NCBI GenBank assembly: GCA_945870185.1
Contig: CAMBRK010000001.1
Location: 62,001-126,000, forward strand
Direction: 5' to 3'
DNA from: Aureispira sp. CCB-QB1
GTDB taxonomy: Bacteria > Bacteroidota > Bacteroidia > Chitinophagales > Saprospiraceae
Length of the DNA: 64,000 nt
A program made the position numbers and the translations under genes. Below the pieces are notes generated by a model. That model saw nothing but the letters and a program-made list of their open reading frames with translations. It was not told the DNA's origin and did no database searches. Numbering within the stretch: the stretch's first letter is position 1; each line of letters begins with the position of its first letter. This document shows positions 1-64,000 of this stretch, piece after piece.

Positions 1-166
1 TATCATTGGACCGCTGCCATGAACCTAACATCCAATCGAATGAAACTTTGCTTTTGTCCATTGATGGGTTTGTATTGGGAGTTGGTTTACAAGCAAAAAA
101 AAATAAGCAAAAAGTAAATAATAAATGGCTTCATAATGGTTTTTATTTGAAGTGTTTTTTGAATTC

Positions 167-901
167 CTACAATATTCCTTCCAGCACCTTCCAAACATTT
201 TCTCTTACGATATATTGACCCTTTACATTGGGATGTTTACCATCTTCAAGATTGAGTGATGGGATAGTCGCAACATTGGCTAATAAAAATGGTATTAATG
301 CGGCATTATATTCTTTGGCTAGCTTTGGGTAAATAGATGCGAATTGTCTGGTATAATCGTTGCCCATATTCGGTGGAGCTTCCATATCTGCAAGAACTAG
401 TTTTACATTAGGATTTGAAGCTTTGACCTTATCTAAAATGGCTCTAAGATTACTTTCTGTTTCTTTGAGATCAAGGCCACGGAGTACGTCATTTGCGCCA
501 AGCTCTAAGACGAATACATCTACTTTTTGTTTGAGTACCCAATCTATTCGGTTTTTACCGCCAGAAGTCGTCTCACCGCTAAGACCAGCATTAATAGCAG
601 TATAAGGCATTTTCAAACTATCCATTCGTTGCTGAATGAGTGCCGGGAAGGATTCATTTTCATCTAGTCCGTAGCCTGCTGTAAGGCTATTCCCAAAAAA
701 GAGAATGTATTTTGTGTCGGATTTTTGAATAGTTATATGGTTGGAATCCGCATTTTGGTCTTGAATTTCTGCATTATTCCCAACTTGTTGGTCTGCTTCT
801 TGTTTAGACTTACATCCTTGGACAATAAAACCAAAGATGATTACTATCAAAAACGTTTTCAAAGAATTTTTTAGATGGTATAAAGTTATATTTGGTGTCA
901 T
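167..901 (-). CDS. TesA-like SGNH-hydrolase lipoprotein (arylesterase / lysophospholipase)
   Basis: Predicted periplasmic ester hydrolase of the TesA branch of SGNH hydrolases. Block I is FGNSLTAGYG with the nucleophile Ser; then come NAGLSGETTSGG (block II Gly), LGANDVLRG (block III Asn) and a C-terminal DGKHPN holding the Asp and His of the triad. The N-terminus is a lipoprotein signal (hydrophobic FLIVIIFGFIV, then lipobox QGC), so it is probably lipid-anchored, followed by a low-complexity linker rich in Gln and Asn. I chose the ATG at 901; a TTG at 931 in frame is possible but gives a charged, poorer signal. It is divergent from the ybbA-like gene with about 70 bp between them, the same arrangement as tesA and ybbAP in Enterobacteria. 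Substrate is not known. Confidence 0.9.
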   Translation of the reverse strand: MTPNITLYHLKNSLKTFLIVIIFGFIVQGCKSKQEADQQVGNNAEIQDQNADSNHITIQKSDTKYILFFGNSLTAGYGLDENESFPALIQQRMDSLKMPYTAINAGLSGETTSGGKNRIDWVLKQKVDVFVLELGANDVLRGLDLKETESNLRAILDKVKASNPNVKLVLADMEAPPNMGNDYTRQFASIYPKLAKEYNAALIPFLLANVATIPSLNLEDGKHPNVKGQYIVRENVWKVLEGIL

Positions 902-973
902 TTTTTGCTCCGATTTATATTTACTAACCAATATGCCACTAAAAGAGTTTTACAAAAAATTAAAATCTAAAAT

Positions 974-1675
974 ATGTCTCCTATTCTCGAAGTAGAAAAT
1001 CTTGTTATGTCTTACCAAAGTGGCAGTAAAATGCTTACCGTCTTGCAGGATATCAATATGGTCATCCATGAAGGCGAAACCGTAGCCATCACAGGTCCAT
1101 CTGGTTCAGGAAAGACGACACTCATGGGACTTTGTGCTGCATTGGATAATCCTACTTCAGGGGATATTAAATTGCTTGGAAATGCCGTAAAACCTTTGTC
1201 TGAAGACCAACGAGCACAATTGAGAAACAAATTTATAGGCTTCATATTTCAAAATTTCCAATTACTACCCAGCCTTACAGCATTAGAAAATGTCATGCTG
1301 CCACTCGAACTCCAAGGTATCAAAGGCGCAGAAGATGATGCTAAAAAACTACTAGAAAGAGTAGGGTTGAAAGATAGAATGACACATTACCCGACACAAC
1401 TTTCAGGTGGAGAACAACAAAGAGTAGGATTAGCCAGAGCTTTTATCAACAAACCCAAAATCCTTTTTGCTGACGAACCCACAGGAAATCTAGATGGAGA
1501 TACTGGAGCTACAGTAGAATCATTGATGTTTGATCTGAATAAAGATTTTGGTACGACATTGATCATCGTTACGCACAATCCTGAGCTAGCCGCCAAAACA
1601 GCTAGAACCATACAGCTCAAGTCGGGTCATGTAGTAGCAGATGCAAAAAATCTTGTACAAGACACTACAAACTAA
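974..1675 (+). CDS. ybbA: ABC transporter ATP-binding protein, YbbA/LolD type
   Basis: Cytoplasmic nucleotide-binding subunit of a MacB/LolD-type (type VII) ABC system, 233 residues. Visible motifs in order: Walker A GPSGSGKTT near residue 42, Q-loop FQNFQLLPSLTALENVMLP, signature LSGGEQQR near residue 143, Walker B ILFADEPTGNLDG and the H-loop IIVTHN. The family powers mechanotransmission or lipoprotein/hydrophobic substrate extraction rather than channel transport. The downstream permease begins 5 bp after its stop codon, so the pair is certainly one transcription unit. Linkage to a TesA-like esterase supports the Ybb assignment over LolD, but the transported substrate cannot be read from sequence. 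Confidence 0.93.
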   Translation: MSPILEVENLVMSYQSGSKMLTVLQDINMVIHEGETVAITGPSGSGKTTLMGLCAALDNPTSGDIKLLGNAVKPLSEDQRAQLRNKFIGFIFQNFQLLPSLTALENVMLPLELQGIKGAEDDAKKLLERVGLKDRMTHYPTQLSGGEQQRVGLARAFINKPKILFADEPTGNLDGDTGATVESLMFDLNKDFGTTLIIVTHNPELAAKTARTIQLKSGHVVADAKNLVQDTTN

Positions 1676-1679
1676 TCCA

Positions 1680-4211
1680 ATGAACAAATTTAAGTTTTTG
1701 TGGAATATTGCCATCAGAGACAGTAGGAAAAATAGGTCAAAACTATTGCTATTCATGTCATCCATTATTTTGGGTGTAGCGGCATTGGTAGCCATCAATT
1801 CATTTAATTATAATCTTCGGAAAGAGATTAATAAAGAAGCTGCAACGCTATTGGGTGCCGATCTATCTGCCACGAGCAATAGACCGATGGATAGTACCAT
1901 GATGAACATACTCGATTCATTACCAGGCGAAAAGGCAAAAGAAATGGAGATGATGTCCATGTCTTACATTCCCAAAACAGATGAAACACAATTTGTTAGA
2001 CTAAAGGCACTCGAAGGCGATTTTCCATTTTATGGCAAAATAAAAACAATATCTTCGGAAGCCGCTCAGACATACAAAACAGGCAGGTCGGCATTGGTAG
2101 ATGAAAGCTTGATGCTGCAACATGGTCTCCAAAAAGGTGATTCTATCAAAGTAGGCAAAACGACCTTCGAGATCAAAGGAAAACTCTCAGGAGCAATAGG
2201 TAGTGTAGGTGCGATGTCCTCTGTGGCACCTGTCATTTACATCAATATGACGGATATCGATAGCACAGGTCTCATACAACCGGGCAGTTTGATCAATTAT
2301 GCTTATTATTTCAAAGTGCCTGCAAATCTCAATATAGATGAGTGGAAGGCAAAACGAAAAAACCAATTTCGCTCTGAGAATGTAAGGCTGGAGACAATAG
2401 AAGATCGTAAAGAAAATCTGAATAGAGCTTTTAGTTTTTTGAATTATTTTCTCAATTTGGTAGCTATTGTAGCCTTGCTTTTGGGTTGTCTTGGCGTAGC
2501 ATCGAGTGTACTTATTTATGTAAAATCCAAAACAAATTCAATTGCCTTACTTCGTTGTTTAGGTATGAAACCATGGGATGCATTTTTGGTGTATTTCATC
2601 CAAATTACGTTTTTAGGTACCATAGGTGTATGGATCGGTATTGGATTCGGTGTTATTATACAGAGTGCTTTACCATTATTGATGGTTGATTTTCTACCCG
2701 TCAGTATTCAGATGGCTGTTTCTCCAAGAGCAATTTTAGAAGGTCTGATAGTAGGGATTTCTGTGACGACATTGTTTTCATTGATACCTTTGATTTCTAT
2801 TCGCAATATCAGTCCTTTGAGAACATTAAGAGTTGCGACTGACGAAACTTCTGACCAAAGAGATTGGCTCAAAATAGGATTATATGTAGCCATTATTTTA
2901 GTTTTGACGATCTACCTTTGGGTATTGACATCTTCTATTTTGGCGGCTTTGGGATTTGTGGTTGGTATAGTGGTTTCCTATTTATTACTTAGTGGATTTG
3001 CCTTTTTGGTGATCAAAATATTAAAAAATAGTATTTCTTCGAGTGCAGGTTTTGTCGTAAAACAAGGACTTTCTAACCTGTTCAGACCTGATAATCAGAC
3101 ACAAACCATCATGGTCACTTTGGGAATGGGCACTGCGGTATTGACCACTTTACTGATACTTCAGAGCATCTTACTCAATAATGTCTCTCTGATGGATAGC
3201 GGTAAACAACCCAATATGATCCTTTACGGCATAGAGACTAATCAAATGTCGGAATTAAAATCTTTGACAGAAAGCTACAAGCTACCTATCCTACAACAAG
3301 TGCCGGTGGTCACTATGAAAATCGATGGTTGGAAAGGAAAAACTAAAGCACAGTGGCTTGCAGATTCCACCATGACAGCTGAAAGATGGGCTGTAAATCG
3401 TGAAGCAAGAGTGACTTACAGAGATACTATATCAGAAGATGAAACGCTAGTCGAAGGCAGCGTTAAACCTTACCGAAATCCATCCGATAGCATCTTTGTT
3501 TCTCTAGGAACTACCTTTGCGGAAGCATTGGATGTAGAGTTAGGTGACGAGATCGTTTTTAATGTGCAAGGTACCAGAATGGTGACTTATGTAGGTAGTC
3601 TTCGGGAGATAGAGTTCAGAAATTTATCTACGAGATTTTTTATCGTTTTTCCTAATGGCATTTTGGAACAAGCACCACAGTTTCAGGTCTTGGTGACCAA
3701 AACACCAGATAATGCGACAATGGCCAATTATCGTGGAGCTGTTGTAAAAGTATTTCCAAATGTATCCGTTATTGATCTTACCACCATCTTACAATCCGTA
3801 AATGACATACTCAAAAAGGTATCTTTTATCATACAGTTTATGGCTATTTTCAGCTTATTGACAGGATTGATTGTCTTGATAAGTTCGCTCACACTGAGCA
3901 AATACCAACGACTCAAAGAAAGTATTTTACTCAGAACGATAGGCGCATCCCGTGCACAAATCATCAAAATCAATGCGACAGAATATACTTTTCTCGGGGT
4001 TCTTTCTGCATTAACAGGTGTAGGTATCGCTTTGATTGCCAGCTTTATATTGACCAAAGTGCAGTTAAAACTAGATTTTGATATCTCTTGGTGGATCTTA
4101 TTGTCGATAGGTTTTGGATTGGTATTGATCACGGTAATCATTGGTATGTTTAATAGTCGTGATGTGGTGAGCAACCCTCCATTGGAAGTATTGCGTAAGG
4201 AGAATGGGTAA
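1680..4211 (+). CDS. ybbP: ABC transporter permease, YbbP type (two FtsX domains)
   Basis: Large inner-membrane permease of 843 residues that partners the preceding ATPase. One N-terminal membrane helix (LLLFMSSIILGVAALVAI) leads into a periplasmic MacB-type domain. A first FtsX block of three or four helices follows around residues 260-400, then two further helices, another membrane segment, a second periplasmic domain, and a second FtsX block at the C-terminus (about residues 710-830). This doubled layout, with about 10 helices, is that of YbbP and not of the shorter LolC/E or MacB proteins. The reading frame is open from 1641, overlapping ybbA, but the ATG at 1680 gives the conserved short cytoplasmic start MNKFKFLWN. 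No clear terminator follows. Confidence 0.9.
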   Translation: MNKFKFLWNIAIRDSRKNRSKLLLFMSSIILGVAALVAINSFNYNLRKEINKEAATLLGADLSATSNRPMDSTMMNILDSLPGEKAKEMEMMSMSYIPKTDETQFVRLKALEGDFPFYGKIKTISSEAAQTYKTGRSALVDESLMLQHGLQKGDSIKVGKTTFEIKGKLSGAIGSVGAMSSVAPVIYINMTDIDSTGLIQPGSLINYAYYFKVPANLNIDEWKAKRKNQFRSENVRLETIEDRKENLNRAFSFLNYFLNLVAIVALLLGCLGVASSVLIYVKSKTNSIALLRCLGMKPWDAFLVYFIQITFLGTIGVWIGIGFGVIIQSALPLLMVDFLPVSIQMAVSPRAILEGLIVGISVTTLFSLIPLISIRNISPLRTLRVATDETSDQRDWLKIGLYVAIILVLTIYLWVLTSSILAALGFVVGIVVSYLLLSGFAFLVIKILKNSISSSAGFVVKQGLSNLFRPDNQTQTIMVTLGMGTAVLTTLLILQSILLNNVSLMDSGKQPNMILYGIETNQMSELKSLTESYKLPILQQVPVVTMKIDGWKGKTKAQWLADSTMTAERWAVNREARVTYRDTISEDETLVEGSVKPYRNPSDSIFVSLGTTFAEALDVELGDEIVFNVQGTRMVTYVGSLREIEFRNLSTRFFIVFPNGILEQAPQFQVLVTKTPDNATMANYRGAVVKVFPNVSVIDLTTILQSVNDILKKVSFIIQFMAIFSLLTGLIVLISSLTLSKYQRLKESILLRTIGASRAQIIKINATEYTFLGVLSALTGVGIALIASFILTKVQLKLDFDISWWILLSIGFGLVLITVIIGMFNSRDVVSNPPLEVLRKENG

Positions 4212-4428
4212 TGCATGGTATTGCAGTAAGTCCGATAAATTTTGTGGGTGTAATTTTATGAATTATTTTAATTTAAATGCCAACAACTTATGGGAATTGC
4301 ATTTATATTTGCCTTTTGTGATACTACCAAAGCAGAAAAAAGACGTATCACAAGCGTTTATTAACGGATACAAAGTGTAATTAGTTATCTCTTATTAAAG
4401 AAGAAAAACAAGAAGACCCTTTAATTAA

Positions 4429-4925
4429 ATGAACAGAAAAGGACTTGAACTTATTAGACAAAGACAAACAGTTAACGATGAAGAAAACATAGTCAATCTT
4501 CTTAATAGTGACCTATTATCCAATTTGTTTAAAATTTATATGAATCACTACCAAATAGGAGAAAGCTGGCTAAGTGGTGGCGAGATAATCTTGGTTAACG
4601 AAAAAACTGGAGATGAAATATGGCTAAATCAAATTTCCATGTTCGAACCACACAAGATAATGAATATCACGCTTGTTTAGACTATATATTTAGCTACGAG
4701 CAACTAATTATTGAAATTGAAAAGTATTATAACGAAGTTGAAAATTGGAATAAATTAGGCTTTGTTCAAATTGGGCTAATGCAATGGTCTGACGTTTTAT
4801 TACTTGGAGTAGAAGATACTAATCGTGAAGAAATCTGGAGATATGGAACTGGTGACGTAAAAAGTACTTGCTCAAAATTAGCGAACAATATATTTGAGTT
4901 TATGACTAAATTAAAGAATCAATAG
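4429..4925 (+). pseudogene. Frameshifted small gene, possibly SUKH/SMI1-KNR4-like
   Basis: Two overlapping reading frames cover one apparent gene. The first (4429-4680, 83 residues) is acidic and ends just after MFEPHKIMNITLV. The second (open from before 4620 to 4925) continues with DYIFSYEQLIIEIEKYYNEV, then IQIG-like FVQIGLMQWSDVLLLGVED and EEIWRYG. Neither half is complete alone: the first has no conserved C-terminus and the second has no sensible N-terminus, so a single-base indel near 4660-4680 is the simplest reading. The pattern 'IG ... LLLG ... IW', followed by a helix ending in FEFMTKL, resembles SMI1/KNR4 (SUKH) immunity proteins, but the match is by eye and weak. It lies beside an IS remnant in an accessory stretch, and the sequence after it (4926-5020) holds another short open frame with no recognisable identity. 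Confidence 0.45.
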
Positions 4926-5090
4926 ATCAAGAATGCCTCAAAGACCACAACATTGAGCTAGAACAAATTTATAGAAGGCTAAATGAGTCATTTAGGAGAG
5001 TAAACCGAAGTGAAAAATGAAACAAGAGATAACAATGTGTAGCACAGAATGCCTCCTATCATCGGCACTAAGCCTACACCAACCGTCAAA

Positions 5091-5103
5091 CTGTCTAAAA
5101 ACT
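5091..5103 (+). repeat. Left terminal inverted repeat of IS1182-like element
   Basis: The 13-mer ctgtctaaaaact is the exact reverse complement of 6037-6049. Confidence 0.75.
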
Positions 5104-5177
5104 AATTCAAAGTTTTCTACAGAATAATTAGATTACATATTGCATATTTTATATATTTGTGCATGCAATACATATAA

Positions 5178-5988
5178 GGGAATAATCGAAATCAGGCTGT
5201 ACTTTTCCCCAAGTGTTTGGATGACTTTAAACTCATCATAAAACACAACACCGAAAATAGGCCAGCCTATGATCCGAAGGATCATTTAAAATTATATATT
5301 TATGGCTATCTCAATTCAATGCGCTCATCTCGAGTATTGGAAAAAGAGTGCTATCGAAACATCGAAGTAGTGTGTTTACTTAAGGATTTAGCGCCTGACC
5401 ATAATACAATTTCAAACTTCCGAAGAGACAATGAAAAAGCCATCAGAAAAGTATTTCAATATATGGTCTGTATTGCCAAAATGTTTGACCTTATCGGTGG
5501 TAAACTCATAGCTAGTGACAGTACAAAACTACGTGCTCAAAACTCAAAGAAAAACATCCAAATGCCAAACTTGTCCAGTCAAAGATTCATGTACAACAAA
5601 TACAAAAGGAAGATTGATTGAAAGATCAGAATACGCAACCTTCATCGAACAAAACAAACGCAATATTGAAGCCGATCCGAAATTATATAAAAGACGCCAG
5701 GCCATCGTTGAACATCCTTATGGTATTATCAAAAGGCAATGGGGATTTTATTACATCATGACGAAAAAAACGATCAAAAGAGCAAGTGCAGATGTGGGCA
5801 TGATATTTACGGCATTTAATTTGCGAAGACTTATCAATATTATTGGCAAAAATGAGTTAAAAAAGTACCTCGAAGGACTTATTCTGACATATTTTTATAT
5901 AATCATCCACCATGAATCAAATAACTCAAAAATAATGCTCTTAAGTTTTTACCCAAATTTCTATCCATCAAAAATAAAATTCGCTTAG
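5178..5988 (+). pseudogene. IS1182-family transposase, internally deleted and frameshifted
   Basis: The frame opens after a stop at 5175-5177 and reads NNRNQAVLFPKCLDDF, the typical start of this transposase group, but jumps straight to RPAYDPKDHLKLYIYGYLN, so part of the N-terminal helical region is missing. The first frame runs to 5621 through the DUF772-like segment SSRVLEKECYRN and the catalytic start IASDSTKLRAQN. The second frame (from about 5515) then supplies CQTCPVKDSC, the cysteine motif found late in these proteins, and the conserved end EHPYGIIKRQWGFYY and FNLRRLINII. The stretch between the first catalytic Asp and the Cys motif, including the other DDE residues, is gone. Not functional. 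Confidence 0.8.
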
Positions 5989-6036
5989 AATGCATCTAAA
6001 TCAGTCGTTTTTACTTACTTTTAAAGACAAAATGGA

Positions 6037-6049
6037 AGTTTTTAGACAG
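6037..6049 (-). repeat. Right terminal inverted repeat of IS1182-like element
   Basis: The 13-mer agtttttagacag is the exact reverse complement of 5091-5103, placing the right end of the element at 6049. Confidence 0.75.
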
Positions 6050-6408
6050 ACTGCCGTTACCAGTAATAGGATAAAGATGTTGAAATTGCACATAAATAAC
6101 AACTAATGATAGTAATACGTATTGAATATTTATGGTAAATAATCAGGTCTAAAAAGCATATAAGAATATGTTATACCTTAAATTTATGAACTATTTAGTT
6201 AAATTTGGTCCATTTATTTATAAAATTGAATAGAAACATGCTGTTTTCTGTTCTTAATTTTTTATATCCAAACCCTGTTTTAAGGATACGATCACATTTT
6301 GACCATAAATACCAACGTATATGATCAAATATAGGTTATTATTACATGAGATCATATTGGGTTAATTAGGGCTTGCTTGGTTTAACCTGGATTATGCATT
6401 AGAAAATC

Positions 6409-6438
6409 CCTGCCTGCCCTACGGTACGGCGAGGCAGG
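6409..6438. repeat. Inverted repeat cctgcct/aggcagg
   Basis: Arms cctgcct (6409-6415) and aggcagg (6432-6438) enclose a GC-rich loop containing the palindrome ggtacc-like cggtacgg. It looks like a REP-type intergenic palindrome. Confidence 0.5.
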
Positions 6439-6491
6439 TATTCCGAAGCTAAACTTCGTGCCTTTGGCTCGACAAGGTCTGCAAATCAGAA

Positions 6492-6505
6492 TCCGCCGCG
6501 GCGGA
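6492..6505. repeat. Perfect 14-bp GC palindrome
   Basis: tccgccgcggcgga is its own reverse complement, and stands out strongly in this AT-rich intergenic sequence. Confidence 0.6.
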
Positions 6506-6612
6506 CTATTTTTCTTCTGTAACCGTAGCGGTGCTACGCTTTTCGAATATAAATAGTTGATTTACCTGCCCGCCTACCATGTAGTGGTCAGGCTGGTTGC
6601 ATTTTAGCTTCT

Positions 6613-6628
6613 TCCCGCTAAAGCGGGA
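6613..6628. repeat. Short hairpin tcccgct-aa-agcggga
   Basis: A 7-bp perfect stem with a 2-base loop. It is one of several palindromes in this gene-free zone. Confidence 0.5.
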
Positions 6629-6887
6629 CAGGCTACGACAAAGTTCTAACGCATAATCCGGGATAAACCAAATCGTAGAAAAAGATGTCATCAGGTGGAT
6701 ACAGAAATCCAAGGATATCCAATGGGATCATAAAAATATTGTGAAGAGAAAAGGGGAATTGTTGAGATTGAAATAAGGAAAAGTAAGTTAAAAAAAACAT
6801 GTAACTACTTCTGCTCTGTCAAATTACATCAAAATCAGATTTCTCACCACTTCGTGGATCTAAATGATGCTTGTAAAATTGTGAAGT

Positions 6888-6936
6888 GGTGGAGAGAAAG
6901 TGGGTTCGACAAATTCGAACCCACTTTCTCTCCACC
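6888..6936. repeat. Perfect 22-bp stem-loop
   Basis: The arms at 6888-6909 and 6915-6936 are exact reverse complements over 22 bp, with loop caaat at 6910-6914. The left arm starts ggtggagagaaagtggg. A second possible stem pairs caccacttc (6845-6853) with gaagtggtg (6883-6891), sharing bases with the main stem, so the two structures are mutually exclusive. No T-run follows on either strand, so it is not a plain intrinsic terminator. Confidence 0.75.
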
Positions 6937-7218
6937 CAAAAAACAACATGAATCGTCATTTCGAAGGAGATTTATCGACTGAGAAACCCATTTTATGACA
7001 TTCATGGTGCGCAAATTTTAAATGTGACAAAGTAGAACTACTCAGGTTAATGTCGTTTTAAAGTGCTTTTATTTGTAAACCTCTGCTGCGTGAAGGATAG
7101 TAGCGAGCACGACCAAAGTGAAACGAAGGAAGTAAAGTGTATAGCCTGACCCATAGGGGCACGCCCAAGTTTCTGAAATAAATCCTTAAGTAAAATCCAT
7201 TGTTGCATACTTTTCTAT

Positions 7219-7226
7219 TACATTTG
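7219..7226 (+). promoter_or_regulatory. -7 box TACATTTG upstream of the GNAT gene
   Basis: Exact match to the Bacteroidota -7 consensus TAnnTTTG, 22 bp before the ATG at 7249. A TTG at 7200-7202 lies 16 bp upstream, shorter than the usual 19-20 bp spacing, so the -33 element is uncertain. Confidence 0.4.
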
Positions 7227-7248
7227 TATATTACTTTAAAAATCTAAA

Positions 7249-7692
7249 ATGAATATTGAAATACGAAAGGCGAGTATGGATGATGTGCCATCACTTTATA
7301 ATCTGGTGTATGAGTTGGCTGTATTTGAAAAAGAGCCTGATGCGCTTACGACCAGTCTGGAAACCTATCAGGAGGCTTTTAGTGAAAAGCTGATCGATGC
7401 TATTGTGGCCGTAGATGGCTATGTCATAGTAGGAATGGTCTTGTATTATATGACTTTCTCCACATGGAAAGGCAAGAGTCTGTACCTGGAAGATTTTTAT
7501 GTAAAGGACGCATATCGTCAGTTTGGAATCGGCCAATCCTTGTTTGATGCATATCTGGAAGAAGCCAAATCTAGAGGTGCAACCATGGCAAAATGGCAAG
7601 TTTTAGATTGGAATGAGGTCGGCATCAATTTTTACAAAAAGAATAATGCAGTTATTGAGACCAATTGGTGGAACGGAAAAATATATTTTTAG
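7249..7692 (+). CDS. GNAT family N-acetyltransferase
   Basis: A 147-residue single-domain acetyltransferase using acetyl-CoA. The N-terminal strand IEIRKASMDDVPSLYNLVYE, the central strand YLEDFYVKDAYR and the acetyl-CoA-binding A motif QFGIGQSLFDAYLEEA are all in place. The C-terminal WNEVGINFYKKNNA and ETNWWNGKIY resemble diamine (spermidine/spermine-type, SSAT-like) acetyltransferases, but the acceptor is not established. Its 3' end overlaps the 3' end of the convergent truA by 41 bp. Confidence 0.88.
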   Translation: MNIEIRKASMDDVPSLYNLVYELAVFEKEPDALTTSLETYQEAFSEKLIDAIVAVDGYVIVGMVLYYMTFSTWKGKSLYLEDFYVKDAYRQFGIGQSLFDAYLEEAKSRGATMAKWQVLDWNEVGINFYKKNNAVIETNWWNGKIYF

Positions 7693-8446
7693 ATGGGAGA
7701 TCCAAGTATGGATATTTTATAGCTGACAAATGCAATCCTTGGGGATAAGCCAAGGTGGGAAATCTGAGTTTTGATTTACCATGATTTATGGATTCGAACT
7801 CTTCATAATTCATTTTGCCTGTCCCGAGATGCAGGAGTCTGCTGACTATGATGCGAATCATAGACTTCAAAAACCGATTGGCTGTAAAGTGAAAACAAAA
7901 CAGGTGATTATCGGGGCCGCATATCAGACTGGCTTCACTCACCTGACAAATAGTGGTATTGAGCCGATCAGGTGTGAAACACAAATATCTGAAATCTGTT
8001 ATGGTTTTTATGGATTCCAACCCGAGATGAATCATCTCCAAATCCAATTCCATCGCACCAAAGAATGAACTATATGGATGCAAATAAGCATTCTGATCCG
8101 TATGAAAATAATACTCATAACTCCGTGAAATAGCATCGTATCTACTATGAGCTCTGGACTCAACAGGAATCATATCATAAATCCGAATATCAGCAGGAAG
8201 CATTTTGTTTAATCTCTCCACCGGGTCATAGGTCCAAATATCTTCAAAATCGAAGTGAGCAAAATATTGCATAGCGTGAACACCTGCGTCTGTCCTGCCA
8301 CAACCCATGATCGTAATGTCGCTAGCTGTCATTTTGGACAAACAGCATTCGATCACACCTTGTACACTGGGAAGCTTAGCATTACTTTGCCTTTGCCATC
8401 CGGCATAATGGGTACCTACATAAGATAAGTGTAAAAAGTAACGCAT
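7652..8446 (-). CDS. truA: tRNA pseudouridine(38-40) synthase
   Basis: Isomerises uridines 38-40 in the tRNA anticodon arm. The family signature GCGRTDAGVHA carries the catalytic Asp near residue 52. The N-terminal YFLHLSYVGTHYAGWQRQ is the usual RNA-binding start, and the C-terminal FTANRFLKSMIRIIV is the conserved motif III region (RFLxxMVR). At 264 residues it is a normal full-length enzyme. It starts with ATG at 8446. A TATCTTTG-like -7 box on the minus strand lies at 8466-8473. Confidence 0.95.
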   Translation of the reverse strand: MRYFLHLSYVGTHYAGWQRQSNAKLPSVQGVIECCLSKMTASDITIMGCGRTDAGVHAMQYFAHFDFEDIWTYDPVERLNKMLPADIRIYDMIPVESRAHSRYDAISRSYEYYFHTDQNAYLHPYSSFFGAMELDLEMIHLGLESIKTITDFRYLCFTPDRLNTTICQVSEASLICGPDNHLFCFHFTANRFLKSMIRIIVSRLLHLGTGKMNYEEFESINHGKSKLRFPTLAYPQGLHLSAIKYPYLDLPSKNIFFRSTNWSQ

Positions 8447-8493
8447 GAAGAGTGGTATACAAACTCAAAGATAAACTTTCGTTCGTTTACGCA

Positions 8494-8685
8494 TTAATTA
8501 TCGGGGCATTTTTTGCAACGATGGCCTTTTTTATATTTTTTGCAGCATTTTTTAAGCTCATAGGGCCACAAAATTTCATATTGGATTACATGTAGTGGAA
8601 AATAATCTTGATCCATTATAGTAGCGTTAGTACTTAATTTTGTCTGTTTTTCTGAAATTTGATTTGATAAATGATTGGGCATCAC
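8494..8685 (-). CDS. Small Cys- and Lys-rich protein of unknown function
   Basis: 63 residues. The N-terminal half is ordinary; the C-terminus carries a dense motif, ELKKCCKKYKKGHRCKKCP, with four Cys in a CC-x8-C-x2-C pattern suggestive of metal binding. It lies on the same strand upstream of truA with 47 bp between them, and could be cotranscribed. It starts ATG-ATG; I took the first. I do not recognise a named family. Coding status rests on the non-random C-terminus and on position. Confidence 0.5.
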   Translation of the reverse strand: MMPNHLSNQISEKQTKLSTNATIMDQDYFPLHVIQYEILWPYELKKCCKKYKKGHRCKKCPDN

Positions 8686-8791
8686 ATCATTTTATTTAGA
8701 CTAATTATAATTAGGTACAAATATAAATTATAATTCCGAACCTACCATAATAAACCATGTAAAACTTTAGAAAAAAGATAAATCGATATCT

Positions 8792-9847
8792 CTAAAGTTT
8801 CTTAAAAAATTTGCCCATGTCTGTGCTGATGGTGACATGATTGGTTGCGCCTGCGATATGATGGTAGCCCACACCATAATCTAGTTTGAAAACATTGATT
8901 TTAAACCCAAAACCTAAGCTAAATCCGGCCAAGCTTCTAAAAGTACTTAGTGATAATTCCTTTCTTCTCAAATGATTGTAACCAGCTCGTAGTCGAAGAT
9001 TTTCATTTCGCCCTAATAAAAACTCACCACTGAGTATGATGTGTCTAAAGATATTATCAGTGATCTCAGCAAATCTATTTTCTTTTATCTCTTCACCAAA
9101 GATATCGGTCTGTTGTATATTGGATGGGTCGTCATATCGGATATTTCCTCTTTGAAGTTGATGCGCAATAATGGAAAATCTAAAAGGCAAATATTTTAAT
9201 CTTTTCGAAAGTCCTATCTGTATATCCAAAGGCGCGCCGAATCTGTTTTCGTTAAAAGTAGAAAGCTCTGAACCCAAATTTTTCACTACAAAAGATACTA
9301 TAAGGCCTGAAGAGTCTTTGGCATAATTGAGTCCTAAATCAGCTACAAGTCCCGTAGAAGAGAAGGATTCAAAATTACTAAAAACACCTTTAATATTGAC
9401 CCCTGCAGTTATTCTGTCGGCTAGCTGCTTGGATGCACCTAGAACTATCGCTGTTTCTTTTGCTCCAAATGTACCATCCTGCTGGCCCAAAACATCGGCC
9501 CTCACGAATTCTCCATAATTTACGTAATGAATACCTAGGTGAGTGTTTAATTTCCATTTGTCTAGCTTACGGCCGTAGGATACATACCCATTTTGTATAT
9601 CTGCGAAGTGAAAGTTATGAGCTATTGAAAATCGATTATGCATTTTATCATTTAAAGTCGCTGGATTGCCCAAAGCTAAGCTTACGTCTTCATCATGTAC
9701 AGAAATCAAGTGCCCACCCAATGCTGTGATACGAGCCGAAGCCGGAAGACTTAAAAATTCATAAGCGCTCTTGCCTCCTATCTGAGCGTGAACCCCAAAA
9801 ACAATACACGTCCAAACAATAGACAAAATAGCATCTCTTAATTTCAT
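8792..9847 (-). CDS. porQ: Type IX secretion system outer-membrane protein PorQ
   Basis: 351 residues with a signal peptide (about residues 1-21, ending VHAQ) followed by GGKSAYEFLSLPASARITALGG, which is characteristic of PorQ/PorV-like FadL-type barrels. Alternating hydrophobic beta strands continue to the end. PorQ is part of the type IX secretion attachment machinery, handling cargo with C-terminal sorting domains, of which this window encodes at least one clear case (14854-19176). The gene starts 6 bp after the MORN-type lipoprotein gene, so the two form an operon. It is the only T9SS core component in the window. Confidence 0.88.
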   Translation of the reverse strand: MKLRDAILSIVWTCIVFGVHAQIGGKSAYEFLSLPASARITALGGHLISVHDEDVSLALGNPATLNDKMHNRFSIAHNFHFADIQNGYVSYGRKLDKWKLNTHLGIHYVNYGEFVRADVLGQQDGTFGAKETAIVLGASKQLADRITAGVNIKGVFSNFESFSSTGLVADLGLNYAKDSSGLIVSFVVKNLGSELSTFNENRFGAPLDIQIGLSKRLKYLPFRFSIIAHQLQRGNIRYDDPSNIQQTDIFGEEIKENRFAEITDNIFRHIILSGEFLLGRNENLRLRAGYNHLRRKELSLSTFRSLAGFSLGFGFKINVFKLDYGVGYHHIAGATNHVTISTDMGKFFKKL

Positions 9848-9853
9848 ATGAGT

Positions 9854-10477
9854 TTATTTTACAGTATTATAATCCACATCTGGCATACCTGGTTTCCAAA
9901 ATGTACGGCATATGGCCAATGAATCACATTTCATTTTCTTGACAGGATTGCCCAATGAATCCCATTCTTCTAACAAGCCAAACTCTTTGTTTCCATTGAG
10001 ATAAGTACCTTTCCATTGTATCTGGCCATTTTCAAAATATTCTACAAAAGGTCCATTTTCATTATTGTTTGACATGACTACCTCCTCTTTTATTTTACCA
10101 GTAGGATAAAAAACCTTGAGTGTGCCTTCTATGACATTATTCTTATACAATTTTACTAATTTCACCTGCCCATTTTCATAATAAGTTTTATACTCACCAT
10201 TCAATATATTGGGCTCTGTATAGGTTTCTTCTGTTTCTATACTTCCATTTTCAAAAAAAAGTGTTCTTTTGCCTAGGAGTTGATCGTTTTGATAGGTTGA
10301 TTTTTCCTTTACTTTTCCTGATTCGTAATACGATGTGAACGTGCCGTTTTTCTGGTTCTCTTTATTAATGGTGTACTCTTCCATCGTACTTCCACTGGGA
10401 TATTTTTGAATTACTTTCTGATCACTACATCCATAAAAGATTAAGGCAAAAGCAAAGAATACTAAAAACTGTTTCAT
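9854..10477 (-). CDS. MORN-repeat-type (YwqK-like) lipoprotein
   Basis: 207 residues with an SPII signal (FFALIFYGC lipobox) and four or five repeats of the type 'YYESGKVKEKSTYQNDQLLG', 'FFENGSIETEETY', 'YYENGQVKLVKLY', 'FYPTGKIKEEVV', 'YFENGQIQWKGTY'. Each repeat forms a beta-hairpin in the MORN/YwqK family. The C-terminus (MKCDSLAICRTFW) has two Cys. The function of the family is unclear; the surface-exposed beta sheet suggests a structural or binding role in the envelope. It lies directly upstream of porQ. Confidence 0.85.
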   Translation of the reverse strand: MKQFLVFFAFALIFYGCSDQKVIQKYPSGSTMEEYTINKENQKNGTFTSYYESGKVKEKSTYQNDQLLGKRTLFFENGSIETEETYTEPNILNGEYKTYYENGQVKLVKLYKNNVIEGTLKVFYPTGKIKEEVVMSNNNENGPFVEYFENGQIQWKGTYLNGNKEFGLLEEWDSLGNPVKKMKCDSLAICRTFWKPGMPDVDYNTVK

Positions 10478-10536
10478 TTCCTATTTGGATTATTCATCTA
10501 TTTAACGAAAAATTCTGAATTTTAGTACAAAAAAAA

Positions 10537-10572
10537 AAAGCGAGTTGACGTAAAAAAACATCAACTCGCTTT
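10537..10572 (-). terminator. Intrinsic terminator after the PpiD/SurA-like gene
   Basis: On the minus strand a 12-bp stem (aaagcgagttga at 10537-10548 with tcaactcgcttt at 10561-10572) is followed by a run of at least ten T (the A tract at 10529-10539 on the plus strand). It lies 19 bp past the stop codon at 10591 and separates the foldase from the lipoprotein-porQ operon. Confidence 0.88.
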
Positions 10573-10590
10573 ATTATAGAAATACTTTAA

Positions 10591-12699
10591 TTAATAAAAA
10601 GTAAATCTGTTATCTTCAATTTTCTTTGATTTTTTTAAGGTCTCCATAAATGCAAAGCTCACTTGCATTCTAGCTTGCTGTGTCAATTGCATTTTTTGAC
10701 CGAAAGCACCATCTTCATTAGGAGCTGGAGTTTTGCTACTCAATTTTGCAACATAAACACCTGCGTTACCAACAACAGGTCCTACAAAAGCACCATTGCC
10801 AACTTTAAATACTTTACCAACAAACACTGGTTCTTGACCGCCTGCAGATAACATTGCTGCACCAAATGATACATTAGAAGCCGTGTCCACTTTGGTATTG
10901 AAAGTAGCAGCTATAAGATTCAAATCATTGCCAGTAATTTTAGCTTTGATTTTTTCACCTTTTTTCTTATTTTTTACTAAAGTTTCTATTTTGGATTTTA
11001 CAGACTCAACTGTAGACAAACCTGCTTTGTCTACAGACTTCAATCCAGCTATAACATGCTTACTAGTATAATAAAACTTTTCATCATTGAATGAATATAA
11101 TGTCGGTGAAACCTGACCTGCCTTAGCATCTTCAAATGCCCACTTGATGATATCTCTGGTGTTTTGATCTCCACCCAAGGTACTTAAAGTGAAGTCATTT
11201 TGCTTCAATCCACCTGCTATTTCTACTTTCATGTCACCTTTAGCAAGTTTATTTAAATCGTCAATAGTTTTAGTTTTTTCGAGTTCAGCCATGACCTTGT
11301 CTTCCATAGCATTTTGAGTTGCTTCAGAAGGCACGATAGGTTCTCCTATGAAGGCAACTTTATACTTCATCTCGTTGGTTTTGTAAATCAACTTACCAAC
11401 TTTGATCAAGTGTACTCCAAACTGAGTAGTTACTGTATACATACTACCTTCAGTACCATTGAATACCGCATCATTAAACTGTGGTACCATTGCACCTGGA
11501 GGAAAAGCACCTAAATCGCCACCTTTTGCAGCAGATCCAGGGTCCTGACTATTTGCTGTAGCAGCATCTGCAAAAGTAGTACTTCCACTTTGTATTGCTA
11601 TTTTCAGGCTATCGATATATTTCTGAGCTGCTGCCAATTGAACGGGATCATTATTAGCAACACTTCTCAAGATATGAGATGCTTTTGCAGAGTCAGCTTC
11701 TACTTTTTTGCCAATAAGCTTAGCGACCTGATAAACATTATTATCAATATATGGCCCTACTACCTCACCAATGGCCATAGAAGCCACTTGATCCTTTAAT
11801 AAGCCTGTTAAAGCATCTTTTTTGGTAAAAGTATTTTGAACCATTCCGTTGTTTGCGGCTGCAAATAATGAATCGTTTGTTGCGGTTTTAAAGTTTTCTG
11901 ATGCAGCTACCATTTTATCATAAATAGCAGTAGAGTCTTCTTGTGTTGCTTTGACATCATAAACAATAAAAGCAACATTTCTTACTTCTTCTTTATTGGT
12001 ATATTTTACTGCATTTTCCTTAATATAGGCTTCATAATCTTCATCCGTCACAGAAATCTCTGTATCTTGCACTGCTTCAAAAGGTACTTTTACATATTCA
12101 AAATTGGCTGTTTCGTTATTTAACTTATTCATAGCCTCAGCATACCATGTAGGTGTGTAAAGTGCTTTTGACACTAAGTTGCTTAGCTTGGTTTGCTTTT
12201 GAGATTTGATAACTTGTTTTCTGATTTCATTAAATCTGCTAGCAAACTCTGGGTTAGAAACAGTACCTTCGTCAATAGCCTTTTTGACTTCATTGAGTTG
12301 GTTTCTATCTACTTGACCTGTTTGAGGATCTCTGAAGAAAGACTGGATCATCGGGCTCAAATTGGTACCAAACTCTAATTCGTTTAGCTCATCAGCACCA
12401 ACATTGATACCATTATCTTCAGCAATTTCATTAACTATTGCATTTTCTACGAAAAAATTCCACAAGGATGCTCTTCTAGTGAAGACATCACCCGTTCCAC
12501 CATACAGTGCTTCTTCTGAACGTTGGAAATCCATGTAGTCAATTTTTTGTCCGTTGACTTCACCAATGGAAGTGTTCTGTCCAAAACTTCCTCCATTATT
12601 TCCACTTGTCATGTCCATGATGATAAATCCTGCCAATGCTAATGCAAGCAGTACAATCACCAACCACATATTTTTTCTGATTTTACTTATTAAAGCCAT
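10591..12699 (-). CDS. SurA/PpiD-type peptidylprolyl isomerase, inner-membrane anchored
   Basis: Envelope foldase of 702 residues. A short cytoplasmic start (MALISKIRKN) and one membrane anchor (LVIVLLALALAGFIIMD) match PpiD topology; then a SurA-N-like helical region and a parvulin domain around residues 330-440 with KASHILRS, AAKGGDLGAFPPG and FGVHLIKVG. A further degenerate rotamase-like region follows. I chose the ATG at 12699: the frame is open to 12756, but the extra 19 residues do not look like part of a PpiD signal anchor, and a good promoter at 12776-12805 fits the shorter form. It probably chaperones outer-membrane and secreted proteins. Confidence 0.9.
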   Translation of the reverse strand: MALISKIRKNMWLVIVLLALALAGFIIMDMTSGNNGGSFGQNTSIGEVNGQKIDYMDFQRSEEALYGGTGDVFTRRASLWNFFVENAIVNEIAEDNGINVGADELNELEFGTNLSPMIQSFFRDPQTGQVDRNQLNEVKKAIDEGTVSNPEFASRFNEIRKQVIKSQKQTKLSNLVSKALYTPTWYAEAMNKLNNETANFEYVKVPFEAVQDTEISVTDEDYEAYIKENAVKYTNKEEVRNVAFIVYDVKATQEDSTAIYDKMVAASENFKTATNDSLFAAANNGMVQNTFTKKDALTGLLKDQVASMAIGEVVGPYIDNNVYQVAKLIGKKVEADSAKASHILRSVANNDPVQLAAAQKYIDSLKIAIQSGSTTFADAATANSQDPGSAAKGGDLGAFPPGAMVPQFNDAVFNGTEGSMYTVTTQFGVHLIKVGKLIYKTNEMKYKVAFIGEPIVPSEATQNAMEDKVMAELEKTKTIDDLNKLAKGDMKVEIAGGLKQNDFTLSTLGGDQNTRDIIKWAFEDAKAGQVSPTLYSFNDEKFYYTSKHVIAGLKSVDKAGLSTVESVKSKIETLVKNKKKGEKIKAKITGNDLNLIAATFNTKVDTASNVSFGAAMLSAGGQEPVFVGKVFKVGNGAFVGPVVGNAGVYVAKLSSKTPAPNEDGAFGQKMQLTQQARMQVSFAFMETLKKSKKIEDNRFTFY

Positions 12700-12775
12700 A
12701 GAGTCCTTATTGAAATTAATACCTAAATTTACTAATAAATTAATACCTAATACCAACCTCTGGTAAAAAGCGGCA

Positions 12776-12805
12776 CAAAGGTAAACTTTTTGTAAAGATT
12801 TCCAA
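12776..12805 (-). promoter_or_regulatory. Promoter TTG-N19-TACCTTTG for the foldase gene
   Basis: On the minus strand, TTG (complement of 12803-12805), a 19-bp spacer and TACCTTTG (complement of 12776-12783) match the Bacteroidota -33/-7 consensus exactly. Predicted transcription start near 12770, giving a leader of about 70 bases before the ATG at 12699. Confidence 0.7.
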
Positions 12806-13054
12806 ATATCTAAATCTGTTTTACACGATAAATCAGAAATATTTTTGCTCTAAATGGCTGAATTTCTAAATTTTGCACACCTATGATTGCCAAATTCTAC
12901 TTTATAGAATGGTTTTAACCCGCTATAAAATCCAAAACACGATCATAAATAAGCTAGGATATCGCTAATGTGATCTACTTTTTATTTGGTGCAACTGCTG
13001 CAAACATAAAACTTTTTGAAACTGAATAGATACCTCAAAGATAGACCCTAAAAT

Positions 13055-13490
13055 AATCCATATAGGCTAAACTTAATTGGAAAAGTATATTTGGTATGTA
13101 CAGGCTTGCTACTTCATCAACTAGGACTCCAATCTAATAAGGTACTCCAAATTATCACTATTATCCATCATAAAATAGATCTCTATCCCTCCTTGAATGC
13201 ATGCTTCCCGAACTGCTTTAGGAAACATGAAGTTTATTTAGGATTAATTTTTTAACCCGCATAGCTATTTTAGGACGAGACAAGTCAAACCCCTCCGATA
13301 CTTCATAGATGCTCCCACCATACTCCGTAGATGATATAACCGCATTCCCAGTGCATTCTCACTGAGATACAACTAAATAAGGTGCAGATTTAATTTTTTA
13401 ACCTGCCTTTTGGCTCATTGAATAAACTTTTCTGTATACATAATCTTCCTTCCACAGTGGGAGTTTCATTTTCGCTATAAGTTTGGCACC
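13055..13490 (-). pseudogene. Degraded TonB C-terminal-like gene, second copy
   Basis: Fragments collinear with the neighbouring copy (13529-14279) remain on the minus strand: ENETPTVEGRLCIQKSLF (about 13420-13490) parallels the CENVDIESERRLCTQENLL segment; CIQGGIEIYFMMDNS (about 13150-13205) parallels GIQGVVVVSFVIDKSG; DWSPS then two stops (TGA TGA at 13114-13119) and KPVHTKYTFPIKFSL parallel EWSPGVQNN KPVHVKYTVPIKFSL. Frameshifts, stops and a deletion of about 30 codons separate the pieces. A short open frame at 13390-13608 is a chance join of the two copies. Confidence 0.7.
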
Positions 13491-13528
13491 TATTTGTCAG
13501 AGATGATGATATTTGCTCACCAAAACTT

Positions 13529-14279
13529 TCATTGCAGGCTAAATTTAATAGGAACTGTGTATTTGACATGTACGGGCTTGTTATTTTGTACTCCAGGACT
13601 CCATTCACCTGCTTTACACAAAACTCTCACAGCTTCATGACCACATCCACCACCAATGTCTCTCAAAATAGTAAAATCCCTAGCCAATCCACTTTTATCA
13701 ATCACAAATGAGACTACGACTACTCCCTGAATTCCTGCCTACCGAGCAATGTTAGGATATTTCAGATGTTTTCTGATATAATTTAGCAAATTTTCTTGTG
13801 TACATAATCTTCTTTCCGATTCGATGTCTACATTTTCGCAACGTGACAAGTATGGCATATTTTCAACAGTTATAAAAACTTTGTTAGATCCAACCGGTGT
13901 CTCAGAAATTACTAGGGACGCACTTAATTCCTTTGATTCATGATTAATATGTTCACTTGGATTTAATACTTGTGGGACGTTTTCTTTTATGTCTTCCAAC
14001 TGTTGTTCGTCAGCTTTATTAGAGATGATGATTTTTGCTGTTTCTATGACTACAGGTTTTGGAATTGGATTGGGAATTACAGGTAGGACTTCTGAGTGAG
14101 ATTGGACTTCTGTCCCCCCAAACATTAAATACGTCTTCCAAAAAAGTAGGCAATTGATCAATTTTACTATTAGTTTCATAGTTGATTATCCAAATGGATA
14201 ACGCCAGTGATATAGCCAAACCAAGTTTAAAATATGTTGGGCTATTTTTGCTCCATGATGTAGAATGATAATAAGTCAT
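13529..14279 (-). pseudogene. Decayed TonB-like protein (energy-transducer C-terminal domain)
   Basis: The N-terminal frame (from 14279) has a cytoplasmic start and a membrane helix (LGLAISLALSIWII). After a frameshift near 14120-14150 a second frame gives a periplasmic linker with a Pro-rich stretch (VIPNPIPKPVVIE) and the start of the C-terminal domain (LLNYIRKHLKYPNIAR). There a TAG (13739-13741) interrupts it. Read through, the next 70 codons give AGIQGVVVVSFVIDKSGL, GGGCGHEAVRVLCKA and KPVHVKYTVPIKFSL up to a natural stop at 13529. This is the full TonB C-terminal fold of the Bacteroidota type, disabled by one frameshift and one nonsense codon. Confidence 0.82.
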
Positions 14280-14853
14280 AACTTGAAAGTTTAGAGATTA
14301 ACCAATATAATGCAACTAAGACTATTCAAATGCGCAATCAAATAAGTACTATCGCTAAGATGACAGGTCCATTGCATTTTGGTGTATTAAAATCCACAAA
14401 ACTTCCGTAATTGCGTATTTTAAACCATACACGACACATTTTAATAGTTTTGGCACAATTTTTGGATTTATTAGATTATTGGTATATTGGTAAATATTGC
14501 TACAACGACTATAATTGCTATACAGGATTAAAACTATTAGAAATGAATTCTTCTGCTATATAACCCATACATTTTTTTTCAACGATTTTACGATATTAAA
14601 GAATATTGAATATAAAATATAAGTCTCTGTAAACGAGACTATAAAGATAAACAAAAATTCTAGATTTTAATATTTAATAAATATTTTGAAAAAATATATA
14701 CCAAAATTAACCCATAAAAATTTCACAGCGAAGGATCAAAGCATCATACCTTTGCGTCATTCCCACCAAAGTAAGTCTTTACTTTAAATTTGAACTGGCC
14801 CCGATACTCTCGGGAACGAACTCATTTTTTTAATAACCAAAAACATTTTACCC
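14280..14853. other. Long AT-rich upstream region of the giant secreted protein
   Basis: No gene seen. It separates the divergent decayed TonB-like gene from the 1440-residue protein gene. It is very AT-rich, with a -7 box at 14747-14754 giving a leader of about 90 bases. A small hairpin, cccga...tcggg, occurs near 14801-14815 inside that leader. Confidence 0.5.
14747..14754 (+). promoter_or_regulatory. -7 box TACCTTTG for the giant secreted protein gene
   Basis: Exact TAnnTTTG match about 100 bp before the ATG at 14854, followed by gcgtc. No good TTG lies at the expected -33 spacing. Confidence 0.5.
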
Positions 14854-17800
14854 ATGGTAAAACAAGATTTACTTATCCAAAGTAAAGGGATTCCAGTATT
14901 TGGAAAATCACTGTTGAGTCTCTTGTTATTATTTTTACTTCATTACAGTAGTTTCGGACAGGCACAGATTGCATGTAATGATAATGTGCAAGCATCTCTA
15001 GATGGAGATTGCGAAGCAGTAATCGAACCAGACATGATATTAGAAGGCAATCAGGCACTTTATGCGCCGCCTTTCCGTATCAGAATCAGCGGCAATGGAA
15101 TTTTAAACAACAACTCTGCTGCTCCAATCGTAACCGCAGTAGGAAATTACACTGTAACTGTTACTAACTCTCAAGGTAACTCATGCTGGGGAACCTTAAA
15201 AGTAGAAGACAATTTAGCCCCTGAAGTAGAAGATTGTGCATGTCCAGAAGGAAATGACGATCCTAACTGCGAATTTTTATGTACAGACGAAGCAGCATTT
15301 TTTGCAGGTACGTTTACTTATCCTAGACCAGTTGTTGCAGACGCATGTACTGCCGTTACTACCACTTTTTCAGATCATGTAGAAGTATTAGGCGCTAATG
15401 GCTGCTTAGGTAAAAGAGTCATCAGAAAATGGGTCTTCACAGACGCTTATGGAAACAAAAACGAAGAGTGTACTTCAGAGTACAGATTTTTACCTGCTGA
15501 CATTGCAGATGTACAATTGCCAGCACCTTACAATGCACCACAACTTACTTGTAAATCTGATGTCTCTATGACAGGTATCTTCAAATTTTACAGAGATAAG
15601 TTGTACACAGATTACAGACCATCTTTTGTAGCACGTGTACCTGGTACCTATGCAACAGTAGCAATAGCGGAAGCAGCAGCACTAAGAGCAGCTATTGCTG
15701 AGGCAAACAGATATGCTTATCCCACTATCAATGGTGTTCCGATCAATGGTACTGTATGTAACATTATGGCTGCAAAAGCAGATACAGAAATCATAGCATG
15801 TGATCCAGTTTGTTCTAACAGTAAAAAGGTAATCCGTTTATGGACTATTTTAGATTGGTGTAGCAGCAGTACCAGAACACTTACTCAAGTAATCAAAGCT
15901 ACTGACGAAGAAGCACCAACCATTGAAGCTCAGGATTTGACTGTAAGTGTAGACCCTTGGTCATGTGAAGCTAATTTCTTATTGCCTTTGCCTACGATAT
16001 TACACGACAATTGTGACGCTGCACCAAAGTATACAGTTCAGGTTCCTGCAGGTGTTAGTGTGAGACTTGACGCTGCCAGCAACAGATATTTGATCACCGG
16101 TGCGCCTAAGGGAGTTCATACCTTTGTATATGTAGCTACAGACTGTTGCAAAAATGAAGGTCTAGACGAGATCACTGTAACTGTAGTGGACAAAACAGCT
16201 CCTGTAGCTGTTGCTAAACAGTTCATAGTAATCTCATTGACAACGGGTGGTCAAAATGATGGTATCGCCAAATTATTTGCAAACTCTGTGGACAATGGTT
16301 CATATGATAGCTGTTCGCCTGTACATTTAGAAATCAGAAGAGAAGATGATCCGGTTAGAGATACTGACGGCTGTGGATATACAGGTAACAAAACCTATAA
16401 CGCTGATGGCCACCCACAAGATGGATCTAAAGACCCAGCTAGTCCAAATTATGATGATGATAATGGTGCTTTTGTAAAATTCTGTTGTGAAGATATCACT
16501 AATACAGAAGGACCAATTCCATTCGGTATTGTAAAAGTATGGATGAGAGTATGGGATGATGGTGATATGAATGGTGTATATGGTTCAGCTGGTGACAACT
16601 ACAATGAAACATGGGTAGAAGTAAGAGTTGAAGACAAACTTACTCCACAGATCGTATGTCCACCAACTGTCAGAATTAAATGTGACGATGATTGTCAAGA
16701 TTTGAGTCTTACAGGTCGAGCAAGAGCATTTTCAAATTGTCTTGATTTAGAAGTAGAATATAAAGACAGAGAATTCCTTACCCAATGTAATGTAGGAAGA
16801 ATCGAGCGTACATGGAGAATAAAAAACAGACCGTCAATTATTTGTACTCAGACCATCTTTAAAGATGATGTTGCAAGCCCATTCGGACCTAACAGCATAA
16901 CTTGGCCAAGAGATGTCACTACAGATTGTGCTACTGATGTTGCCAATATTAAACCTACATGGGTAGCTGGACCATGTGACATTATCGGGTTGAGCCTTAA
17001 GAGTGATACATTCTATTTCGAAGGAAATGCTTGTATGAAAATACTTAATAAATGGACAGTTATCAACTGGTGTACATATGATCCTAATTCAACAACTCCT
17101 ATTGGCTATTATACCAGAACACAAGTTGTAAAAGTAATCGATGAGCAAAAACCAGTATTAGGTAGCTGTGCGGATAGAATGTTTGAAATCGATGACCATA
17201 ATGATGGTGATGGTGATGGTAACAAGTGTGAGACAAGAAACCTTATGCTGACCATGACTGCAACTGACCAAGGACAGTGTGCATCTGACTGGTTGAAATG
17301 GATAGTATTTGTTGACCTTTGGGCAGATGGTACTAATGATTATGAATATTCTTCATTCTTACCTTCAACTGATGTAACTTTCAATGATAGCAATGGAAAT
17401 GGTGTCAAAGATAGATATGTAGCAGCGACAGGTCAAGGTGGTGAAGTCAAAGTGACAATCCCTGAAGATATCGTAGGAAGTATGTCTAATCATAAAATCA
17501 CTTGGAGAGTTGTAGATGGATGTGGTAACGTGACCTCTTGTACTCAAAACTTTATGGTAGTAGATAAGAAAAAACCAACTCCTTATTGCTTGAATATCAG
17601 TTCTGCATTGATGCAAAACGGTAAAGTAGAGCTTTGGGCTGCGGATTTCAATATTGGATCTTTCGATAACTGTACAGCTCAAAGAAATCTTCTTTTCACA
17701 TTTAATGAAGCAAATCCAGTTCTTTCTAGAATCAATCAGCAACACTTCTTCAAAGGAAACGGAATAAATGCAACGGAAGCAGAATACAATGCAGGAAATG

Positions 17801-19176
17801 CACAAAAATGGTTACCTGCATCTAACAGTTCAGGTATGGTATTTGATTGTAATGATCTACCTTCTGTAGATGTAAAAATGACCGTTTGGGATGAAAAATT
17901 AAATTATGATTTCTGTGTAGTGAGATTGGATCTTGCTGATAATCAGGGTGCATGTGGCAACACCCTTTCATCTAAAGTTTCTGGTAAACTTATCACTATA
18001 GCTGGTAAGCAAATAGAAAATGTAGAAGTAACTCTTGACAATGGTAAACCTGAAATGATCAGTTCGACAACGTCAACAGTGGCTGGATATAACTTTACCA
18101 ATGCAACCATGTACTATAATTATAATGTAACAAGCAGCAAGACTGGTGACTATTTGAATGGTGTAAGTACATTAGACCTAGTCATGATACAGAGACATGT
18201 TTTAGGAATCAGCAAGATGGCAAATCCGTTCGATGTGATTGCTTCAGATATTAACAACGATACTAAAGTGACAGCATCTGACCTTGTAGAATTGAGAAAA
18301 TTGATTCTTGGCATCTACAATCAGCTTCCTAAAAACCAAAGCTGGAGATTTGTAAACGGTGCTGCGCCGTTTACGGATGCAAGTAACCCATTCCCGTTCA
18401 ACGAAGCGATCACTATCAATAATTTGTCACATGATGTTGCTAATCAAGACTTTATTGCTGTAAAAATCGGTGATGTTAACGGTTCTGCAATTGCAAATTC
18501 AAACGATACAGACACTGAATCTAGATCTACTGTAGTATTGAACGCTACAAATGCAAGCTTGAAAGCTGGTGAGTCACATGCGGTTGTTCTAAATACAGAA
18601 GCTGACGAAGTATACGGCTTACAATTTACATTGAACGTCAACAATGCCGATCTTGTAGACATCTATGTAGGTAATCAAAAACTTTCAGATGCAAACATTG
18701 CAAAAATCAGCGAAAACACATACACAGTAAGTTGGAATGATGTAAATGCAATCAGTGGTAAAGAATTGATCACTATCAATTTGATAGCCCAAGCCAATGC
18801 AAATACTTCAGAGCTTATTAACATCACTTCATCAGCTACACGTGCTGAAATGTACACAAGTAACAACCTAAATACTGGTAAATTGTCCCTAAGATTTGCT
18901 AATGAAGGAGCAAGTACATTTGAATTGTATCAAAATGAACCTAACCCGTTCACAGATAAAACTAATATTATGTTCAATTTACCAGAAGCAGGTATCGCTA
19001 CCCTAAAAGTGATGGATGTAAACGGTAAAGTGATATACACAAATAATGGATCTTTCGGTAAAGGTATGAACACATTCACTATCCAAAGAAATGATTTGCC
19101 TGGTACAGGTGTAATGATTTACCAAATAGAGAGTGGCGCAAATACAGCTACCAAAAAGATGATCGGACTCGAGTAA
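14854..19176 (+). CDS. Giant secreted multidomain protein with dockerin-like repeats and T9SS sorting domain
   Basis: 1440 residues. A signal peptide (hydrophobic LLSLLLLFLLHYSSFGQ near residues 20-36) is followed by Cys-rich Ig/HYR-like modules. These recur with the pattern 'xVxDxxxPxxxC', for example VEDNLAPEVEDCACPEGN, VVDKTAPVAVAK, VEDKLTPQIVCPP and VIDEQKPVLGSCADR. Asp/Asn-rich calcium-type stretches (DDHNDGDGDGNKC) lie between modules. Residues about 1099-1152 hold two dockerin-like EF-hand half repeats (STLDLVMIQRHVLG and DINNDTKVTASDLVELRKLI). The last 90 residues (ELYQNEPNPFTDKTNIMF ... KVMDVNGKVIY) are a type A T9SS C-terminal sorting domain. It is presumably an exported, surface-bound adhesin or scaffold. 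PorQ, encoded nearby, belongs to the secretion apparatus that would export it. Confidence 0.88.
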   Translation: MVKQDLLIQSKGIPVFGKSLLSLLLLFLLHYSSFGQAQIACNDNVQASLDGDCEAVIEPDMILEGNQALYAPPFRIRISGNGILNNNSAAPIVTAVGNYTVTVTNSQGNSCWGTLKVEDNLAPEVEDCACPEGNDDPNCEFLCTDEAAFFAGTFTYPRPVVADACTAVTTTFSDHVEVLGANGCLGKRVIRKWVFTDAYGNKNEECTSEYRFLPADIADVQLPAPYNAPQLTCKSDVSMTGIFKFYRDKLYTDYRPSFVARVPGTYATVAIAEAAALRAAIAEANRYAYPTINGVPINGTVCNIMAAKADTEIIACDPVCSNSKKVIRLWTILDWCSSSTRTLTQVIKATDEEAPTIEAQDLTVSVDPWSCEANFLLPLPTILHDNCDAAPKYTVQVPAGVSVRLDAASNRYLITGAPKGVHTFVYVATDCCKNEGLDEITVTVVDKTAPVAVAKQFIVISLTTGGQNDGIAKLFANSVDNGSYDSCSPVHLEIRREDDPVRDTDGCGYTGNKTYNADGHPQDGSKDPASPNYDDDNGAFVKFCCEDITNTEGPIPFGIVKVWMRVWDDGDMNGVYGSAGDNYNETWVEVRVEDKLTPQIVCPPTVRIKCDDDCQDLSLTGRARAFSNCLDLEVEYKDREFLTQCNVGRIERTWRIKNRPSIICTQTIFKDDVASPFGPNSITWPRDVTTDCATDVANIKPTWVAGPCDIIGLSLKSDTFYFEGNACMKILNKWTVINWCTYDPNSTTPIGYYTRTQVVKVIDEQKPVLGSCADRMFEIDDHNDGDGDGNKCETRNLMLTMTATDQGQCASDWLKWIVFVDLWADGTNDYEYSSFLPSTDVTFNDSNGNGVKDRYVAATGQGGEVKVTIPEDIVGSMSNHKITWRVVDGCGNVTSCTQNFMVVDKKKPTPYCLNISSALMQNGKVELWAADFNIGSFDNCTAQRNLLFTFNEANPVLSRINQQHFFKGNGINATEAEYNAGNAQKWLPASNSSGMVFDCNDLPSVDVKMTVWDEKLNYDFCVVRLDLADNQGACGNTLSSKVSGKLITIAGKQIENVEVTLDNGKPEMISSTTSTVAGYNFTNATMYYNYNVTSSKTGDYLNGVSTLDLVMIQRHVLGISKMANPFDVIASDINNDTKVTASDLVELRKLILGIYNQLPKNQSWRFVNGAAPFTDASNPFPFNEAITINNLSHDVANQDFIAVKIGDVNGSAIANSNDTDTESRSTVVLNATNASLKAGESHAVVLNTEADEVYGLQFTLNVNNADLVDIYVGNQKLSDANIAKISENTYTVSWNDVNAISGKELITINLIAQANANTSELINITSSATRAEMYTSNNLNTGKLSLRFANEGASTFELYQNEPNPFTDKTNIMFNLPEAGIATLKVMDVNGKVIYTNNGSFGKGMNTFTIQRNDLPGTGVMIYQIESGANTATKKMIGLE

Positions 19177-19203
19177 CAAACAATTTGCTTAAATTAATTC
19201 CTG

Positions 19204-19237
19204 AAGGGGTGCATCGTAAGGTGCATCCCTTTTTTTG
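19204..19237 (+). terminator. Intrinsic terminator after the giant secreted protein gene
   Basis: aaggggtgcatc and ggtgcatccctt form a stem with G-U wobbles around a short loop, followed by seven T. It begins 28 bp past the stop codon. Confidence 0.85.
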
Positions 19238-19297
19238 ATTTTACTTAAGACTTTTAGAATCCCTTGAAATAACCTTCACCACTTTGTTATATATTTT

Positions 19298-19305
19298 TAC
19301 CTTTG
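19298..19305 (+). promoter_or_regulatory. -7 box TACCTTTG for polA
   Basis: Exact TAnnTTTG match 24 bp upstream of the polA ATG. The nearest TTG elements (19284 and 19264) are too near and too far for an ideal -33 box. Confidence 0.5.
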
Positions 19306-19329
19306 TAACTTAAATATTCAATTTTTAAA

Positions 19330-22134
19330 ATGGAAGATAAAAGGCTTTTCTTATTAGATGGGCACGCATTGGTTTACCGCGCACACTTTGCATTCATTAC
19401 CAGACCACTGATCAATTCCAAAGGGCTCAATACGTCTGCTATCACAGGTTTTGTAAGAACACTGTGGGACCTGATGACTAACCAAAAGCCAACTCACATT
19501 GCGGTAGCCTTCGACCCTAAAGGTGGCACATTCAGACATGAATTTTATCCACAATACAAAGCCAACAGAGATGCACAACCTGAGGATATTACCATAGCAA
19601 TGCAGTATATTCCTAGCATCATTGAAGCTTTTAATATCCCTGTGGTCATGGTTCCCAACTATGAAGCCGATGATGTCATAGGCACCTTAGCCAAACAAGC
19701 AGAAAAAGAAGGTTATACCGTTTATATGGTCACCCCAGACAAAGATTATGCTCAACTAGTTTCAGACAATATATACATGTACAAGCCTGGCCGCCAAGGA
19801 AATGAAGTAGAAATACTTGGAGTGAAGGAGATATTGGCAAATTGGGATATCACCCATGTAGATCAAGTGATTGACGTACTCGGGCTTCAAGGGGACAGTG
19901 TAGATAATATACCGGGTATACCTGGCATCGGCCCAAAAACTGCAGTTACCCTTCTCAAAGATTTTGGCTCTGTGGAAAATATCTTGGCCAATGCAGATAA
20001 ACTCAAAGGCAAGCAAAAAGAAAACGTTATCCAATATGCAGATCAGGCAATGCTATCTAAAAGATTAGCTACTATAGACATCAATGTCCCTATAAACTTT
20101 GATGAAAAACAGTTTAATCTCGATCCGATGAATAAAGAAAAGCTTAAAGAAATCTTTCTTGAGCTAGAGTTTAGGTCTTTGGCACAACAAATATTAGGTG
20201 TCGATACGGTTTCTGGAAATAAAAATCAAGCAGGAGTACAACAGTCCTTATTTGACGATACGACCGCAGCAGTGATTATAAATGATGAAGAAAAAACTAA
20301 TGATTATCAAATAGCTAAAAAACATATTCAAAATACAGACCACAAGTATCATCTTATAGATAGTGATGCAGATATTTTATCACTGGTCACGAAGCTTGAA
20401 TCTAGCAGCACTATAAGTTTTGATACGGAGACTACAGGTATTGATGCTCATCAAGCCGAACTAGTAGGGCTATCGTTTTCTACTACTCCACATGAAGCTT
20501 ATTATGTACCGATTTCAGAAAATCAAGATGAAGCTAAAAACAGACTCAATAAGTTTAAATCTCTTCTTGAAAATCCTAACATATCAAAAATAGGTCAAAA
20601 TATAAAGTATGATATGACCATGATGAAATGGTATGGTATAGAGATGCAAGGTTTTCTTTATGATACCATGATAACACATTATTTATGCGAGCCGGATTTA
20701 AGACATAAATTGGACTATCTAACGGAATCATATCTAGATTATAAGATGGTACCTATTGAAGATTTGATAGGAAAGGGTGGAAAAAATCAGCTAAGCATGC
20801 GTCAGGTATCTGTGGAAAAAGTCAAAGAATATGCTGGAGAAGATGCAGACCTGACCTTACAAATGGTACCCGTTCTAGAAAAAATGATGGCTGAAAATGA
20901 ACTTGATGACTTATACAAAAAGATAGAAGAGCCGCTCATCAGAGTACTATGTGATCTGGAATATGAGGGCATAAGAATAAATGCCGATTTCCTAAATGAA
21001 TACTCCAAAGAACTGGATAAAATAATATTGGAAAAAGAGCAGGAAATTTATAAAAACGCAGGTGTACATTTCAATATTTCTTCTCCTAAACAAGTAGGAG
21101 AAGTTCTTTTCGATCGTCTAAAAATACCATACAGATGGAAGAAAACTTCTTCAGGTCAGTATTCAACTGATGTAGATAAGCTTACAGAGCTTGCGGGTCA
21201 GCATATAGTTATAGATACGATATTGGAATATCGAAAATTTGCTAAATTAAAGTCAACTTATGTAGATGCTTTGCCTACGATGCTCAACCCTCGAACAGGA
21301 AGAATCCATAGCAACTTCAATCAAGCAAGAGCGGCAACAGGAAGACTAAGCTCAGAAAATCCAAACCTACAAAATATACCGATCAAGGATGAAGCTGGAA
21401 GAGAAATCAGAAAAGCCTTTATACCAAGAGATGAAAACCATGTTTTGATGGCTGCCGACTATTCTCAAATAGAGCTTCGCATTATTGCAGAGATTAGTAA
21501 TGACACATCCATGCTTGAAGCCTTCATCGCTGGTAATGACTTTCATAAAGCTACAGCAGCAAAAGTATATGGCGTGCCCTATGATGACGTCACAAGTGAA
21601 CAAAGAAGAAATGCCAAAACGGTCAACTTTTCTATAACTTATGGCGCGGGCGCTACGAATTTGTCGAGGCAACTAGGTATATCTAGAAAAGAAGCCACAG
21701 AGTTGATCCAAAGTTATTTTAAAGAATTCAGTGGTCTCAAAAATTATATGGATGAAACTGTAAATTTTGCCAGAGAAAATGGGTATGTCAAAACACTCTT
21801 GGGAAGAAGGCGCAATCTCAGAGATATCAACTCGCGCAACAGCCTGACCTCATCCAATGCTGAAAGAGTAGCTATCAACACACCTATACAAGGTACGGCA
21901 GCAGACATGATAAAAATCGCCATGATCGATATACATAAAGCTTTTAAAGAAGCCAAACTTCAGTCCCGGATGGTATTACAAGTTCATGACGAATTAGTCT
22001 TCGATGTGTTTACCCCTGAACTAGAACAGGTCAAATATATAGTAAAGGAGAAAATGGCCAATGCAATTCCTAGCCTTCAAGTACCTATCTTGGTAGAAAT
22101 AGGTATTGGCAATAATTGGTTGGAAGCCCATTGA
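19330..22134 (+). CDS. polA: DNA polymerase I
   Basis: 934 residues with all three activities. The 5' nuclease domain (about 1-290) has LFLLDGHALVYRAHFAF, YEADDVIGTLA, GDSVDNIPGIPGIGPKTA. The 3'-5' exonuclease (about 340-520) is apparently active: SFDTETTGID carries the DxE pair, with GQNIKYDMTMM and YAGEDADLTLQ holding the other acidic residues. The polymerase domain has RAATGRLSSENPNLQNIPI, motif A AADYSQIELRI near residue 710, motif B RRNAKTVNFSITYG and motif C QVHDELVFDV near residue 886. It fills gaps in repair and removes Okazaki RNA primers. Confidence 0.97.
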   Translation: MEDKRLFLLDGHALVYRAHFAFITRPLINSKGLNTSAITGFVRTLWDLMTNQKPTHIAVAFDPKGGTFRHEFYPQYKANRDAQPEDITIAMQYIPSIIEAFNIPVVMVPNYEADDVIGTLAKQAEKEGYTVYMVTPDKDYAQLVSDNIYMYKPGRQGNEVEILGVKEILANWDITHVDQVIDVLGLQGDSVDNIPGIPGIGPKTAVTLLKDFGSVENILANADKLKGKQKENVIQYADQAMLSKRLATIDINVPINFDEKQFNLDPMNKEKLKEIFLELEFRSLAQQILGVDTVSGNKNQAGVQQSLFDDTTAAVIINDEEKTNDYQIAKKHIQNTDHKYHLIDSDADILSLVTKLESSSTISFDTETTGIDAHQAELVGLSFSTTPHEAYYVPISENQDEAKNRLNKFKSLLENPNISKIGQNIKYDMTMMKWYGIEMQGFLYDTMITHYLCEPDLRHKLDYLTESYLDYKMVPIEDLIGKGGKNQLSMRQVSVEKVKEYAGEDADLTLQMVPVLEKMMAENELDDLYKKIEEPLIRVLCDLEYEGIRINADFLNEYSKELDKIILEKEQEIYKNAGVHFNISSPKQVGEVLFDRLKIPYRWKKTSSGQYSTDVDKLTELAGQHIVIDTILEYRKFAKLKSTYVDALPTMLNPRTGRIHSNFNQARAATGRLSSENPNLQNIPIKDEAGREIRKAFIPRDENHVLMAADYSQIELRIIAEISNDTSMLEAFIAGNDFHKATAAKVYGVPYDDVTSEQRRNAKTVNFSITYGAGATNLSRQLGISRKEATELIQSYFKEFSGLKNYMDETVNFARENGYVKTLLGRRRNLRDINSRNSLTSSNAERVAINTPIQGTAADMIKIAMIDIHKAFKEAKLQSRMVLQVHDELVFDVFTPELEQVKYIVKEKMANAIPSLQVPILVEIGIGNNWLEAH

Positions 22135-22172
22135 TTTGTATAAACTTATGCGCAAATTAAATATTTTAAATA

Positions 22173-22367
22173 ATGAAAACCTTAGTATACTACACCATTA
22201 CACTTGCTTTAATCGCTTTCACTTATAAAGTCAAAGGGCAGAATAACTTATATAAGAAAAATGATGGTAGTGTATCCGTATATTTTGGTGTTTTTTCTGA
22301 AGATTTAAGAGATCGAGATGCTATAGGTTATGGAGCAAACTATACTAAAAACTACTATATATCATGA
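22173..22367 (+). CDS. Short secreted protein, truncated paralogue of the next gene
   Basis: 64 residues: signal peptide (about 1-22, ending KGQ), then NNLYKKNDGSVSVYFGVFSE and GYGANYT. This aligns with the start of the next protein (NYLYQKDMSGLSGYVNVLTQ and FGADYT) and ends there, so it is a partial copy lacking the remaining 140 residues. Its TGA overlaps the ATG of the next gene (ATGA at 22364-22367), indicating translational coupling. It may be a relic of a tandem duplication. Confidence 0.6.
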   Translation: MKTLVYYTITLALIAFTYKVKGQNNLYKKNDGSVSVYFGVFSEDLRDRDAIGYGANYTKNYYIS

Positions 22368-22969
22368 AACTAAAATTGTATCTATTTGTCCTTGCTTTGT
22401 TTTATTTAAACATTATTCATACCCAGAATTACCTCTATCAAAAAGATATGAGTGGCTTATCGGGTTATGTAAATGTACTCACTCAAGCTAAACTAGATGA
22501 TTCTCCAGGTTTTAGCTTTGGGGCTGATTATACATTTGACGGAACAGCAAGCTTAGGTGTAAAAAGAACCCAACTTAAATCAAAAAATATATTTGATGAC
22601 TCAGATACAGGATACTATACATTTAACTTTAGTGTCACACCGTTAAAGTTAAAAAAAGGTAAAACAACTTATAGTATACCTCTAGTTGCAGAATTAAATC
22701 TTTACAATAAGGAACAATTTTTTTCATACGGCATAAGATTCGCCGCATATAATGAGTTTGGCAATAATTCATTTTTTCTTCCTGTAGTGTCAGTTTTAAA
22801 TCAACCATCATTTACCGACTTAGGTCAAAAATATGTTAATGTAGTTTTTGAAGCCAATTTGATGTTTCAATATTTTAAAATTGCTCCTTTAGTTTCTGTT
22901 TCTGAAGGTAAAGTGAGATTCGGTCTTTCTCTTGGGTTTGCTTGGTTTTATAAATCAGAAGATGAATGA
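22364..22969 (+). CDS. Secreted beta-barrel-like protein of unknown function
   Basis: 201 residues with a signal peptide (LYLFVLALFYLNIIHTQ) and about eight amphipathic strands with aromatic ends (SLGVKRTQL, GYYTFNFSVTPLKL, YSIPLVAELNLY, FFSYGIRFAAYNEF, KVRFGLSLGFAWFYKSE). This suggests a small outer-membrane barrel. It ends in EDE, and the following small gene starts within it. I do not recognise a family. Confidence 0.75.
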   Translation: MKLKLYLFVLALFYLNIIHTQNYLYQKDMSGLSGYVNVLTQAKLDDSPGFSFGADYTFDGTASLGVKRTQLKSKNIFDDSDTGYYTFNFSVTPLKLKKGKTTYSIPLVAELNLYNKEQFFSYGIRFAAYNEFGNNSFFLPVVSVLNQPSFTDLGQKYVNVVFEANLMFQYFKIAPLVSVSEGKVRFGLSLGFAWFYKSEDE

Positions 22970-23174
22970 CAAGTACTATATTGAAGATAAAGCCCAACGT
23001 AAAATGGATCCTTTTTTAAACTTTATAGTCCTAGTTGTATTGTTTATGTATTCAGAGCTATATCTTGCTGTGTTATTTCGGTATCAAATTGTCGGAATTT
23101 CACAACATATTGATAATCATTGTACTAATTTATTAATTGGATGGAAAACCAAATACCTCAGATACAGATTTTAA
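22962..23174 (+). CDS. Possible small single-helix membrane protein
   Basis: 70 residues from ATG at 22962, overlapping the previous stop by 8 bp and the start of uvrA by 34 bp. It has one hydrophobic helix (FLNFIVLVVLFMYSELYLAVLF). It has no recognised family, and the 3' overlap with uvrA weakens the case. Its position suits a third cistron of the 22173-22969 cluster. Confidence 0.35.
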   Translation: MNDKYYIEDKAQRKMDPFLNFIVLVVLFMYSELYLAVLFRYQIVGISQHIDNHCTNLLIGWKTKYLRYRF

Positions 23175-25975
23175 AACCTGACGTTGACAATAAAGAAGAG
23201 ATTAGAAAATATATTCATATCAAAGGTGCCAGATCCAACAATCTCAAAGATATTGAATTATTCATACCCAAAAATAAGCTAGTTGTAGTTACAGGTGTTT
23301 CCGGATCGGGTAAGTCTTCCTTGATCATAGATACTCTTTACGCAGAAGGCCAACGTAGATATGTAGAAAGTCTTTCTTCCTATGCTCGGCAGTTTTTAGA
23401 CAGAATGAAAAAGCCTGAAGTGGACTTTATAAAAGGTATTAGTCCAGCTATCGCAATCGAACAAAAAGTAAGCACATCCAATGCCAGATCTACAGTAGGA
23501 TCGATGACAGAAATCTACGACTACATGCGATTGCTTTTTGCACGTATAGGTAAGACCAACTCTCCTGTGACGGGAGATGAGGTTAAAAAACACCAAGTCA
23601 GTGATGTAGTCCAATATATCTTTAATCTGACGGCAGGTACCAAAATAGTTTTACTCATTCCTTTACAAAAAAGACATGAACGCACTATAGGCCAGGAGCT
23701 CAACCTATTGATGCAAAAAGGTTTTTCGAGAGTGCGATATAATAATCAAACCCAAAATCTAGAAGATCTCATCGCAGATACGGAGATCCGACATGACCTA
23801 TCTGTAACTGAAAGTGAATACGATATCAAAATCATTATAGACCGTTTTGTGGTCAATGATGATGACGAAAACAAAAAAAGAGTAGCTGACTCCATCACAG
23901 CTGCTTTTTCTGAATCGGAAGGCGAATGTATAGTAAGTATTGTAGATGATGAAGAAAGGCATTTCAATAACAGATTTGAACTGGACGGCATTACCTTTCT
24001 AGAGCCCAATCACCAAATGTTTAATTATAACAATCCATACGGCGCCTGCCCCAAATGTGAAGGTTATGGTAAAATGCTCGGCATAGATCCTGAAAAAGTC
24101 ATTTCTGACGAAACGCTATCGGTATTTCAGGAAGCGGTATCGTGTTGGAACGGTGAGAAAGGAAAACTTTGGTTAAACCATTTGGTAACCCAAGCTTCAA
24201 AATTTGACTTTCCCATCCATAAACCTTACAAAGAGCTCACAGATGCCCAAAAAGAATTGTTGTGGACCGGAAATGCTTATTTTGACGGTATAGATGCTTT
24301 TTTTCAAGAATTAGAAGACGGAAGTTACAAGATACAAAACCGTGTCATGCTTTCCCGATACCGTGGCAAAACCGTATGTAATGTCTGTAAAGGTGGTCGA
24401 CTCAGAAAGGAAGCCACCTATGTAAAAATATGTGGTAAAGACATCACCCAACTCATCCATGTGCCCATAGACGAATTGTTACCCTTTTTTACATCTTTGG
24501 AGCTATCCGATCACGATGCTAAAATTGCAGATCGCATCCTAACAGAAATCAAAAATAGACTGAACACAATGATAGACATAGGTCTTGGGTATTTGACTAT
24601 CGATCGTCTAGCGAGCACACTGAGTGGTGGAGAGACTCAAAGAATCAACCTGACACGTACGTTGGGCAGTAATCTTACGAGTTCACTCTATATACTCGAC
24701 GAACCTAGTGTAGGCTTGCATCCCAAAGATACCGAAAAACTAGTGGCAGTACTGAAAAGACTACGCAACCTGGGCAATACCGTAGTGGTCATCGAGCATG
24801 AAGAAGCCGTAATCCGCAATGCAGATTATATCGTAGATATAGGTCCTGAAGCAGGTATTCATGGCGGACATCTGGTATTTGCAGGCCATTATGCCGATTT
24901 TATAAGTGGTCAACACCCCAATCTAACGTCCGACTATCTTACTGGTATAAGAAAAATCCAATATCCGGAAACCAAACGGAAGCTCATCCAAAAAATTTAT
25001 CTGAAAGGTGCTCGACAGCACAATCTCAAAAATATAGACGTAGCTATACCGCTCCAAGCCATGACTGTGGTAACAGGCGTATCTGGCTCGGGCAAAACAA
25101 GCTTGGTTAAACATATAATTTTTCCTGCGTTAAAGCTTTTGGTCAATGATCCCATAGCGATTGCTCCAGGCAGACACGAACAAATCAAGGGTGATACCAA
25201 GCAGATCAAGATGGTGGAAATGATCAGTCAAAGCCCTATAGGCAAGTCTTCTCGTAGCAATCCTGTCACTTATGTAAAGGCATATGACGATATCCGAAAA
25301 TTATTTGCAGATCAGCAACTATCCAAGATCAAGGGCTACGAACCCAAACACTTTTCCTTTAACGTCGAAGGTGGACGATGCGAAACCTGCAAAGGAGAAG
25401 GATATCTTACGGTAGAAATGCAGTTTCTAGCCGATGTCACCCTTCTATGCGAAGAATGCAGCGGCAAAAGGTTCAAGAAGGAAGTATTAGAAGTCACTTA
25501 TCAGGACAAAAGTATTTTTGATGTTCTGGAAATGAGTATAGAAGAATCTTTGGAATTCTTTAAGAATAAGAAAAATATACTGGCTAGATTACAACCCTTG
25601 TACGATGTGGGCCTAGGATATATCAAACTAGGACAATCATCTAGTACCCTATCTGGTGGAGAAGCCCAAAGGGTAAAACTAGCCAGCTTCCTTACAAAAG
25701 AATATACATGCAAAAATATCTTTTTTATCTTTGACGAGCCTACTACTGGGCTTCACTTCCATGATGTCAATAAGCTAATGGATGCCTTCAATTCTTTAGT
25801 AGAAAATGGTCATACGGTACTCATAGTAGAGCACAATATGGATGTGATACGCGCCGCAGACTACGTGATAGACCTGGGACCCACAGGTGGTAAAGATGGT
25901 GGTCATCTCCTTTTCGAAGGGAGACCGGAAGATCTTAAAGGTGTAAAAGGATCATTTACTGGGCAGTTTTTGTAA
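23141..25975 (+). CDS. uvrA: UvrABC excinuclease subunit A
   Basis: 944 residues, full-length damage-recognition ATPase of nucleotide excision repair. Two ABC modules: Walker A GVSGSGKSS near residue 52 and GVSGSGKTS near residue 646; signatures LSGGETQRI and LSGGEAQRV; Walker B YILDEPSVGLH and FIFDEPTTGLH. Zinc-binding cysteines are visible: CPKC near residue 303, CNVC near residue 413 and the CETCKGEGYLTVEM / CEEC pair near residues 747-774. The N-terminal IHIKGARSNNLKDIEL is typical. It starts ATG at 23141. Confidence 0.97.
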   Translation: MENQIPQIQILKPDVDNKEEIRKYIHIKGARSNNLKDIELFIPKNKLVVVTGVSGSGKSSLIIDTLYAEGQRRYVESLSSYARQFLDRMKKPEVDFIKGISPAIAIEQKVSTSNARSTVGSMTEIYDYMRLLFARIGKTNSPVTGDEVKKHQVSDVVQYIFNLTAGTKIVLLIPLQKRHERTIGQELNLLMQKGFSRVRYNNQTQNLEDLIADTEIRHDLSVTESEYDIKIIIDRFVVNDDDENKKRVADSITAAFSESEGECIVSIVDDEERHFNNRFELDGITFLEPNHQMFNYNNPYGACPKCEGYGKMLGIDPEKVISDETLSVFQEAVSCWNGEKGKLWLNHLVTQASKFDFPIHKPYKELTDAQKELLWTGNAYFDGIDAFFQELEDGSYKIQNRVMLSRYRGKTVCNVCKGGRLRKEATYVKICGKDITQLIHVPIDELLPFFTSLELSDHDAKIADRILTEIKNRLNTMIDIGLGYLTIDRLASTLSGGETQRINLTRTLGSNLTSSLYILDEPSVGLHPKDTEKLVAVLKRLRNLGNTVVVIEHEEAVIRNADYIVDIGPEAGIHGGHLVFAGHYADFISGQHPNLTSDYLTGIRKIQYPETKRKLIQKIYLKGARQHNLKNIDVAIPLQAMTVVTGVSGSGKTSLVKHIIFPALKLLVNDPIAIAPGRHEQIKGDTKQIKMVEMISQSPIGKSSRSNPVTYVKAYDDIRKLFADQQLSKIKGYEPKHFSFNVEGGRCETCKGEGYLTVEMQFLADVTLLCEECSGKRFKKEVLEVTYQDKSIFDVLEMSIEESLEFFKNKKNILARLQPLYDVGLGYIKLGQSSSTLSGGEAQRVKLASFLTKEYTCKNIFFIFDEPTTGLHFHDVNKLMDAFNSLVENGHTVLIVEHNMDVIRAADYVIDLGPTGGKDGGHLLFEGRPEDLKGVKGSFTGQFL

Positions 25976-26060
25976 TTAAAAATAATCCAAGCGTCCAATT
26001 TATAGAACTAATTTCAAAAGATTGAAATTACGAAATCATTCATCTCTTAGGTAAAGAATA

Positions 26061-26975
26061 TTAGCTATAACTTTCCTCGACCAAAAAAATATGTGGTAAT
26101 GTAACACAAGCAATAAAAATCAAAAATGTACTAATTATAGAAACATCAGGTAAAACATATTGATGTCCCGCAACCATAGCTACAAAACCCAAAACAGCTA
26201 ATATTGTATAAGGTGCTGCTTGTTGATAATAATGAATGATTGTAAAGTTTGGCCAAAGTTTCTTATAAAAAGTCAGCTGATTCAATAAAGACCCTAGCGA
26301 ATGCCAAAGCGTAAAATAGATTGTAAAACCAACTAACATAGGTGTAAAATAAAACATCACGGACAAAATCAATATTTTACCTATTTCCTTCCAAAGCCTT
26401 TCAAAAGAAATGGAATTAGATATTCTTAACAAAAATACTAAACCTAAATTGATGCAAACGATCCATAGCTGAACATCATTCATAGTAGATTGATTAATGT
26501 CAGGTAAAGTACCAATAACCTGACTAATTACGGTTTTACTTTCATCCCAATGCCACAAAACCGCACCGCCTATAGCAAATAATCCCCAGAAAATATTCAA
26601 GATAATTATAAAAAGCTTAGGCAACGAAACGTTTTCCCAATTTGATTGCCCAAAATGATACGAAGAAATCAATATGAAAATAATGAAAGATACTGCAGGA
26701 AAAATCATCCATAGGACAAGAAAACCAAAGACAGCAAATAAATAGGTCATAAAAAACTTTATAATTTGCTGTTTTGTAAGCAGAGATTTATTTAATCTCT
26801 TAAACAAAAGATAATCTGTAGCACCATGTGGTAGACCTATAGCCAACACTAAAATCCCTAATAGTGGATACTGTATATATTCAAGATAATCAGAAAATAT
26901 CAAGCCCATCAATGCAAAAACTAGCGATATGACTACCACTGGCAAAACAATTTTTATACTTGCACTCTCAGACAT
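26061..26975 (-). CDS. blh: Brp/Blh-family beta-carotene 15,15'-dioxygenase
   Basis: 304 residues, about eight membrane helices. It cleaves beta-carotene to two retinals, the chromophore of rhodopsin. Conserved histidines expected to bind iron are present in GLPHGATDYLL, SSYHFGQSNWE, YFTLWHSLGSL and CVTLPHIFLVE. It lies 90 bp downstream of the rhodopsin gene on the same strand, with a terminator-like hairpin between them. The carotenoid pathway itself (crtEBIY) is not in the window. Confidence 0.92.
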   Translation of the reverse strand: MSESASIKIVLPVVVISLVFALMGLIFSDYLEYIQYPLLGILVLAIGLPHGATDYLLFKRLNKSLLTKQQIIKFFMTYLFAVFGFLVLWMIFPAVSFIIFILISSYHFGQSNWENVSLPKLFIIILNIFWGLFAIGGAVLWHWDESKTVISQVIGTLPDINQSTMNDVQLWIVCINLGLVFLLRISNSISFERLWKEIGKILILSVMFYFTPMLVGFTIYFTLWHSLGSLLNQLTFYKKLWPNFTIIHYYQQAAPYTILAVLGFVAMVAGHQYVLPDVSIISTFLIFIACVTLPHIFLVEESYS

Positions 26976-27004
26976 TTTGTTTTATGGATTGTTATTCTTA
27001 AAAA

Positions 27005-27039
27005 AGGACCGATAGCAAAAATTTAATACTACCGGTCCT
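27005..27039 (-). terminator. Terminator or attenuator between rhodopsin and blh
   Basis: Arms aggaccgatag (27005-27015) and ctaccggtcct (27029-27039) pair nearly perfectly, followed on the minus strand by six T (26999-27005). It sits between the rhodopsin stop at 27066 and the blh start at 26975, so it would reduce read-through into blh and give more opsin than dioxygenase. Confidence 0.7.
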
Positions 27040-27065
27040 CATTATTTTTTTGTGGTTATAATCTA

Positions 27066-27842
27066 TTATGCGTTGCTTTTTGAAGAGCCAACCGCCAAAC
27101 TATAAATTACTAAACCAAATCCAATTTTGTTGACAGCGTCACCGATGTTATAAATAAGATCCATATTTTTCACATCGATCACATTTCTAAGCCATCCGTC
27201 TGTTTCGATTGCCATGTAACCAAGTGGATAAATTGCCCAACCTACTAGAATAAACCAACCAAGCACTTTGAATGCACTTTGGAGTTTGGCATCATTGGAA
27301 TTTCCAGCCAATTTACTAGCAGAACCAAACCACACTTCATAAACAATACCTGCATAACCTACTGTAGAAATGATACCCCAAAGGACACTATTGTCTCTGT
27401 AAGCTGTTTCTCCTAAATAACCAGCTACAAGCATCAATAATGAGTAACCGATCATTTTCCACAATAAAGAAATTGGAGCACCAAATGCTCTTAAAATTAA
27501 GTAAAACTCTACACACATCAATGGAACCGTAAGTATCCAGTCAATGTATCTGAGTTGGGTAGGAGATTCGCCTGTGGTAATCCACACATCTCTCATGTAA
27601 AAATAATGAACAGCAGCAATCATTGTGATTAATCCTGCTATCAATAAAGATGTCTTCCATTTGCCTTCTACTTGAGACCTTTCAAAGAAAAAGAAAACCG
27701 ACGCGGCAAACATTGCCATGTAACCAATGAAGAAAGTAAAACCAACATAATCATTGGCAGCAAGGGACCCTGCTAAATTAAAAGTTGTGAGTGAAAAGAT
27801 CATAAATATAAATTGTTTGGTGATTCGTTGAATATTCAACAT
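27066..27842 (-). CDS. Proteorhodopsin/xanthorhodopsin-type light-driven proton pump
   Basis: 258 residues: a signal peptide (cleavage likely after GSLA near residue 28) and seven helices. Helix C reads RYIDWILTVPLMCVEFYLIL, giving the D-T-E motif (Asp101, Thr105, Glu112) of outward proton pumps rather than the NDQ sodium or NTQ chloride motifs. Met109 is at the spectral tuning site, consistent with green absorption. His79 (AAVHYFYMRDVW) is the counterion-linked histidine and Lys239 (DAVNKIGFG) binds retinal. In helix E WGIIST places Gly156 where bacteriorhodopsin has Trp138, which is the fenestration residue in carotenoid-binding xanthorhodopsin. Its partner blh is downstream. Confidence 0.95.
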   Translation of the reverse strand: MLNIQRITKQFIFMIFSLTTFNLAGSLAANDYVGFTFFIGYMAMFAASVFFFFERSQVEGKWKTSLLIAGLITMIAAVHYFYMRDVWITTGESPTQLRYIDWILTVPLMCVEFYLILRAFGAPISLLWKMIGYSLLMLVAGYLGETAYRDNSVLWGIISTVGYAGIVYEVWFGSASKLAGNSNDAKLQSAFKVLGWFILVGWAIYPLGYMAIETDGWLRNVIDVKNMDLIYNIGDAVNKIGFGLVIYSLAVGSSKSNA

Positions 27843-27881
27843 CCCATAAACATAGATTTCAAAACAATGTTTAAGAAAATG

Positions 27882-27923
27882 TTAATTTTTTTTAATTTTT
27901 TTAATTTTTTTTAATTTTTTTAA
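27882..27923. repeat. Phased A/T tracts upstream of the rhodopsin gene
   Basis: Five AA steps at 27884, 27894, 27903, 27913 and 27922 are separated by runs of 7-8 T, a period of 9-10 bp close to one helical turn. It lies 40 bp upstream of the rhodopsin ATG. This may be intrinsically bent promoter DNA, or simply a slippage-prone tract. Confidence 0.6.
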
Positions 27924-28476
27924 CCATAATAAATTTCAATGTTTTTATTTCCAAAATAATTTGAAAAGGTATTATCAATATATACCGTTCTTAAGGAGTG
28001 GTTGCTTTTTCATCTTGGACTACGAGATTTACGAAGTATATTACCTTTTTGTAATGCTGTGTATTAATATTTATTATTAGGACATATCTGACATCAAATT
28101 ATAAAATGAACTGCATAATAAATCTGGAAGAAAAAGATTCGAAAAAATAAAAACATTATTCGGTATCATTATAATAATATCAAAATGACATCACAAAAAC
28201 AATAATAAAAAAAATCTTTCCTGATCAAATGTGGTATATCTCTGCTAGTTACACTGAAATCATGGAGCCAAAACAGTTTAAATACTTTAAAACATTAAAA
28301 TAACAAATATTAGTGCACAAAGGTGTTCAGTTTCTAATTTGATTTTCTTTGCTATAAATTACTCTTCTTTTGATAGTTAAATACAAATAAAGTGCGTTTT
28401 ACTGACTCGAGACTCTCATTTTAAAATATATACTACTGCTTCACAAATCACAATTAATAAAATAAAATTTGAAGAC
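27924..28476. other. AT-rich intergenic region between the rhodopsin gene and the split small gene
   Basis: No gene seen. Several short poly-A and poly-T runs; no clear promoter or hairpin beyond the phased tract. It separates divergent genes (rhodopsin on minus, the interrupted gene on plus). Confidence 0.5.
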
Positions 28477-28512
28477 ATGTTTAAAAAGTTTACAATAACA
28501 GACAAATTATTA

Positions 28513-28520
28513 TTTGTATT
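28513..28520 (+). repeat. Left copy of IS66 target-site duplication
   Basis: tttgtatt directly outside the left end of the element. The right copy is tttgtatc (29857-29864), 7 of 8 bases identical. An 8-bp duplication is what the IS66 family makes. Confidence 0.8.
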
Positions 28521-28536
28521 GTAAGCATCCGACGAA
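28521..28536 (+). repeat. IS66 element inverted repeat, left
   Basis: gtaagcatccgacgaa; the exact complement lies at 29841-29856. Confidence 0.85.
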
Positions 28537-28613
28537 CTACGTTGTCTGATTTAATGATGTAAGATAAGCATCTGGGGATAATGTACCGATCTCAGATGTT
28601 TTGGCTGAAGGAA

Positions 28614-29069
28614 TTAATGATAGGGTCCATACCATATTATGATTCTTTTGATGTATAGCTTGCCTGGTTGTTTGGCAAGTTTTTCAGTGATCTCATCTCC
28701 AATATAAATATCCGCATCATTGTGTTCTGGTTCGATAATTGTCCTCTCTACGGTCAGATGACTACAGCTTTTTAAGAGTTGGCGACCTTGTTGACTGCCT
28801 TTGTTCTTCTTACGTTGATAGGTGATGGTCTCTTTTTCTGATTGGGGCGAACTATTTAATGATTCTTCTTGGTCAGCATCGCCAAAGATATTGAGCTGTC
28901 CTAGATCTATGGTTGGAATATAGCGCTCTGACTTAGGACCAAATACTTGTTTTTTCAACTGTGCAATTAGTTACGAAAGATCATCAATCCTGGCTGATTG
29001 CTCTGCTATTTTAGCATCCTTTTGTGCTAAATCGGCGTCTTTTTGTGCTATGAGTGCTTCCTAATTCAT
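28614..29069 (-). pseudogene. IS66 TnpC (transposase) remnant, truncated
   Basis: The N-terminal coiled coil (ALIAQKDADLAQKDAKIAEQ) is interrupted by stop codons at 29061-29063 and 28971-28973. LKKQVFGPKSERYIP is the diagnostic TnpC motif. It continues for about 110 residues, including part of the region before the DDE domain (VERTIIEPEHNDADIYIGDE), then ends at 28614. The DDE catalytic domain of about 300 residues is absent. Confidence 0.85.
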
Positions 29070-29143
29070 AGCATAAAAGTAAGATGTTTATACGACTATA
29101 TCACAATATTTCAGCCGCTTTTTTTACCTTTTTTAAATAAATT

Positions 29144-29505
29144 TTAGCCCGTCTTTTGCATCTCATATCGCGGTCGCTGATGTAAGCCTAACAGTGAGAT
29201 GCCACTTAGGAGCATCACTAAATGTTGATAACTAATATGCTGTGATTTCCCGTCTATGATACTACTAATTTGCTCATAACAACCACGCTCTAAACGTTTG
29301 CTATAAACCACAAATCCATCTCGATTCCATACCAGCATCTTGACAGTCTGGCGGCTCGTATTAAAAAATACATATACATCACCACTCATTGGATCTGACC
29401 CTAATTCATTACGTACTAAAAACCACTCAAACCATAGTATCCTTTACGCATATCTACAGATGCCTTGTATACATAATACCGCTGGTGTGATCCAAAACCT
29501 AACAT
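29144..29505 (-). pseudogene. IS66 TnpB (Orf2), frameshifted
   Basis: Starts with ATG at 29505, overlapping the tnpA stop by 7 bp, and reads MLGFGSHQRYYVYKASVDMR, KGYYGLSGF and then TAG at 29416-29418. A shift of one base restores LVRNELGSDPMSGDVYVFFN, the conserved TnpB core, and the rest is open to 29144. One lost base near 29418 explains it. Confidence 0.85.
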
Positions 29506-29804
29506 CCTCCTAATGATCTGATTTTATCACCACTCAATACCGTATGCACTTCTAACCTTACTCCATTGGGATAGTGGAGACTGATGTATGGGGTAAATGA
29601 TGGGGTGAATTGGACAGCTACAAACTTGTTATCTTCACTAAATGCCTGTTTACCTGCTAACTTATTGCGCCAATAATAGAAGGTACTCTTCTTAAAAGGT
29701 TTCCCAGCACAAAAAGCTGTTATACTCTGACTAGATCGTTCCCACTCTGAAAGCCATTTGCTAATTTTTTCTTGATCGTATCGCATTGATGATATTTTCA
29801 GCAA
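29499..29804 (-). CDS. IS66 TnpA (Orf1) accessory protein
   Basis: 101 residues, intact: WLSEWERSSQSITAFCAGKP and FKKSTFYYWRNKLAG are the helix-turn-helix pattern of IS66 Orf1. The C-terminus has ISLHYPNGVRLEVH. It is the only complete gene in the element, and overlaps tnpB. Confidence 0.85.
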   Translation of the reverse strand: MLKISSMRYDQEKISKWLSEWERSSQSITAFCAGKPFKKSTFYYWRNKLAGKQAFSEDNKFVAVQFTPSFTPYISLHYPNGVRLEVHTVLSGDKIRSLGGC

Positions 29805-29840
29805 AGGTACGGCCCCATAGGTATCAACTGCAATAAGGGC

Positions 29841-29856
29841 TTCGTCGGATGCTTAC
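29841..29856 (-). repeat. IS66 element inverted repeat, right
   Basis: ttcgtcggatgcttac, the exact complement of 28521-28536. Flanked outside by tttgtatc, the right copy of the target duplication. Confidence 0.85.
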
Positions 29857-29998
29857 TTTGTATCGGCATTCCTTTCACTAATTTTCTCAGAAATATTATA
29901 CTTCAATAGTGGCGCACAGGCAGCTATTTTCATAGGAATTTGGGTGCCGTCAATATTGGCTTTTGGTATTTACTTAAAACTCGTAAACATTAGTAAAA

Positions 29999-30226
29999 AT
30001 GACTGAATTAATTCCATATTTTGCCGCTTTGATAACATTATTGTTTGGAGTAGGTTTTTATTTAGTCCTGCAGCAGTTAAATGAACTAAAGGATTATTCT
30101 ATTGATTGCGATTTTAAATTCATTTATGACATTGATTTTTCATACTTGAGTTATCGTCAGCCGGATTCAGTCATTATTGCCGAGGGCTCGACTGTAACGG
30201 TTGATTGGAAAAGAATGACATTTTGA
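29999..30226 (+). CDS. Small single-helix membrane protein of unknown function
   Basis: 75 residues. One N-terminal helix (YFAALITLLFGVGFYLVLQ), then an acidic, aromatic domain of about 45 residues (DYSIDCDFKFIYDIDFSYLS). The ATG lies inside the end of the interrupted small membrane-protein gene (overlap 29999-30006), so the two were an operon and this one now lacks its normal upstream region because of the IS66 insertion 140 bp away. Family not recognised. Confidence 0.6.
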   Translation: MTELIPYFAALITLLFGVGFYLVLQQLNELKDYSIDCDFKFIYDIDFSYLSYRQPDSVIIAEGSTVTVDWKRMTF

Positions 30227-30351
30227 CCATCAAGACATGAGTAGGTATAAGATGTTGATTAATTTATGGGAATGTTTCCAATTTAGGATAAATCATTGAT
30301 TTGTCCTTTAAAAAAACAGCACACCTTTTTTACTGCATTTAGAAAGTACCA

Positions 30352-31281
30352 TTATTCGATAGTAGCGTTGGCATTGTTCTTTTCTGACACAATTTGCTTT
30401 TCGAATTTATTGTGAACTATGAGAATTAAAAGTCCAAAAACAATAGCGCACAAAATCAAAAGATTATTTAATAATCCTGTAGTAGAAAAAGATAATCTTA
30501 TCAGTATGGTAGAAATAATAAAACCTGAATTTCTCATAACCTTGTGAAATTCGTCTGTGAGAAAAAAGGAAAATAACAACAGCAAGACATCTGCAAAAAT
30601 CAAAATAGTAAAAAACTGCTCAAAAAAGATATTGTTGATATCTGCAAATGAATTTGTAGTATTTTCTGCCTGATCAATAATTTTTATAAACCAGCTGGCG
30701 AAAGAATAAACTGAGAGTAAAATAAATACCGGTACTAAAGATGTAGCCAAAACTTTCTTAATCTTTACAAATCGTGAAGTAGCTTCAATTTCAGTGTTAG
30801 TCAGAGCAACTGTATTATATCTAATTCTACTTTGAAGATAAAAAAGATAAATAAGAAAAAACATCAATATGGAAGAAGCCAGATCGTAAGTAAACTGTAA
30901 GTCATATTTAATTTCAAACCAATCAGTAGAAAGCGTTAAATTCGAGAGGTCTTTAAACAATCTTCTAATTATAATCAGCGTCATAATTTCATATTGTTTG
31001 CTAATATATGTGGTAAAAGATTTTGGGAGATAATAAATCAACAAATATACTTCATATACAAGAATAAATGAAAAAGGTGTGTAGATAGCAGCAATTGGAT
31101 TATTGAGCAGGTCTGAAGATTCAGTCATTGTGATAATGCCAAAATCCACCAGATAAATTATCATAAGGTGAATTATAAAACTTGCAATAGCTATGGACAA
31201 AATAGCCATCTCACTTCTTTTTTTCGTTTTGTCCGAAAGAAGTCTTTGATAAAATGTCTCAAATAATTCTGAAGAAGGCAT
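30352..31281 (-). CDS. Multi-pass membrane protein of unknown function
   Basis: 309 residues with about eight hydrophobic segments, for example MAILSIAIASFIIHLMIIYLV, FTYDLASSILMFFLIYLFYL, VPVFILLSVYSFASWFIKI, FFTILIFADVLLLLFSFFL and LLILCAIVFGLLILIV. The N-terminal ELFETFYQRLLSDKTKKRSE is cytoplasmic. No transport motif or catalytic residue is recognisable. Monocistronic; 125 bp separates it from the convergent small gene at 29999. Confidence 0.75.
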   Translation of the reverse strand: MPSSELFETFYQRLLSDKTKKRSEMAILSIAIASFIIHLMIIYLVDFGIITMTESSDLLNNPIAAIYTPFSFILVYEVYLLIYYLPKSFTTYISKQYEIMTLIIIRRLFKDLSNLTLSTDWFEIKYDLQFTYDLASSILMFFLIYLFYLQSRIRYNTVALTNTEIEATSRFVKIKKVLATSLVPVFILLSVYSFASWFIKIIDQAENTTNSFADINNIFFEQFFTILIFADVLLLLFSFFLTDEFHKVMRNSGFIISTILIRLSFSTTGLLNNLLILCAIVFGLLILIVHNKFEKQIVSEKNNANATIE

Positions 31282-31686
31282 ATACGTGATTCATGGAATC
31301 GTTAACAAAGATGAAGAATAATTGTTTTTACTTGCTAAACTGTAGATTTGATATATATCTACAATTTTTTTTGGAAAAGATAGAGACAAAAAACAAAACA
31401 ACATTTGATAAATACTGATGCATTTCTAAATGCTTTGTAATTTTTATAAAAATCATAGGATTATAAATTCATAAAATAAAATTAAAACTTGAGTATCAAA
31501 TTACTTGTACATTAGTTCAATTTAAAAACCTGCCACGAATTTAAACGCAATTTAAAAAGTATCTTTAATCATATCTTCAATGATTATCAAGAGATATGGT
31601 ATTCATTAATACTTCCACTTTTATGTGTCAAAATATGTTTGAATACCTGCCGCCTCATTCGTTATTCATAATTCATAACACCTGCA

Positions 31687-31724
31687 ATACCTCCCATCCT
31701 TAACAAACGGCAGCTTCTCCATAT
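31687..31724 (-). repeat. Copy 3 of the dnaE 3'-end repeat
   Basis: Thirty-eight bases identical to 35510-35547 (starting caatacctcccatccttaac). On the minus strand they encode EKLPFVKDGRY, the last residues of the dnaE product. Weaker similarity continues: FARHEVINMEKLPF here, FASLEVSKMEKLPF in DnaE. Confidence 0.8.
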
Positions 31725-31806
31725 TGATCACTTCGTGCCTCGCAAAGTTGGAGTTCTTATCATAATAACCAGAGCGCCGTACATCAACATATTCGTTGTA
31801 ATTTAT

Positions 31807-31853
31807 TTTACCAACGAATTTGTTGTGAACTAATTTACCAACGAATTTGTTGT
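31807..31853 (+). promoter_or_regulatory. Operator-like tandem repeat before the ATPase pair
   Basis: The 20-mer tttaccaacgaatttgttgt occurs at 31807-31826 and 31834-31853, exactly 27 bp apart, with a partial third copy (attcgttgtaattta) near 31791. Each contains the near-palindrome aacgaatttgtt. Lying 20-70 bp before the ATG at 31875, it could bind a dimeric regulator. Confidence 0.55.
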
Positions 31854-31874
31854 AATGGTGTAAATTGTAATAAA

Positions 31875-33050
31875 ATGAGAATACCATGCAAAACCATCAT
31901 CGGTACTGCCGCCGAAGGAAGTAAATATTTCCAGAGAAAAAGAATCGAAAGTCTCATCCTGAGAGCTCTTCGAAAAGGAAATTTTGTTCACTTCACTGCA
32001 CCAAGAAGAACTGGTAAAACTTCCATTCTAAAAGAATTGGCCAATGAAACTTATGAAGACTTGGCTTGTATTTATGAAGATATTGAGTCCGATAAAACAT
32101 CGGCCGACTTGTACAAAAGACTCATCAATCTGATCGAAAAGTCTATTAACAAATCAGAATCGTGGCGCAAAAAAATATGGACAACCATCACTTCCAAAAA
32201 AATAAAAGGGATAAATGTCCTTGATGGAAGCATTGATTTGGATGATAAAGAAATAGATTACAAACAAATATTTTTAGATTTAGTCTCAGCCATCAGCCAA
32301 TCAGAAATCAAAATTGTTCTTTTCCTGGATGAATTTCCAGATGTCATCAATAATATCAGAGAAAACGAAGGCGCAGAAACGGCTTTGAATGTATTGCATA
32401 CCCTACGCAGCCTGAGACAAACATCAGATTTTTCGCAGTCTTTTGGTCTGGTGTTTTCTGGTTCTGTTGGTCTTACCCACATCGTAAGGAAAATAGGACG
32501 CTCCAAGTTGCTCAATGATCTGAAAGTGATTAAACTTGATCCAATGACGCCTGAAGAAACCAATAATTTTATTTCTTTCTTGACTGAAGGAGCTACCATG
32601 TATGTACCCATGGAAACGAGAAATCATATCCAAACCAAACTCCGCCAACTTATACCTTATTATATTCAACTCATCATCGAGAAAGGAGACGAATGGACGG
32701 AAGACAATGAAACGGATATACTCACAGTCGCAGATGTTGATCTTATGTACCAAAAACTCATCACCGAAAATGATAAATTTATTGATTGGGTAGATAGGAT
32801 AAAAACGTACTTTTCTGGACATTCTAAATTTTTATTGCAAGTCTTGACAACGATCGCTTATAGAGAAGAAATGGTCATGCAAGAAGTGCTCAACATAGCC
32901 AATCAACACAATGTAGAAGATTTTGAAGAGTTGATCCACCAAGTCTTGATGGCAGATGGATATCTTACCAAAAACGAAGGTGGAAAATTGATTTTTGCTT
33001 CCCCGTTGCTCAGAGATTGGTGGAAGTATCATTATAGCTTATCAAAATAA
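31875..33050 (+). CDS. P-loop ATPase with C-terminal winged-helix region (archaeal-ATPase/STAND-like)
   Basis: 391 residues. Walker A APRRTGKTS at 42-50, Walker B IVLFLDEFP at about 147-155, sensor-like FSGSVGL near 194-200. The second half is helical, and the end (LLQVLTTIAYREEMVMQEV ... FASPLLRDWWKYHY) resembles the winged-helix tail of DUF234/archaeal-type ATPases, where a hydrophobic-rich 'P.(L/F)RDW' motif closes the protein. Cargo and effector are not visible, and there is no membrane helix. Seven bases separate it from the second ATPase gene, so they form one operon. I cannot assign a biological function. Confidence 0.8.
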   Translation: MRIPCKTIIGTAAEGSKYFQRKRIESLILRALRKGNFVHFTAPRRTGKTSILKELANETYEDLACIYEDIESDKTSADLYKRLINLIEKSINKSESWRKKIWTTITSKKIKGINVLDGSIDLDDKEIDYKQIFLDLVSAISQSEIKIVLFLDEFPDVINNIRENEGAETALNVLHTLRSLRQTSDFSQSFGLVFSGSVGLTHIVRKIGRSKLLNDLKVIKLDPMTPEETNNFISFLTEGATMYVPMETRNHIQTKLRQLIPYYIQLIIEKGDEWTEDNETDILTVADVDLMYQKLITENDKFIDWVDRIKTYFSGHSKFLLQVLTTIAYREEMVMQEVLNIANQHNVEDFEELIHQVLMADGYLTKNEGGKLIFASPLLRDWWKYHYSLSK

Positions 33051-33057
33051 TAGAATC

Positions 33058-34716
33058 ATGGTCGAATCATATCATATTACCACGCATCAGGTATCACAAC
33101 TTTCTGCTGACGAGATCAAAAAGGGATTTATCGTAAGGAAAAATCTTTTGAACCGGACGCTTACCAAAATTAATCATACCAATAGAACCGATTCCATTCA
33201 GCATACAGTGTTCGTAGGACCGCGTGGAAGTGGCAAATCATCTATGCTTAATCGAATCAAGGTCGAATATCTGGAGAGTGACAGATTTATTCCCATTTAT
33301 TTGCCTGAAGAACAACCAGGACTTTATAGGTTATTTGATGTTTGGTTGGCCATCATAGATGAAATGAAGGCGCTTGGTTATGATATACATCGCCCCGAAA
33401 TCGACACATCACAAGAAGATTTTTCTTATCTTTCAAAAACAGGATACACGGTCATCAGCGAGTTTCTCCAAAAGGAAAACAAACAAATCATCCTTTTGAT
33501 GGACAATTTAGATCGGGTTTTTAAGAATATAGATGATGATAAAGCACTCTTGAGAGAACTGCTGCAAAACCATAAAGACCTTATTATCATCGGTGGTAGT
33601 ACGGAGATGTCAGAAGATTTTTGGGATTATGGCGACCCATTTTATCAGTTTTTTAAGGTGGTCAGGCTCGAAGACCTGTCCAAAGCTGAAGTACAAGACC
33701 TACTTATCCACTGGAGCGAAGCTAATGATCTACCACAAATCAAAGGCGTACTCCGCACCAATCCCGGCAAAGTAGAAGCCATCCGCCAAATGACAGGTGG
33801 CAATCCACGCACGATGATTATGTTTATCCGATTGCTTGTGGATAATGCGCATGCACAAGGTTTTGAATATCTCAAAGACATCATAGACAAAACGACATCC
33901 ATCTATCAGGAACGTCTCCAACAACTTACACCACAACAACGCAAAATCGTAGTAGAACTAGCATCTATCTGGCAACCAGCCACCGTAGAGCAACTCGTCC
34001 AAACTTGTCTGATGTCAAGCAGCATCATCTCTGCTCAGCTCAATAAACTCCAGAAAAGTAGAATCGTAGAAGCTCTAAAACCCAAAAAAGGAAAGACCGT
34101 CTATCGACTCAAAGAACGCATGTTTAACCTATATCTCATCATGACACAAGCAGGCGCATTGCAGAAAAAAAGAGCAAGATATCTGACTGATTTTTTGGAG
34201 GTTTGGTATGATGGGGAAGAACACATTGCGCACGATTTTGAAAAGGTAAGTGATATTGCAAATGATTCAACTGTGTCTTATTCATCCAAAGAAAATTCGT
34301 TTGACGATCAAATTTTTATACATTATTTAGTAAATGATAAAATAGTCACATCTAAGTTGATACAATCATTCAAGAACGAAGATATGTCCAATCCGTTAAT
34401 GAATATCTATGATCTTTGGTTGGGAAATTTTGAGATGTATCAGCATCAAAGAGAATTAATACCTTATAAACTCATGGAATCAAACCATGCAGGTACTTAT
34501 CTAAAAGAATCTTTAGTTCATTATCAAAATGACTGGATCATTCAGCTTTTTGACAAAAACTTCGAATTAAAACAAAAATTTGAACCCATGTATTTTGCAG
34601 CATTAATATTGAAAGATTCGAATTTGAATTTAAATTTAATAGTGCCTGAGCCAATGCTGGAATCGGTGTTAGATGTGATTAAGTATGTGAGGGTGAGACA
34701 AGAGTTTTATTATTAG
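33058..34716 (+). CDS. Second P-loop ATPase with winged-helix domain (STAND-like)
   Basis: 552 residues from ATG 33058; the frame is open from 32995, but that part overlaps the first gene. Walker A GPRGSGKSS at 54-62, Walker B IILLMDNLD near 144-152, sensor LIIIGGSTEM near 180. After the ATPase module (to about residue 290) there is a winged-helix (QRKIVVELASIWQPATVEQL), then about 180 residues of unrecognised helical sequence that could be a target-binding or effector domain. The Walker B acidic pair is D-x-x-D, not DE. The two ATPases differ enough not to be recent duplicates. Confidence 0.8.
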   Translation: MVESYHITTHQVSQLSADEIKKGFIVRKNLLNRTLTKINHTNRTDSIQHTVFVGPRGSGKSSMLNRIKVEYLESDRFIPIYLPEEQPGLYRLFDVWLAIIDEMKALGYDIHRPEIDTSQEDFSYLSKTGYTVISEFLQKENKQIILLMDNLDRVFKNIDDDKALLRELLQNHKDLIIIGGSTEMSEDFWDYGDPFYQFFKVVRLEDLSKAEVQDLLIHWSEANDLPQIKGVLRTNPGKVEAIRQMTGGNPRTMIMFIRLLVDNAHAQGFEYLKDIIDKTTSIYQERLQQLTPQQRKIVVELASIWQPATVEQLVQTCLMSSSIISAQLNKLQKSRIVEALKPKKGKTVYRLKERMFNLYLIMTQAGALQKKRARYLTDFLEVWYDGEEHIAHDFEKVSDIANDSTVSYSSKENSFDDQIFIHYLVNDKIVTSKLIQSFKNEDMSNPLMNIYDLWLGNFEMYQHQRELIPYKLMESNHAGTYLKESLVHYQNDWIIQLFDKNFELKQKFEPMYFAALILKDSNLNLNLIVPEPMLESVLDVIKYVRVRQEFYY

Positions 34717-34767
34717 TAATGTTCAGAAATGCCTAAGCTAATTATATTTTTCTTTAACCATTTTACT

Positions 34768-34819
34768 AATACCTCCCATCCTTAACAAAAGGCAGCTTCT
34801 CTATCTTGCTGACTTCTAG
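34768..34819 (-). repeat. Copy 2 of the dnaE 3'-end repeat
   Basis: Starts aatacctcccatccttaac like the dnaE end; about 52 bases align with 35511-35562 with a handful of substitutions. On the minus strand it reads SKIEKLPFVKDGRY, the DnaE C-terminus. It lies between the ATPase operon and the lipoprotein gene. Confidence 0.75.
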
Positions 34820-34885
34820 GCATCTATAGCTAAGTAAATGACTGAATTTTGCAAATAAAAAAAGATTTAAGTCAAAGTATATAAC

Positions 34886-35407
34886 CTACCTCCTCTCTAA
34901 GAACATTGTATCAACACTCATTTCGGATGGTGATAAAATAATGGCAGAATTCAAATCAAGAAATTTTAGCTCTACATTCCTATTAAATATGCGGGATGAA
35001 CTAAGAAATTTTTCTAAATCATTCTGGCCAGTTGTATTGGCTCTAAAAGCAATAAATGCTCCTTTTTCTCTAGCAACTATATAATTTATTTCAAGCTTTA
35101 GGCTATTCTGTGGGGTTTGAAAAGTAAATTCTAATGGTAAATATGATGGATCATTTAGCAATAATTGATTAGAATTGAAAGCTGGAATCTCCATTAGCCC
35201 TAAATTAGTTAAAGTCGTATCTTTATTTTGAATTGTTTTTCCATTAAAATATATATTTTGACCCCAGGCAGGCATTTTGTATTTGACTATTTCCCATTTG
35301 CCAGGAAAAGAATTTTCAAAGAATTCAAGTTGATCGTCAGTTTCATTACTGCAACTGGATGCAAAAATCAAAATCATTACAAAAATTAGGTAAATTGTAC
35401 TTTTCAT
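34886..35407 (-). CDS. Lipoprotein of unknown function
   Basis: 173 residues from the ATG at 35407. The signal is YLIFVMILIFASSC with the lipobox ASSC. The frame is open up to the dnaE stop, but the upstream part is hydrophobic-poor and begins with TTG. The mature domain is beta-rich (FPGKWEIVKYKMP, LEINYIVAREKGAFIAF, VELKFLDLNSAIILSPSEM). No family recognised. It lies between two dnaE 3'-end repeats, which suggests it is inserted cargo. Confidence 0.75.
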   Translation of the reverse strand: MKSTIYLIFVMILIFASSCSNETDDQLEFFENSFPGKWEIVKYKMPAWGQNIYFNGKTIQNKDTTLTNLGLMEIPAFNSNQLLLNDPSYLPLEFTFQTPQNSLKLEINYIVAREKGAFIAFRANTTGQNDLEKFLSSSRIFNRNVELKFLDLNSAIILSPSEMSVDTMFLERR

Positions 35408-35508
35408 TTTATTATCTTTTAAATTGATGATAAAGATATACTCATATTCTTTTAAATCCAAGAAAAATATACCTTTTAAGATAACTTTAATAAATAATTG
35501 ATTCAAAC

Positions 35509-38454
35509 TCAATACCTCCCATCCTTAACAAACGGCAGCTTCTCCATCTTACTCACTTCCAAACTCGCGAAGCCAAAATCATCGACTACCTTGCCAAGGA
35601 CGATGTAGCAACCTTTGCCCTGAAATGCGTAAGCTTTTAGGCTCGGTGGGAAGTGTACGGTGTCAAAGAAGTGGCCATCTACATCGGTCATCGTGCCGAA
35701 ATTCATGAGATCACCTTTGGATGTGGTAACCCACTTGCGAGTGACGTAGTAGCCGACCATTCTCACTGTCTTACCGATGTAGTCTTTCATTTGGGTAGCT
35801 CTGATGTCTCCGCGGAACTTTGTCTGCAAGAGATCAAAAGGATTGCAGAGCGGAAATCCCAACAACTCTATTTCGTCAAAGGATTGCTCGTGTTCCGTCT
35901 CTGAAAGTATCGGTAGCGAGAAATTTTCAGGCTCGGTGTCGAAGAGCATCTCGCCGGCGTAGGCGTGTTTGATGAGTGGGTTGTGAACGGCATTTTTTTC
36001 CCACATGAGTTCGTACTTGTTCATACCTGTGAAGCGGAAAGCTCCGATGCGGATGAGAATTTCGAGTTGCTCCTTGGAGATATTGATACGATGGGTGAAG
36101 TCTTTCAGACTGCGATAATCACCGTGTAGCTGCCGCTCTTCGACGATAGCGTGAGAAAGTTTTTGCTCTAGATTGGCCAAATGGACGAATCCTATGTAAA
36201 TCGTCGTACCATAGATATTGGTGAGATAGGTAGAATTATTGACACATGGTGCTTCTATCTTGGCGCCACACATACGGGCTTCGTGGACATACTGCTCCGT
36301 ACTGTAGAATCCACCGAAATTATTGATCACGGCGGTCATAAACTCAAGTGGAAAGTAGGTCTTGAGATATAAACTCTGAAAAGACTCTGCCGCAAAACTA
36401 GCTGAGTGCGCCTTACAAAAGGAGTAACCACTAAAACTCTCGATCTGTCGCCACACTTCCTTGCTGAGTTCCTCGGGATAGCCACGCTCTTTGCAGTTGC
36501 GAAAATATTTCTCTTGCAATCGATAGAAAGTGTCCGAACTCTTCTTTTTGCCGGTCATGATACGACGCAATACGTCCGACTCATCGAGATCGAGACCGGA
36601 AAAATGGTGAACGATCTTCATCACATCCTCCTGATACACCATGACACCATACGTCTCGCCAAGATGCTCCTCAAAGACTGGATGCAAATACGTGTAACTG
36701 TCCGGCTTGTGAAAGCGCTGTATGTACTCACGCATCATGCCCGACTGGGCCACGCCTGGACGTATAATCGAACTGGCAGCAACGAGGTGTATATAATTAT
36801 CGCATCGCAACTTGTGGAGCAGACCACGCATGGCGGGCGACTCTATGTAGAAACAACCGATACAGTGACCGGAACGAAGCTGGGTTTTGACCTTGGGGTC
36901 TTCTTTGATCAGTGCGACATTGTGTACATCGATGGCCTTGCCCTGATTTTGTTTGACGAGATCTACAGCGTCTTTGATGTGGCCAAGACCTCGCTGCGAG
37001 AGTACGTCGTATTTGTGGTATTCGAGATCTTCGGCGCCATACATATCGAAGTGTACGATGGGAAATCCCTTGGGCATCAGTTGTAGTGCCGTGTGATAAT
37101 TGAGTGGCTTTTCGCTAATGAGAATACCACCGGCATGGATGGAGAGATAATTCGGAAATTTTTCGATCATCTTACCATACTTAAAGATATGTTTGGCAAA
37201 GGGATGATGTTTGTCCACAGCAATGGGTTCGTCTACAATGGTGTCTATATCCGCTTTGGGCAGACCGAGCACTTTTCCGAGTTCACGGATGATGGATTTG
37301 CCTTTGAAAGTATTGTAGGTAGCAAGCAAGGCCGTGTGTTCTTTGCCGTACCGTTTAAAAATGTAGTCGGTAACATCGTCGCGGTTATTCCACGAAAAGT
37401 CGATGTCAAAATCTGGTGGTGATGATCGATGTGGATTGATAAATCGTTCGAAATACAGGTCCAGTTCGAGTGGATCGACATCGGTGATATTGAGATTATA
37501 GGCCACGATAGAGTTGGCACCCGATCCGCGTCCTACATGAAAATAGCCTACGGAATGTGCGTATCGGACGATGTCCCAAGTAATGAGAAAGTAAGCGCAA
37601 AATCCCATTTGCTGTATGACCTTAAGCTCTCGGAGTGTACGTTCCATAGCTTTTTTATGCTTTTCGCCAAATCGTTTTTTACAACCACTAGTAGCCAGTT
37701 TGGTCAGGAGTTTGAAATCGTCATCTGGGTCACCGGTGAAAGTGCGACGATTGTGGAGCTTGGTTGCATCCATCTCTGTATGACAGGTATCCAGGATATG
37801 CTGCGTATTGGCGATGATATGCGGGTACTGTTGGAATACGTTTTCGAGATGACCTTTGGGGTAAAATACCTCTGATGATTTGGCGCAGTCTTTGACGTCC
37901 AGCTTACCGATCACGATATTGAGATCGATACATCGGAGTAGTTTGTGCGCCTTAAATCCATCCTGATCTGCGAAGGTCACGGGGCTGAAAATGACGAGTT
38001 TGTCGGGATAGTTTTTGAGATAGGACGAATACAGATGGTTGACTTCTTCGGGTCTGACGCCTGCATACTCATACTCACGAAGCAGCTCCACACCTTTGGG
38101 CAGTTTGCGATAGATGATGTAGCAGTGCTGGAGTTCAGGTGCTTCTTTGGGAAGTGGTTCGCCCGTAAGGGATGACTCCGTCAGTAAGGAACAAAGCGCT
38201 CTCCATCCTTCATCATTGCGTGCAATGCCAAGATAGAGAAATTCGTTGTCCTGGCGAAATTCTATTCCTAAGATAGGTTTGATACCTTGCTCACGACAGG
38301 CTCTGACAAACTGAAAAGCCGCTGAAGTATTATTGATATCAGACAAAACGAGACACTCGACGCCATAAGACTTAGCGGTGCCTGGCAAATCTTCGGGTGC
38401 GAAGGTGCCGTAGCGGAGACTGAAGTAGGAGTGACAGTTGAGATACATCGACAA
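35509..38454 (-). CDS. dnaE: Short DNA polymerase III alpha subunit (DnaE2-like)
   Basis: 981 residues. An N-terminal PHP domain starts LNCHSYFSLRYGTF; the first residue of the usual HxH metal pair is Asn here, so the exonuclease function is probably lost. Catalytic palm: GRGSGANSIVAY, then PPDFDIDFSW near residue 347 with the Asp pair, and later the third-Asp segment YHKYDVLSQRGL. Fingers region RPGVAQSGMM and the helix-hairpin-helix FSGYSFCKAHSASFA follow. The C-terminus has an OB-fold (VRMVGYYVTRKWVTTSKGDL). At 981 residues it is shorter than the replicative subunit and resembles the second, mutasome-linked DnaE of Bacteroidota; no dinB/imuB partner is in the window. Its last codons are duplicated downstream. 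Confidence 0.9.
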   Translation of the reverse strand: MSMYLNCHSYFSLRYGTFAPEDLPGTAKSYGVECLVLSDINNTSAAFQFVRACREQGIKPILGIEFRQDNEFLYLGIARNDEGWRALCSLLTESSLTGEPLPKEAPELQHCYIIYRKLPKGVELLREYEYAGVRPEEVNHLYSSYLKNYPDKLVIFSPVTFADQDGFKAHKLLRCIDLNIVIGKLDVKDCAKSSEVFYPKGHLENVFQQYPHIIANTQHILDTCHTEMDATKLHNRRTFTGDPDDDFKLLTKLATSGCKKRFGEKHKKAMERTLRELKVIQQMGFCAYFLITWDIVRYAHSVGYFHVGRGSGANSIVAYNLNITDVDPLELDLYFERFINPHRSSPPDFDIDFSWNNRDDVTDYIFKRYGKEHTALLATYNTFKGKSIIRELGKVLGLPKADIDTIVDEPIAVDKHHPFAKHIFKYGKMIEKFPNYLSIHAGGILISEKPLNYHTALQLMPKGFPIVHFDMYGAEDLEYHKYDVLSQRGLGHIKDAVDLVKQNQGKAIDVHNVALIKEDPKVKTQLRSGHCIGCFYIESPAMRGLLHKLRCDNYIHLVAASSIIRPGVAQSGMMREYIQRFHKPDSYTYLHPVFEEHLGETYGVMVYQEDVMKIVHHFSGLDLDESDVLRRIMTGKKKSSDTFYRLQEKYFRNCKERGYPEELSKEVWRQIESFSGYSFCKAHSASFAAESFQSLYLKTYFPLEFMTAVINNFGGFYSTEQYVHEARMCGAKIEAPCVNNSTYLTNIYGTTIYIGFVHLANLEQKLSHAIVEERQLHGDYRSLKDFTHRINISKEQLEILIRIGAFRFTGMNKYELMWEKNAVHNPLIKHAYAGEMLFDTEPENFSLPILSETEHEQSFDEIELLGFPLCNPFDLLQTKFRGDIRATQMKDYIGKTVRMVGYYVTRKWVTTSKGDLMNFGTMTDVDGHFFDTVHFPPSLKAYAFQGKGCYIVLGKVVDDFGFASLEVSKMEKLPFVKDGRY
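35510..35562 (-). repeat. Copy 1 (authentic) of the dnaE 3'-end repeat
   Basis: The 3' end of the intact dnaE. Copies occur at 34768-34819 and 31687-31724 in the same orientation. Confidence 0.8.
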
Positions 38455-38985
38455 TAAGGTTGAGATTAAGTTTGAGAACTGAGGCTAAGAATAGGGTGGC
38501 AAAACTCAACCTTAACCTTAGGCTCAGTCTTAATATGTCGATTTAAACGTCAATATAATGTCGTTAAATCTGGCAAATGTAATTATTTTTGTTGATATCA
38601 CCAAATTGAGCAGGAAAATGATGCGAAAAATTAGATTTATTATGAAACAAATTTATAATTTCAACATTATATTACTCATAGGTTATATTTATGGAATTTC
38701 ATGTAGAATTTCACGAAGATTTTTTTCAGAGTTCAATATATTGTCAGAAGACGTACAAGGTAGTATATCAGACATAAAGCTACCGCACCAAAAAAAAGTA
38801 AAAATTAGTAATCTGTAATAATCAATATTACAAGTTTTAAAAACCTTGTGCAACTACGTCTCCTCCAAAAACATCTTTTAATTTAAAAAATTATTTTTTC
38901 TATCTCCGCAACGTTTTCTAAATAATATGACTACATATATATATAAAATCAAATATATTATTTACTTTTAATCAAAATAAGAAAA
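38455..38985. other. Intergenic region with interleaved inverted repeats
   Basis: Directly upstream of dnaE, aaggttgag (38457-38465) pairs with ctcaacctt (38506-38514), and actgaggctaag (38478-38489) pairs with cttaggctcagt (38517-38528) with one mismatch. A plus-strand open frame (38558-38818, 86 codons, with a hydrophobic helix IILLIGYIYGI) is possible, but has no similarity and no promoter; I leave it uncalled. The rest is AT-rich. Confidence 0.5.
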
Positions 38986-39780
38986 ATGAAAACAAAATTT
39001 GTAATTTTACTAACTGTCTTAGGATTTTTCTCCTGTAGAAAAGATGAGCTGATTATCACAGAATACATTGACGTAAAAGTGGATCAAAACGACGAAATGT
39101 CCATGCAAATAAAGAACCCACAGCTAATTTTAGATGGCAACTTATTTAAATTTAATACAGAAAATAATACTGTTATTGAAATTGACTTGGGAACAAATGA
39201 ACCAAAATTAGGGCTCAACCAACCAGTGAGACTTAGCCTTCCTTTCGGGTTTTGTGATGATAAGACTTTGCCATGTAAGGGCAATATTTCTATGACTTTA
39301 ACTTCATTAGGTCAAGTCGATGAAATCGTAAAAGGCGAAATAACAGGGAAGTTATACATGGATAACCAGTGGCAAGATATACGCTTGAGCTTTAATGTTT
39401 CTCTTAATGATGAATACCAAAAGATCTCTGGTCAAATCTGGTATGATATTAATAAAAACAATCTTTTAGACAGTAACGAAAATGGCATAAATGGACTCCG
39501 GATTCAATCAAAAGCAAATGGTATGGAGTTAGATAGAAAAATAAGTGGGATAAAACCATTTTCTACTTTTGTGGATGGCTATTTTGAATTAAAAGCATCC
39601 ACAAAGTATGCTAATGACATCATCATAGATTTACCTTCCATAGGTTTAGTTTTTGTGGATAAAAATATTGGATCAAATTCATTAATAAACTCCCACTTTG
39701 ATCCTAATGGTCAAATAAATGGGTTGGTAGTAAACAAAGGAGACAAAATTGTAATAAACGCAGGTCTGAGACCAGAATAA
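38986..39780 (+). CDS. Lipoprotein with SdrD/Cna-B-like domain
   Basis: 264 residues: SPII signal (VILLTVLGFFSC), a beta-rich middle domain (LILDGNLFKFNTENN ... LSLPFGFC), and GQIWYDINKNNLLDSNENG, which is the start of an SdrD B-type repeat with its Asp/Asn calcium loop. The C-terminus is beta-rich. It directly precedes the sigma-factor gene: its TAA (39778-39780) abuts the ATG at 39781. Operon partner of a sigma/membrane-barrel pair, so perhaps part of an envelope-sensing unit. Confidence 0.75.
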   Translation: MKTKFVILLTVLGFFSCRKDELIITEYIDVKVDQNDEMSMQIKNPQLILDGNLFKFNTENNTVIEIDLGTNEPKLGLNQPVRLSLPFGFCDDKTLPCKGNISMTLTSLGQVDEIVKGEITGKLYMDNQWQDIRLSFNVSLNDEYQKISGQIWYDINKNNLLDSNENGINGLRIQSKANGMELDRKISGIKPFSTFVDGYFELKASTKYANDIIIDLPSIGLVFVDKNIGSNSLINSHFDPNGQINGLVVNKGDKIVINAGLRPE

Positions 39781-40338
39781 ATGAGACAGCTCCAAGACAA
39801 GGATAAAACAGACATCATCAAAGGGTGTATAAATGGAATTTCGCAATTTCAATATGAACTCTTTATGCGTTACTCTGAATCCTTGTTTGCAACTTGCGTA
39901 AGATATGTCGGGTGTGAAGATCAAGCGAAAGATGTTTTGCAAGAAAGTTTTTTAGCAATTTTTAAGTACATACAGAAATACAATGCTGATAAGGGAAGTC
40001 TTTTTACATGGATGAACAAAATCTGTATCAACCAAAGTCTAAAGCATATAAAATCTTCCTATACCGTCATAGATTACGGAGAAGAAGATCATAGTTCCAT
40101 AGCAGATGCTAATCCTTCTGCTATGGAATTACTAGAAGCCAATGAACTTTTTAATGAAATTATTAAATTGCCAGAACCTTACAGGACAGTTTTTAACCTT
40201 TACGAAATAGAAGGATTTACACATCTCGAAATCGCTAATCTTTTAAAAATACAGGAGGTTTCATCTCGATCAATTTTGTCCAGAGCAAAAAAGTTATTAA
40301 TCGCCCATTTACAGAACTTACAATTTAAAGGAGCATGA
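39781..40338 (+). CDS. ECF-type RNA polymerase sigma factor
   Basis: 185 residues. Region 2: FQYELFMRYSESLFATCVRY and EDQAKDVLQESFLAIFKYIQ; region 2.4-like TWMNKICINQ. Region 4: LPEPYRTVFNLYEIEGFTHLEIANLLKI with the helix-turn-helix and RSILSRAKKLL. ECF sigma factors normally answer to an anti-sigma encoded beside them; here the next gene (overlap ATGA at 40335-40338) is the likely partner. No good upstream target promoter could be assigned. Confidence 0.93.
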   Translation: MRQLQDKDKTDIIKGCINGISQFQYELFMRYSESLFATCVRYVGCEDQAKDVLQESFLAIFKYIQKYNADKGSLFTWMNKICINQSLKHIKSSYTVIDYGEEDHSSIADANPSAMELLEANELFNEIIKLPEPYRTVFNLYEIEGFTHLEIANLLKIQEVSSRSILSRAKKLLIAHLQNLQFKGA

Positions 40339-41558
40339 GTCTAAATAACCTTGGTATGAATAAAAAATCATTGGTAAAAAATCATAAAATAGCTTTTGAC
40401 CAAGAAAAAATGTGGCTTGACATAAACCGTGAGCTTTCAAAAAAGAAGAAAAAACATAGATTGATATTGCTTTTTATATTTCTATTATTTGCTTCATTCA
40501 GTACAATATTTATTTCTCACTATCAATCCCATCAGGATAAAAGCCAAGATTTGTCAACATACTCAATTATCAACCTTCCTAATATATCCATTGCAAGATC
40601 TTTCACCACCAAAACTGACTTGTGTCCTAAAAACGATCTATTAGTCAATTCTGCTACTCCTTCTACAAAATTGATACAAAAACACAAATCGACCAATGTT
40701 ATAGAATCATTTAATACGTATAATCATATTTCTGACCAACTATCTACCACATCTGAGAAGTTTGATTCATTATACCACACCAATATAAGTACTAATCTAT
40801 CTGAAACAGAACCTTTGCCAGTGTTGGAATTTTCTGAATTTTTAAAATTTTCGAATTTGTCAACACCTGACATTCTCAATATTCAGAAACAAACTTTAAA
40901 ACATAAGTTGCTTTGGAATATGGGAATAGGATACGTGACTAGAGCGTTAAAATCAGATAACTCAAGGGAGTCTGCTGAATTACGAGACCTTAGAAATGAA
41001 ACAGAAGATGTTTTAGAGCAAATTTCATTAGGTATGGAATATAAATATATTACTGACTCAAAGCTGACCTATGGATTGGGTATTCGGCTCAGGCAAATAA
41101 CAGAAACATTTCAGCATAAATATTTCATTTCAGATGACTTAGGTAGTTTTGATAATTTTGCAATGTCCAAAGTGACTTCTTACGATTACAATTATTACAA
41201 TGAGTATCGATTTGCAGATGTTTCTACAAGTATCGGATATCATTTTGATCTTAAGAATAATATAAATTTGTACTTTGATGCAGGGGTATCTTACACATTA
41301 GTATCTAATTATAATGGTGATAATCTTGGGCAAAATTTGAAACCACAACATTTTAACGAAACAAAATACTTTACCAACCAAGTACAATCAAATCTGAATG
41401 CAATAGTTTCTTATAATCTTTCAAAAAACTATGCTATCAGTTTTTCAAATTCAATCACGATAGGTATGGCTGGCTTCAACCCACAAAATTCGATGTTAAA
41501 ACAACGATACAATATTTATAGTGCAAACATTGGCATCACAAGGTTATTTGGTCAATAA
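40335..41558 (+). CDS. Membrane-anchored barrel-like protein, probable anti-sigma partner
   Basis: 407 residues. N-terminus: a charged cytoplasmic segment of about 45 residues (KIAFDQEKMWLDINRELSKK, then a Lys run), one membrane helix (LILLFIFLLFASFSTIFI), a low-complexity periplasmic linker (about 70-190, rich in Ser/Thr), then a C-terminal domain of long alternating strands (LLWNMGIGYVTRAL, LTYGLGIRLRQITETF, DVSTSIGYHF, YSANIGITRLFGQ) resembling an outer-membrane barrel. The gene overlaps the sigma factor by 4 bp. The architecture could link an outer-membrane signal directly to cytoplasmic sigma release, but this is inference. Confidence 0.75.
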   Translation: MSLNNLGMNKKSLVKNHKIAFDQEKMWLDINRELSKKKKKHRLILLFIFLLFASFSTIFISHYQSHQDKSQDLSTYSIINLPNISIARSFTTKTDLCPKNDLLVNSATPSTKLIQKHKSTNVIESFNTYNHISDQLSTTSEKFDSLYHTNISTNLSETEPLPVLEFSEFLKFSNLSTPDILNIQKQTLKHKLLWNMGIGYVTRALKSDNSRESAELRDLRNETEDVLEQISLGMEYKYITDSKLTYGLGIRLRQITETFQHKYFISDDLGSFDNFAMSKVTSYDYNYYNEYRFADVSTSIGYHFDLKNNINLYFDAGVSYTLVSNYNGDNLGQNLKPQHFNETKYFTNQVQSNLNAIVSYNLSKNYAISFSNSITIGMAGFNPQNSMLKQRYNIYSANIGITRLFGQ

Positions 41559-41582
41559 TATCTCAAAAATAATCAAAAAAAT

Positions 41583-41617
41583 AAAAAGGGAAACCTACTT
41601 TAAGGAATCCCTTTTTT
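41583..41617 (+). terminator. Intrinsic terminator after the sigma operon
   Basis: aaaaaggga (41583-41591) pairs with tcccttttt (41608-41616), with an inner aacct/aagg pairing, followed by T residues. About 25 bp past the stop at 41558. Confidence 0.7.
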
Positions 41618-41911
41618 CCAACAAAACAATTTTAGTATATTTTAGGATTGAGTAGTATTTTATCTTTGGCTAAGCCGAACAATCATATTGACGTAAAAAA
41701 GTGTCTTACAGTTGCAATGCATTCGTTAATTATCTACCAAAGTGTTGTTTTTCAAGACAAAAGACAAAAAAGTTACTTCTGTCTATATAATTTCATGATG
41801 ACGATCACGTATCAGATGTGAGATTGAGTCTCATTTTATTAAAATTTAGATGGATAATGTTGTAATTTTGCGCCTTCAAAAAATATTTTTCATCTTTATA
41901 ACCCTCTCAAC
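41618..41911. other. Intergenic region upstream of fumC
   Basis: No gene seen. It carries the -7 box TAATTTTG at 41863-41870. Confidence 0.5.
41863..41870 (+). promoter_or_regulatory. -7 box TAATTTTG for fumC
   Basis: Exact TAnnTTTG, 41 bp before the ATG at 41912. No convincing TTG at the -33 distance. Confidence 0.5.
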
Positions 41912-43297
41912 ATGAGTCAATACAGACAAGAAAAAGACAGTATGGGATACATCAATGTTCCCGCTGATAAATATTGGGGCGCACAGACACAGCGCTCAGC
42001 AGAAAATTTTAAAATAGGTGGTCACCGAATGCCCAAAGAAATCATCAATGCCTTCGCAGTGCTAAAAATGGCAGCTGCACAGGCCAATCATGATTTGGGA
42101 GTCCTTCCAACTGATAAAAAAGTCCTTATAGAAAAAGTATGTAAGGAAATCATGGCTGGCCAGCTGGATGATGAGTTTCCACTAGTAGTGTGGCAAACAG
42201 GGTCTGGAACGCAATCCAATATGAATCTCAATGAAGTCATTGCCAATAGAGGTCATGTCATCAATGGCGGTACGCTGGATGATGCCAAAAAAGTCCTACA
42301 TCCCAATGATGATGTCAATAAATCCCAATCATCCAATGATACTTTTCCTACCGCAATGCACATAGCAGCATATAAAGTATTGGTAGATGTGACCATACCG
42401 GGTATGAAAAAGCTCAGGGATACGCTCAAAGCCAAATCTGAAAAATTTATGAATGTAGTCAAAATAGGACGTACACACTTCATGGATGCTACACCATTGA
42501 CCCTGGGTCAGGAACTTTCAGGATACGTCGCCCAACTAGATCATGGTATCAGAGCGATCAAAAACAGTTTTGCTCACTTGTCAGAGTTGGCATTGGGTGG
42601 TACTGCAGTAGGTACCGGACTTAATACGCCTCAAGGTTATGATGTATTGGTAGCTCAAAAAATAGCTGAGATATCAGGACTTCCATTTGTGACTGGTAGC
42701 AATAAATTTGAAGGACTGGCAGCACATGATGCTATCGTAGAAGCTCACGGCGCTCTCAAAACCGTAGCTGTTTCACTAATGAAGATAGGTAATGATATCC
42801 GTATGTTGGCTTCCGGCCCGAGATGTGGTATCGGTGAGATCACCATTCCTGAAAATGAACCTGGATCATCTATCATGCCCGGCAAAGTAAATCCTACGCA
42901 ATCAGAAGCGCTGACTATGGCTATGGCTCAGGTTATGGGCAATGATGTAGCTATCAATATCGGTGGTATGAGTGGTCATTTTCAGCTCAATGTTTTCAAA
43001 CCTGTGATGATTTTCAACTTCCTCATGTCTGCAAATCTTATAGGAGATGCATGTGTCAGCTTTGAAGAACACTGTGCTATAGGTATCGAAGCCAATGAAC
43101 AGCGTATCCAATACAATCTCAATAATTCATTGATGCTGGTCACTGCACTCAATACCAAAATCGGTTATGACAAAGCAGCAGACATCGCCAAAAAAGCACA
43201 CAAAGAAGGTACGACTCTAAAACAAGCAGCCATGGATCTCAATTATGTTTCGTCTGACGATTTTGATGCTTGGGTCAAAGCAGAAGAGATGATCTAA
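41912..43297 (+). CDS. fumC: Class II fumarate hydratase
   Basis: 461 residues; fumarate to L-malate in the citric-acid cycle, iron-independent. Signature [11 protein letters not shown] near residue 317, active-site region [11 protein letters not shown], and the substrate-binding segments [10 protein letters not shown] and [12 protein letters not shown] are all present. A terminator follows. Single-gene unit. Confidence 0.97.
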
Positions 43298-43317
43298 TAG
43301 TTTTTAAGCATAACATT

Positions 43318-43352
43318 AAACCCTTTGGAACTTTATTGGTGCCAAAGGGTTT
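43318..43352 (+). terminator. Intrinsic terminator after fumC
   Basis: aaaccctttgg (43318-43328) and ccaaagggttt (43342-43352) form an 11-bp stem, followed by a run of T. Confidence 0.88.
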
Positions 43353-43360
43353 TTTTGTTA

Positions 43361-43430
43361 CCTATTCACCAATTTAGGTATTTTTTTGGTGATTATATTC
43401 ACTAAATATGGTATAATTTTGGTGAATAGG
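43361..43430. repeat. 12-bp inverted repeat with inner direct repeat
   Basis: cctattcaccaa (43361-43372) is the exact complement of ttggtgaatagg (43419-43430), with a 46-base loop. Inside, tcaccaatttaggta and tcactaaatatggta are related direct copies. Not followed by a T-run. Confidence 0.6.
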
Positions 43431-43541
43431 CAAGATGTTTTATACATGACAATACAGTATGGGTTCTTTTAAAATCAAAAAAGCCTGTTCTTATCTTTAT
43501 AAACGAACAGACTTTTATCTGGCCATTAAACCATCTATTTT

Positions 43542-43709
43542 CTACACTTCTTCACCTTTCATCATCTTATTCCAATATAGATAAGGAAGACCATATTTTT
43601 TGAGCATCCAAAGTCTCCAATCTTCTTTGCTACTATCAAAAACTAACATCTGCTTGAGCTTTGGATCAGGTGTGAATTCATTTTTATGACATTCAATGTA
43701 AGATATCTC
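43542..43709 (-). pseudogene. Remnant of an unidentified gene (C-terminal fragment)
   Basis: A 55-codon open stretch between stops, ending at a natural TAG (43542-43544). It reads PKLKQMLVFDSSKEDWRLW then MLKKYGLPYLYWNKMMKG, clearly protein-like and not random. The upstream side is closed by TGA/TAG at 43710. No start codon near the top. Family not recognised. Too short for a whole gene, so I call it a relic. Confidence 0.45.
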
Positions 43710-43841
43710 TCACTATACATATATTTACTTTAACAAAGACACCAGTTCCAAATAATATTTCGCAGACATAAAACAAAACTTAAAATAGCAATAATTTTGG
43801 GAGAAAAAAGGTCTCTGATGCTTAAAATTCAGATTTGTAAT

Positions 43842-43849
43842 TATCTTTG
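43842..43849 (+). promoter_or_regulatory. -7 box TATCTTTG for the MFS gene
   Basis: Exact TAnnTTTG, 32 bp before the ATG at 43882. No good -33 TTG. Confidence 0.45.
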
Positions 43850-43881
43850 TTTCCACAAATCATTAAAATCAAAACAAGATT

Positions 43882-45102
43882 ATGGACCACATCAATAAAA
43901 ACAGACTTTTTTTAGGGAGTTGTTTCGCTCTTATCACGACTGCCTTTGCTTTTGGAATACGTGCAGGAATCATGAACGACCTTGTCAATGACATGCAACT
44001 TAACGACTCTCAATTGGGTTGGATTAATTTTATGGGAGCATTTGGTTTCCCGATCGCAACCTTAGTTGGTGGTAGTATTTACAATACTTTAGGACCCAAA
44101 AAAATTGGCTATCTGGCTTTCTTTTCACATTTTTTTGGTATACTTTTCTCTATTTTATCAGGTAGTTTTTTGCCACTATTTATCAGTACATTCTTTATCA
44201 GTTTTGGCAATGGGTTGGTAGAAGCGGCATATAATCCCATGATAGCTGATATGTATCCTGACAATAAAGCAAAAATGCTCAATAAATTTCACGTTTGGTT
44301 TCCAGGTGGTATTGCCATTGGTTCGGTCATCACACTCATGATTGCTAATATGAGCGGTAGCTGGCAACTCAAACTTGCAGTAATGTTCATTCCACTATTT
44401 ATCTACGGATATCTATTTTTTGGTCAGCAGTTTCCAAAAACAGACAACGAGCTAGGAAAAACTAGCACCGCAGACAATCTAAAAGCTATTTTTACATCTC
44501 CATTATACTGGTTAATGTTGGCATGTATGACACTTACAGCAACGACTGAACTAGGTACGACAAGTTGGGTAGAAAGAATTTTAGGAAATAGCGGCGCTCA
44601 ACCTTTGGTGATCTTATTTTTAGTCACTGGTTTAATGGCGGTAGGCAGATATTTTGCAGGGCCGATCATTCATAAATTAAATATCACTGGTGTACTTCTA
44701 ATATCTGCAGTTATTTCTGCTGTTTCTATCGTATTACTTAGTACTGGAACAGGGAGTATAGTATATCTGTATGCTATAGTATTTGCTATAGGAGTATGCT
44801 ACTTCTGGCCCACTATGATCTCTTTCGTTGCTGAATATCTCCCAAAAACCGGTGCTTTTGGAATGTCCTTGATTGGTGGTGTTGGTATGGTGGGATTAGC
44901 CATATTTCAGCCTATCATTGGTGGCTGGTTAGATGTAGAAAGAACAACAGCTTTAGGCAAAGGTCTTTCAGCGGAGGAGGCTGAGTTAGTAGCAGGGCAA
45001 GCTACACTTGATAATATTGCCATTTTCCCTGCCATTCTTATAGTTATATTTGGATTGTTATTTGTATTTCGCAATAAATTTCAGACTACACACCAACATT
45101 AA
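43882..45102 (+). CDS. Major facilitator superfamily transporter
   Basis: 406 residues, 12 predicted helices. N-half: FALITTAFAFGIRAGIM, GWINFMGAFGFPIATLVGG and the MFS loop-2/3 region YNTLGPKKIGYLAFFSH (degenerate GxxxDRxGRR). C-half: LVILFLVTGLMAVGRYFAG and GMSLIGGVGMVGLAIFQPI. The overall look is of the sugar/nucleoside FHS-like MFS, but no substrate residue can be read. The downstream membrane/peptidase fusion gene begins 2 bp after its stop, so they are cotranscribed; uptake plus hydrolysis of a peptide or related substrate is an inference. Confidence 0.9.
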   Translation: MDHINKNRLFLGSCFALITTAFAFGIRAGIMNDLVNDMQLNDSQLGWINFMGAFGFPIATLVGGSIYNTLGPKKIGYLAFFSHFFGILFSILSGSFLPLFISTFFISFGNGLVEAAYNPMIADMYPDNKAKMLNKFHVWFPGGIAIGSVITLMIANMSGSWQLKLAVMFIPLFIYGYLFFGQQFPKTDNELGKTSTADNLKAIFTSPLYWLMLACMTLTATTELGTTSWVERILGNSGAQPLVILFLVTGLMAVGRYFAGPIIHKLNITGVLLISAVISAVSIVLLSTGTGSIVYLYAIVFAIGVCYFWPTMISFVAEYLPKTGAFGMSLIGGVGMVGLAIFQPIIGGWLDVERTTALGKGLSAEEAELVAGQATLDNIAIFPAILIVIFGLLFVFRNKFQTTHQH

Positions 45103-45104
45103 AG

Positions 45105-47972
45105 ATGTCTGATATAAAACAGAATGGGTTAGAAAATAGATTGGGTTTAGTTTTCCAATTTTTTGTAGCGCTTTACCTTGGACTTTGGTATGGCAGCATT
45201 GTTCCTTCATTGTTACAATCAGGTGCTTTTAGTTATGAATCCGCAGGTTGGGCAGGCCTACTTTTGTTAACTGTTGTAGCGATCAATGTATATTTTGGAA
45301 AATCACTTCCCAAATTGGTTTTGGCTTTGTTTGTATTTTCTAGTATTGGCTTGTTTTACCTTGCAATTTTGTTAAGTCTTTTTAGTGTAATTTATTTGCT
45401 ATCAGCTTTTCATGGACTTATTGTTGGCTTCATATTGCTATCTTCTTTAAAATCTCAACAGACACAAACATACGCGTCTTTTTGGATCTTAGGTATAGCA
45501 TCTTCATTAGCTTTCCAGTATTTTTCTTTAGAACATTCTTATACAAAAGCAGAAAATTCAATATCAATTGAAGATTCATTTAACATAGGATTTTTAATAT
45601 CTATTGTTTTTGTCTCTACAATTTTGGCAATACTCCTTTTCAAGCAAAAACCAGATTCGGAAATTGTTCTTACAAATCATAAGCAAGAAAACGCAAATAA
45701 AGTATTCAAAACCTTGGGATTTCTTATTACGGGTACATTTATTTTAGTAGAAATTTCCTTTATCTTTTGGAGTATAGTACTACGAGATAAAAGTCAAAGT
45801 TGGATGTACCAACTTACATTTCCTTTAACTTTATTACTCATTTTTTTATTTAGACAATATTTTCACAAGGTATTCTCCAAGCATTTCAATATAGGTTGGC
45901 TATTCGTCTGTGCAATAATGATTACGGTAAGTTTAGGCCTATTTTACACCTTTGATTTTACCTTAATGTTTATCATTTTCTTTAGTTTTTTTATGGCTTT
46001 TGCTGCTCAAGCTTCAATACATATTTTTTCTCAGGTTTGGGATAAAAATAAGATAGCTTTGTTGATGTTGAGTATAGCCATTATGATGGGAATTGCAGGT
46101 TTATATATTCAAAATCATATAGAATTTATAGATTCGATAAAAATGCCCGAAAATGTGATGCATCTTTCAGCAAAACAAGCTTGGATCAAAGAACTGGCAG
46201 CCACATCAGGCCTCTTAATTATCTTCTCAGGTATAGTATTTCTCAAAAGAAGAACTTGGATGCCTGCCCATGTAGTCATGATAGCTTTTGTTTTAATAAG
46301 TGCTTCTTCTTGCAAAAACAGTGCTTCCAACCTTAAACTTTTTGCCGTCATCACGCAGTACGAAGCCTTTCAAAATCACATTGATACTTTAAACAAAGAT
46401 ACTTGGGGCATAGAAACGGATTCCATCAGAATGCTAAAGATGGATATGTACACCGCTTTGATGGCCCAAATCACGACTTTGGACACCCTAAAAATGACTA
46501 CAGATGATTTTATCAATAAGGATTTGATGTTGTTGGAAATGGAAAATGAACTTAATGATATAACATTTCAATCTCATTTGCTTCCACTCAATTCTGAAGG
46601 TGGCTTTCTTACTAACATCGTGTATTCTATCCAATATGCGTCACCTAAATCCAAGGAAGACTATATCAAATACCTTCAAAAACTCAAAGACCTACCTGCA
46701 TTTATCCAACACCACCAAAAAGTGATGGAAGTAGGGATCAAAAACGATAAAACGTCGCCAACTATCATTACCCAAAGATGTATTGATTTGACGGTTCCTT
46801 TTCAGAATATTGATGCCAATGACAACATTTTCATAGCTCCTTTGGCAGGTAATGACAGTCTTTTTCAAATAGCCAAAACATTGGTCAAAGGTAAAATTGA
46901 ACCTGCATACGTTTCATTTGCTACTTTTTTGAAAGACACCTATTTGCCAGCATCTCAGGCTGTACCTGGAATTAGACAACTAAAAGATGGTAAAAAGTAC
47001 TATGAAGGTAAAGTCAAATATTTTACTACCTTGAATATGACTCCTGAGCAAGTATTTGAAACGGGAGAAAAAGAAGTGTCTCGTATTAAATCAGAGATGG
47101 AAACCATCATCAAGTCTTTAAACTTCAGAGGTAGTTTTTCAGATTTTATTGCTTACCTCAGGAAAGATCCACAATTTTATGCCAAGACCCCAAGGGAATT
47201 ACTATATCGTGCTACATGGCTTTCCAAAAAGATCGAAGGTAAACTTCCCAAATATTTTAACAAACTACCTCGCATGCCTTTCACGGTAGAAGAAGTGTCA
47301 CCATCGATCGCACCCAACTATACGTCAGGCAGATACTCCGAAGGAAACTACGAAACCGGAAAACCTGGTGCTTATTGGGTCAATACTTACAAGCTTGAAA
47401 GTCGACCTTTGTACGCATTACCTGCATTGACACTACATGAAGCTGTGCCAGGCCATCACTTGCAGATCATGCTATCGCAAGAAATGGAAAACGTTCCCGA
47501 ATTTCGACAAAATCTTTACATCAGTGCTTTTGGAGAAGGATGGGGATTGTATTCAGAATACTTGGGCAAAGAAGCCGAAATGTACGAAACGCCATATGAA
47601 GATTTTGGAAGGCTTACCTATGAAATGTGGCGCGCTTGTCGATTGGTAGTAGATGTGGGTTTACACTACAAAGGATGGACCCAAGACCAAGCCATAAACT
47701 ACATGTCTTCAAATACTGCTCTGTCGATGCATGAAGTCAATACGGAGATAGATAGATACATTGGTTGGCCGGCACAAGCGGTTTCCTACAAAATAGGTGA
47801 GATAAAAATCCGTCAACTCAGAAAAATAACAGAAGAAAAACTGGGTACCAAATTTGACATCAAAGCCTTCCACGATATGGTTTTGGCCAATGGATCGGTT
47901 AGACTCAATACTTTGGAAAGGATTGTAAACCAATATATAGTAGAAGAATTATCAAAAAAGGATAAAAATTAA
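45105..47972 (+). CDS. Polytopic membrane domain fused to a DUF885 metallopeptidase
   Basis: 955 residues. Residues 1 to about 385 have about 10-12 hydrophobic helices (LVFQFFVALYLGLWYGSIV ... LLMLSIAIMMGIAGLYI). At residue 386 a Met starts MPAHVVMIAFVLISASSC, which looks exactly like a lipoprotein signal with lipobox ASSC, followed by a DUF885 domain of about 570 residues. The zinc-binding HEAVPGHH is near residue 777 and FGEGWGLYSEYLG near residue 807 supplies the third ligand Glu; both are intact. A free DUF885 lipoprotein would be about this length, so this is a fusion of two genes or a multidomain protein with an internal signal-like segment. No frameshift is seen. Confidence 0.8.
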   Translation: MSDIKQNGLENRLGLVFQFFVALYLGLWYGSIVPSLLQSGAFSYESAGWAGLLLLTVVAINVYFGKSLPKLVLALFVFSSIGLFYLAILLSLFSVIYLLSAFHGLIVGFILLSSLKSQQTQTYASFWILGIASSLAFQYFSLEHSYTKAENSISIEDSFNIGFLISIVFVSTILAILLFKQKPDSEIVLTNHKQENANKVFKTLGFLITGTFILVEISFIFWSIVLRDKSQSWMYQLTFPLTLLLIFLFRQYFHKVFSKHFNIGWLFVCAIMITVSLGLFYTFDFTLMFIIFFSFFMAFAAQASIHIFSQVWDKNKIALLMLSIAIMMGIAGLYIQNHIEFIDSIKMPENVMHLSAKQAWIKELAATSGLLIIFSGIVFLKRRTWMPAHVVMIAFVLISASSCKNSASNLKLFAVITQYEAFQNHIDTLNKDTWGIETDSIRMLKMDMYTALMAQITTLDTLKMTTDDFINKDLMLLEMENELNDITFQSHLLPLNSEGGFLTNIVYSIQYASPKSKEDYIKYLQKLKDLPAFIQHHQKVMEVGIKNDKTSPTIITQRCIDLTVPFQNIDANDNIFIAPLAGNDSLFQIAKTLVKGKIEPAYVSFATFLKDTYLPASQAVPGIRQLKDGKKYYEGKVKYFTTLNMTPEQVFETGEKEVSRIKSEMETIIKSLNFRGSFSDFIAYLRKDPQFYAKTPRELLYRATWLSKKIEGKLPKYFNKLPRMPFTVEEVSPSIAPNYTSGRYSEGNYETGKPGAYWVNTYKLESRPLYALPALTLHEAVPGHHLQIMLSQEMENVPEFRQNLYISAFGEGWGLYSEYLGKEAEMYETPYEDFGRLTYEMWRACRLVVDVGLHYKGWTQDQAINYMSSNTALSMHEVNTEIDRYIGWPAQAVSYKIGEIKIRQLRKITEEKLGTKFDIKAFHDMVLANGSVRLNTLERIVNQYIVEELSKKDKN

Positions 47973-47977
47973 TTAAC

Positions 47978-48481
47978 GTGACTTTAGGACAATTTTTTGA
48001 GACTGTTTCCAAAGAGCCATCGATTGTGCTCTTCTACTTCTTTGCCTTGCCCTTTACGGCATTTTTGGCTTCTATTTTTGGGAGAAACGAAGGTCATATC
48101 AGTCCGTGGAAGTTTCTCTACACTATATTGGTTTATCTCGCGTGTATTCCAGGCATATTTGCGGTTACATTCAATGCGTATACCTTCCTTTTTGAGCGAC
48201 AACCCATCATGCAAATGAATCTGATGACACAGTTGCTACCTATACTTTGTATGCTCATTACATTGTGGTTGATCAAAAAAAATGTCAGTCTCAATGATGT
48301 GCCCGGTTTTGACAAAATAGGCAGTTTAGTTTTTATTCTTACTGTACTGATGATCATGATGTGGATACTAGAGAAGACCCATATTTTTGTATTTACCTTT
48401 ATGCCTTTTTATCAGTTTGTACTATTTTTTGTAGGATTTTTGATATTGATCAGATGGCTATGGTCTAGGATGATGGCTTAA
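47978..48481 (+). CDS. Membrane protein of unknown function
   Basis: 167 residues from a GTG start (47978) directly after the DUF885 fusion gene. About five helices: FYFFALPFTAFLASIFG, WKFLYTILVYLACIPGIFAV, LLPILCMLITLWLI, IGSLVFILTVLMIMMWIL and FVLFFVGFLILIRWLW. Same transcription unit as the two genes before it. No known motif. Convergent with the esterase gene 5 bp away. Confidence 0.7.
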   Translation: MTLGQFFETVSKEPSIVLFYFFALPFTAFLASIFGRNEGHISPWKFLYTILVYLACIPGIFAVTFNAYTFLFERQPIMQMNLMTQLLPILCMLITLWLIKKNVSLNDVPGFDKIGSLVFILTVLMIMMWILEKTHIFVFTFMPFYQFVLFFVGFLILIRWLWSRMMA

Positions 48482-48485
48482 ATGG

Positions 48486-49268
48486 TCAGACATTTAAACT
48501 TATCCATCGATAAAAATTAGAAAACTCACTTTTCCACAACGTTTCATTGTGGTAGCTGTTTTCTACAACATTTAACTTAATATCAGTACTTGCAAAACCC
48601 GCAAACAACAATGTCTTATTCAGTCGATGCACATGATCCACTGTATATCTTCCTTCTTTAGATCCCACACTTAGGTAGAATTTAGTGGAATAATGTTTTC
48701 CAACACGCTCTATCAAAGGTAAAATCATTGGTGCTGCCCATAATGAAGGTGAAAACACTCCGACCTTAGAAAAAACATCCTGATGCTTAAATCCGACATA
48801 TAGCGCATTCAACCCACCCAAAGAACTGCCAACAATAGCATTATACTCTCTTTCAGGACGAGTGCGCAGCGTTTTATCGACATAATGTTTCAATTCATTT
48901 GCTACAAAATCTGAATAAGCATTTCCTTCAAAGGACAATTGATCTGAATGATCAAATGGTGTGTACTCTCCTTTTCTGTATTTTTTTCCATGTTCAATGC
49001 CTACTAAAATACATTGGTCGATGTCAACGATAGCATTCTTTTGCATAGTTATATGTGTATCCCATCCTTTGCCAAATGCTGCCTTCCAACCTTCAAAGAC
49101 ATTCTGCCCATCATTGAAGTAAATTACTGGATATCGCTTTGTCTGATTTTGAAAATAATCACTAGGAAGGAAAGCCCAAATCCTTCTTCTCCTATTCAAC
49201 TTGGTAATTCTAATGGCTTTTGCTAATAGAAAAGGATGTCGAGATAATTCTATTTTACTTGTAGCCAT
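48486..49268 (-). CDS. Alpha/beta-hydrolase esterase (EstD/Fes-like)
   Basis: 260 residues, no signal peptide. Fold markers: VIYFNDGQNVF, AIVGSSLGGLNALY (nucleophile elbow GSSLGG near residue 146), VFSPSLWAAP and a late SYHNETLWKS with the likely catalytic His. This places it with the esterase-D/enterochelin-esterase-like group; substrate unknown. It starts 26 bp after the tmk stop, so tmk and esterase are probably cotranscribed. Confidence 0.85.
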   Translation of the reverse strand: MATSKIELSRHPFLLAKAIRITKLNRRRRIWAFLPSDYFQNQTKRYPVIYFNDGQNVFEGWKAAFGKGWDTHITMQKNAIVDIDQCILVGIEHGKKYRKGEYTPFDHSDQLSFEGNAYSDFVANELKHYVDKTLRTRPEREYNAIVGSSLGGLNALYVGFKHQDVFSKVGVFSPSLWAAPMILPLIERVGKHYSTKFYLSVGSKEGRYTVDHVHRLNKTLLFAGFASTDIKLNVVENSYHNETLWKSEFSNFYRWISLNV

Positions 49269-49294
49269 GACAATAATTAAGGAAGCTAATTATT

Positions 49295-49933
49295 TTAGTA
49301 TAATACTTCGTTTTCCATAGTTTCCAATAATTGCTGAATTTCAGCAGCAATAACTTCAGGACTTCTATTTCCATCAATCTTCACAATTTTCTCTTCATTT
49401 TTTACTAATTCTATAGCTATTTCATACTTATCTCTGACCTTGACCAAATTGTCTAATGTCTCATACATTTCTATATGGGTCCTTCCAGCGTTGAGTCTAT
49501 TCATACTTATCTGTGGATCCATTTCTATGTAAATATGAAGATCCGGCTTGAGCAATGTTGCACTTTGAGCATTCAATTGTATGACCCAATCCATATCTAC
49601 ATGCACACTATGATAAGCGTATGATGAGAGATAGTATCTATCGGTAATGACAGTAAATCCATCATTGAGTTTTTTGATCATTCCATCTTCTGAATGCAAT
49701 AAATGATTGAGCCTATCAGCTGCAAATAATGCCGCGATGACTTTCTGGTCACCTTCCATTCTATGATTAAAAATATCTCTAATGATTTTTCCTATAGGAC
49801 TGTCTGTAGGCTCAAAAGTAGCATAAACTTTATGTCCTTTGCTCGTTAGGTATTGAGTCAATAACTTGACCTGAGTGCTTTTGCCACTACCATCTATTCC
49901 TTCGAAGGCGATAAAGCGTCCTTTTTGATTCAT
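49295..49933 (-). CDS. tmk: Thymidylate kinase
   Basis: dTMP to dTDP in nucleotide synthesis. P-loop FEGIDGSGKSTQ near residue 8, the dTMP-binding DRYYLSSYAYHSV, and the LID-like GRTHIEMYE. I chose the ATG at 49933 (MNQKGRFIAFEG) rather than the TTG at 49960, because a -7 box (49958-49965) lies upstream of the shorter start and the family starts here. 212 residues, normal length. Confidence 0.95.
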   Translation of the reverse strand: MNQKGRFIAFEGIDGSGKSTQVKLLTQYLTSKGHKVYATFEPTDSPIGKIIRDIFNHRMEGDQKVIAALFAADRLNHLLHSEDGMIKKLNDGFTVITDRYYLSSYAYHSVHVDMDWVIQLNAQSATLLKPDLHIYIEMDPQISMNRLNAGRTHIEMYETLDNLVKVRDKYEIAIELVKNEEKIVKIDGNRSPEVIAAEIQQLLETMENEVLY

Positions 49934-49957
49934 GGTATAACCTTTGGAAATTTTGCG

Positions 49958-49965
49958 CAAAGGTA
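49958..49965 (-). promoter_or_regulatory. -7 box TACCTTTG for tmk
   Basis: Exact complement match (caaaggta on the plus strand). No matching TTG at the -33 distance. Confidence 0.45.
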
Positions 49966-50301
49966 GGCATTTACAATGAAAATTAAGTAATTCACAAAAA
50001 TCATAATTATGAGTCCACTCCGAAAACTAAAATTTTGCCACACTTGTGACGCATTAAAGCGTTAAAGGCACAAAAACACAAAGAATCCCAAATGTCAAAC
50101 AATTGATAGTCTATTATGTATAAACCTTAGAGTCTTGGAGACTTTGTGGCATTTCTTTATTTTAATTAACTATATCTATTTCAGGGAAGTCACATTTTGA
50201 ACTGTTAAAAAAACCATAAATCAAGTTAAACTTAAATTAAACAGCCATTCAAAAGATCACAAACTTGCCCATATTCTGGTTTAAACTATAAATATTTTAT
50301 C
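49966..50301. other. Intergenic region with dispersed-repeat-like sequence
   Basis: No gene. It contains two mutually similar stretches reminiscent of a common Bacteroidota intergenic repeat (gcgttaaaggcacaaaaac and ggagactttgtggcattt), possibly pairing as a long imperfect hairpin. It separates divergent tmk and the lipoprotein gene. Confidence 0.4.
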
Positions 50302-50694
50302 ATGCACAAATTTACTTTCATACTCTTTTTAGGAATCATGGCAATATCTTCATGCCAAAGCATAGATGATGAAATCCTGCCTGCCGTAGGGATATATCGT
50401 GCCCACGTCTTAGGAGTGGCAGGGCCATTTGATCTCATTATCAGCACAGATCATGATGATGATGTAATTATTGAAGCATTATTTGATGGTGATAAATACT
50501 TTACAGTAAATGCAGATTTAGATATTATATCCGATATCAAAATGGAAATCAACATCAAAAATCAACAAATCGCTGTAGGAAAATACCTTTCTGGAACTGG
50601 TTTTATATTAAATGGGACCATGAACATAAGGTATACTTTAGACTGTGATGGCAAAAAAATAAATTATAAAATTGTAGGTACAAAAATACAATAA
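50302..50694 (+). CDS. Small lipoprotein of unknown function
   Basis: 130 residues: SPII signal (FILFLGIMAISSC), then a short beta-rich domain (GIYRAHVLGVAGPFDLII, DGDKYFTVNADLDI, MEINIKNQQIAVGKYLS, FILNGTMNIRYTLDCDGKK). It resembles small Bacteroidota calycin-like or META-like lipoproteins in size and strand pattern only. Monocistronic. Confidence 0.75.
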   Translation: MHKFTFILFLGIMAISSCQSIDDEILPAVGIYRAHVLGVAGPFDLIISTDHDDDVIIEALFDGDKYFTVNADLDIISDIKMEINIKNQQIAVGKYLSGTGFILNGTMNIRYTLDCDGKKINYKIVGTKIQ

Positions 50695-50720
50695 GCTTTC
50701 ATGAGAATAGGATAGGGAAA

Positions 50721-50801
50721 ACAGCCGCTTTAATAGCAGAATATAACGCAATATTCATTTTGATCGCAACAAAATAGTGTCTTACTGCTATGAGCGGCTG
50801 T
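50721..50801. other. Long imperfect hairpin acagccgct ... agcggctgt
   Basis: acagccgct (50721-50729) pairs with agcggctgt (50793-50801), and tagcag (50734-50739) with ctgcta (50785-50790), giving a two-part stem with a 45-base loop. It lies between the lipoprotein gene and the PBP1A promoter. It could be a weak terminator or a structured small RNA; there is no strong T-run. Confidence 0.4.
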
Positions 50802-50875
50802 ATTATTTCTGAAATAAAAAACGCTATATTTCATATCTTATTATTCCGCGCTTTATGATATTGTTACTTTTTGCA

Positions 50876-50904
50876 TTGGGATTCGTTAAAATACTTTAAT
50901 TTTG
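50876..50904 (+). promoter_or_regulatory. Promoter TTG-N18-TAATTTTG for the PBP1A gene
   Basis: TTG (50876-50878), an 18-bp spacer and TAATTTTG (50897-50904) match the Bacteroidota consensus. The ATG follows at 50923. Confidence 0.65.
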
Positions 50905-50922
50905 CCCCAATCTATACGATAA

Positions 50923-53649
50923 ATGAGCGTCATCAGTAATTTAAAAGATAAAGTATCTTCACTTTTAAGTCCCTTAAAACCATACAAAGATAGGTTTGAT
51001 CAGTTTGTCAAACCTGTTACTGATGGTTGGGAAGCCTACAAATTAAGGAATCCAAAAGAAACTAAAATTTTTACTTGGATTTTAAGAGTTTTCATGATAG
51101 GTTTTCTTTCCTTATTCTTATTAGTTTTCTTGACTGTCATCGGAGTTTTTGGAAAATTACCTTCAACCGAAGAGCTCCAACAAATAGAAACTGCCAATGC
51201 ATCTGAAATATATAGTTCTGACAATGTAATGATAGGTAAATTTTATACAGAAAATAGAACAACTATAGTTTTAGACAGTATATCTCCATACCTTATTACT
51301 GCCCTATTAGCCATAGAGGACAAGAGATTTTTTGAGCATTCGGGTATTGATCTCAGATCATGGATGAGAGTTTTTAAAGGCGTAGCCACCAATAATTCTT
51401 CTATGGGTGGAGGCTCTACCTTAAGTCAACAATTGGCCAAAAATCTTTATCCCAGAAAAAATTATAAAATTCCAGGCCTAAGTATTTTTATCAATAAAGT
51501 AAAGGAAAATGTCATTTCTATTAGACTTGAAGCTCTGTACAACAAGGAAGAATTACTTACAATGTATCTCAATACTGTACCTTTTGGTGGGAACAGATTT
51601 GGAATTCAAGAAGCATCAAGATATTTTTATGGTAAAAGACCTAAACAACTTAGTGCTGATCAAGCAGCAACATTGATAGGAATGCTTAAAGCTACCACTG
51701 CACTAGATCCAACTAGAAACCCAAAAAATTCTGAAAAAAGAAGAAATCTAGTACTTTCTCAAATGGTTAAAAATAAGGACTTTAGATTTGAATCAAAAGA
51801 AATGGCTACCATCTCCAAAATGATAGAAATTGGGGCTATCTCCGATAAAAAGTACGAAGAGCTGATCAAAAAACCCATAAACGCATCTGTAAATGAAGAT
51901 ATAGGCAACCATGAGGGTATTGGAACATATTTTAGAGAGTATCTACGTACTAAAGAATTACCCAAAATTTTAAAATATATTTCTAAAGAAGATGGGAGCA
52001 ACTACAATATATATACGGATGGATTGAAAATATATACAACTTTGAATAGCCGGATGCAAAAACATGCTGATCAGGCGGTTTATAAACATATGTCGTATAT
52101 TCAAAATGAATTTTACAAACATTGGAAAGGTGTAAAAGATGAAAAACCTTGGGGAGATGACAAATGGATAGATGAACAAGTAAAAAGAAGTGATAGATAT
52201 AAAAAGTTAAATGAAGCTGGATACAACGACAAACAGATAGATTCAGTGTTTAAGGTCCCTGCTCCAATGAAAATATTTGCATGGAAAGAAAAACCCATAC
52301 AAAAAGATACTATGCTGACACCTTTAGACAGTGTAAGGTACTACTTTACACTTCTAAATACAGGTTTCATGGCCATGGATCATTCCAATGGTTATGTCAA
52401 AGCATGGGTTGGTGGCACTGACTTCCTACATTTTAAATATGATCACATCCTTAGTAAAAGACAAGTTGGATCTACATTTAAGCCTATTGTGTATGCTACA
52501 GCAGTGGCAGACAGTATCAGTCCTTGCAAGTATTTTCACAATGTAGAAGTGACGATAGAAGATTGGTCACCCAAAAACTCAGACGGAAAATATGGAGGAT
52601 ATTATTCCATGACTGGTGGTTTGGCATTTTCAGAAAATGTCATAGCTGCCCAAATCATAGAGAAAGTAGGTATACAAAAAACCATAGCAATGGCCACTAA
52701 ACTTGGGGTTACATCTACTTTGCCACGTGAATTTGGGATAAGTCTCGGTGCCGCCGAAGTATCACTATATGATATGATGAAAGCTTATGCTACCATGGCA
52801 AATAGTGGATATAAAACACATCCTGTTGCCATCCTCAAAATAGAAGATAGATACGGGAAAGTAATCTATGATTATGAAAAACTTATCGATGGCGAAAAGC
52901 GTGAGCAAGTTTTAGACTCTACCACTGCCTACACCATGACTAGAATGATGCAACATGTAGTTTCCTATGGGACAGCCAATACATTAAAATCTCAGTTTTG
53001 TAGACATTGTGATTTTGCAGGAAAAACAGGAACTACCCAAAATCATGCCGATGGTTGGTTTATCGGGTACAATCCTCACTTAGTCACCGGTGTTTGGGTA
53101 GGTGGACCATCTCCTGCAGTAAGATTTAGGTCCATGGCCTATGGAAGTGGAGCAGCATTAGCATTACCTATAGCCGGGCATTTTTGGTATAATCTCTCTA
53201 TAGATCCTCAATTTGCTAAAATGACCCAGTCTGAATTTAAAAAGAATGAAAAAATTATCAGTGAAATGAATTGTCCTATGAGATTGGGTTTTTCGCCCGA
53301 TAAATATTTTGCTGTGATGCGCGATTCGACCCTCAAGGATTCTATGCTCAGAACAGGTTTCAGAGGGCTTAAGGATGTAGTAGAAGAGATGTTCCCAGAA
53401 GAAGTTCAAGAAGAAATAGCTCCTTCAGATGGAGAAAGTGGTCAGGCCGAAACTGAAATCAATAACACACAAGAAAACATAAAAAAACCTGTACAAACTA
53501 CTGATCCGAAAGCTAAAAAGCCAGACCCTACAGTGGAAACAAAAGGCAAAAAACCAGAAACCGCAACTGACCCGAAAGCTAAAAAGCCAGATCCGAAAGT
53601 AGATCCTAAAGCCAAGAAGCCCGACTCAAAACCACAAAAAGGCTTTTAA
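50923..53649 (+). CDS. Class A penicillin-binding protein (PBP1A-like)
   Basis: 908 residues: one membrane helix (FMIGFLSLFLLVFLTVIGVF near residue 55), a GT51 glycosyltransferase domain (AIEDKRFFEHSGID near residue 128; GGSTLSQQLAKNL), and a transpeptidase domain with SxxK in GSTFKPIV near residue 516, SEN near residue 570 and KTGTT near residue 701. All catalytic residues are intact. The last 70 residues are a low-complexity Lys/Pro/Asp tail built of DPKAKKPD-type repeats. It polymerises and cross-links peptidoglycan. mtaB follows 15 bp downstream. Confidence 0.95.
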   Translation: MSVISNLKDKVSSLLSPLKPYKDRFDQFVKPVTDGWEAYKLRNPKETKIFTWILRVFMIGFLSLFLLVFLTVIGVFGKLPSTEELQQIETANASEIYSSDNVMIGKFYTENRTTIVLDSISPYLITALLAIEDKRFFEHSGIDLRSWMRVFKGVATNNSSMGGGSTLSQQLAKNLYPRKNYKIPGLSIFINKVKENVISIRLEALYNKEELLTMYLNTVPFGGNRFGIQEASRYFYGKRPKQLSADQAATLIGMLKATTALDPTRNPKNSEKRRNLVLSQMVKNKDFRFESKEMATISKMIEIGAISDKKYEELIKKPINASVNEDIGNHEGIGTYFREYLRTKELPKILKYISKEDGSNYNIYTDGLKIYTTLNSRMQKHADQAVYKHMSYIQNEFYKHWKGVKDEKPWGDDKWIDEQVKRSDRYKKLNEAGYNDKQIDSVFKVPAPMKIFAWKEKPIQKDTMLTPLDSVRYYFTLLNTGFMAMDHSNGYVKAWVGGTDFLHFKYDHILSKRQVGSTFKPIVYATAVADSISPCKYFHNVEVTIEDWSPKNSDGKYGGYYSMTGGLAFSENVIAAQIIEKVGIQKTIAMATKLGVTSTLPREFGISLGAAEVSLYDMMKAYATMANSGYKTHPVAILKIEDRYGKVIYDYEKLIDGEKREQVLDSTTAYTMTRMMQHVVSYGTANTLKSQFCRHCDFAGKTGTTQNHADGWFIGYNPHLVTGVWVGGPSPAVRFRSMAYGSGAALALPIAGHFWYNLSIDPQFAKMTQSEFKKNEKIISEMNCPMRLGFSPDKYFAVMRDSTLKDSMLRTGFRGLKDVVEEMFPEEVQEEIAPSDGESGQAETEINNTQENIKKPVQTTDPKAKKPDPTVETKGKKPETATDPKAKKPDPKVDPKAKKPDSKPQKGF

Positions 53650-53664
53650 CTTAAAATTAAATCT

Positions 53665-54999
53665 ATGGCAACACCACTTACGGTAGCATTTCATACTTTG
53701 GGTTGTAAACTCAATTTTTCTGAATCATCAAGCATTCGCAGGAGCTTTGAAGATCAGGGTTACAGTACCGTCGATTTTGAAGATGGAGCTGATATCTACG
53801 TATTGAATACTTGTTCTGTCACTGATTTTGCTGATAAAAAATGTAGATATGAAGTTCGTCGTGCTTTAAAATATGCGCCACAAGCCAAAATTGTGGTAGT
53901 AGGTTGTTATGCCCAACTCAAGCCTGACGAAATTGCAAACATACCCGGTGTAGACCTCGTTTTGGGAGCTGCCGAAAAATTTAATATTTTAAACTACATA
54001 GATGGAATCTCTAAATCATCAGACAAAGGTATGGTGATAGCTGGTGAAGTAAAAGAAGCGAATTCGTTTCATGACGCTTTTTCTTTTGGAGACCGCACGA
54101 GATCATTTTTAAAGGTTCAGGATGGTTGTGATTATAAATGCTCATTTTGCACCATACCTCAGGCCCGAGGAAGTAGCAGAAGCGATACCATAGAAAATGT
54201 AGTGTCCAATGCCCACAAGATTGCGGAATTGGGTGTTAAAGAGATCGTACTCACGGGTGTGAATTTAGGGGATTTTGGTAATGGAACAGAAGTCATTGAA
54301 GGTTTAAAGCCCAAAAAAGAAGCCTTATTTATTGACCTGATCAAAGCATTGGATGATATGGAGGGTATCAATAGGTATAGAATATCTTCGATAGAACCCA
54401 ATCTGCTCACAGAAGAAATCATCAATTTTGTAGCTCAATCCCAAAAATTTGTACCACACTTCCATGTACCCCTTCAGTCAGGAAGCGATAAAATTCTGAA
54501 AACAATGCGACGCAGATATGCTCGCAATTTGTATCAGGAAAGAGTCGCCTGGATAAAAAATAAAATGCCGCATTGTTGTATTGGGGTAGATGTCATCGTG
54601 GGTTTTCCAGGAGAAACTGATGTCGATTTTATGGATACCTATCATTTTCTGAACGATCTGGACATCTCCTATCTCCATGTTTTTACCTATTCTGAAAGGG
54701 CAAATACGCCTGCCGCTGAGATGGGAAATCCTGTAAATATGGAAAAAAGGCGTGAAAGAAACGAAATGCTCAGGATACTTTCTCAAAAGAAAAAAATAGC
54801 ATTTACAAACCCTTTTATAGGAAGTACGAAACCTGTACTTTTTGAACACGCCAAAGAACAAGGTATGATGAGTGGATTTACAGACAATTATATCAAAGTG
54901 AGTTTGCCTTTTGAAGCTTCATTGATCAACACCATAAGAGAAGTACGATTATTGAAATTAGACGAATCTTGTGAATCTGTGATATCCGAACTCATTTAA
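53665..54999 (+). CDS. mtaB: tRNA t6A37 methylthiotransferase MtaB
   Basis: 444 residues; converts t6A37 to ms2t6A in ANN-decoding tRNAs. The UPF0004 domain has three Cys (GCKLNFSES near residue 13, NTCSVTD near 50, VVGCYAQ near 84). The radical-SAM cluster is CDYKCSFCTIPQARG near residue 155. GEVRHVPLQSG-like FHVPLQSGSD and the C-terminal TRAM region follow. Within the methylthiotransferase family the N-terminus and QARG favour MtaB over MiaB or RimO. Confidence 0.92.
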   Translation: MATPLTVAFHTLGCKLNFSESSSIRRSFEDQGYSTVDFEDGADIYVLNTCSVTDFADKKCRYEVRRALKYAPQAKIVVVGCYAQLKPDEIANIPGVDLVLGAAEKFNILNYIDGISKSSDKGMVIAGEVKEANSFHDAFSFGDRTRSFLKVQDGCDYKCSFCTIPQARGSSRSDTIENVVSNAHKIAELGVKEIVLTGVNLGDFGNGTEVIEGLKPKKEALFIDLIKALDDMEGINRYRISSIEPNLLTEEIINFVAQSQKFVPHFHVPLQSGSDKILKTMRRRYARNLYQERVAWIKNKMPHCCIGVDVIVGFPGETDVDFMDTYHFLNDLDISYLHVFTYSERANTPAAEMGNPVNMEKRRERNEMLRILSQKKKIAFTNPFIGSTKPVLFEHAKEQGMMSGFTDNYIKVSLPFEASLINTIREVRLLKLDESCESVISELI

Positions 55000-55022
55000 A
55001 TCGATTTAATCCTGATAATTAT

Positions 55023-56612
55023 CTATCTCGAAGAAATCATATCTTTGAGTGTCTGCAACTGATCAATATCGTGAGAAGACTTGTCTTTTCTCCATCTGGA
55101 GATACGGGGAAATCTGACCGCAACTCCTGACTTATGTCTTGAAGAAAGCATAATATCTTCAAAAGCTAGTTCAAACACGAGTTCTGGCTTGACACTGCTT
55201 ACTGGACCAAAACTTTCTATAGTGTTTTTTCTTACCCATGCAGTAATTTCATTCATTTCCGCATCTGTTAATCCCGAATAAGCTTTTGCAAACGGAACTA
55301 ATACCTGATCATTCCATAGGGCAAACGTAAAATCTGAAAATAATCCCGCTCGCCGTCCATGACCACGTTGAGCATATATCATGACTGCATCAATAGTGAA
55401 AGGTTGTTTTTTCCATTTCCACATTTCGCCGGCTTTCCTCCCGGAGTGATAAATACCCTTTTGGGACTTGAGCATCAGACCTTCAGCATTTATACTTATT
55501 GCGTTTTGTCTGTGATTGGCCAAGTCTTCGAGATTTTCAAAGAATAAGGTTTCAGAAATGAGCAGATTTTGGTCTTTGATATTATTTTGAAAAATACTTT
55601 CCAATACATTTCTCCTTTGAGAAAAAGGAGTGTCTCTGATATCCTTTCCATCATATTCCAAAATATCGTATGCCATAAATATGACTGGATAATCTTTTTG
55701 GATTTTTTTTCCAGGATTTTTTTTTCCCAATCTTTTTTGCAAATCCTGAAATCCCAATGGTCTGCCTCCCGACCATACTAATATTTCGCCATCCAGTACA
55801 AAACTATCTATATCCGATGCATTGTTTAGTAATTCGGGAAACTGATCGTTGATGAGTTCTTCGCCACGAGACCAAATAAATACATTTTGACTTCGCTGTA
55901 TCCTTTGGCACCGGATACCATCCCATTTCCATTCAGCAACCCAACCTTCTTTGTTTATATCAGACAAGTTTTCTTCAGATATCGGATAAGAAAGATAGAA
56001 TGGATATGGCTTGGAAATATCCGTTTTTATATTTTGCTGATCAAATAAGTCATACCAGTTTGTTTTATTTGGATTCCAATTGCCAGTCAAAGTATGAGCA
56101 ACTTGACTATTGGTCCATCCTTTAACACTTGCCAAAGCTTGAATTATCAAATTTTTGGATACTCCAATTCTGAAACCGCCTGTAATCAATTTGTTAAGAA
56201 TCCAGATTTCATCATTTGACATGGTGGACCAATGATGTAATACGAATTGCTTTTTTTGATCTTCAGAGCCACTTTTTAATTGTTGCATTTGACCAATCAC
56301 ATCACTTAGACTGACATCAGAAGATCTGTTGTGGGCAGGCAACATTAAAGCTATAGACTCCGCAAGGTCGCCAATGATATGGTAGGTTTCCTCAAATAAC
56401 CATAATGGGATTTCCGAAATTTCAGCACACCATATCCTTAATAGTGTTGTAGAAACAAATCTCGGTGGCTTTTTGCCCGTAAACAGTGCAACCATCCAGA
56501 GTTTTGCATGTTCATTTTTTTCACTTTCAAAATAGGAAACTAGAGCTTCTACTTTTTGCTTGGTTGAATTTGTTCCATCTAAGGCTTTAATGAGTTGTGC
56601 AAAATTCTTCAT
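55023..56612 (-). CDS. ATP-dependent DNA ligase (LigB/LigC-type)
   Basis: 529 residues. The adenylation motif EWKWDGIRCQ carries the nucleophilic Lys near residue 227, followed by SRGEE, FVLDGEILVW and KWKKQ (motif V). An N-terminal helical DNA-binding domain precedes it. These ligases belong to a cluster with an MBL-fold exonuclease and a DEXH helicase. Here only the exonuclease, upstream on the same strand and overlapping the ligase start by 4 bp, is present. Confidence 0.93.
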   Translation of the reverse strand: MKNFAQLIKALDGTNSTKQKVEALVSYFESEKNEHAKLWMVALFTGKKPPRFVSTTLLRIWCAEISEIPLWLFEETYHIIGDLAESIALMLPAHNRSSDVSLSDVIGQMQQLKSGSEDQKKQFVLHHWSTMSNDEIWILNKLITGGFRIGVSKNLIIQALASVKGWTNSQVAHTLTGNWNPNKTNWYDLFDQQNIKTDISKPYPFYLSYPISEENLSDINKEGWVAEWKWDGIRCQRIQRSQNVFIWSRGEELINDQFPELLNNASDIDSFVLDGEILVWSGGRPLGFQDLQKRLGKKNPGKKIQKDYPVIFMAYDILEYDGKDIRDTPFSQRRNVLESIFQNNIKDQNLLISETLFFENLEDLANHRQNAISINAEGLMLKSQKGIYHSGRKAGEMWKWKKQPFTIDAVMIYAQRGHGRRAGLFSDFTFALWNDQVLVPFAKAYSGLTDAEMNEITAWVRKNTIESFGPVSSVKPELVFELAFEDIMLSSRHKSGVAVRFPRISRWRKDKSSHDIDQLQTLKDMISSR

Positions 56613-57619
56613 GGCGTTTCATTGATATCAGCCAAATCATCACCAAACTCTGTTTTTACTACGTGAGCATTGTAACCTTGTTCTCTGAGCCATTTAGCAA
56701 AAATTTCTGTGTAACCATGTGTAACATAAATATTTTCAGCACCAGTAGCTCTAATCGCGGTATTCAACCCATCCCAGTCTGCATGATCAGAAAGTACAAA
56801 GCCCTGATCTAAATTGCGCCGCTTCTTCATGCCTCTCACTGCCATCCACCCAGAAACATGCGCTTCTTCGTAAGTACCAAATTTTTTTGACCAAGTGGAG
56901 CTTATCGCAGCAGGTGGAGCTATCACCATACTGCCCGCAAAGAAATCATTTGTTTTTTTGTTATCTACTTTTAAAGTTTCATGCAGCGAAAGTCCTTGTT
57001 TTTTTAATACCTCGTGGGTATTTTCTATAGCTCCGTGAGCAAAGACTTTACCTATAGACATATCTAAGTTTTGCAACAATCGCTGTGCTTTCCCCAAAGA
57101 ATAAGCGGCTATGATACTTACCACACCCTTAGACTGATTGGTCCTCCACCATTGATTGATTTCATCAAAAATGACTTGCTGTTCTTTCCACTTAAAAGCA
57201 GGGAGTCCAAAAGTAGATTCTGTAACGAAACTATGACATTTTACTGGTTCGAAAGGAGTACTTATCCCATCATTTTCGAGTTTATAGTCTCCACTCACCA
57301 CCCAAATCTCCCCTTTATATTCTAGTCTGATTTGCGCTGAGCCAATGATATGACCTGCAGGATGAAAAGAGATCGTAACACCATTTATTTGGGTCTTTTC
57401 ATTATACTCTAAACCTTGAATATTTATAAAAGAACCCAAACGATACTTCAATATAGGTATACTGGCTTTAGTACTCAAATAATATTGATGCCCCGATCTC
57501 GCATGATCAGAATGAGCGTGGGTAATCAATGCGTTTTTGACAGGACGCCAAGGGTCGATGTAAATATTGGCTTGTGGACAATACAACCCTATGTCCGTAA
57601 ATTGAATTAATGACTTCAA
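56609..57619 (-). CDS. Ligase-associated MBL-fold DNA exonuclease
   Basis: 336 residues from a TTG start; the sequence around LIQFTDIGLYCPQANIYIDPW matches the usual family start. Metallo-beta-lactamase core motif HAHSDHA near residue 35, FHPAGHIIGSAQI, SGDYKL, and the beta-CASP-like C-terminal SDHADWDGL and YVTHGYTEIFAKW. It is the nuclease partner of the ATP-dependent ligase; the DEXH helicase of this system is not present nearby. Confidence 0.9.
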   Translation of the reverse strand: MKSLIQFTDIGLYCPQANIYIDPWRPVKNALITHAHSDHARSGHQYYLSTKASIPILKYRLGSFINIQGLEYNEKTQINGVTISFHPAGHIIGSAQIRLEYKGEIWVVSGDYKLENDGISTPFEPVKCHSFVTESTFGLPAFKWKEQQVIFDEINQWWRTNQSKGVVSIIAAYSLGKAQRLLQNLDMSIGKVFAHGAIENTHEVLKKQGLSLHETLKVDNKKTNDFFAGSMVIAPPAAISSTWSKKFGTYEEAHVSGWMAVRGMKKRRNLDQGFVLSDHADWDGLNTAIRATGAENIYVTHGYTEIFAKWLREQGYNAHVVKTEFGDDLADINETP

Positions 57620-57703
57620 TACAAAATGTTATAGTAAAAGACAAATAGTAACACTATTTTTGAATTAGTGTTTAGTACTGTTGATAACTAGGGCACCATT
57701 TTG

Positions 57704-60076
57704 CTAGTCCTTACTGACCGGCTTTAATCTGTGCCTTAAGGAGTTTTCGGTCGTAATAAGTGTTACCAAAGGGGAAACATCAGAAAGTTTTTTGGTCCTT
57801 AATCTTTTTACGAAATGACCCTGATTCAGATGTTCGTAATTTACCAAACTATATTTTTGGTTTTTGTCCACCACATGAAGATTAATCATCCCTGGCTTAG
57901 TGATGACATAATGGATGTCTACCAAATCTGTGCCTGCTACAGGTACAATAGTCAGAGATTCTGTTTCCTTATTGATCTTGGCTAAATCATTGACTTTTCT
58001 GATAGGTAATTCAGGTCTATTCGCATTACAAGGATCTATCGTAGCTACAAATACCACATCTCCCGTAGTCTTAAATCCCGGATTTAATTCTATCCCCTTG
58101 CCTGCCACCATACCTACCGTATGTTCTGTATTGATTTGGCTTATAGAGGTTACATAATCAATAGCTGAGTACACTTCCGTATTTAAAGTGACATTACCCA
58201 AAGTTAAAGTGGGCACATCACATTCATTGTCTAATATACTTTGACCTTTGCACTCACATGCCCCATCAAATGTATCGTTTATTGTCAAATGATTATTGTC
58301 GTCGCACGCCGTACCAGAGACAGGACAAAATACTGCTTTGAAAGCTACCTTGCCCAAACCTCTGCATGTGGCCACACCATCCAATGATGTAACGACAATA
58401 TATCTGGCATGAATACTTCCAAAATCAGGACCTATGAAACCGCCGTAGCCAGAATCACCCGTCGCGAGTGGCCAATTATAAGTACCCAAATGTGTCCAAC
58501 TAGTGTTATCTTCAGAATAATCTATTCTAACATTTTGAAATCCATTTGCTGTTTGTCCTTGCACATTATAGTTCCATATCTGTGATGTAAGTAACTGATG
58601 CCTCTCTCCCAAATCATACTTGATCCAATGAGTAGTATCAGATAACGATAAAGAAGGTATCGGATGAGCAGATGTCTGACACGAAAGCCAATTATTAGAT
58701 GGATTATTATCGAGCTGATCGGTAAGTCCGCACTTTTCATATGGAATATAATTTGCCAATGGACTATTACAATCAGGGCCACTACAAGGAGTACCAACAC
58801 AATTACAATTATTGTTAAAGGCATCATTATTGGTAAATGGATTGCCGTCATCGCACAATGTGCCTTGAGGTACGCATGCTAGTGTACAAGTGTAATCGTA
58901 TGTATAAAATGAAGGTATTCTTTTCCAAACACCGGTTTCATGGAATGGTGTTTGCCAATACACATTGAAATGGGAGTTACCAGTTCCTTGCTTATGGTTT
59001 AGTTCAATAAAATAAAATTGTCCCGCATTTAAAAAAATATTTCCTGTGGACTGTGTTACATATTTACTATGCTCGGTTGTATTGGTCCAAGCCGTGACCG
59101 TAGCAGTATTAGAGTTTTTATTGGCAGGATTACTATCCGAGCTGATGAAAATTTTGGTTTGGTCATCACCTGTCACATTAAACTTATAATTTCCTGAAAC
59201 AGGTACTGTGATATATCCCTGAAAAAGATTACCTGAATTGGTAAGAAGTTCCGACTTTATGCCTAATATAGAAAGTTGCATACTTGTGGCAGGCATTGCA
59301 GGATAGTTTGGATCGCCGTATAGGTCAGTCAAAGTACTTCCTGCCCTATTGTCATACCTATATCTTTTGATAGATCCTCTTTCTCCTATGCATGAATTAG
59401 CATGGGTAGGTATACCTATACAATTGCAGTGTCCATCCGCTTTATCCTGAGTAGTGTTGAAATTGTTATCATTGCATGGCGTACCTCTTGCTGGACATGC
59501 TGCGGGCTTGCAGCCTACATCATTTATATACGCCGCAGTGATAATATTCCAATTTATGGGCGATACAAAACTATTCTTCCAAAAAAGCTTGCAATGATCT
59601 GTACTTGTACTTTCCACATATCTCAATTCAAAATAATAATACTGACCCTGCACAAGCCAGAATTTTTGAGTGGTTTGTGAAGTAAATCTGGTATGCTCTG
59701 TCTCACCAGTCGAACTACTAATTGATGCACGCAATACCATCTGAGCAGGTTGCTGAGTAGGGCTTAAATAAAATTCTACTTTAGAGTTTCCTGTGATATT
59801 GAAGGTAACACTATCCGAAACGGGCACTTTGATAAACCCGGAAATTTTAGCTCCAAAATTTTCATCAAAATTGTTTGGAGCATTGAGACTATATAAGGTT
59901 TGAATGATATCTGGTCTCTTTGGAAAATACTCTAGTGCGGTAAGTTCTGAAAAATTATCTGCATAGATGCCTCTCCACATTTCCCACTTCACTCTGCCAG
60001 GTTCTCCGACACAAGTTTGTCCGTAAGTGGGCATGGCCACCAAATATAAAACAATTATTAAAACTATATTTTTCAT
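57704..60076 (-). CDS. Secreted PA14-like/discoidin-like protein with probable sorting domain
   Basis: 790 residues: signal peptide (IVLIIVLYLVAMPTYGQ), two similar PA14-like modules (about residues 30-190 and 225-385: GFIKVPVSDSVTFNITGNSK and GYITVPVSGNYKFNVTGDDQ, KFWLVQGQYYYFELRYVE), and a discoidin (F5/8 type C)-like domain (about 430-585). Three copies of a Cys motif (GTPCNDNNFNTTQD, GTLCDDGNPFTNND, GTACDDNNHLTIND) link the modules. A coathanger-like segment then leads to the C-terminus. It is the last gene of the four-gene operon and probably binds polysaccharide. Confidence 0.78.
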   Translation of the reverse strand: MKNIVLIIVLYLVAMPTYGQTCVGEPGRVKWEMWRGIYADNFSELTALEYFPKRPDIIQTLYSLNAPNNFDENFGAKISGFIKVPVSDSVTFNITGNSKVEFYLSPTQQPAQMVLRASISSSTGETEHTRFTSQTTQKFWLVQGQYYYFELRYVESTSTDHCKLFWKNSFVSPINWNIITAAYINDVGCKPAACPARGTPCNDNNFNTTQDKADGHCNCIGIPTHANSCIGERGSIKRYRYDNRAGSTLTDLYGDPNYPAMPATSMQLSILGIKSELLTNSGNLFQGYITVPVSGNYKFNVTGDDQTKIFISSDSNPANKNSNTATVTAWTNTTEHSKYVTQSTGNIFLNAGQFYFIELNHKQGTGNSHFNVYWQTPFHETGVWKRIPSFYTYDYTCTLACVPQGTLCDDGNPFTNNDAFNNNCNCVGTPCSGPDCNSPLANYIPYEKCGLTDQLDNNPSNNWLSCQTSAHPIPSLSLSDTTHWIKYDLGERHQLLTSQIWNYNVQGQTANGFQNVRIDYSEDNTSWTHLGTYNWPLATGDSGYGGFIGPDFGSIHARYIVVTSLDGVATCRGLGKVAFKAVFCPVSGTACDDNNHLTINDTFDGACECKGQSILDNECDVPTLTLGNVTLNTEVYSAIDYVTSISQINTEHTVGMVAGKGIELNPGFKTTGDVVFVATIDPCNANRPELPIRKVNDLAKINKETESLTIVPVAGTDLVDIHYVITKPGMINLHVVDKNQKYSLVNYEHLNQGHFVKRLRTKKLSDVSPLVTLITTENSLRHRLKPVSKD

Positions 60077-60097
60077 TGGATGTCTTTTGGGCTTATA

Positions 60098-61564
60098 TTA
60101 AGAAAACATTCCTATTGGCATATAATTGGATGGTACAGGCGCAGGACATGATGTTGAATAAAAATTACATAAATTAGGTAAGATATAATCCAAATCATTT
60201 GGCGAGACGCCATACCATAGTGCCAACTCTGCATAAAACTGGTCTACCGATGTAGTAGGCAGAATTCTACCTCTCGACGAAAGATTATAAGGGTTATTGG
60301 TCAGAGCCAAAGAAGGATAAGTGCCGAATACTTGTCCTCCTTGTATGGGACCGCCCATGACCATCTGGTTTCCGCCCCATGCATGATCTGTACCATTTCC
60401 ATTGGATGTAAGTGTACGAGCAAAATCAGATATAGTAAAAGTGACTACATTATCTTTCAATCCTATTTCGGCCATAGAGTCATTAAATTCTGCCATAGCG
60501 TTACTAAGTACGGGCAACATATTTGCTTGATTGGTTAATGCACTATCATGGTGATCCCATCCGCCATAAGTCACATAAAATATTTGTCTTTTTACTCCCA
60601 GAAAACTTCTAACACTCATCAATTCAGCTATTTTTTTCATATTCTGAGATAAGGTAGAAGTTGAAAAAGCAGTAGTCAAAGGTACCACATTTTGAAGCGC
60701 TATTCTGAATTTTTCCATTGCGTCATTGGATGTTTTTCCTAAACCACCAAGCGTTTTATGAAAAATATTGGAATACTGCTGTTCCATCATATTGTTTACT
60801 GCATTATTTCTGATCATAGTCCTGAAACCTGAGTCACCAAAGCTAGATGAAAAAGGCGTAAAACCAATATTTGATGCTGTAGTACTGTTTGAAATTGAAT
60901 ATTCATTATACATATTTCCAGACTGAAATCTATTCTTTCCAGCTAATGATATATTGAGCGATATTTCTGGTATGGAATTCATATCTTGTAGTAAATCAGC
61001 TATCCTGCCTGCTACTCCTACTGCTGACCTACTCTGAGGTACAGATGTTTGCCATTGCATAACTTGATCTGAATGTGAATAAAGACCTAGAGGTAGTTTT
61101 TTCGTGCCAGAATTATACTCCGTACTATTAGCTATAGGCTCTATCAGGGTGCCAATATTGGAAATAAAAGATAAATCACCAGCATTAAACATATTTCTAG
61201 CCCTAGTCAGACCAGCATGAACGGCATAAGTATTTCCAGCGTTGTTAAAATTTAAATCCAATAGTTGTGCTGATGCTGGAGGTGTTGGATTTTGTTGCAG
61301 GGCCAATATGCCACGGGTAGCTACATAAGCATTATATTGACTAGTCTCTGTAGGTACCAATAAATTATGCGTATCACATCCTCCAGACAATAGAATACAT
61401 ACCATGGCTTTATAGTCTCCTGGATTATCCAAAATATGTGGTCTTGCAGCCAATGTATTGATAGCCCCAAGATTTAATACCGATGAAAGGAAAGCCATAG
61501 ACCCTACTGCTGAACAACTGGCTTCACCCAAAAATTGTCTCCTGTTTATATTTCTTTTTGCCAT
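60098..61564 (-). CDS. DUF1501 protein with twin-arginine signal
   Basis: 488 residues. The N-terminal NRRQFLGEASCSAV is a twin-arginine motif with hydrophobic stretch, so export is folded via Tat. The DUF1501 (alkaline-phosphatase/sulfatase-like fold) hallmarks are visible: ILLSGGCDTHNLLVP at the start, SHSDQVMQWQ, YVTYGGWDHHDSALTN, FTISDFARTLTSNGNGTDHAWGG. It follows the DUF1800 gene by 4 bp, the standard pairing. The catalytic function of the pair is not established. Confidence 0.9.
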   Translation of the reverse strand: MAKRNINRRQFLGEASCSAVGSMAFLSSVLNLGAINTLAARPHILDNPGDYKAMVCILLSGGCDTHNLLVPTETSQYNAYVATRGILALQQNPTPPASAQLLDLNFNNAGNTYAVHAGLTRARNMFNAGDLSFISNIGTLIEPIANSTEYNSGTKKLPLGLYSHSDQVMQWQTSVPQSRSAVGVAGRIADLLQDMNSIPEISLNISLAGKNRFQSGNMYNEYSISNSTTASNIGFTPFSSSFGDSGFRTMIRNNAVNNMMEQQYSNIFHKTLGGLGKTSNDAMEKFRIALQNVVPLTTAFSTSTLSQNMKKIAELMSVRSFLGVKRQIFYVTYGGWDHHDSALTNQANMLPVLSNAMAEFNDSMAEIGLKDNVVTFTISDFARTLTSNGNGTDHAWGGNQMVMGGPIQGGQVFGTYPSLALTNNPYNLSSRGRILPTTSVDQFYAELALWYGVSPNDLDYILPNLCNFYSTSCPAPVPSNYMPIGMFS

Positions 61565-61568
61565 GATG

Positions 61569-63353
61569 TTATCTGTTTATTTGGTATTCTGGAGAAGTCA
61601 TGATCAAGTAAATAGCAAGTTTTATTCGATCTGTTTTTTCTGTATTGGATACTGATGGAAATTGTTTAATGACATCCGAAATGGTTTTCAAACTAGTAGC
61701 CGACAGCCTTCCATGAGCAAGCCACAGATTAAATTTATCTAACAAAATATGGATTCTGTCGTCTGTTGTATTTATAAAATCACCTGAATAATCTACAGTA
61801 GAAATTTCGTCCGAATAGTGTGCATCTACTTCATTGGTAAATAAATCATATTCATCTGCAATATCATTGCTAAACAGCCATCTATATAAACTATTGACAT
61901 AACCTACCATAGTTTGTGCATCAGTGATTTGAAACTCTGGCGCTACCAAATTGGCATCAGTGATAGGACCGATCGGCTGATAATCTTGTTGAAAAAAATT
62001 AAAGACTGTAGGAGCTGATAATGGTCTCTGGCCAGTAGCTAAAAAAATATTATTCATATCATTCCTATAGTTACCGCTCATTGTTGATGCATTAAACGCT
62101 TTATTGAACTGTACATATCTTACAAAAGGCTCCCTAAGCATCCCAAAATTAACATCCTCCCCCTTGCTACAATCTGTGGCTTCGAAATCTAAAAGAATAG
62201 CTTGAACTACAGCTGTCAAATCACCTCTTACACCTTGTCCATTATTGATAAAAACATTGGCCACTCTGTTGATATATTGTGGACTTGGATTGGATGTAAC
62301 TAATCTTTGTATCAAAAATCTGGATACAAATGGTGCCGTATTAGGATGATTAAATAAATTATCTAAAGCATCTGTGATATCTGCAATACCATTTACTGGA
62401 TTTCTATTGGGTACTACAAAATTATTTAGTAATGTTTTTGTTCCGGGCTCATGCCATGTATTCCACATGACCATATTGGCGATATATGACGTGTCGTTAG
62501 CAGCAGATCTATTCCATTGAGTCCTGTCAGCCCATGTTAATCCTGTAAATATTTTTGCAAACTCAGCAATATCATCATTATCGTATGTAGGTACTGGTAC
62601 ATTATTGGCGTCCAAAATTTCACTACCATCATTATTGAGCATAACAGTACCTATAGTAAATAGCTGCATCACTTCTCGGCCATAGTTTTCATCAGGAAAA
62701 GAACTTCCAGTTGATTTGGGATTGTTGAGAGTGGTTAAATATATACCCATTGCAGGACTATAAGTAACGGCTGTCAACAGATTCCTGTAATTTCCAAAAG
62801 CATTTTGCAAAAGCCTGTCATAATAAACTCCCAAAGCATAAGCATTATTGGAAAATAATGAATTATCAGATATGACCAACAGCTCACTCAAAGCTAGTGC
62901 GACTCTTTGTCTCAAAGCGTCATTGGATGTCATCAAATATTGCCACCACGCATATTTCCACATTCTACTAGATGTGGTAGCACCAAGATTATTGGTGGAA
63001 TCTTTTACCATTTTGTGGTAAAGTCTGATCCTGCTTTCCAATGTAAATGATCTGGGTATTGTAAGTTGATTGGAAATCCAATCTTCAACACCCATAGTCA
63101 TCACTTGTTGGATATCTTGCTGATTGTGTCCCAAAGTAGCATGAGATAAAAAACGTGATGCTGCATTTTCGTTGGGGAGAAATCCGACTTCTGAAACTGT
63201 ATTGTTTTGTGAACCAGGTATCGTACTACTACTAGCTGTAGTTATAATATTAGACCCACCAAACCCCAAAATAAGAGTATCGGGTTGGCCTTTTAGTGAT
63301 GTAAGTACTATCAAAAGTACACACACCAACATGGCAAAATTCCTTAAATTCAT
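61569..63353 (-). CDS. DUF1800 family secreted protein
   Basis: 594 residues with a signal peptide (FAMLVCVLLIVLTSLKG) and hallmarks of DUF1800: AASRFLSHATLGH, DWISNQLTIP, RMWKYAWWQYLMTS, RQRVALALSELLVIS, ENYGREVMQLFTIGTV, FTGLTWADRTQW, LIQRLVTSNPSPQYI. DUF1800 and DUF1501 always travel together and are probably parts of one exported complex; the biochemical role is unknown. Confidence 0.9.
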   Translation of the reverse strand: MNLRNFAMLVCVLLIVLTSLKGQPDTLILGFGGSNIITTASSSTIPGSQNNTVSEVGFLPNENAASRFLSHATLGHNQQDIQQVMTMGVEDWISNQLTIPRSFTLESRIRLYHKMVKDSTNNLGATTSSRMWKYAWWQYLMTSNDALRQRVALALSELLVISDNSLFSNNAYALGVYYDRLLQNAFGNYRNLLTAVTYSPAMGIYLTTLNNPKSTGSSFPDENYGREVMQLFTIGTVMLNNDGSEILDANNVPVPTYDNDDIAEFAKIFTGLTWADRTQWNRSAANDTSYIANMVMWNTWHEPGTKTLLNNFVVPNRNPVNGIADITDALDNLFNHPNTAPFVSRFLIQRLVTSNPSPQYINRVANVFINNGQGVRGDLTAVVQAILLDFEATDCSKGEDVNFGMLREPFVRYVQFNKAFNASTMSGNYRNDMNNIFLATGQRPLSAPTVFNFFQQDYQPIGPITDANLVAPEFQITDAQTMVGYVNSLYRWLFSNDIADEYDLFTNEVDAHYSDEISTVDYSGDFINTTDDRIHILLDKFNLWLAHGRLSATSLKTISDVIKQFPSVSNTEKTDRIKLAIYLIMTSPEYQINR

Positions 63354-63356
63354 GAT

Positions 63357-63818
63357 TTATTTTTTAGGGAGATCTGATTGTTGCTTTAAACTATCAAGCT
63401 CTACTTTCAATGCTTTGTTTTCCTGATCAAGGCGAATCATATGTTGCCATAGCCACTCTATTTGTTGAAGGAGTTTGGCGTCCATAGTTTTCAGTTCATA
63501 TCCATCTTGTACCAAAGATGCCGCAGAAGGCATCTCATGTAGATGACTATTTTGTGCTATTGATTTGGATACCTGATTGATTTCAGGACATTTTTCAAAA
63601 GCGTCATCAGACCATTCGGCAGTACTTTTTAGCGATACCTTTATTTTCTCTGTAAGGATTCCGTTTTGCACATACAGATTATAGTTGCCTGGAGTCGTCA
63701 TTTGTGTGGTGTCTCCGATTACAACTTTTCCTGAAGATTTAAGCAAAAAAATGTCTTGCTGAGCTTGTAAATAAAAAAAAGAAAGAGCTAATAAAATGGT
63801 TAAAATTTGGGTTTTCAT
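63357..63818 (-). CDS. Secreted coiled-coil tail protein (tail-fibre-like)
   Basis: 153 residues: signal peptide (LTILLALSFFYLQAQ), a short beta domain (SSGKVVIGDTTQMTTPGNYN and YNLYVQNGILTEKIKV), STAEWSDDAFEKCPEI, then a helical coiled coil at the end (LLQQIEWLWQHMIRLDQENK). The STAEWSD-coil signature is widespread in Bacteroidota beside surface proteins. It is the first gene of the operon ending with the PA14-like protein, at 4 bp before the DUF1800 gene. Confidence 0.85.
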   Translation of the reverse strand: MKTQILTILLALSFFYLQAQQDIFLLKSSGKVVIGDTTQMTTPGNYNLYVQNGILTEKIKVSLKSTAEWSDDAFEKCPEINQVSKSIAQNSHLHEMPSAASLVQDGYELKTMDAKLLQQIEWLWQHMIRLDQENKALKVELDSLKQQSDLPKK

Positions 63819-63861
63819 CTGTTTAATTTTATTTGATTTTAAATGTCATAACTCGTTAACT

Positions 63862-63969
63862 CTAAAGCGTCACACAGCCCGCGTCATCTGCGGGATGGAA
63901 TTGATAACCATCTTCATGTATGGTGTTATCGAACTTACGTTTGGCATGAAAATAATCTTCTCTGGTGAT
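63862..63969 (-). other. Short unidentified open fragment at the window edge
   Basis: A 35-codon stretch (ITREDYFHAKRKFDN ... YQFHPADDAGCVTL) closed by stops on both sides looks protein-like, but is too short to identify. It may be a gene relic. Confidence 0.2.
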
Positions 63970-64000
63970 CTATCAAAAAGACGGTTCATGCTCATTTCAT

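What the first reader, a model, noticed from the sequence alone, without database searches (positions are those of the whole stretch)
28477..30006. IS66-type element caught splitting a small membrane-protein gene
Perfect 16-bp inverted repeats, a 7-of-8 match in the 8-bp target duplication, and an open reading frame that is restored when the element and one target copy are removed. The element has itself decayed (tnpB frameshift, tnpC stops and a large deletion), so the insertion is not recent, yet the reconstructed host gene still reads through. The downstream small gene shares its operon.
Basis: seen in the sequence. Interest (0 to 1): 0.6.

Follow-up and report, generated by a model that had tools for sequence, protein, structure and literature searches.

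The report
Broken small-protein operon beside a rhodopsin
A decayed jumping element has split a tiny membrane-protein gene next to a light-driven rhodopsin gene; the rejoined gene belongs to a widespread, unnamed pair of tiny membrane proteins, and the gene behind it is a second casualty, fused to the tail of another gene.

Summary
A 1,336-bp IS66-type remnant (28521-29856) has perfect 16-bp inverted repeats, a 7-of-8 target duplication, an open tnpA, a frameshifted tnpB, and a tnpC with a stop and no DDE domain. Removing it and one target copy rejoins a 61-codon frame. In 80 of 80 a second tiny gene follows, 71 with the same 8-nt overlap.

Two corrections. (1) The 'downstream small gene' (29999-30226) is a chimera: about 26 codons of that second gene fused in frame to the last ~49 codons of a DUF2071 gene. 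Both genes of the pair are damaged; no second copy was found. (2) 'Not recent' is unproven: the element may have been defective before it landed.

New lead: rhodopsin lies near the pair in 6 of 80 named loci (about 0.3 expected by a rough estimate), and right beside it, divergently as here, in five genomes of one other family. Photolyase-type genes recur too. A light-related membrane role is inferred, not shown; a third or more of carrier genomes have no detected rhodopsin.

The parts
28477..28520 (+). 5' fragment of gene1 (small membrane protein): 14 codons and 2 bases, ending in the left target copy; runs into a stop at the edge of the element
28513..28520 (.). left target-site copy TTTGTATT
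28521..29856 (-). IS66-type element remnant, 1,336 bp, genes reading leftwards
28521..28536 (.). left inverted repeat, 16 bp, begins GTAAGC
28614..28958 (-). tnpC N-terminal remnant (PF13007, 22.2 bits, just under cut-off 22.9); an in-frame stop precedes it and the DDE domain is missing
29144..29505 (-). tnpB, frameshifted; 3' part 29144-29389 matches PF05717 (E 2.2e-15)
   Evidence: start codon read by eye
29499..29804 (-). tnpA, open; NF047593 IS66_ISAeme5_TnpA, 62.1 bits against cut-off 28
29841..29856 (.). right inverted repeat, 16 bp
29857..29864 (.). right target-site copy TTTGTATC
29857..30006 (+). 3' fragment of gene1; stop TGA at 30004-30006
29999..30226 (+). chimeric ORF, 75 codons: gene2 start (about codons 1-26, to about 30076) fused in frame to the last ~49 codons of a DUF2071 gene (about 30077-30226); starts 8 nt inside gene1's end
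30352..31281 (-). 309-residue predicted helical membrane protein, open frame, of a family without a Pfam or NCBIfam name that recurs beside gene1-gene2 in other genomes
27066..27842 (-). type-1 rhodopsin (PF01036, E 2.3e-41), divergent from gene1, 634 bp between the start codons' outer ends
26061..26975 (-). blh-type beta-carotene 15,15'-dioxygenase (PF15461, E 4.5e-48)

Best explanation
A two-gene operon for tiny membrane proteins has been broken twice. Gene1 (61 residues; a relative is modelled as a two-helix hairpin) was split after 14 codons by an IS66-type element that duplicated 8 bp and lacks its own transposase core. Gene2 (29-35 residues in most relatives, one hydrophobic stretch), whose start overlaps gene1's end by 8 nt, lost its tail when an in-frame deletion or equivalent rearrangement joined it to the last ~49 codons of a downstream DUF2071 gene. 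Which lesion came first is not known. Inferred: the intact pair is translated together, sits in the membrane, and serves a light-related function alongside rhodopsin, retinal synthesis or photolyase genes; this rests on gene neighbourhood only. In this bacterium the pair is probably non-functional, while rhodopsin, blh and photolyase-type genes remain. The confidence given is for the two lesions; the light role is scored in the section on the most novel reading.
For: Repeats, target copies and rejoined frame. IS66 protein matches. Rejoined protein 75% and 73% identical to its two best intact relatives in 59 other nearby genomes, 5 of which had a match; 62-89%, median 72%, to the 80 named loci kept of 570 confirmed. 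Gene2 follows gene1 in 80 of 80, 71 with the identical 8-nt overlap. The two halves of the downstream ORF match separate proteins, gene2 and DUF2071, which lie in that order on one strand in L094 (= G039, L009), L048, L067, L073 and L092. No other gene1, gene2 or DUF2071 N-terminus was found in the genome (99% complete). For the light role: rhodopsin in 6 of 80 named loci against about 0.3 expected if every genome had one per 3.5 Mb; rhodopsin 0.1-1.4 kb from gene1 on the opposite strand in G449, G495, G660, G679 and G767.
Against: Against the light role: 11 of 26 gene1 genomes in the order sample and 11 of 33 in the phylum sample have no detected rhodopsin. The five genomes with adjacent rhodopsin all belong to one family (f44), three of them to one genus. 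Co-occurrence counts are not corrected for ancestry; f44 supplies 18 of the 33. 44 of 80 named loci showed none of the searched light genes nor the 309-residue family, though only 33 of 80 have both flanks of about 9 kb. Against the reconstruction: no intact allele of this very locus was seen; gene1 was not found in any of the 9 other genomes of the genus searched, two of them under 85% complete.
Confidence: 0.88

Rival explanations
1. The element was already defective when it landed and was moved in trans by a related full-length element, so the insertion may be quite recent. (A variant of the best explanation, on age and mechanism.)
For: Ends are perfect although the genes are broken; the two host fragments have no stop or frameshift and only one target base differs; five other contigs break off inside a multicopy element whose first 24 bp are 92% identical to the left end, one of them with the C-terminal part of an IS66 DDE domain.
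Against: No second copy of this deleted element in the genome; the related element has one mismatch in the repeat and no further clear DNA similarity in the stretches at hand, so cross-mobilisation is possible, not shown.
Confidence: 0.45
2. The 75-codon ORF is a working fusion protein rather than debris.
For: The fusion is in frame, has no stop, and keeps the hydrophobic stretch.
Against: It lies behind a 1.3-kb insertion in the gene it normally overlaps; it keeps only 49 of ~238 DUF2071 residues; in the 80 named loci every gene2 frame ends within 54 codons, so none is fused like this.
Confidence: 0.08
3. Assembly artefact: unrelated stretches joined at the element or at the fusion.
For: The assembly has 168 contigs and five contigs end inside a related element.
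Against: The element has matching target copies and its flanks rejoin to one conserved protein; the fusion joins, in frame, two genes that lie in the same order in relatives; both lie well inside a 146-kb contig.
Confidence: 0.04
4. The gene pair is a general small-membrane-protein operon with no special tie to light; its neighbours reflect shared ancestry and habitat.
For: 11 of 26 and 11 of 33 gene1 genomes have no detected rhodopsin; 54 of 80 named loci show no rhodopsin, blh, DUF2071 or photolyase-cluster gene in their flanks; an SDR-type family, an ABC-ATPase and other families not known to concern light also recur; no control gene was run for the neighbourhood counts.
Against: Rhodopsin in 6 of 80 named loci from records with different names (L051, L062, L072, L073, L081, L085); adjacent divergent rhodopsin in five genomes of family f44 and here; photolyase-type genes, DUF2805 and blh among the recurrent neighbours.
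Confidence: 0.45

Closest known systems
IS66 family of insertion sequences (ISAeme5-type TnpA)
   Same: TnpA and TnpB matches, gene order tnpA-tnpB-tnpC, ends beginning GTAAGC, 8-bp target duplication (IS66 traits as stated in passages of PMC11946415)
   Different: 1.3 kb only; tnpB frameshifted, tnpC with a stop and no DDE domain; perfect repeat of 16 bp beginning GTAAGCA, against 20-30 bp beginning GTAAGCG in that paper
Photolyase gene cluster enriched in rhodopsin-bearing marine Flavobacteriia (PMC5932025, 2018; 12 of 20 matching passages seen)
   Same: Photolyase-type genes recur near the gene pair; rhodopsin-bearing genomes are enriched
   Different: No pair of tiny membrane proteins is named in the passages seen; its supplementary tables were not seen
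DUF2071 (PF09844)
   Same: Residues 27-75 of the chimeric ORF match its C-terminal end
   Different: About 190 N-terminal residues were not found anywhere in the genome

Membership tests
IS66 insertion sequence | Terminal inverted repeats beginning GTAAGC | tested here: met
   16/16 bp, GTAAGCATCCGACGAA; lead sequence GTAAGCG and 20-30 bp given in PMC11946415, so length is shorter
IS66 insertion sequence | 8-bp target duplication | tested here: met
   7 of 8 bases identical
IS66 insertion sequence | TnpA and TnpB accessory proteins in order | tested here: met
   TnpA 62.1 bits over cut-off 28; TnpB 56.8 bits over cut-off 26.6 in Pfam but 48.2 just under 50 in NCBIfam
IS66 insertion sequence | TnpC with a DDE catalytic domain (PF03050) | tested here: not met
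   Absent from the element; the one match in the genome is on contig C156. Filed as a deleted IS66 remnant, not as a complete member
gene1-gene2 small-protein pair (unnamed) | gene1: about 60 residues, two hydrophobic stretches, E24 and the G-x-W-V-P motif | tested here: met
   Rejoined sequence aligns over its whole length and keeps these residues; in a 23-row alignment without it G39, W41, V42, P43 are invariant and E24 nearly so
gene1-gene2 small-protein pair (unnamed) | gene2 start overlapping gene1's end | tested here: met
   ATG at 29999, 8-nt overlap, as in 71 of 80 loci
gene1-gene2 small-protein pair (unnamed) | gene2 ending after 29-54 codons | tested here: not met
   The frame runs to 75 codons into a DUF2071 tail

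The most novel reading that the evidence does not exclude
Gene1 and gene2, in some lineages with the 309-residue membrane protein found at 30352-31281, form an undescribed membrane module that works with microbial rhodopsins or their wider light physiology in Bacteroidota and Opitutae; this genome is a natural mutant that kept the rhodopsin and lost the module.
Probability: 0.3. Interest if true: 0.72.

Novelty: new member of a known kind. Interest (0 to 1): 0.42.

Why it matters
The insertion itself is ordinary. What it points at is less so: a widespread pair of tiny co-encoded membrane proteins for which no Pfam or NCBIfam family was found, recurring near rhodopsin, retinal-synthesis and photolyase-type genes. 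If the tie to light holds, it would be a candidate accessory module for light use in aquatic bacteria, and genomes such as this one would show what is lost without it.

Tried and rejected
Chance repeat: rejected. Second intact copy of gene1, gene2 or DUF2071 in the genome: none found. Inversion moving the DUF2071 N-terminus elsewhere: not supported, since no N-terminal match was found in the genome, although DUF2805 and photolyase-type genes, which adjoin DUF2071 in G039, lie about 29 kb away on the same contig. Distant identity of gene1: no Pfam or NCBIfam family and no PDB chain; one weak PHROG hit (E 0.004) and, for a distant relative, one Pfam hit below cut-off (PF07695, E 0.0018), neither used. 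Structure of the 309-residue neighbour: AlphaFold2 model too poor (pLDDT 57), so no fold search was run. Papers: six searches on rhodopsin gene context and IS66; none of the listings shown names this gene pair, but only passages of three papers were seen, so absence from print is not claimed. Rows dropped before a count: in the order sample 45 of 396 genomes had a gene1-profile hit at E up to 0.001, of which the 26 with E below 1e-14 were counted; for rhodopsin the 77 over the family's cut-off of the 79 listed were used. In the phylum sample the cut was E 1e-10 for both.

Full report
What is there. The window lies in a 4.9-Mb assembly of 168 contigs, 99% complete. The window's genome is therefore taken to be a member of the Saprospiraceae (inference). 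Between a rhodopsin gene (27066-27842, minus) with blh beside it (26061-26975, minus) and a 309-residue membrane-protein gene (30352-31281, minus) lies the split gene.

The element. It spans 28521-29856, with perfect 16-bp inverted repeats. One other perfect 16-bp inverted pair at 500-4000 bp exists in the window and its flanks match 3/8; here they match 7/8. TnpA is open and matches NF047593 well over cut-off; TnpB matches PF05717 in its 3' part and is frameshifted; the TnpC N-terminus is a match just under cut-off, is preceded by an in-frame stop, and the DDE domain is missing. Passages of PMC11946415 give IS66 ends beginning GTAAGCG, repeats of 20-30 bp and 8-bp duplications; this element begins GTAAGCA with 16 bp perfect. 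It is filed as a deleted IS66 remnant.

Is the insertion old? But the host fragments carry no stop or frameshift and one target base differs. Seven places in the genome carry the repeat with at most one mismatch: the two ends here and five contigs that share an identical stretch of about 146 bp beginning GTATGCATCCGACGAA and then end. That is a multicopy element whose first 24 bp are 92% identical to the left end here; on one of the five contigs the C-terminal part of an IS66 DDE domain follows. A defective copy moved in trans is thus possible. The age is left open.

The host gene. The rejoined protein has 61 residues. Of 60 nearby genomes including this one, 6 had a match; the best two others are 75% and 73% identical. 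The rejoined protein is 62-89% identical to these 80, median 72%. The overlap is the same 8 nt in 71 of 80, and lengths are 29-38 codons in 78 and 54 in 2. At 17 more distant places in 16 genomes a short frame also starts there, in 13 of 17 overlapping by 8 or 4 nt; homology was not tested for these and a short frame alone could be chance. A relative of gene1 is modelled as two helices (pLDDT 84). No Pfam or NCBIfam family and no PDB chain matched gene1.

The downstream gene. The 75-codon ORF at 29999-30226 matches in two halves. Its first ~30 residues match gene2 next to gene1; residues 27-75 match the end of proteins of about 240 residues, which are DUF2071 (PF09844, E 1e-51 for the G039 copy). 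In G039 the order is gene1, gene2, DUF2071, DUF2805 and then cryptochrome/photolyase-type genes (the cryptochrome/photolyase names are recalled). DUF2071 lies downstream of gene1-gene2 on the same strand also in L048, L067, L073 and L092; in L048 about 2.5 kb away with an SDR-type gene between. The window's genome has DUF2071 only as these last 49 residues. So gene2's end and most of DUF2071 were lost in one in-frame deletion or an equivalent rearrangement, with the junction near codon 26. DUF2805 and photolyase-type genes survive about 29 kb away on the same contig, among fragments that look like transposase (the transposase reading was not tested).

Context and function. One protein per family was searched in the 80 named loci (tblastn, E 1e-4): DUF2071 in 14, the 309-residue family in 11, cryptochrome-type in 11, photolyase-related in 11, DUF2805 in 10, a second photolyase in 9, a flavin-reductase-type protein in 7, rhodopsin in 6, blh in 5; the photolyase-type queries are related to one another, so these counts overlap. 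An SDR-type query hit 16, but this is a large family. 26 of 80 had at least one of rhodopsin, blh, DUF2071 or a photolyase-cluster gene, 36 of 80 with the 309-residue family added; only 33 of 80 loci have about 9 kb on both sides. About 0.3 rhodopsins would be expected if each genome had one per 3.5 Mb, a rough yardstick; no such estimate or control was made for the other families. In 396 genomes of the order, 26 have a strong gene1 hit and 15 of these a rhodopsin, against 62 of 370 others. In 395 genomes of the phylum, gene1 is in 33, rhodopsin in 61, both in 22, that is 39 of 362 without gene1; one family (f44) supplies 18 of the 33, and outside it 8 of 15 have rhodopsin. These tallies include the window's genome and are not corrected for ancestry. 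Position is more telling: in G449, G495, G660, G679 and G767 gene1 lies 0.1-1.4 kb from a rhodopsin on the opposite strand, as in the window (634 bp), but all five belong to f44 and three to one genus. In G034, of the window's own family, rhodopsin lies 2.8 kb away on the same strand. Against this, 11 of 26 and 11 of 33 gene1 genomes have no detected rhodopsin. In 12 passages seen of PMC5932025 a photolyase cluster is enriched in rhodopsin-bearing Flavobacteriia; no such tiny pair is named there. A light-related membrane role for the pair is therefore a reasoned guess, put at 0.30.

The 309-residue neighbour has an open frame 31-63% identical to 12 relatives. In L054, L077, L079, L080, L105, L106 and L146 the relative lies directly upstream of gene1 on the same strand. 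No Pfam, NCBIfam or PDB match above cut-off was found, and its model is too poor to interpret.

Verdict. Observation confirmed; interpretation right for the split gene, incomplete for the operon, unproven for age. An ordinary insertion marks an unusual, unnamed gene pair.

Noticed in passing
window 30352-31281: 309-residue membrane protein of a family without a Pfam, NCBIfam or PDB match over cut-off; relatives lie beside the gene pair, often directly upstream, in other genomes.
   Followed up: partly
L028-L032 (contigs C75, C97, C122, C150, C156): Five contigs end inside an identical multicopy element beginning GTATGCATCCGACGAA; one holds the end of an IS66 DDE transposase.
   Followed up: partly
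L024 (contig C1, about 55-61.5 kb), just left of the window: Photolyase/cryptochrome-type genes and DUF2805 on the minus strand, with fragments between them that look like transposase.
   Followed up: partly
window 27066-27842: Rhodopsin carries R-Y-I-D-W-I-L-T-V-P-L-M-C-V-E, which reads as the D-T-E pattern of proton-pumping proteorhodopsins (pattern recalled, not tested; sequence).
   Followed up: no
window 5375-7194: Second perfect 16-bp inverted pair (TTTACTTAAGGATTTA) around broken ORFs that look transposase-like; flanks match only 3/8.
   Followed up: no
window 31875-34716: Two overlapping ORFs with P-loop ATPase matches side by side (AAA_22 over cut-off in the first; ATPase_2 and an HTH over cut-off in the second).
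   Followed up: no
L138-L140: More distant gene1-like proteins (E about 1e-9), two of the three followed by a different-looking short gene: the family may be broader than counted here.
   Followed up: no
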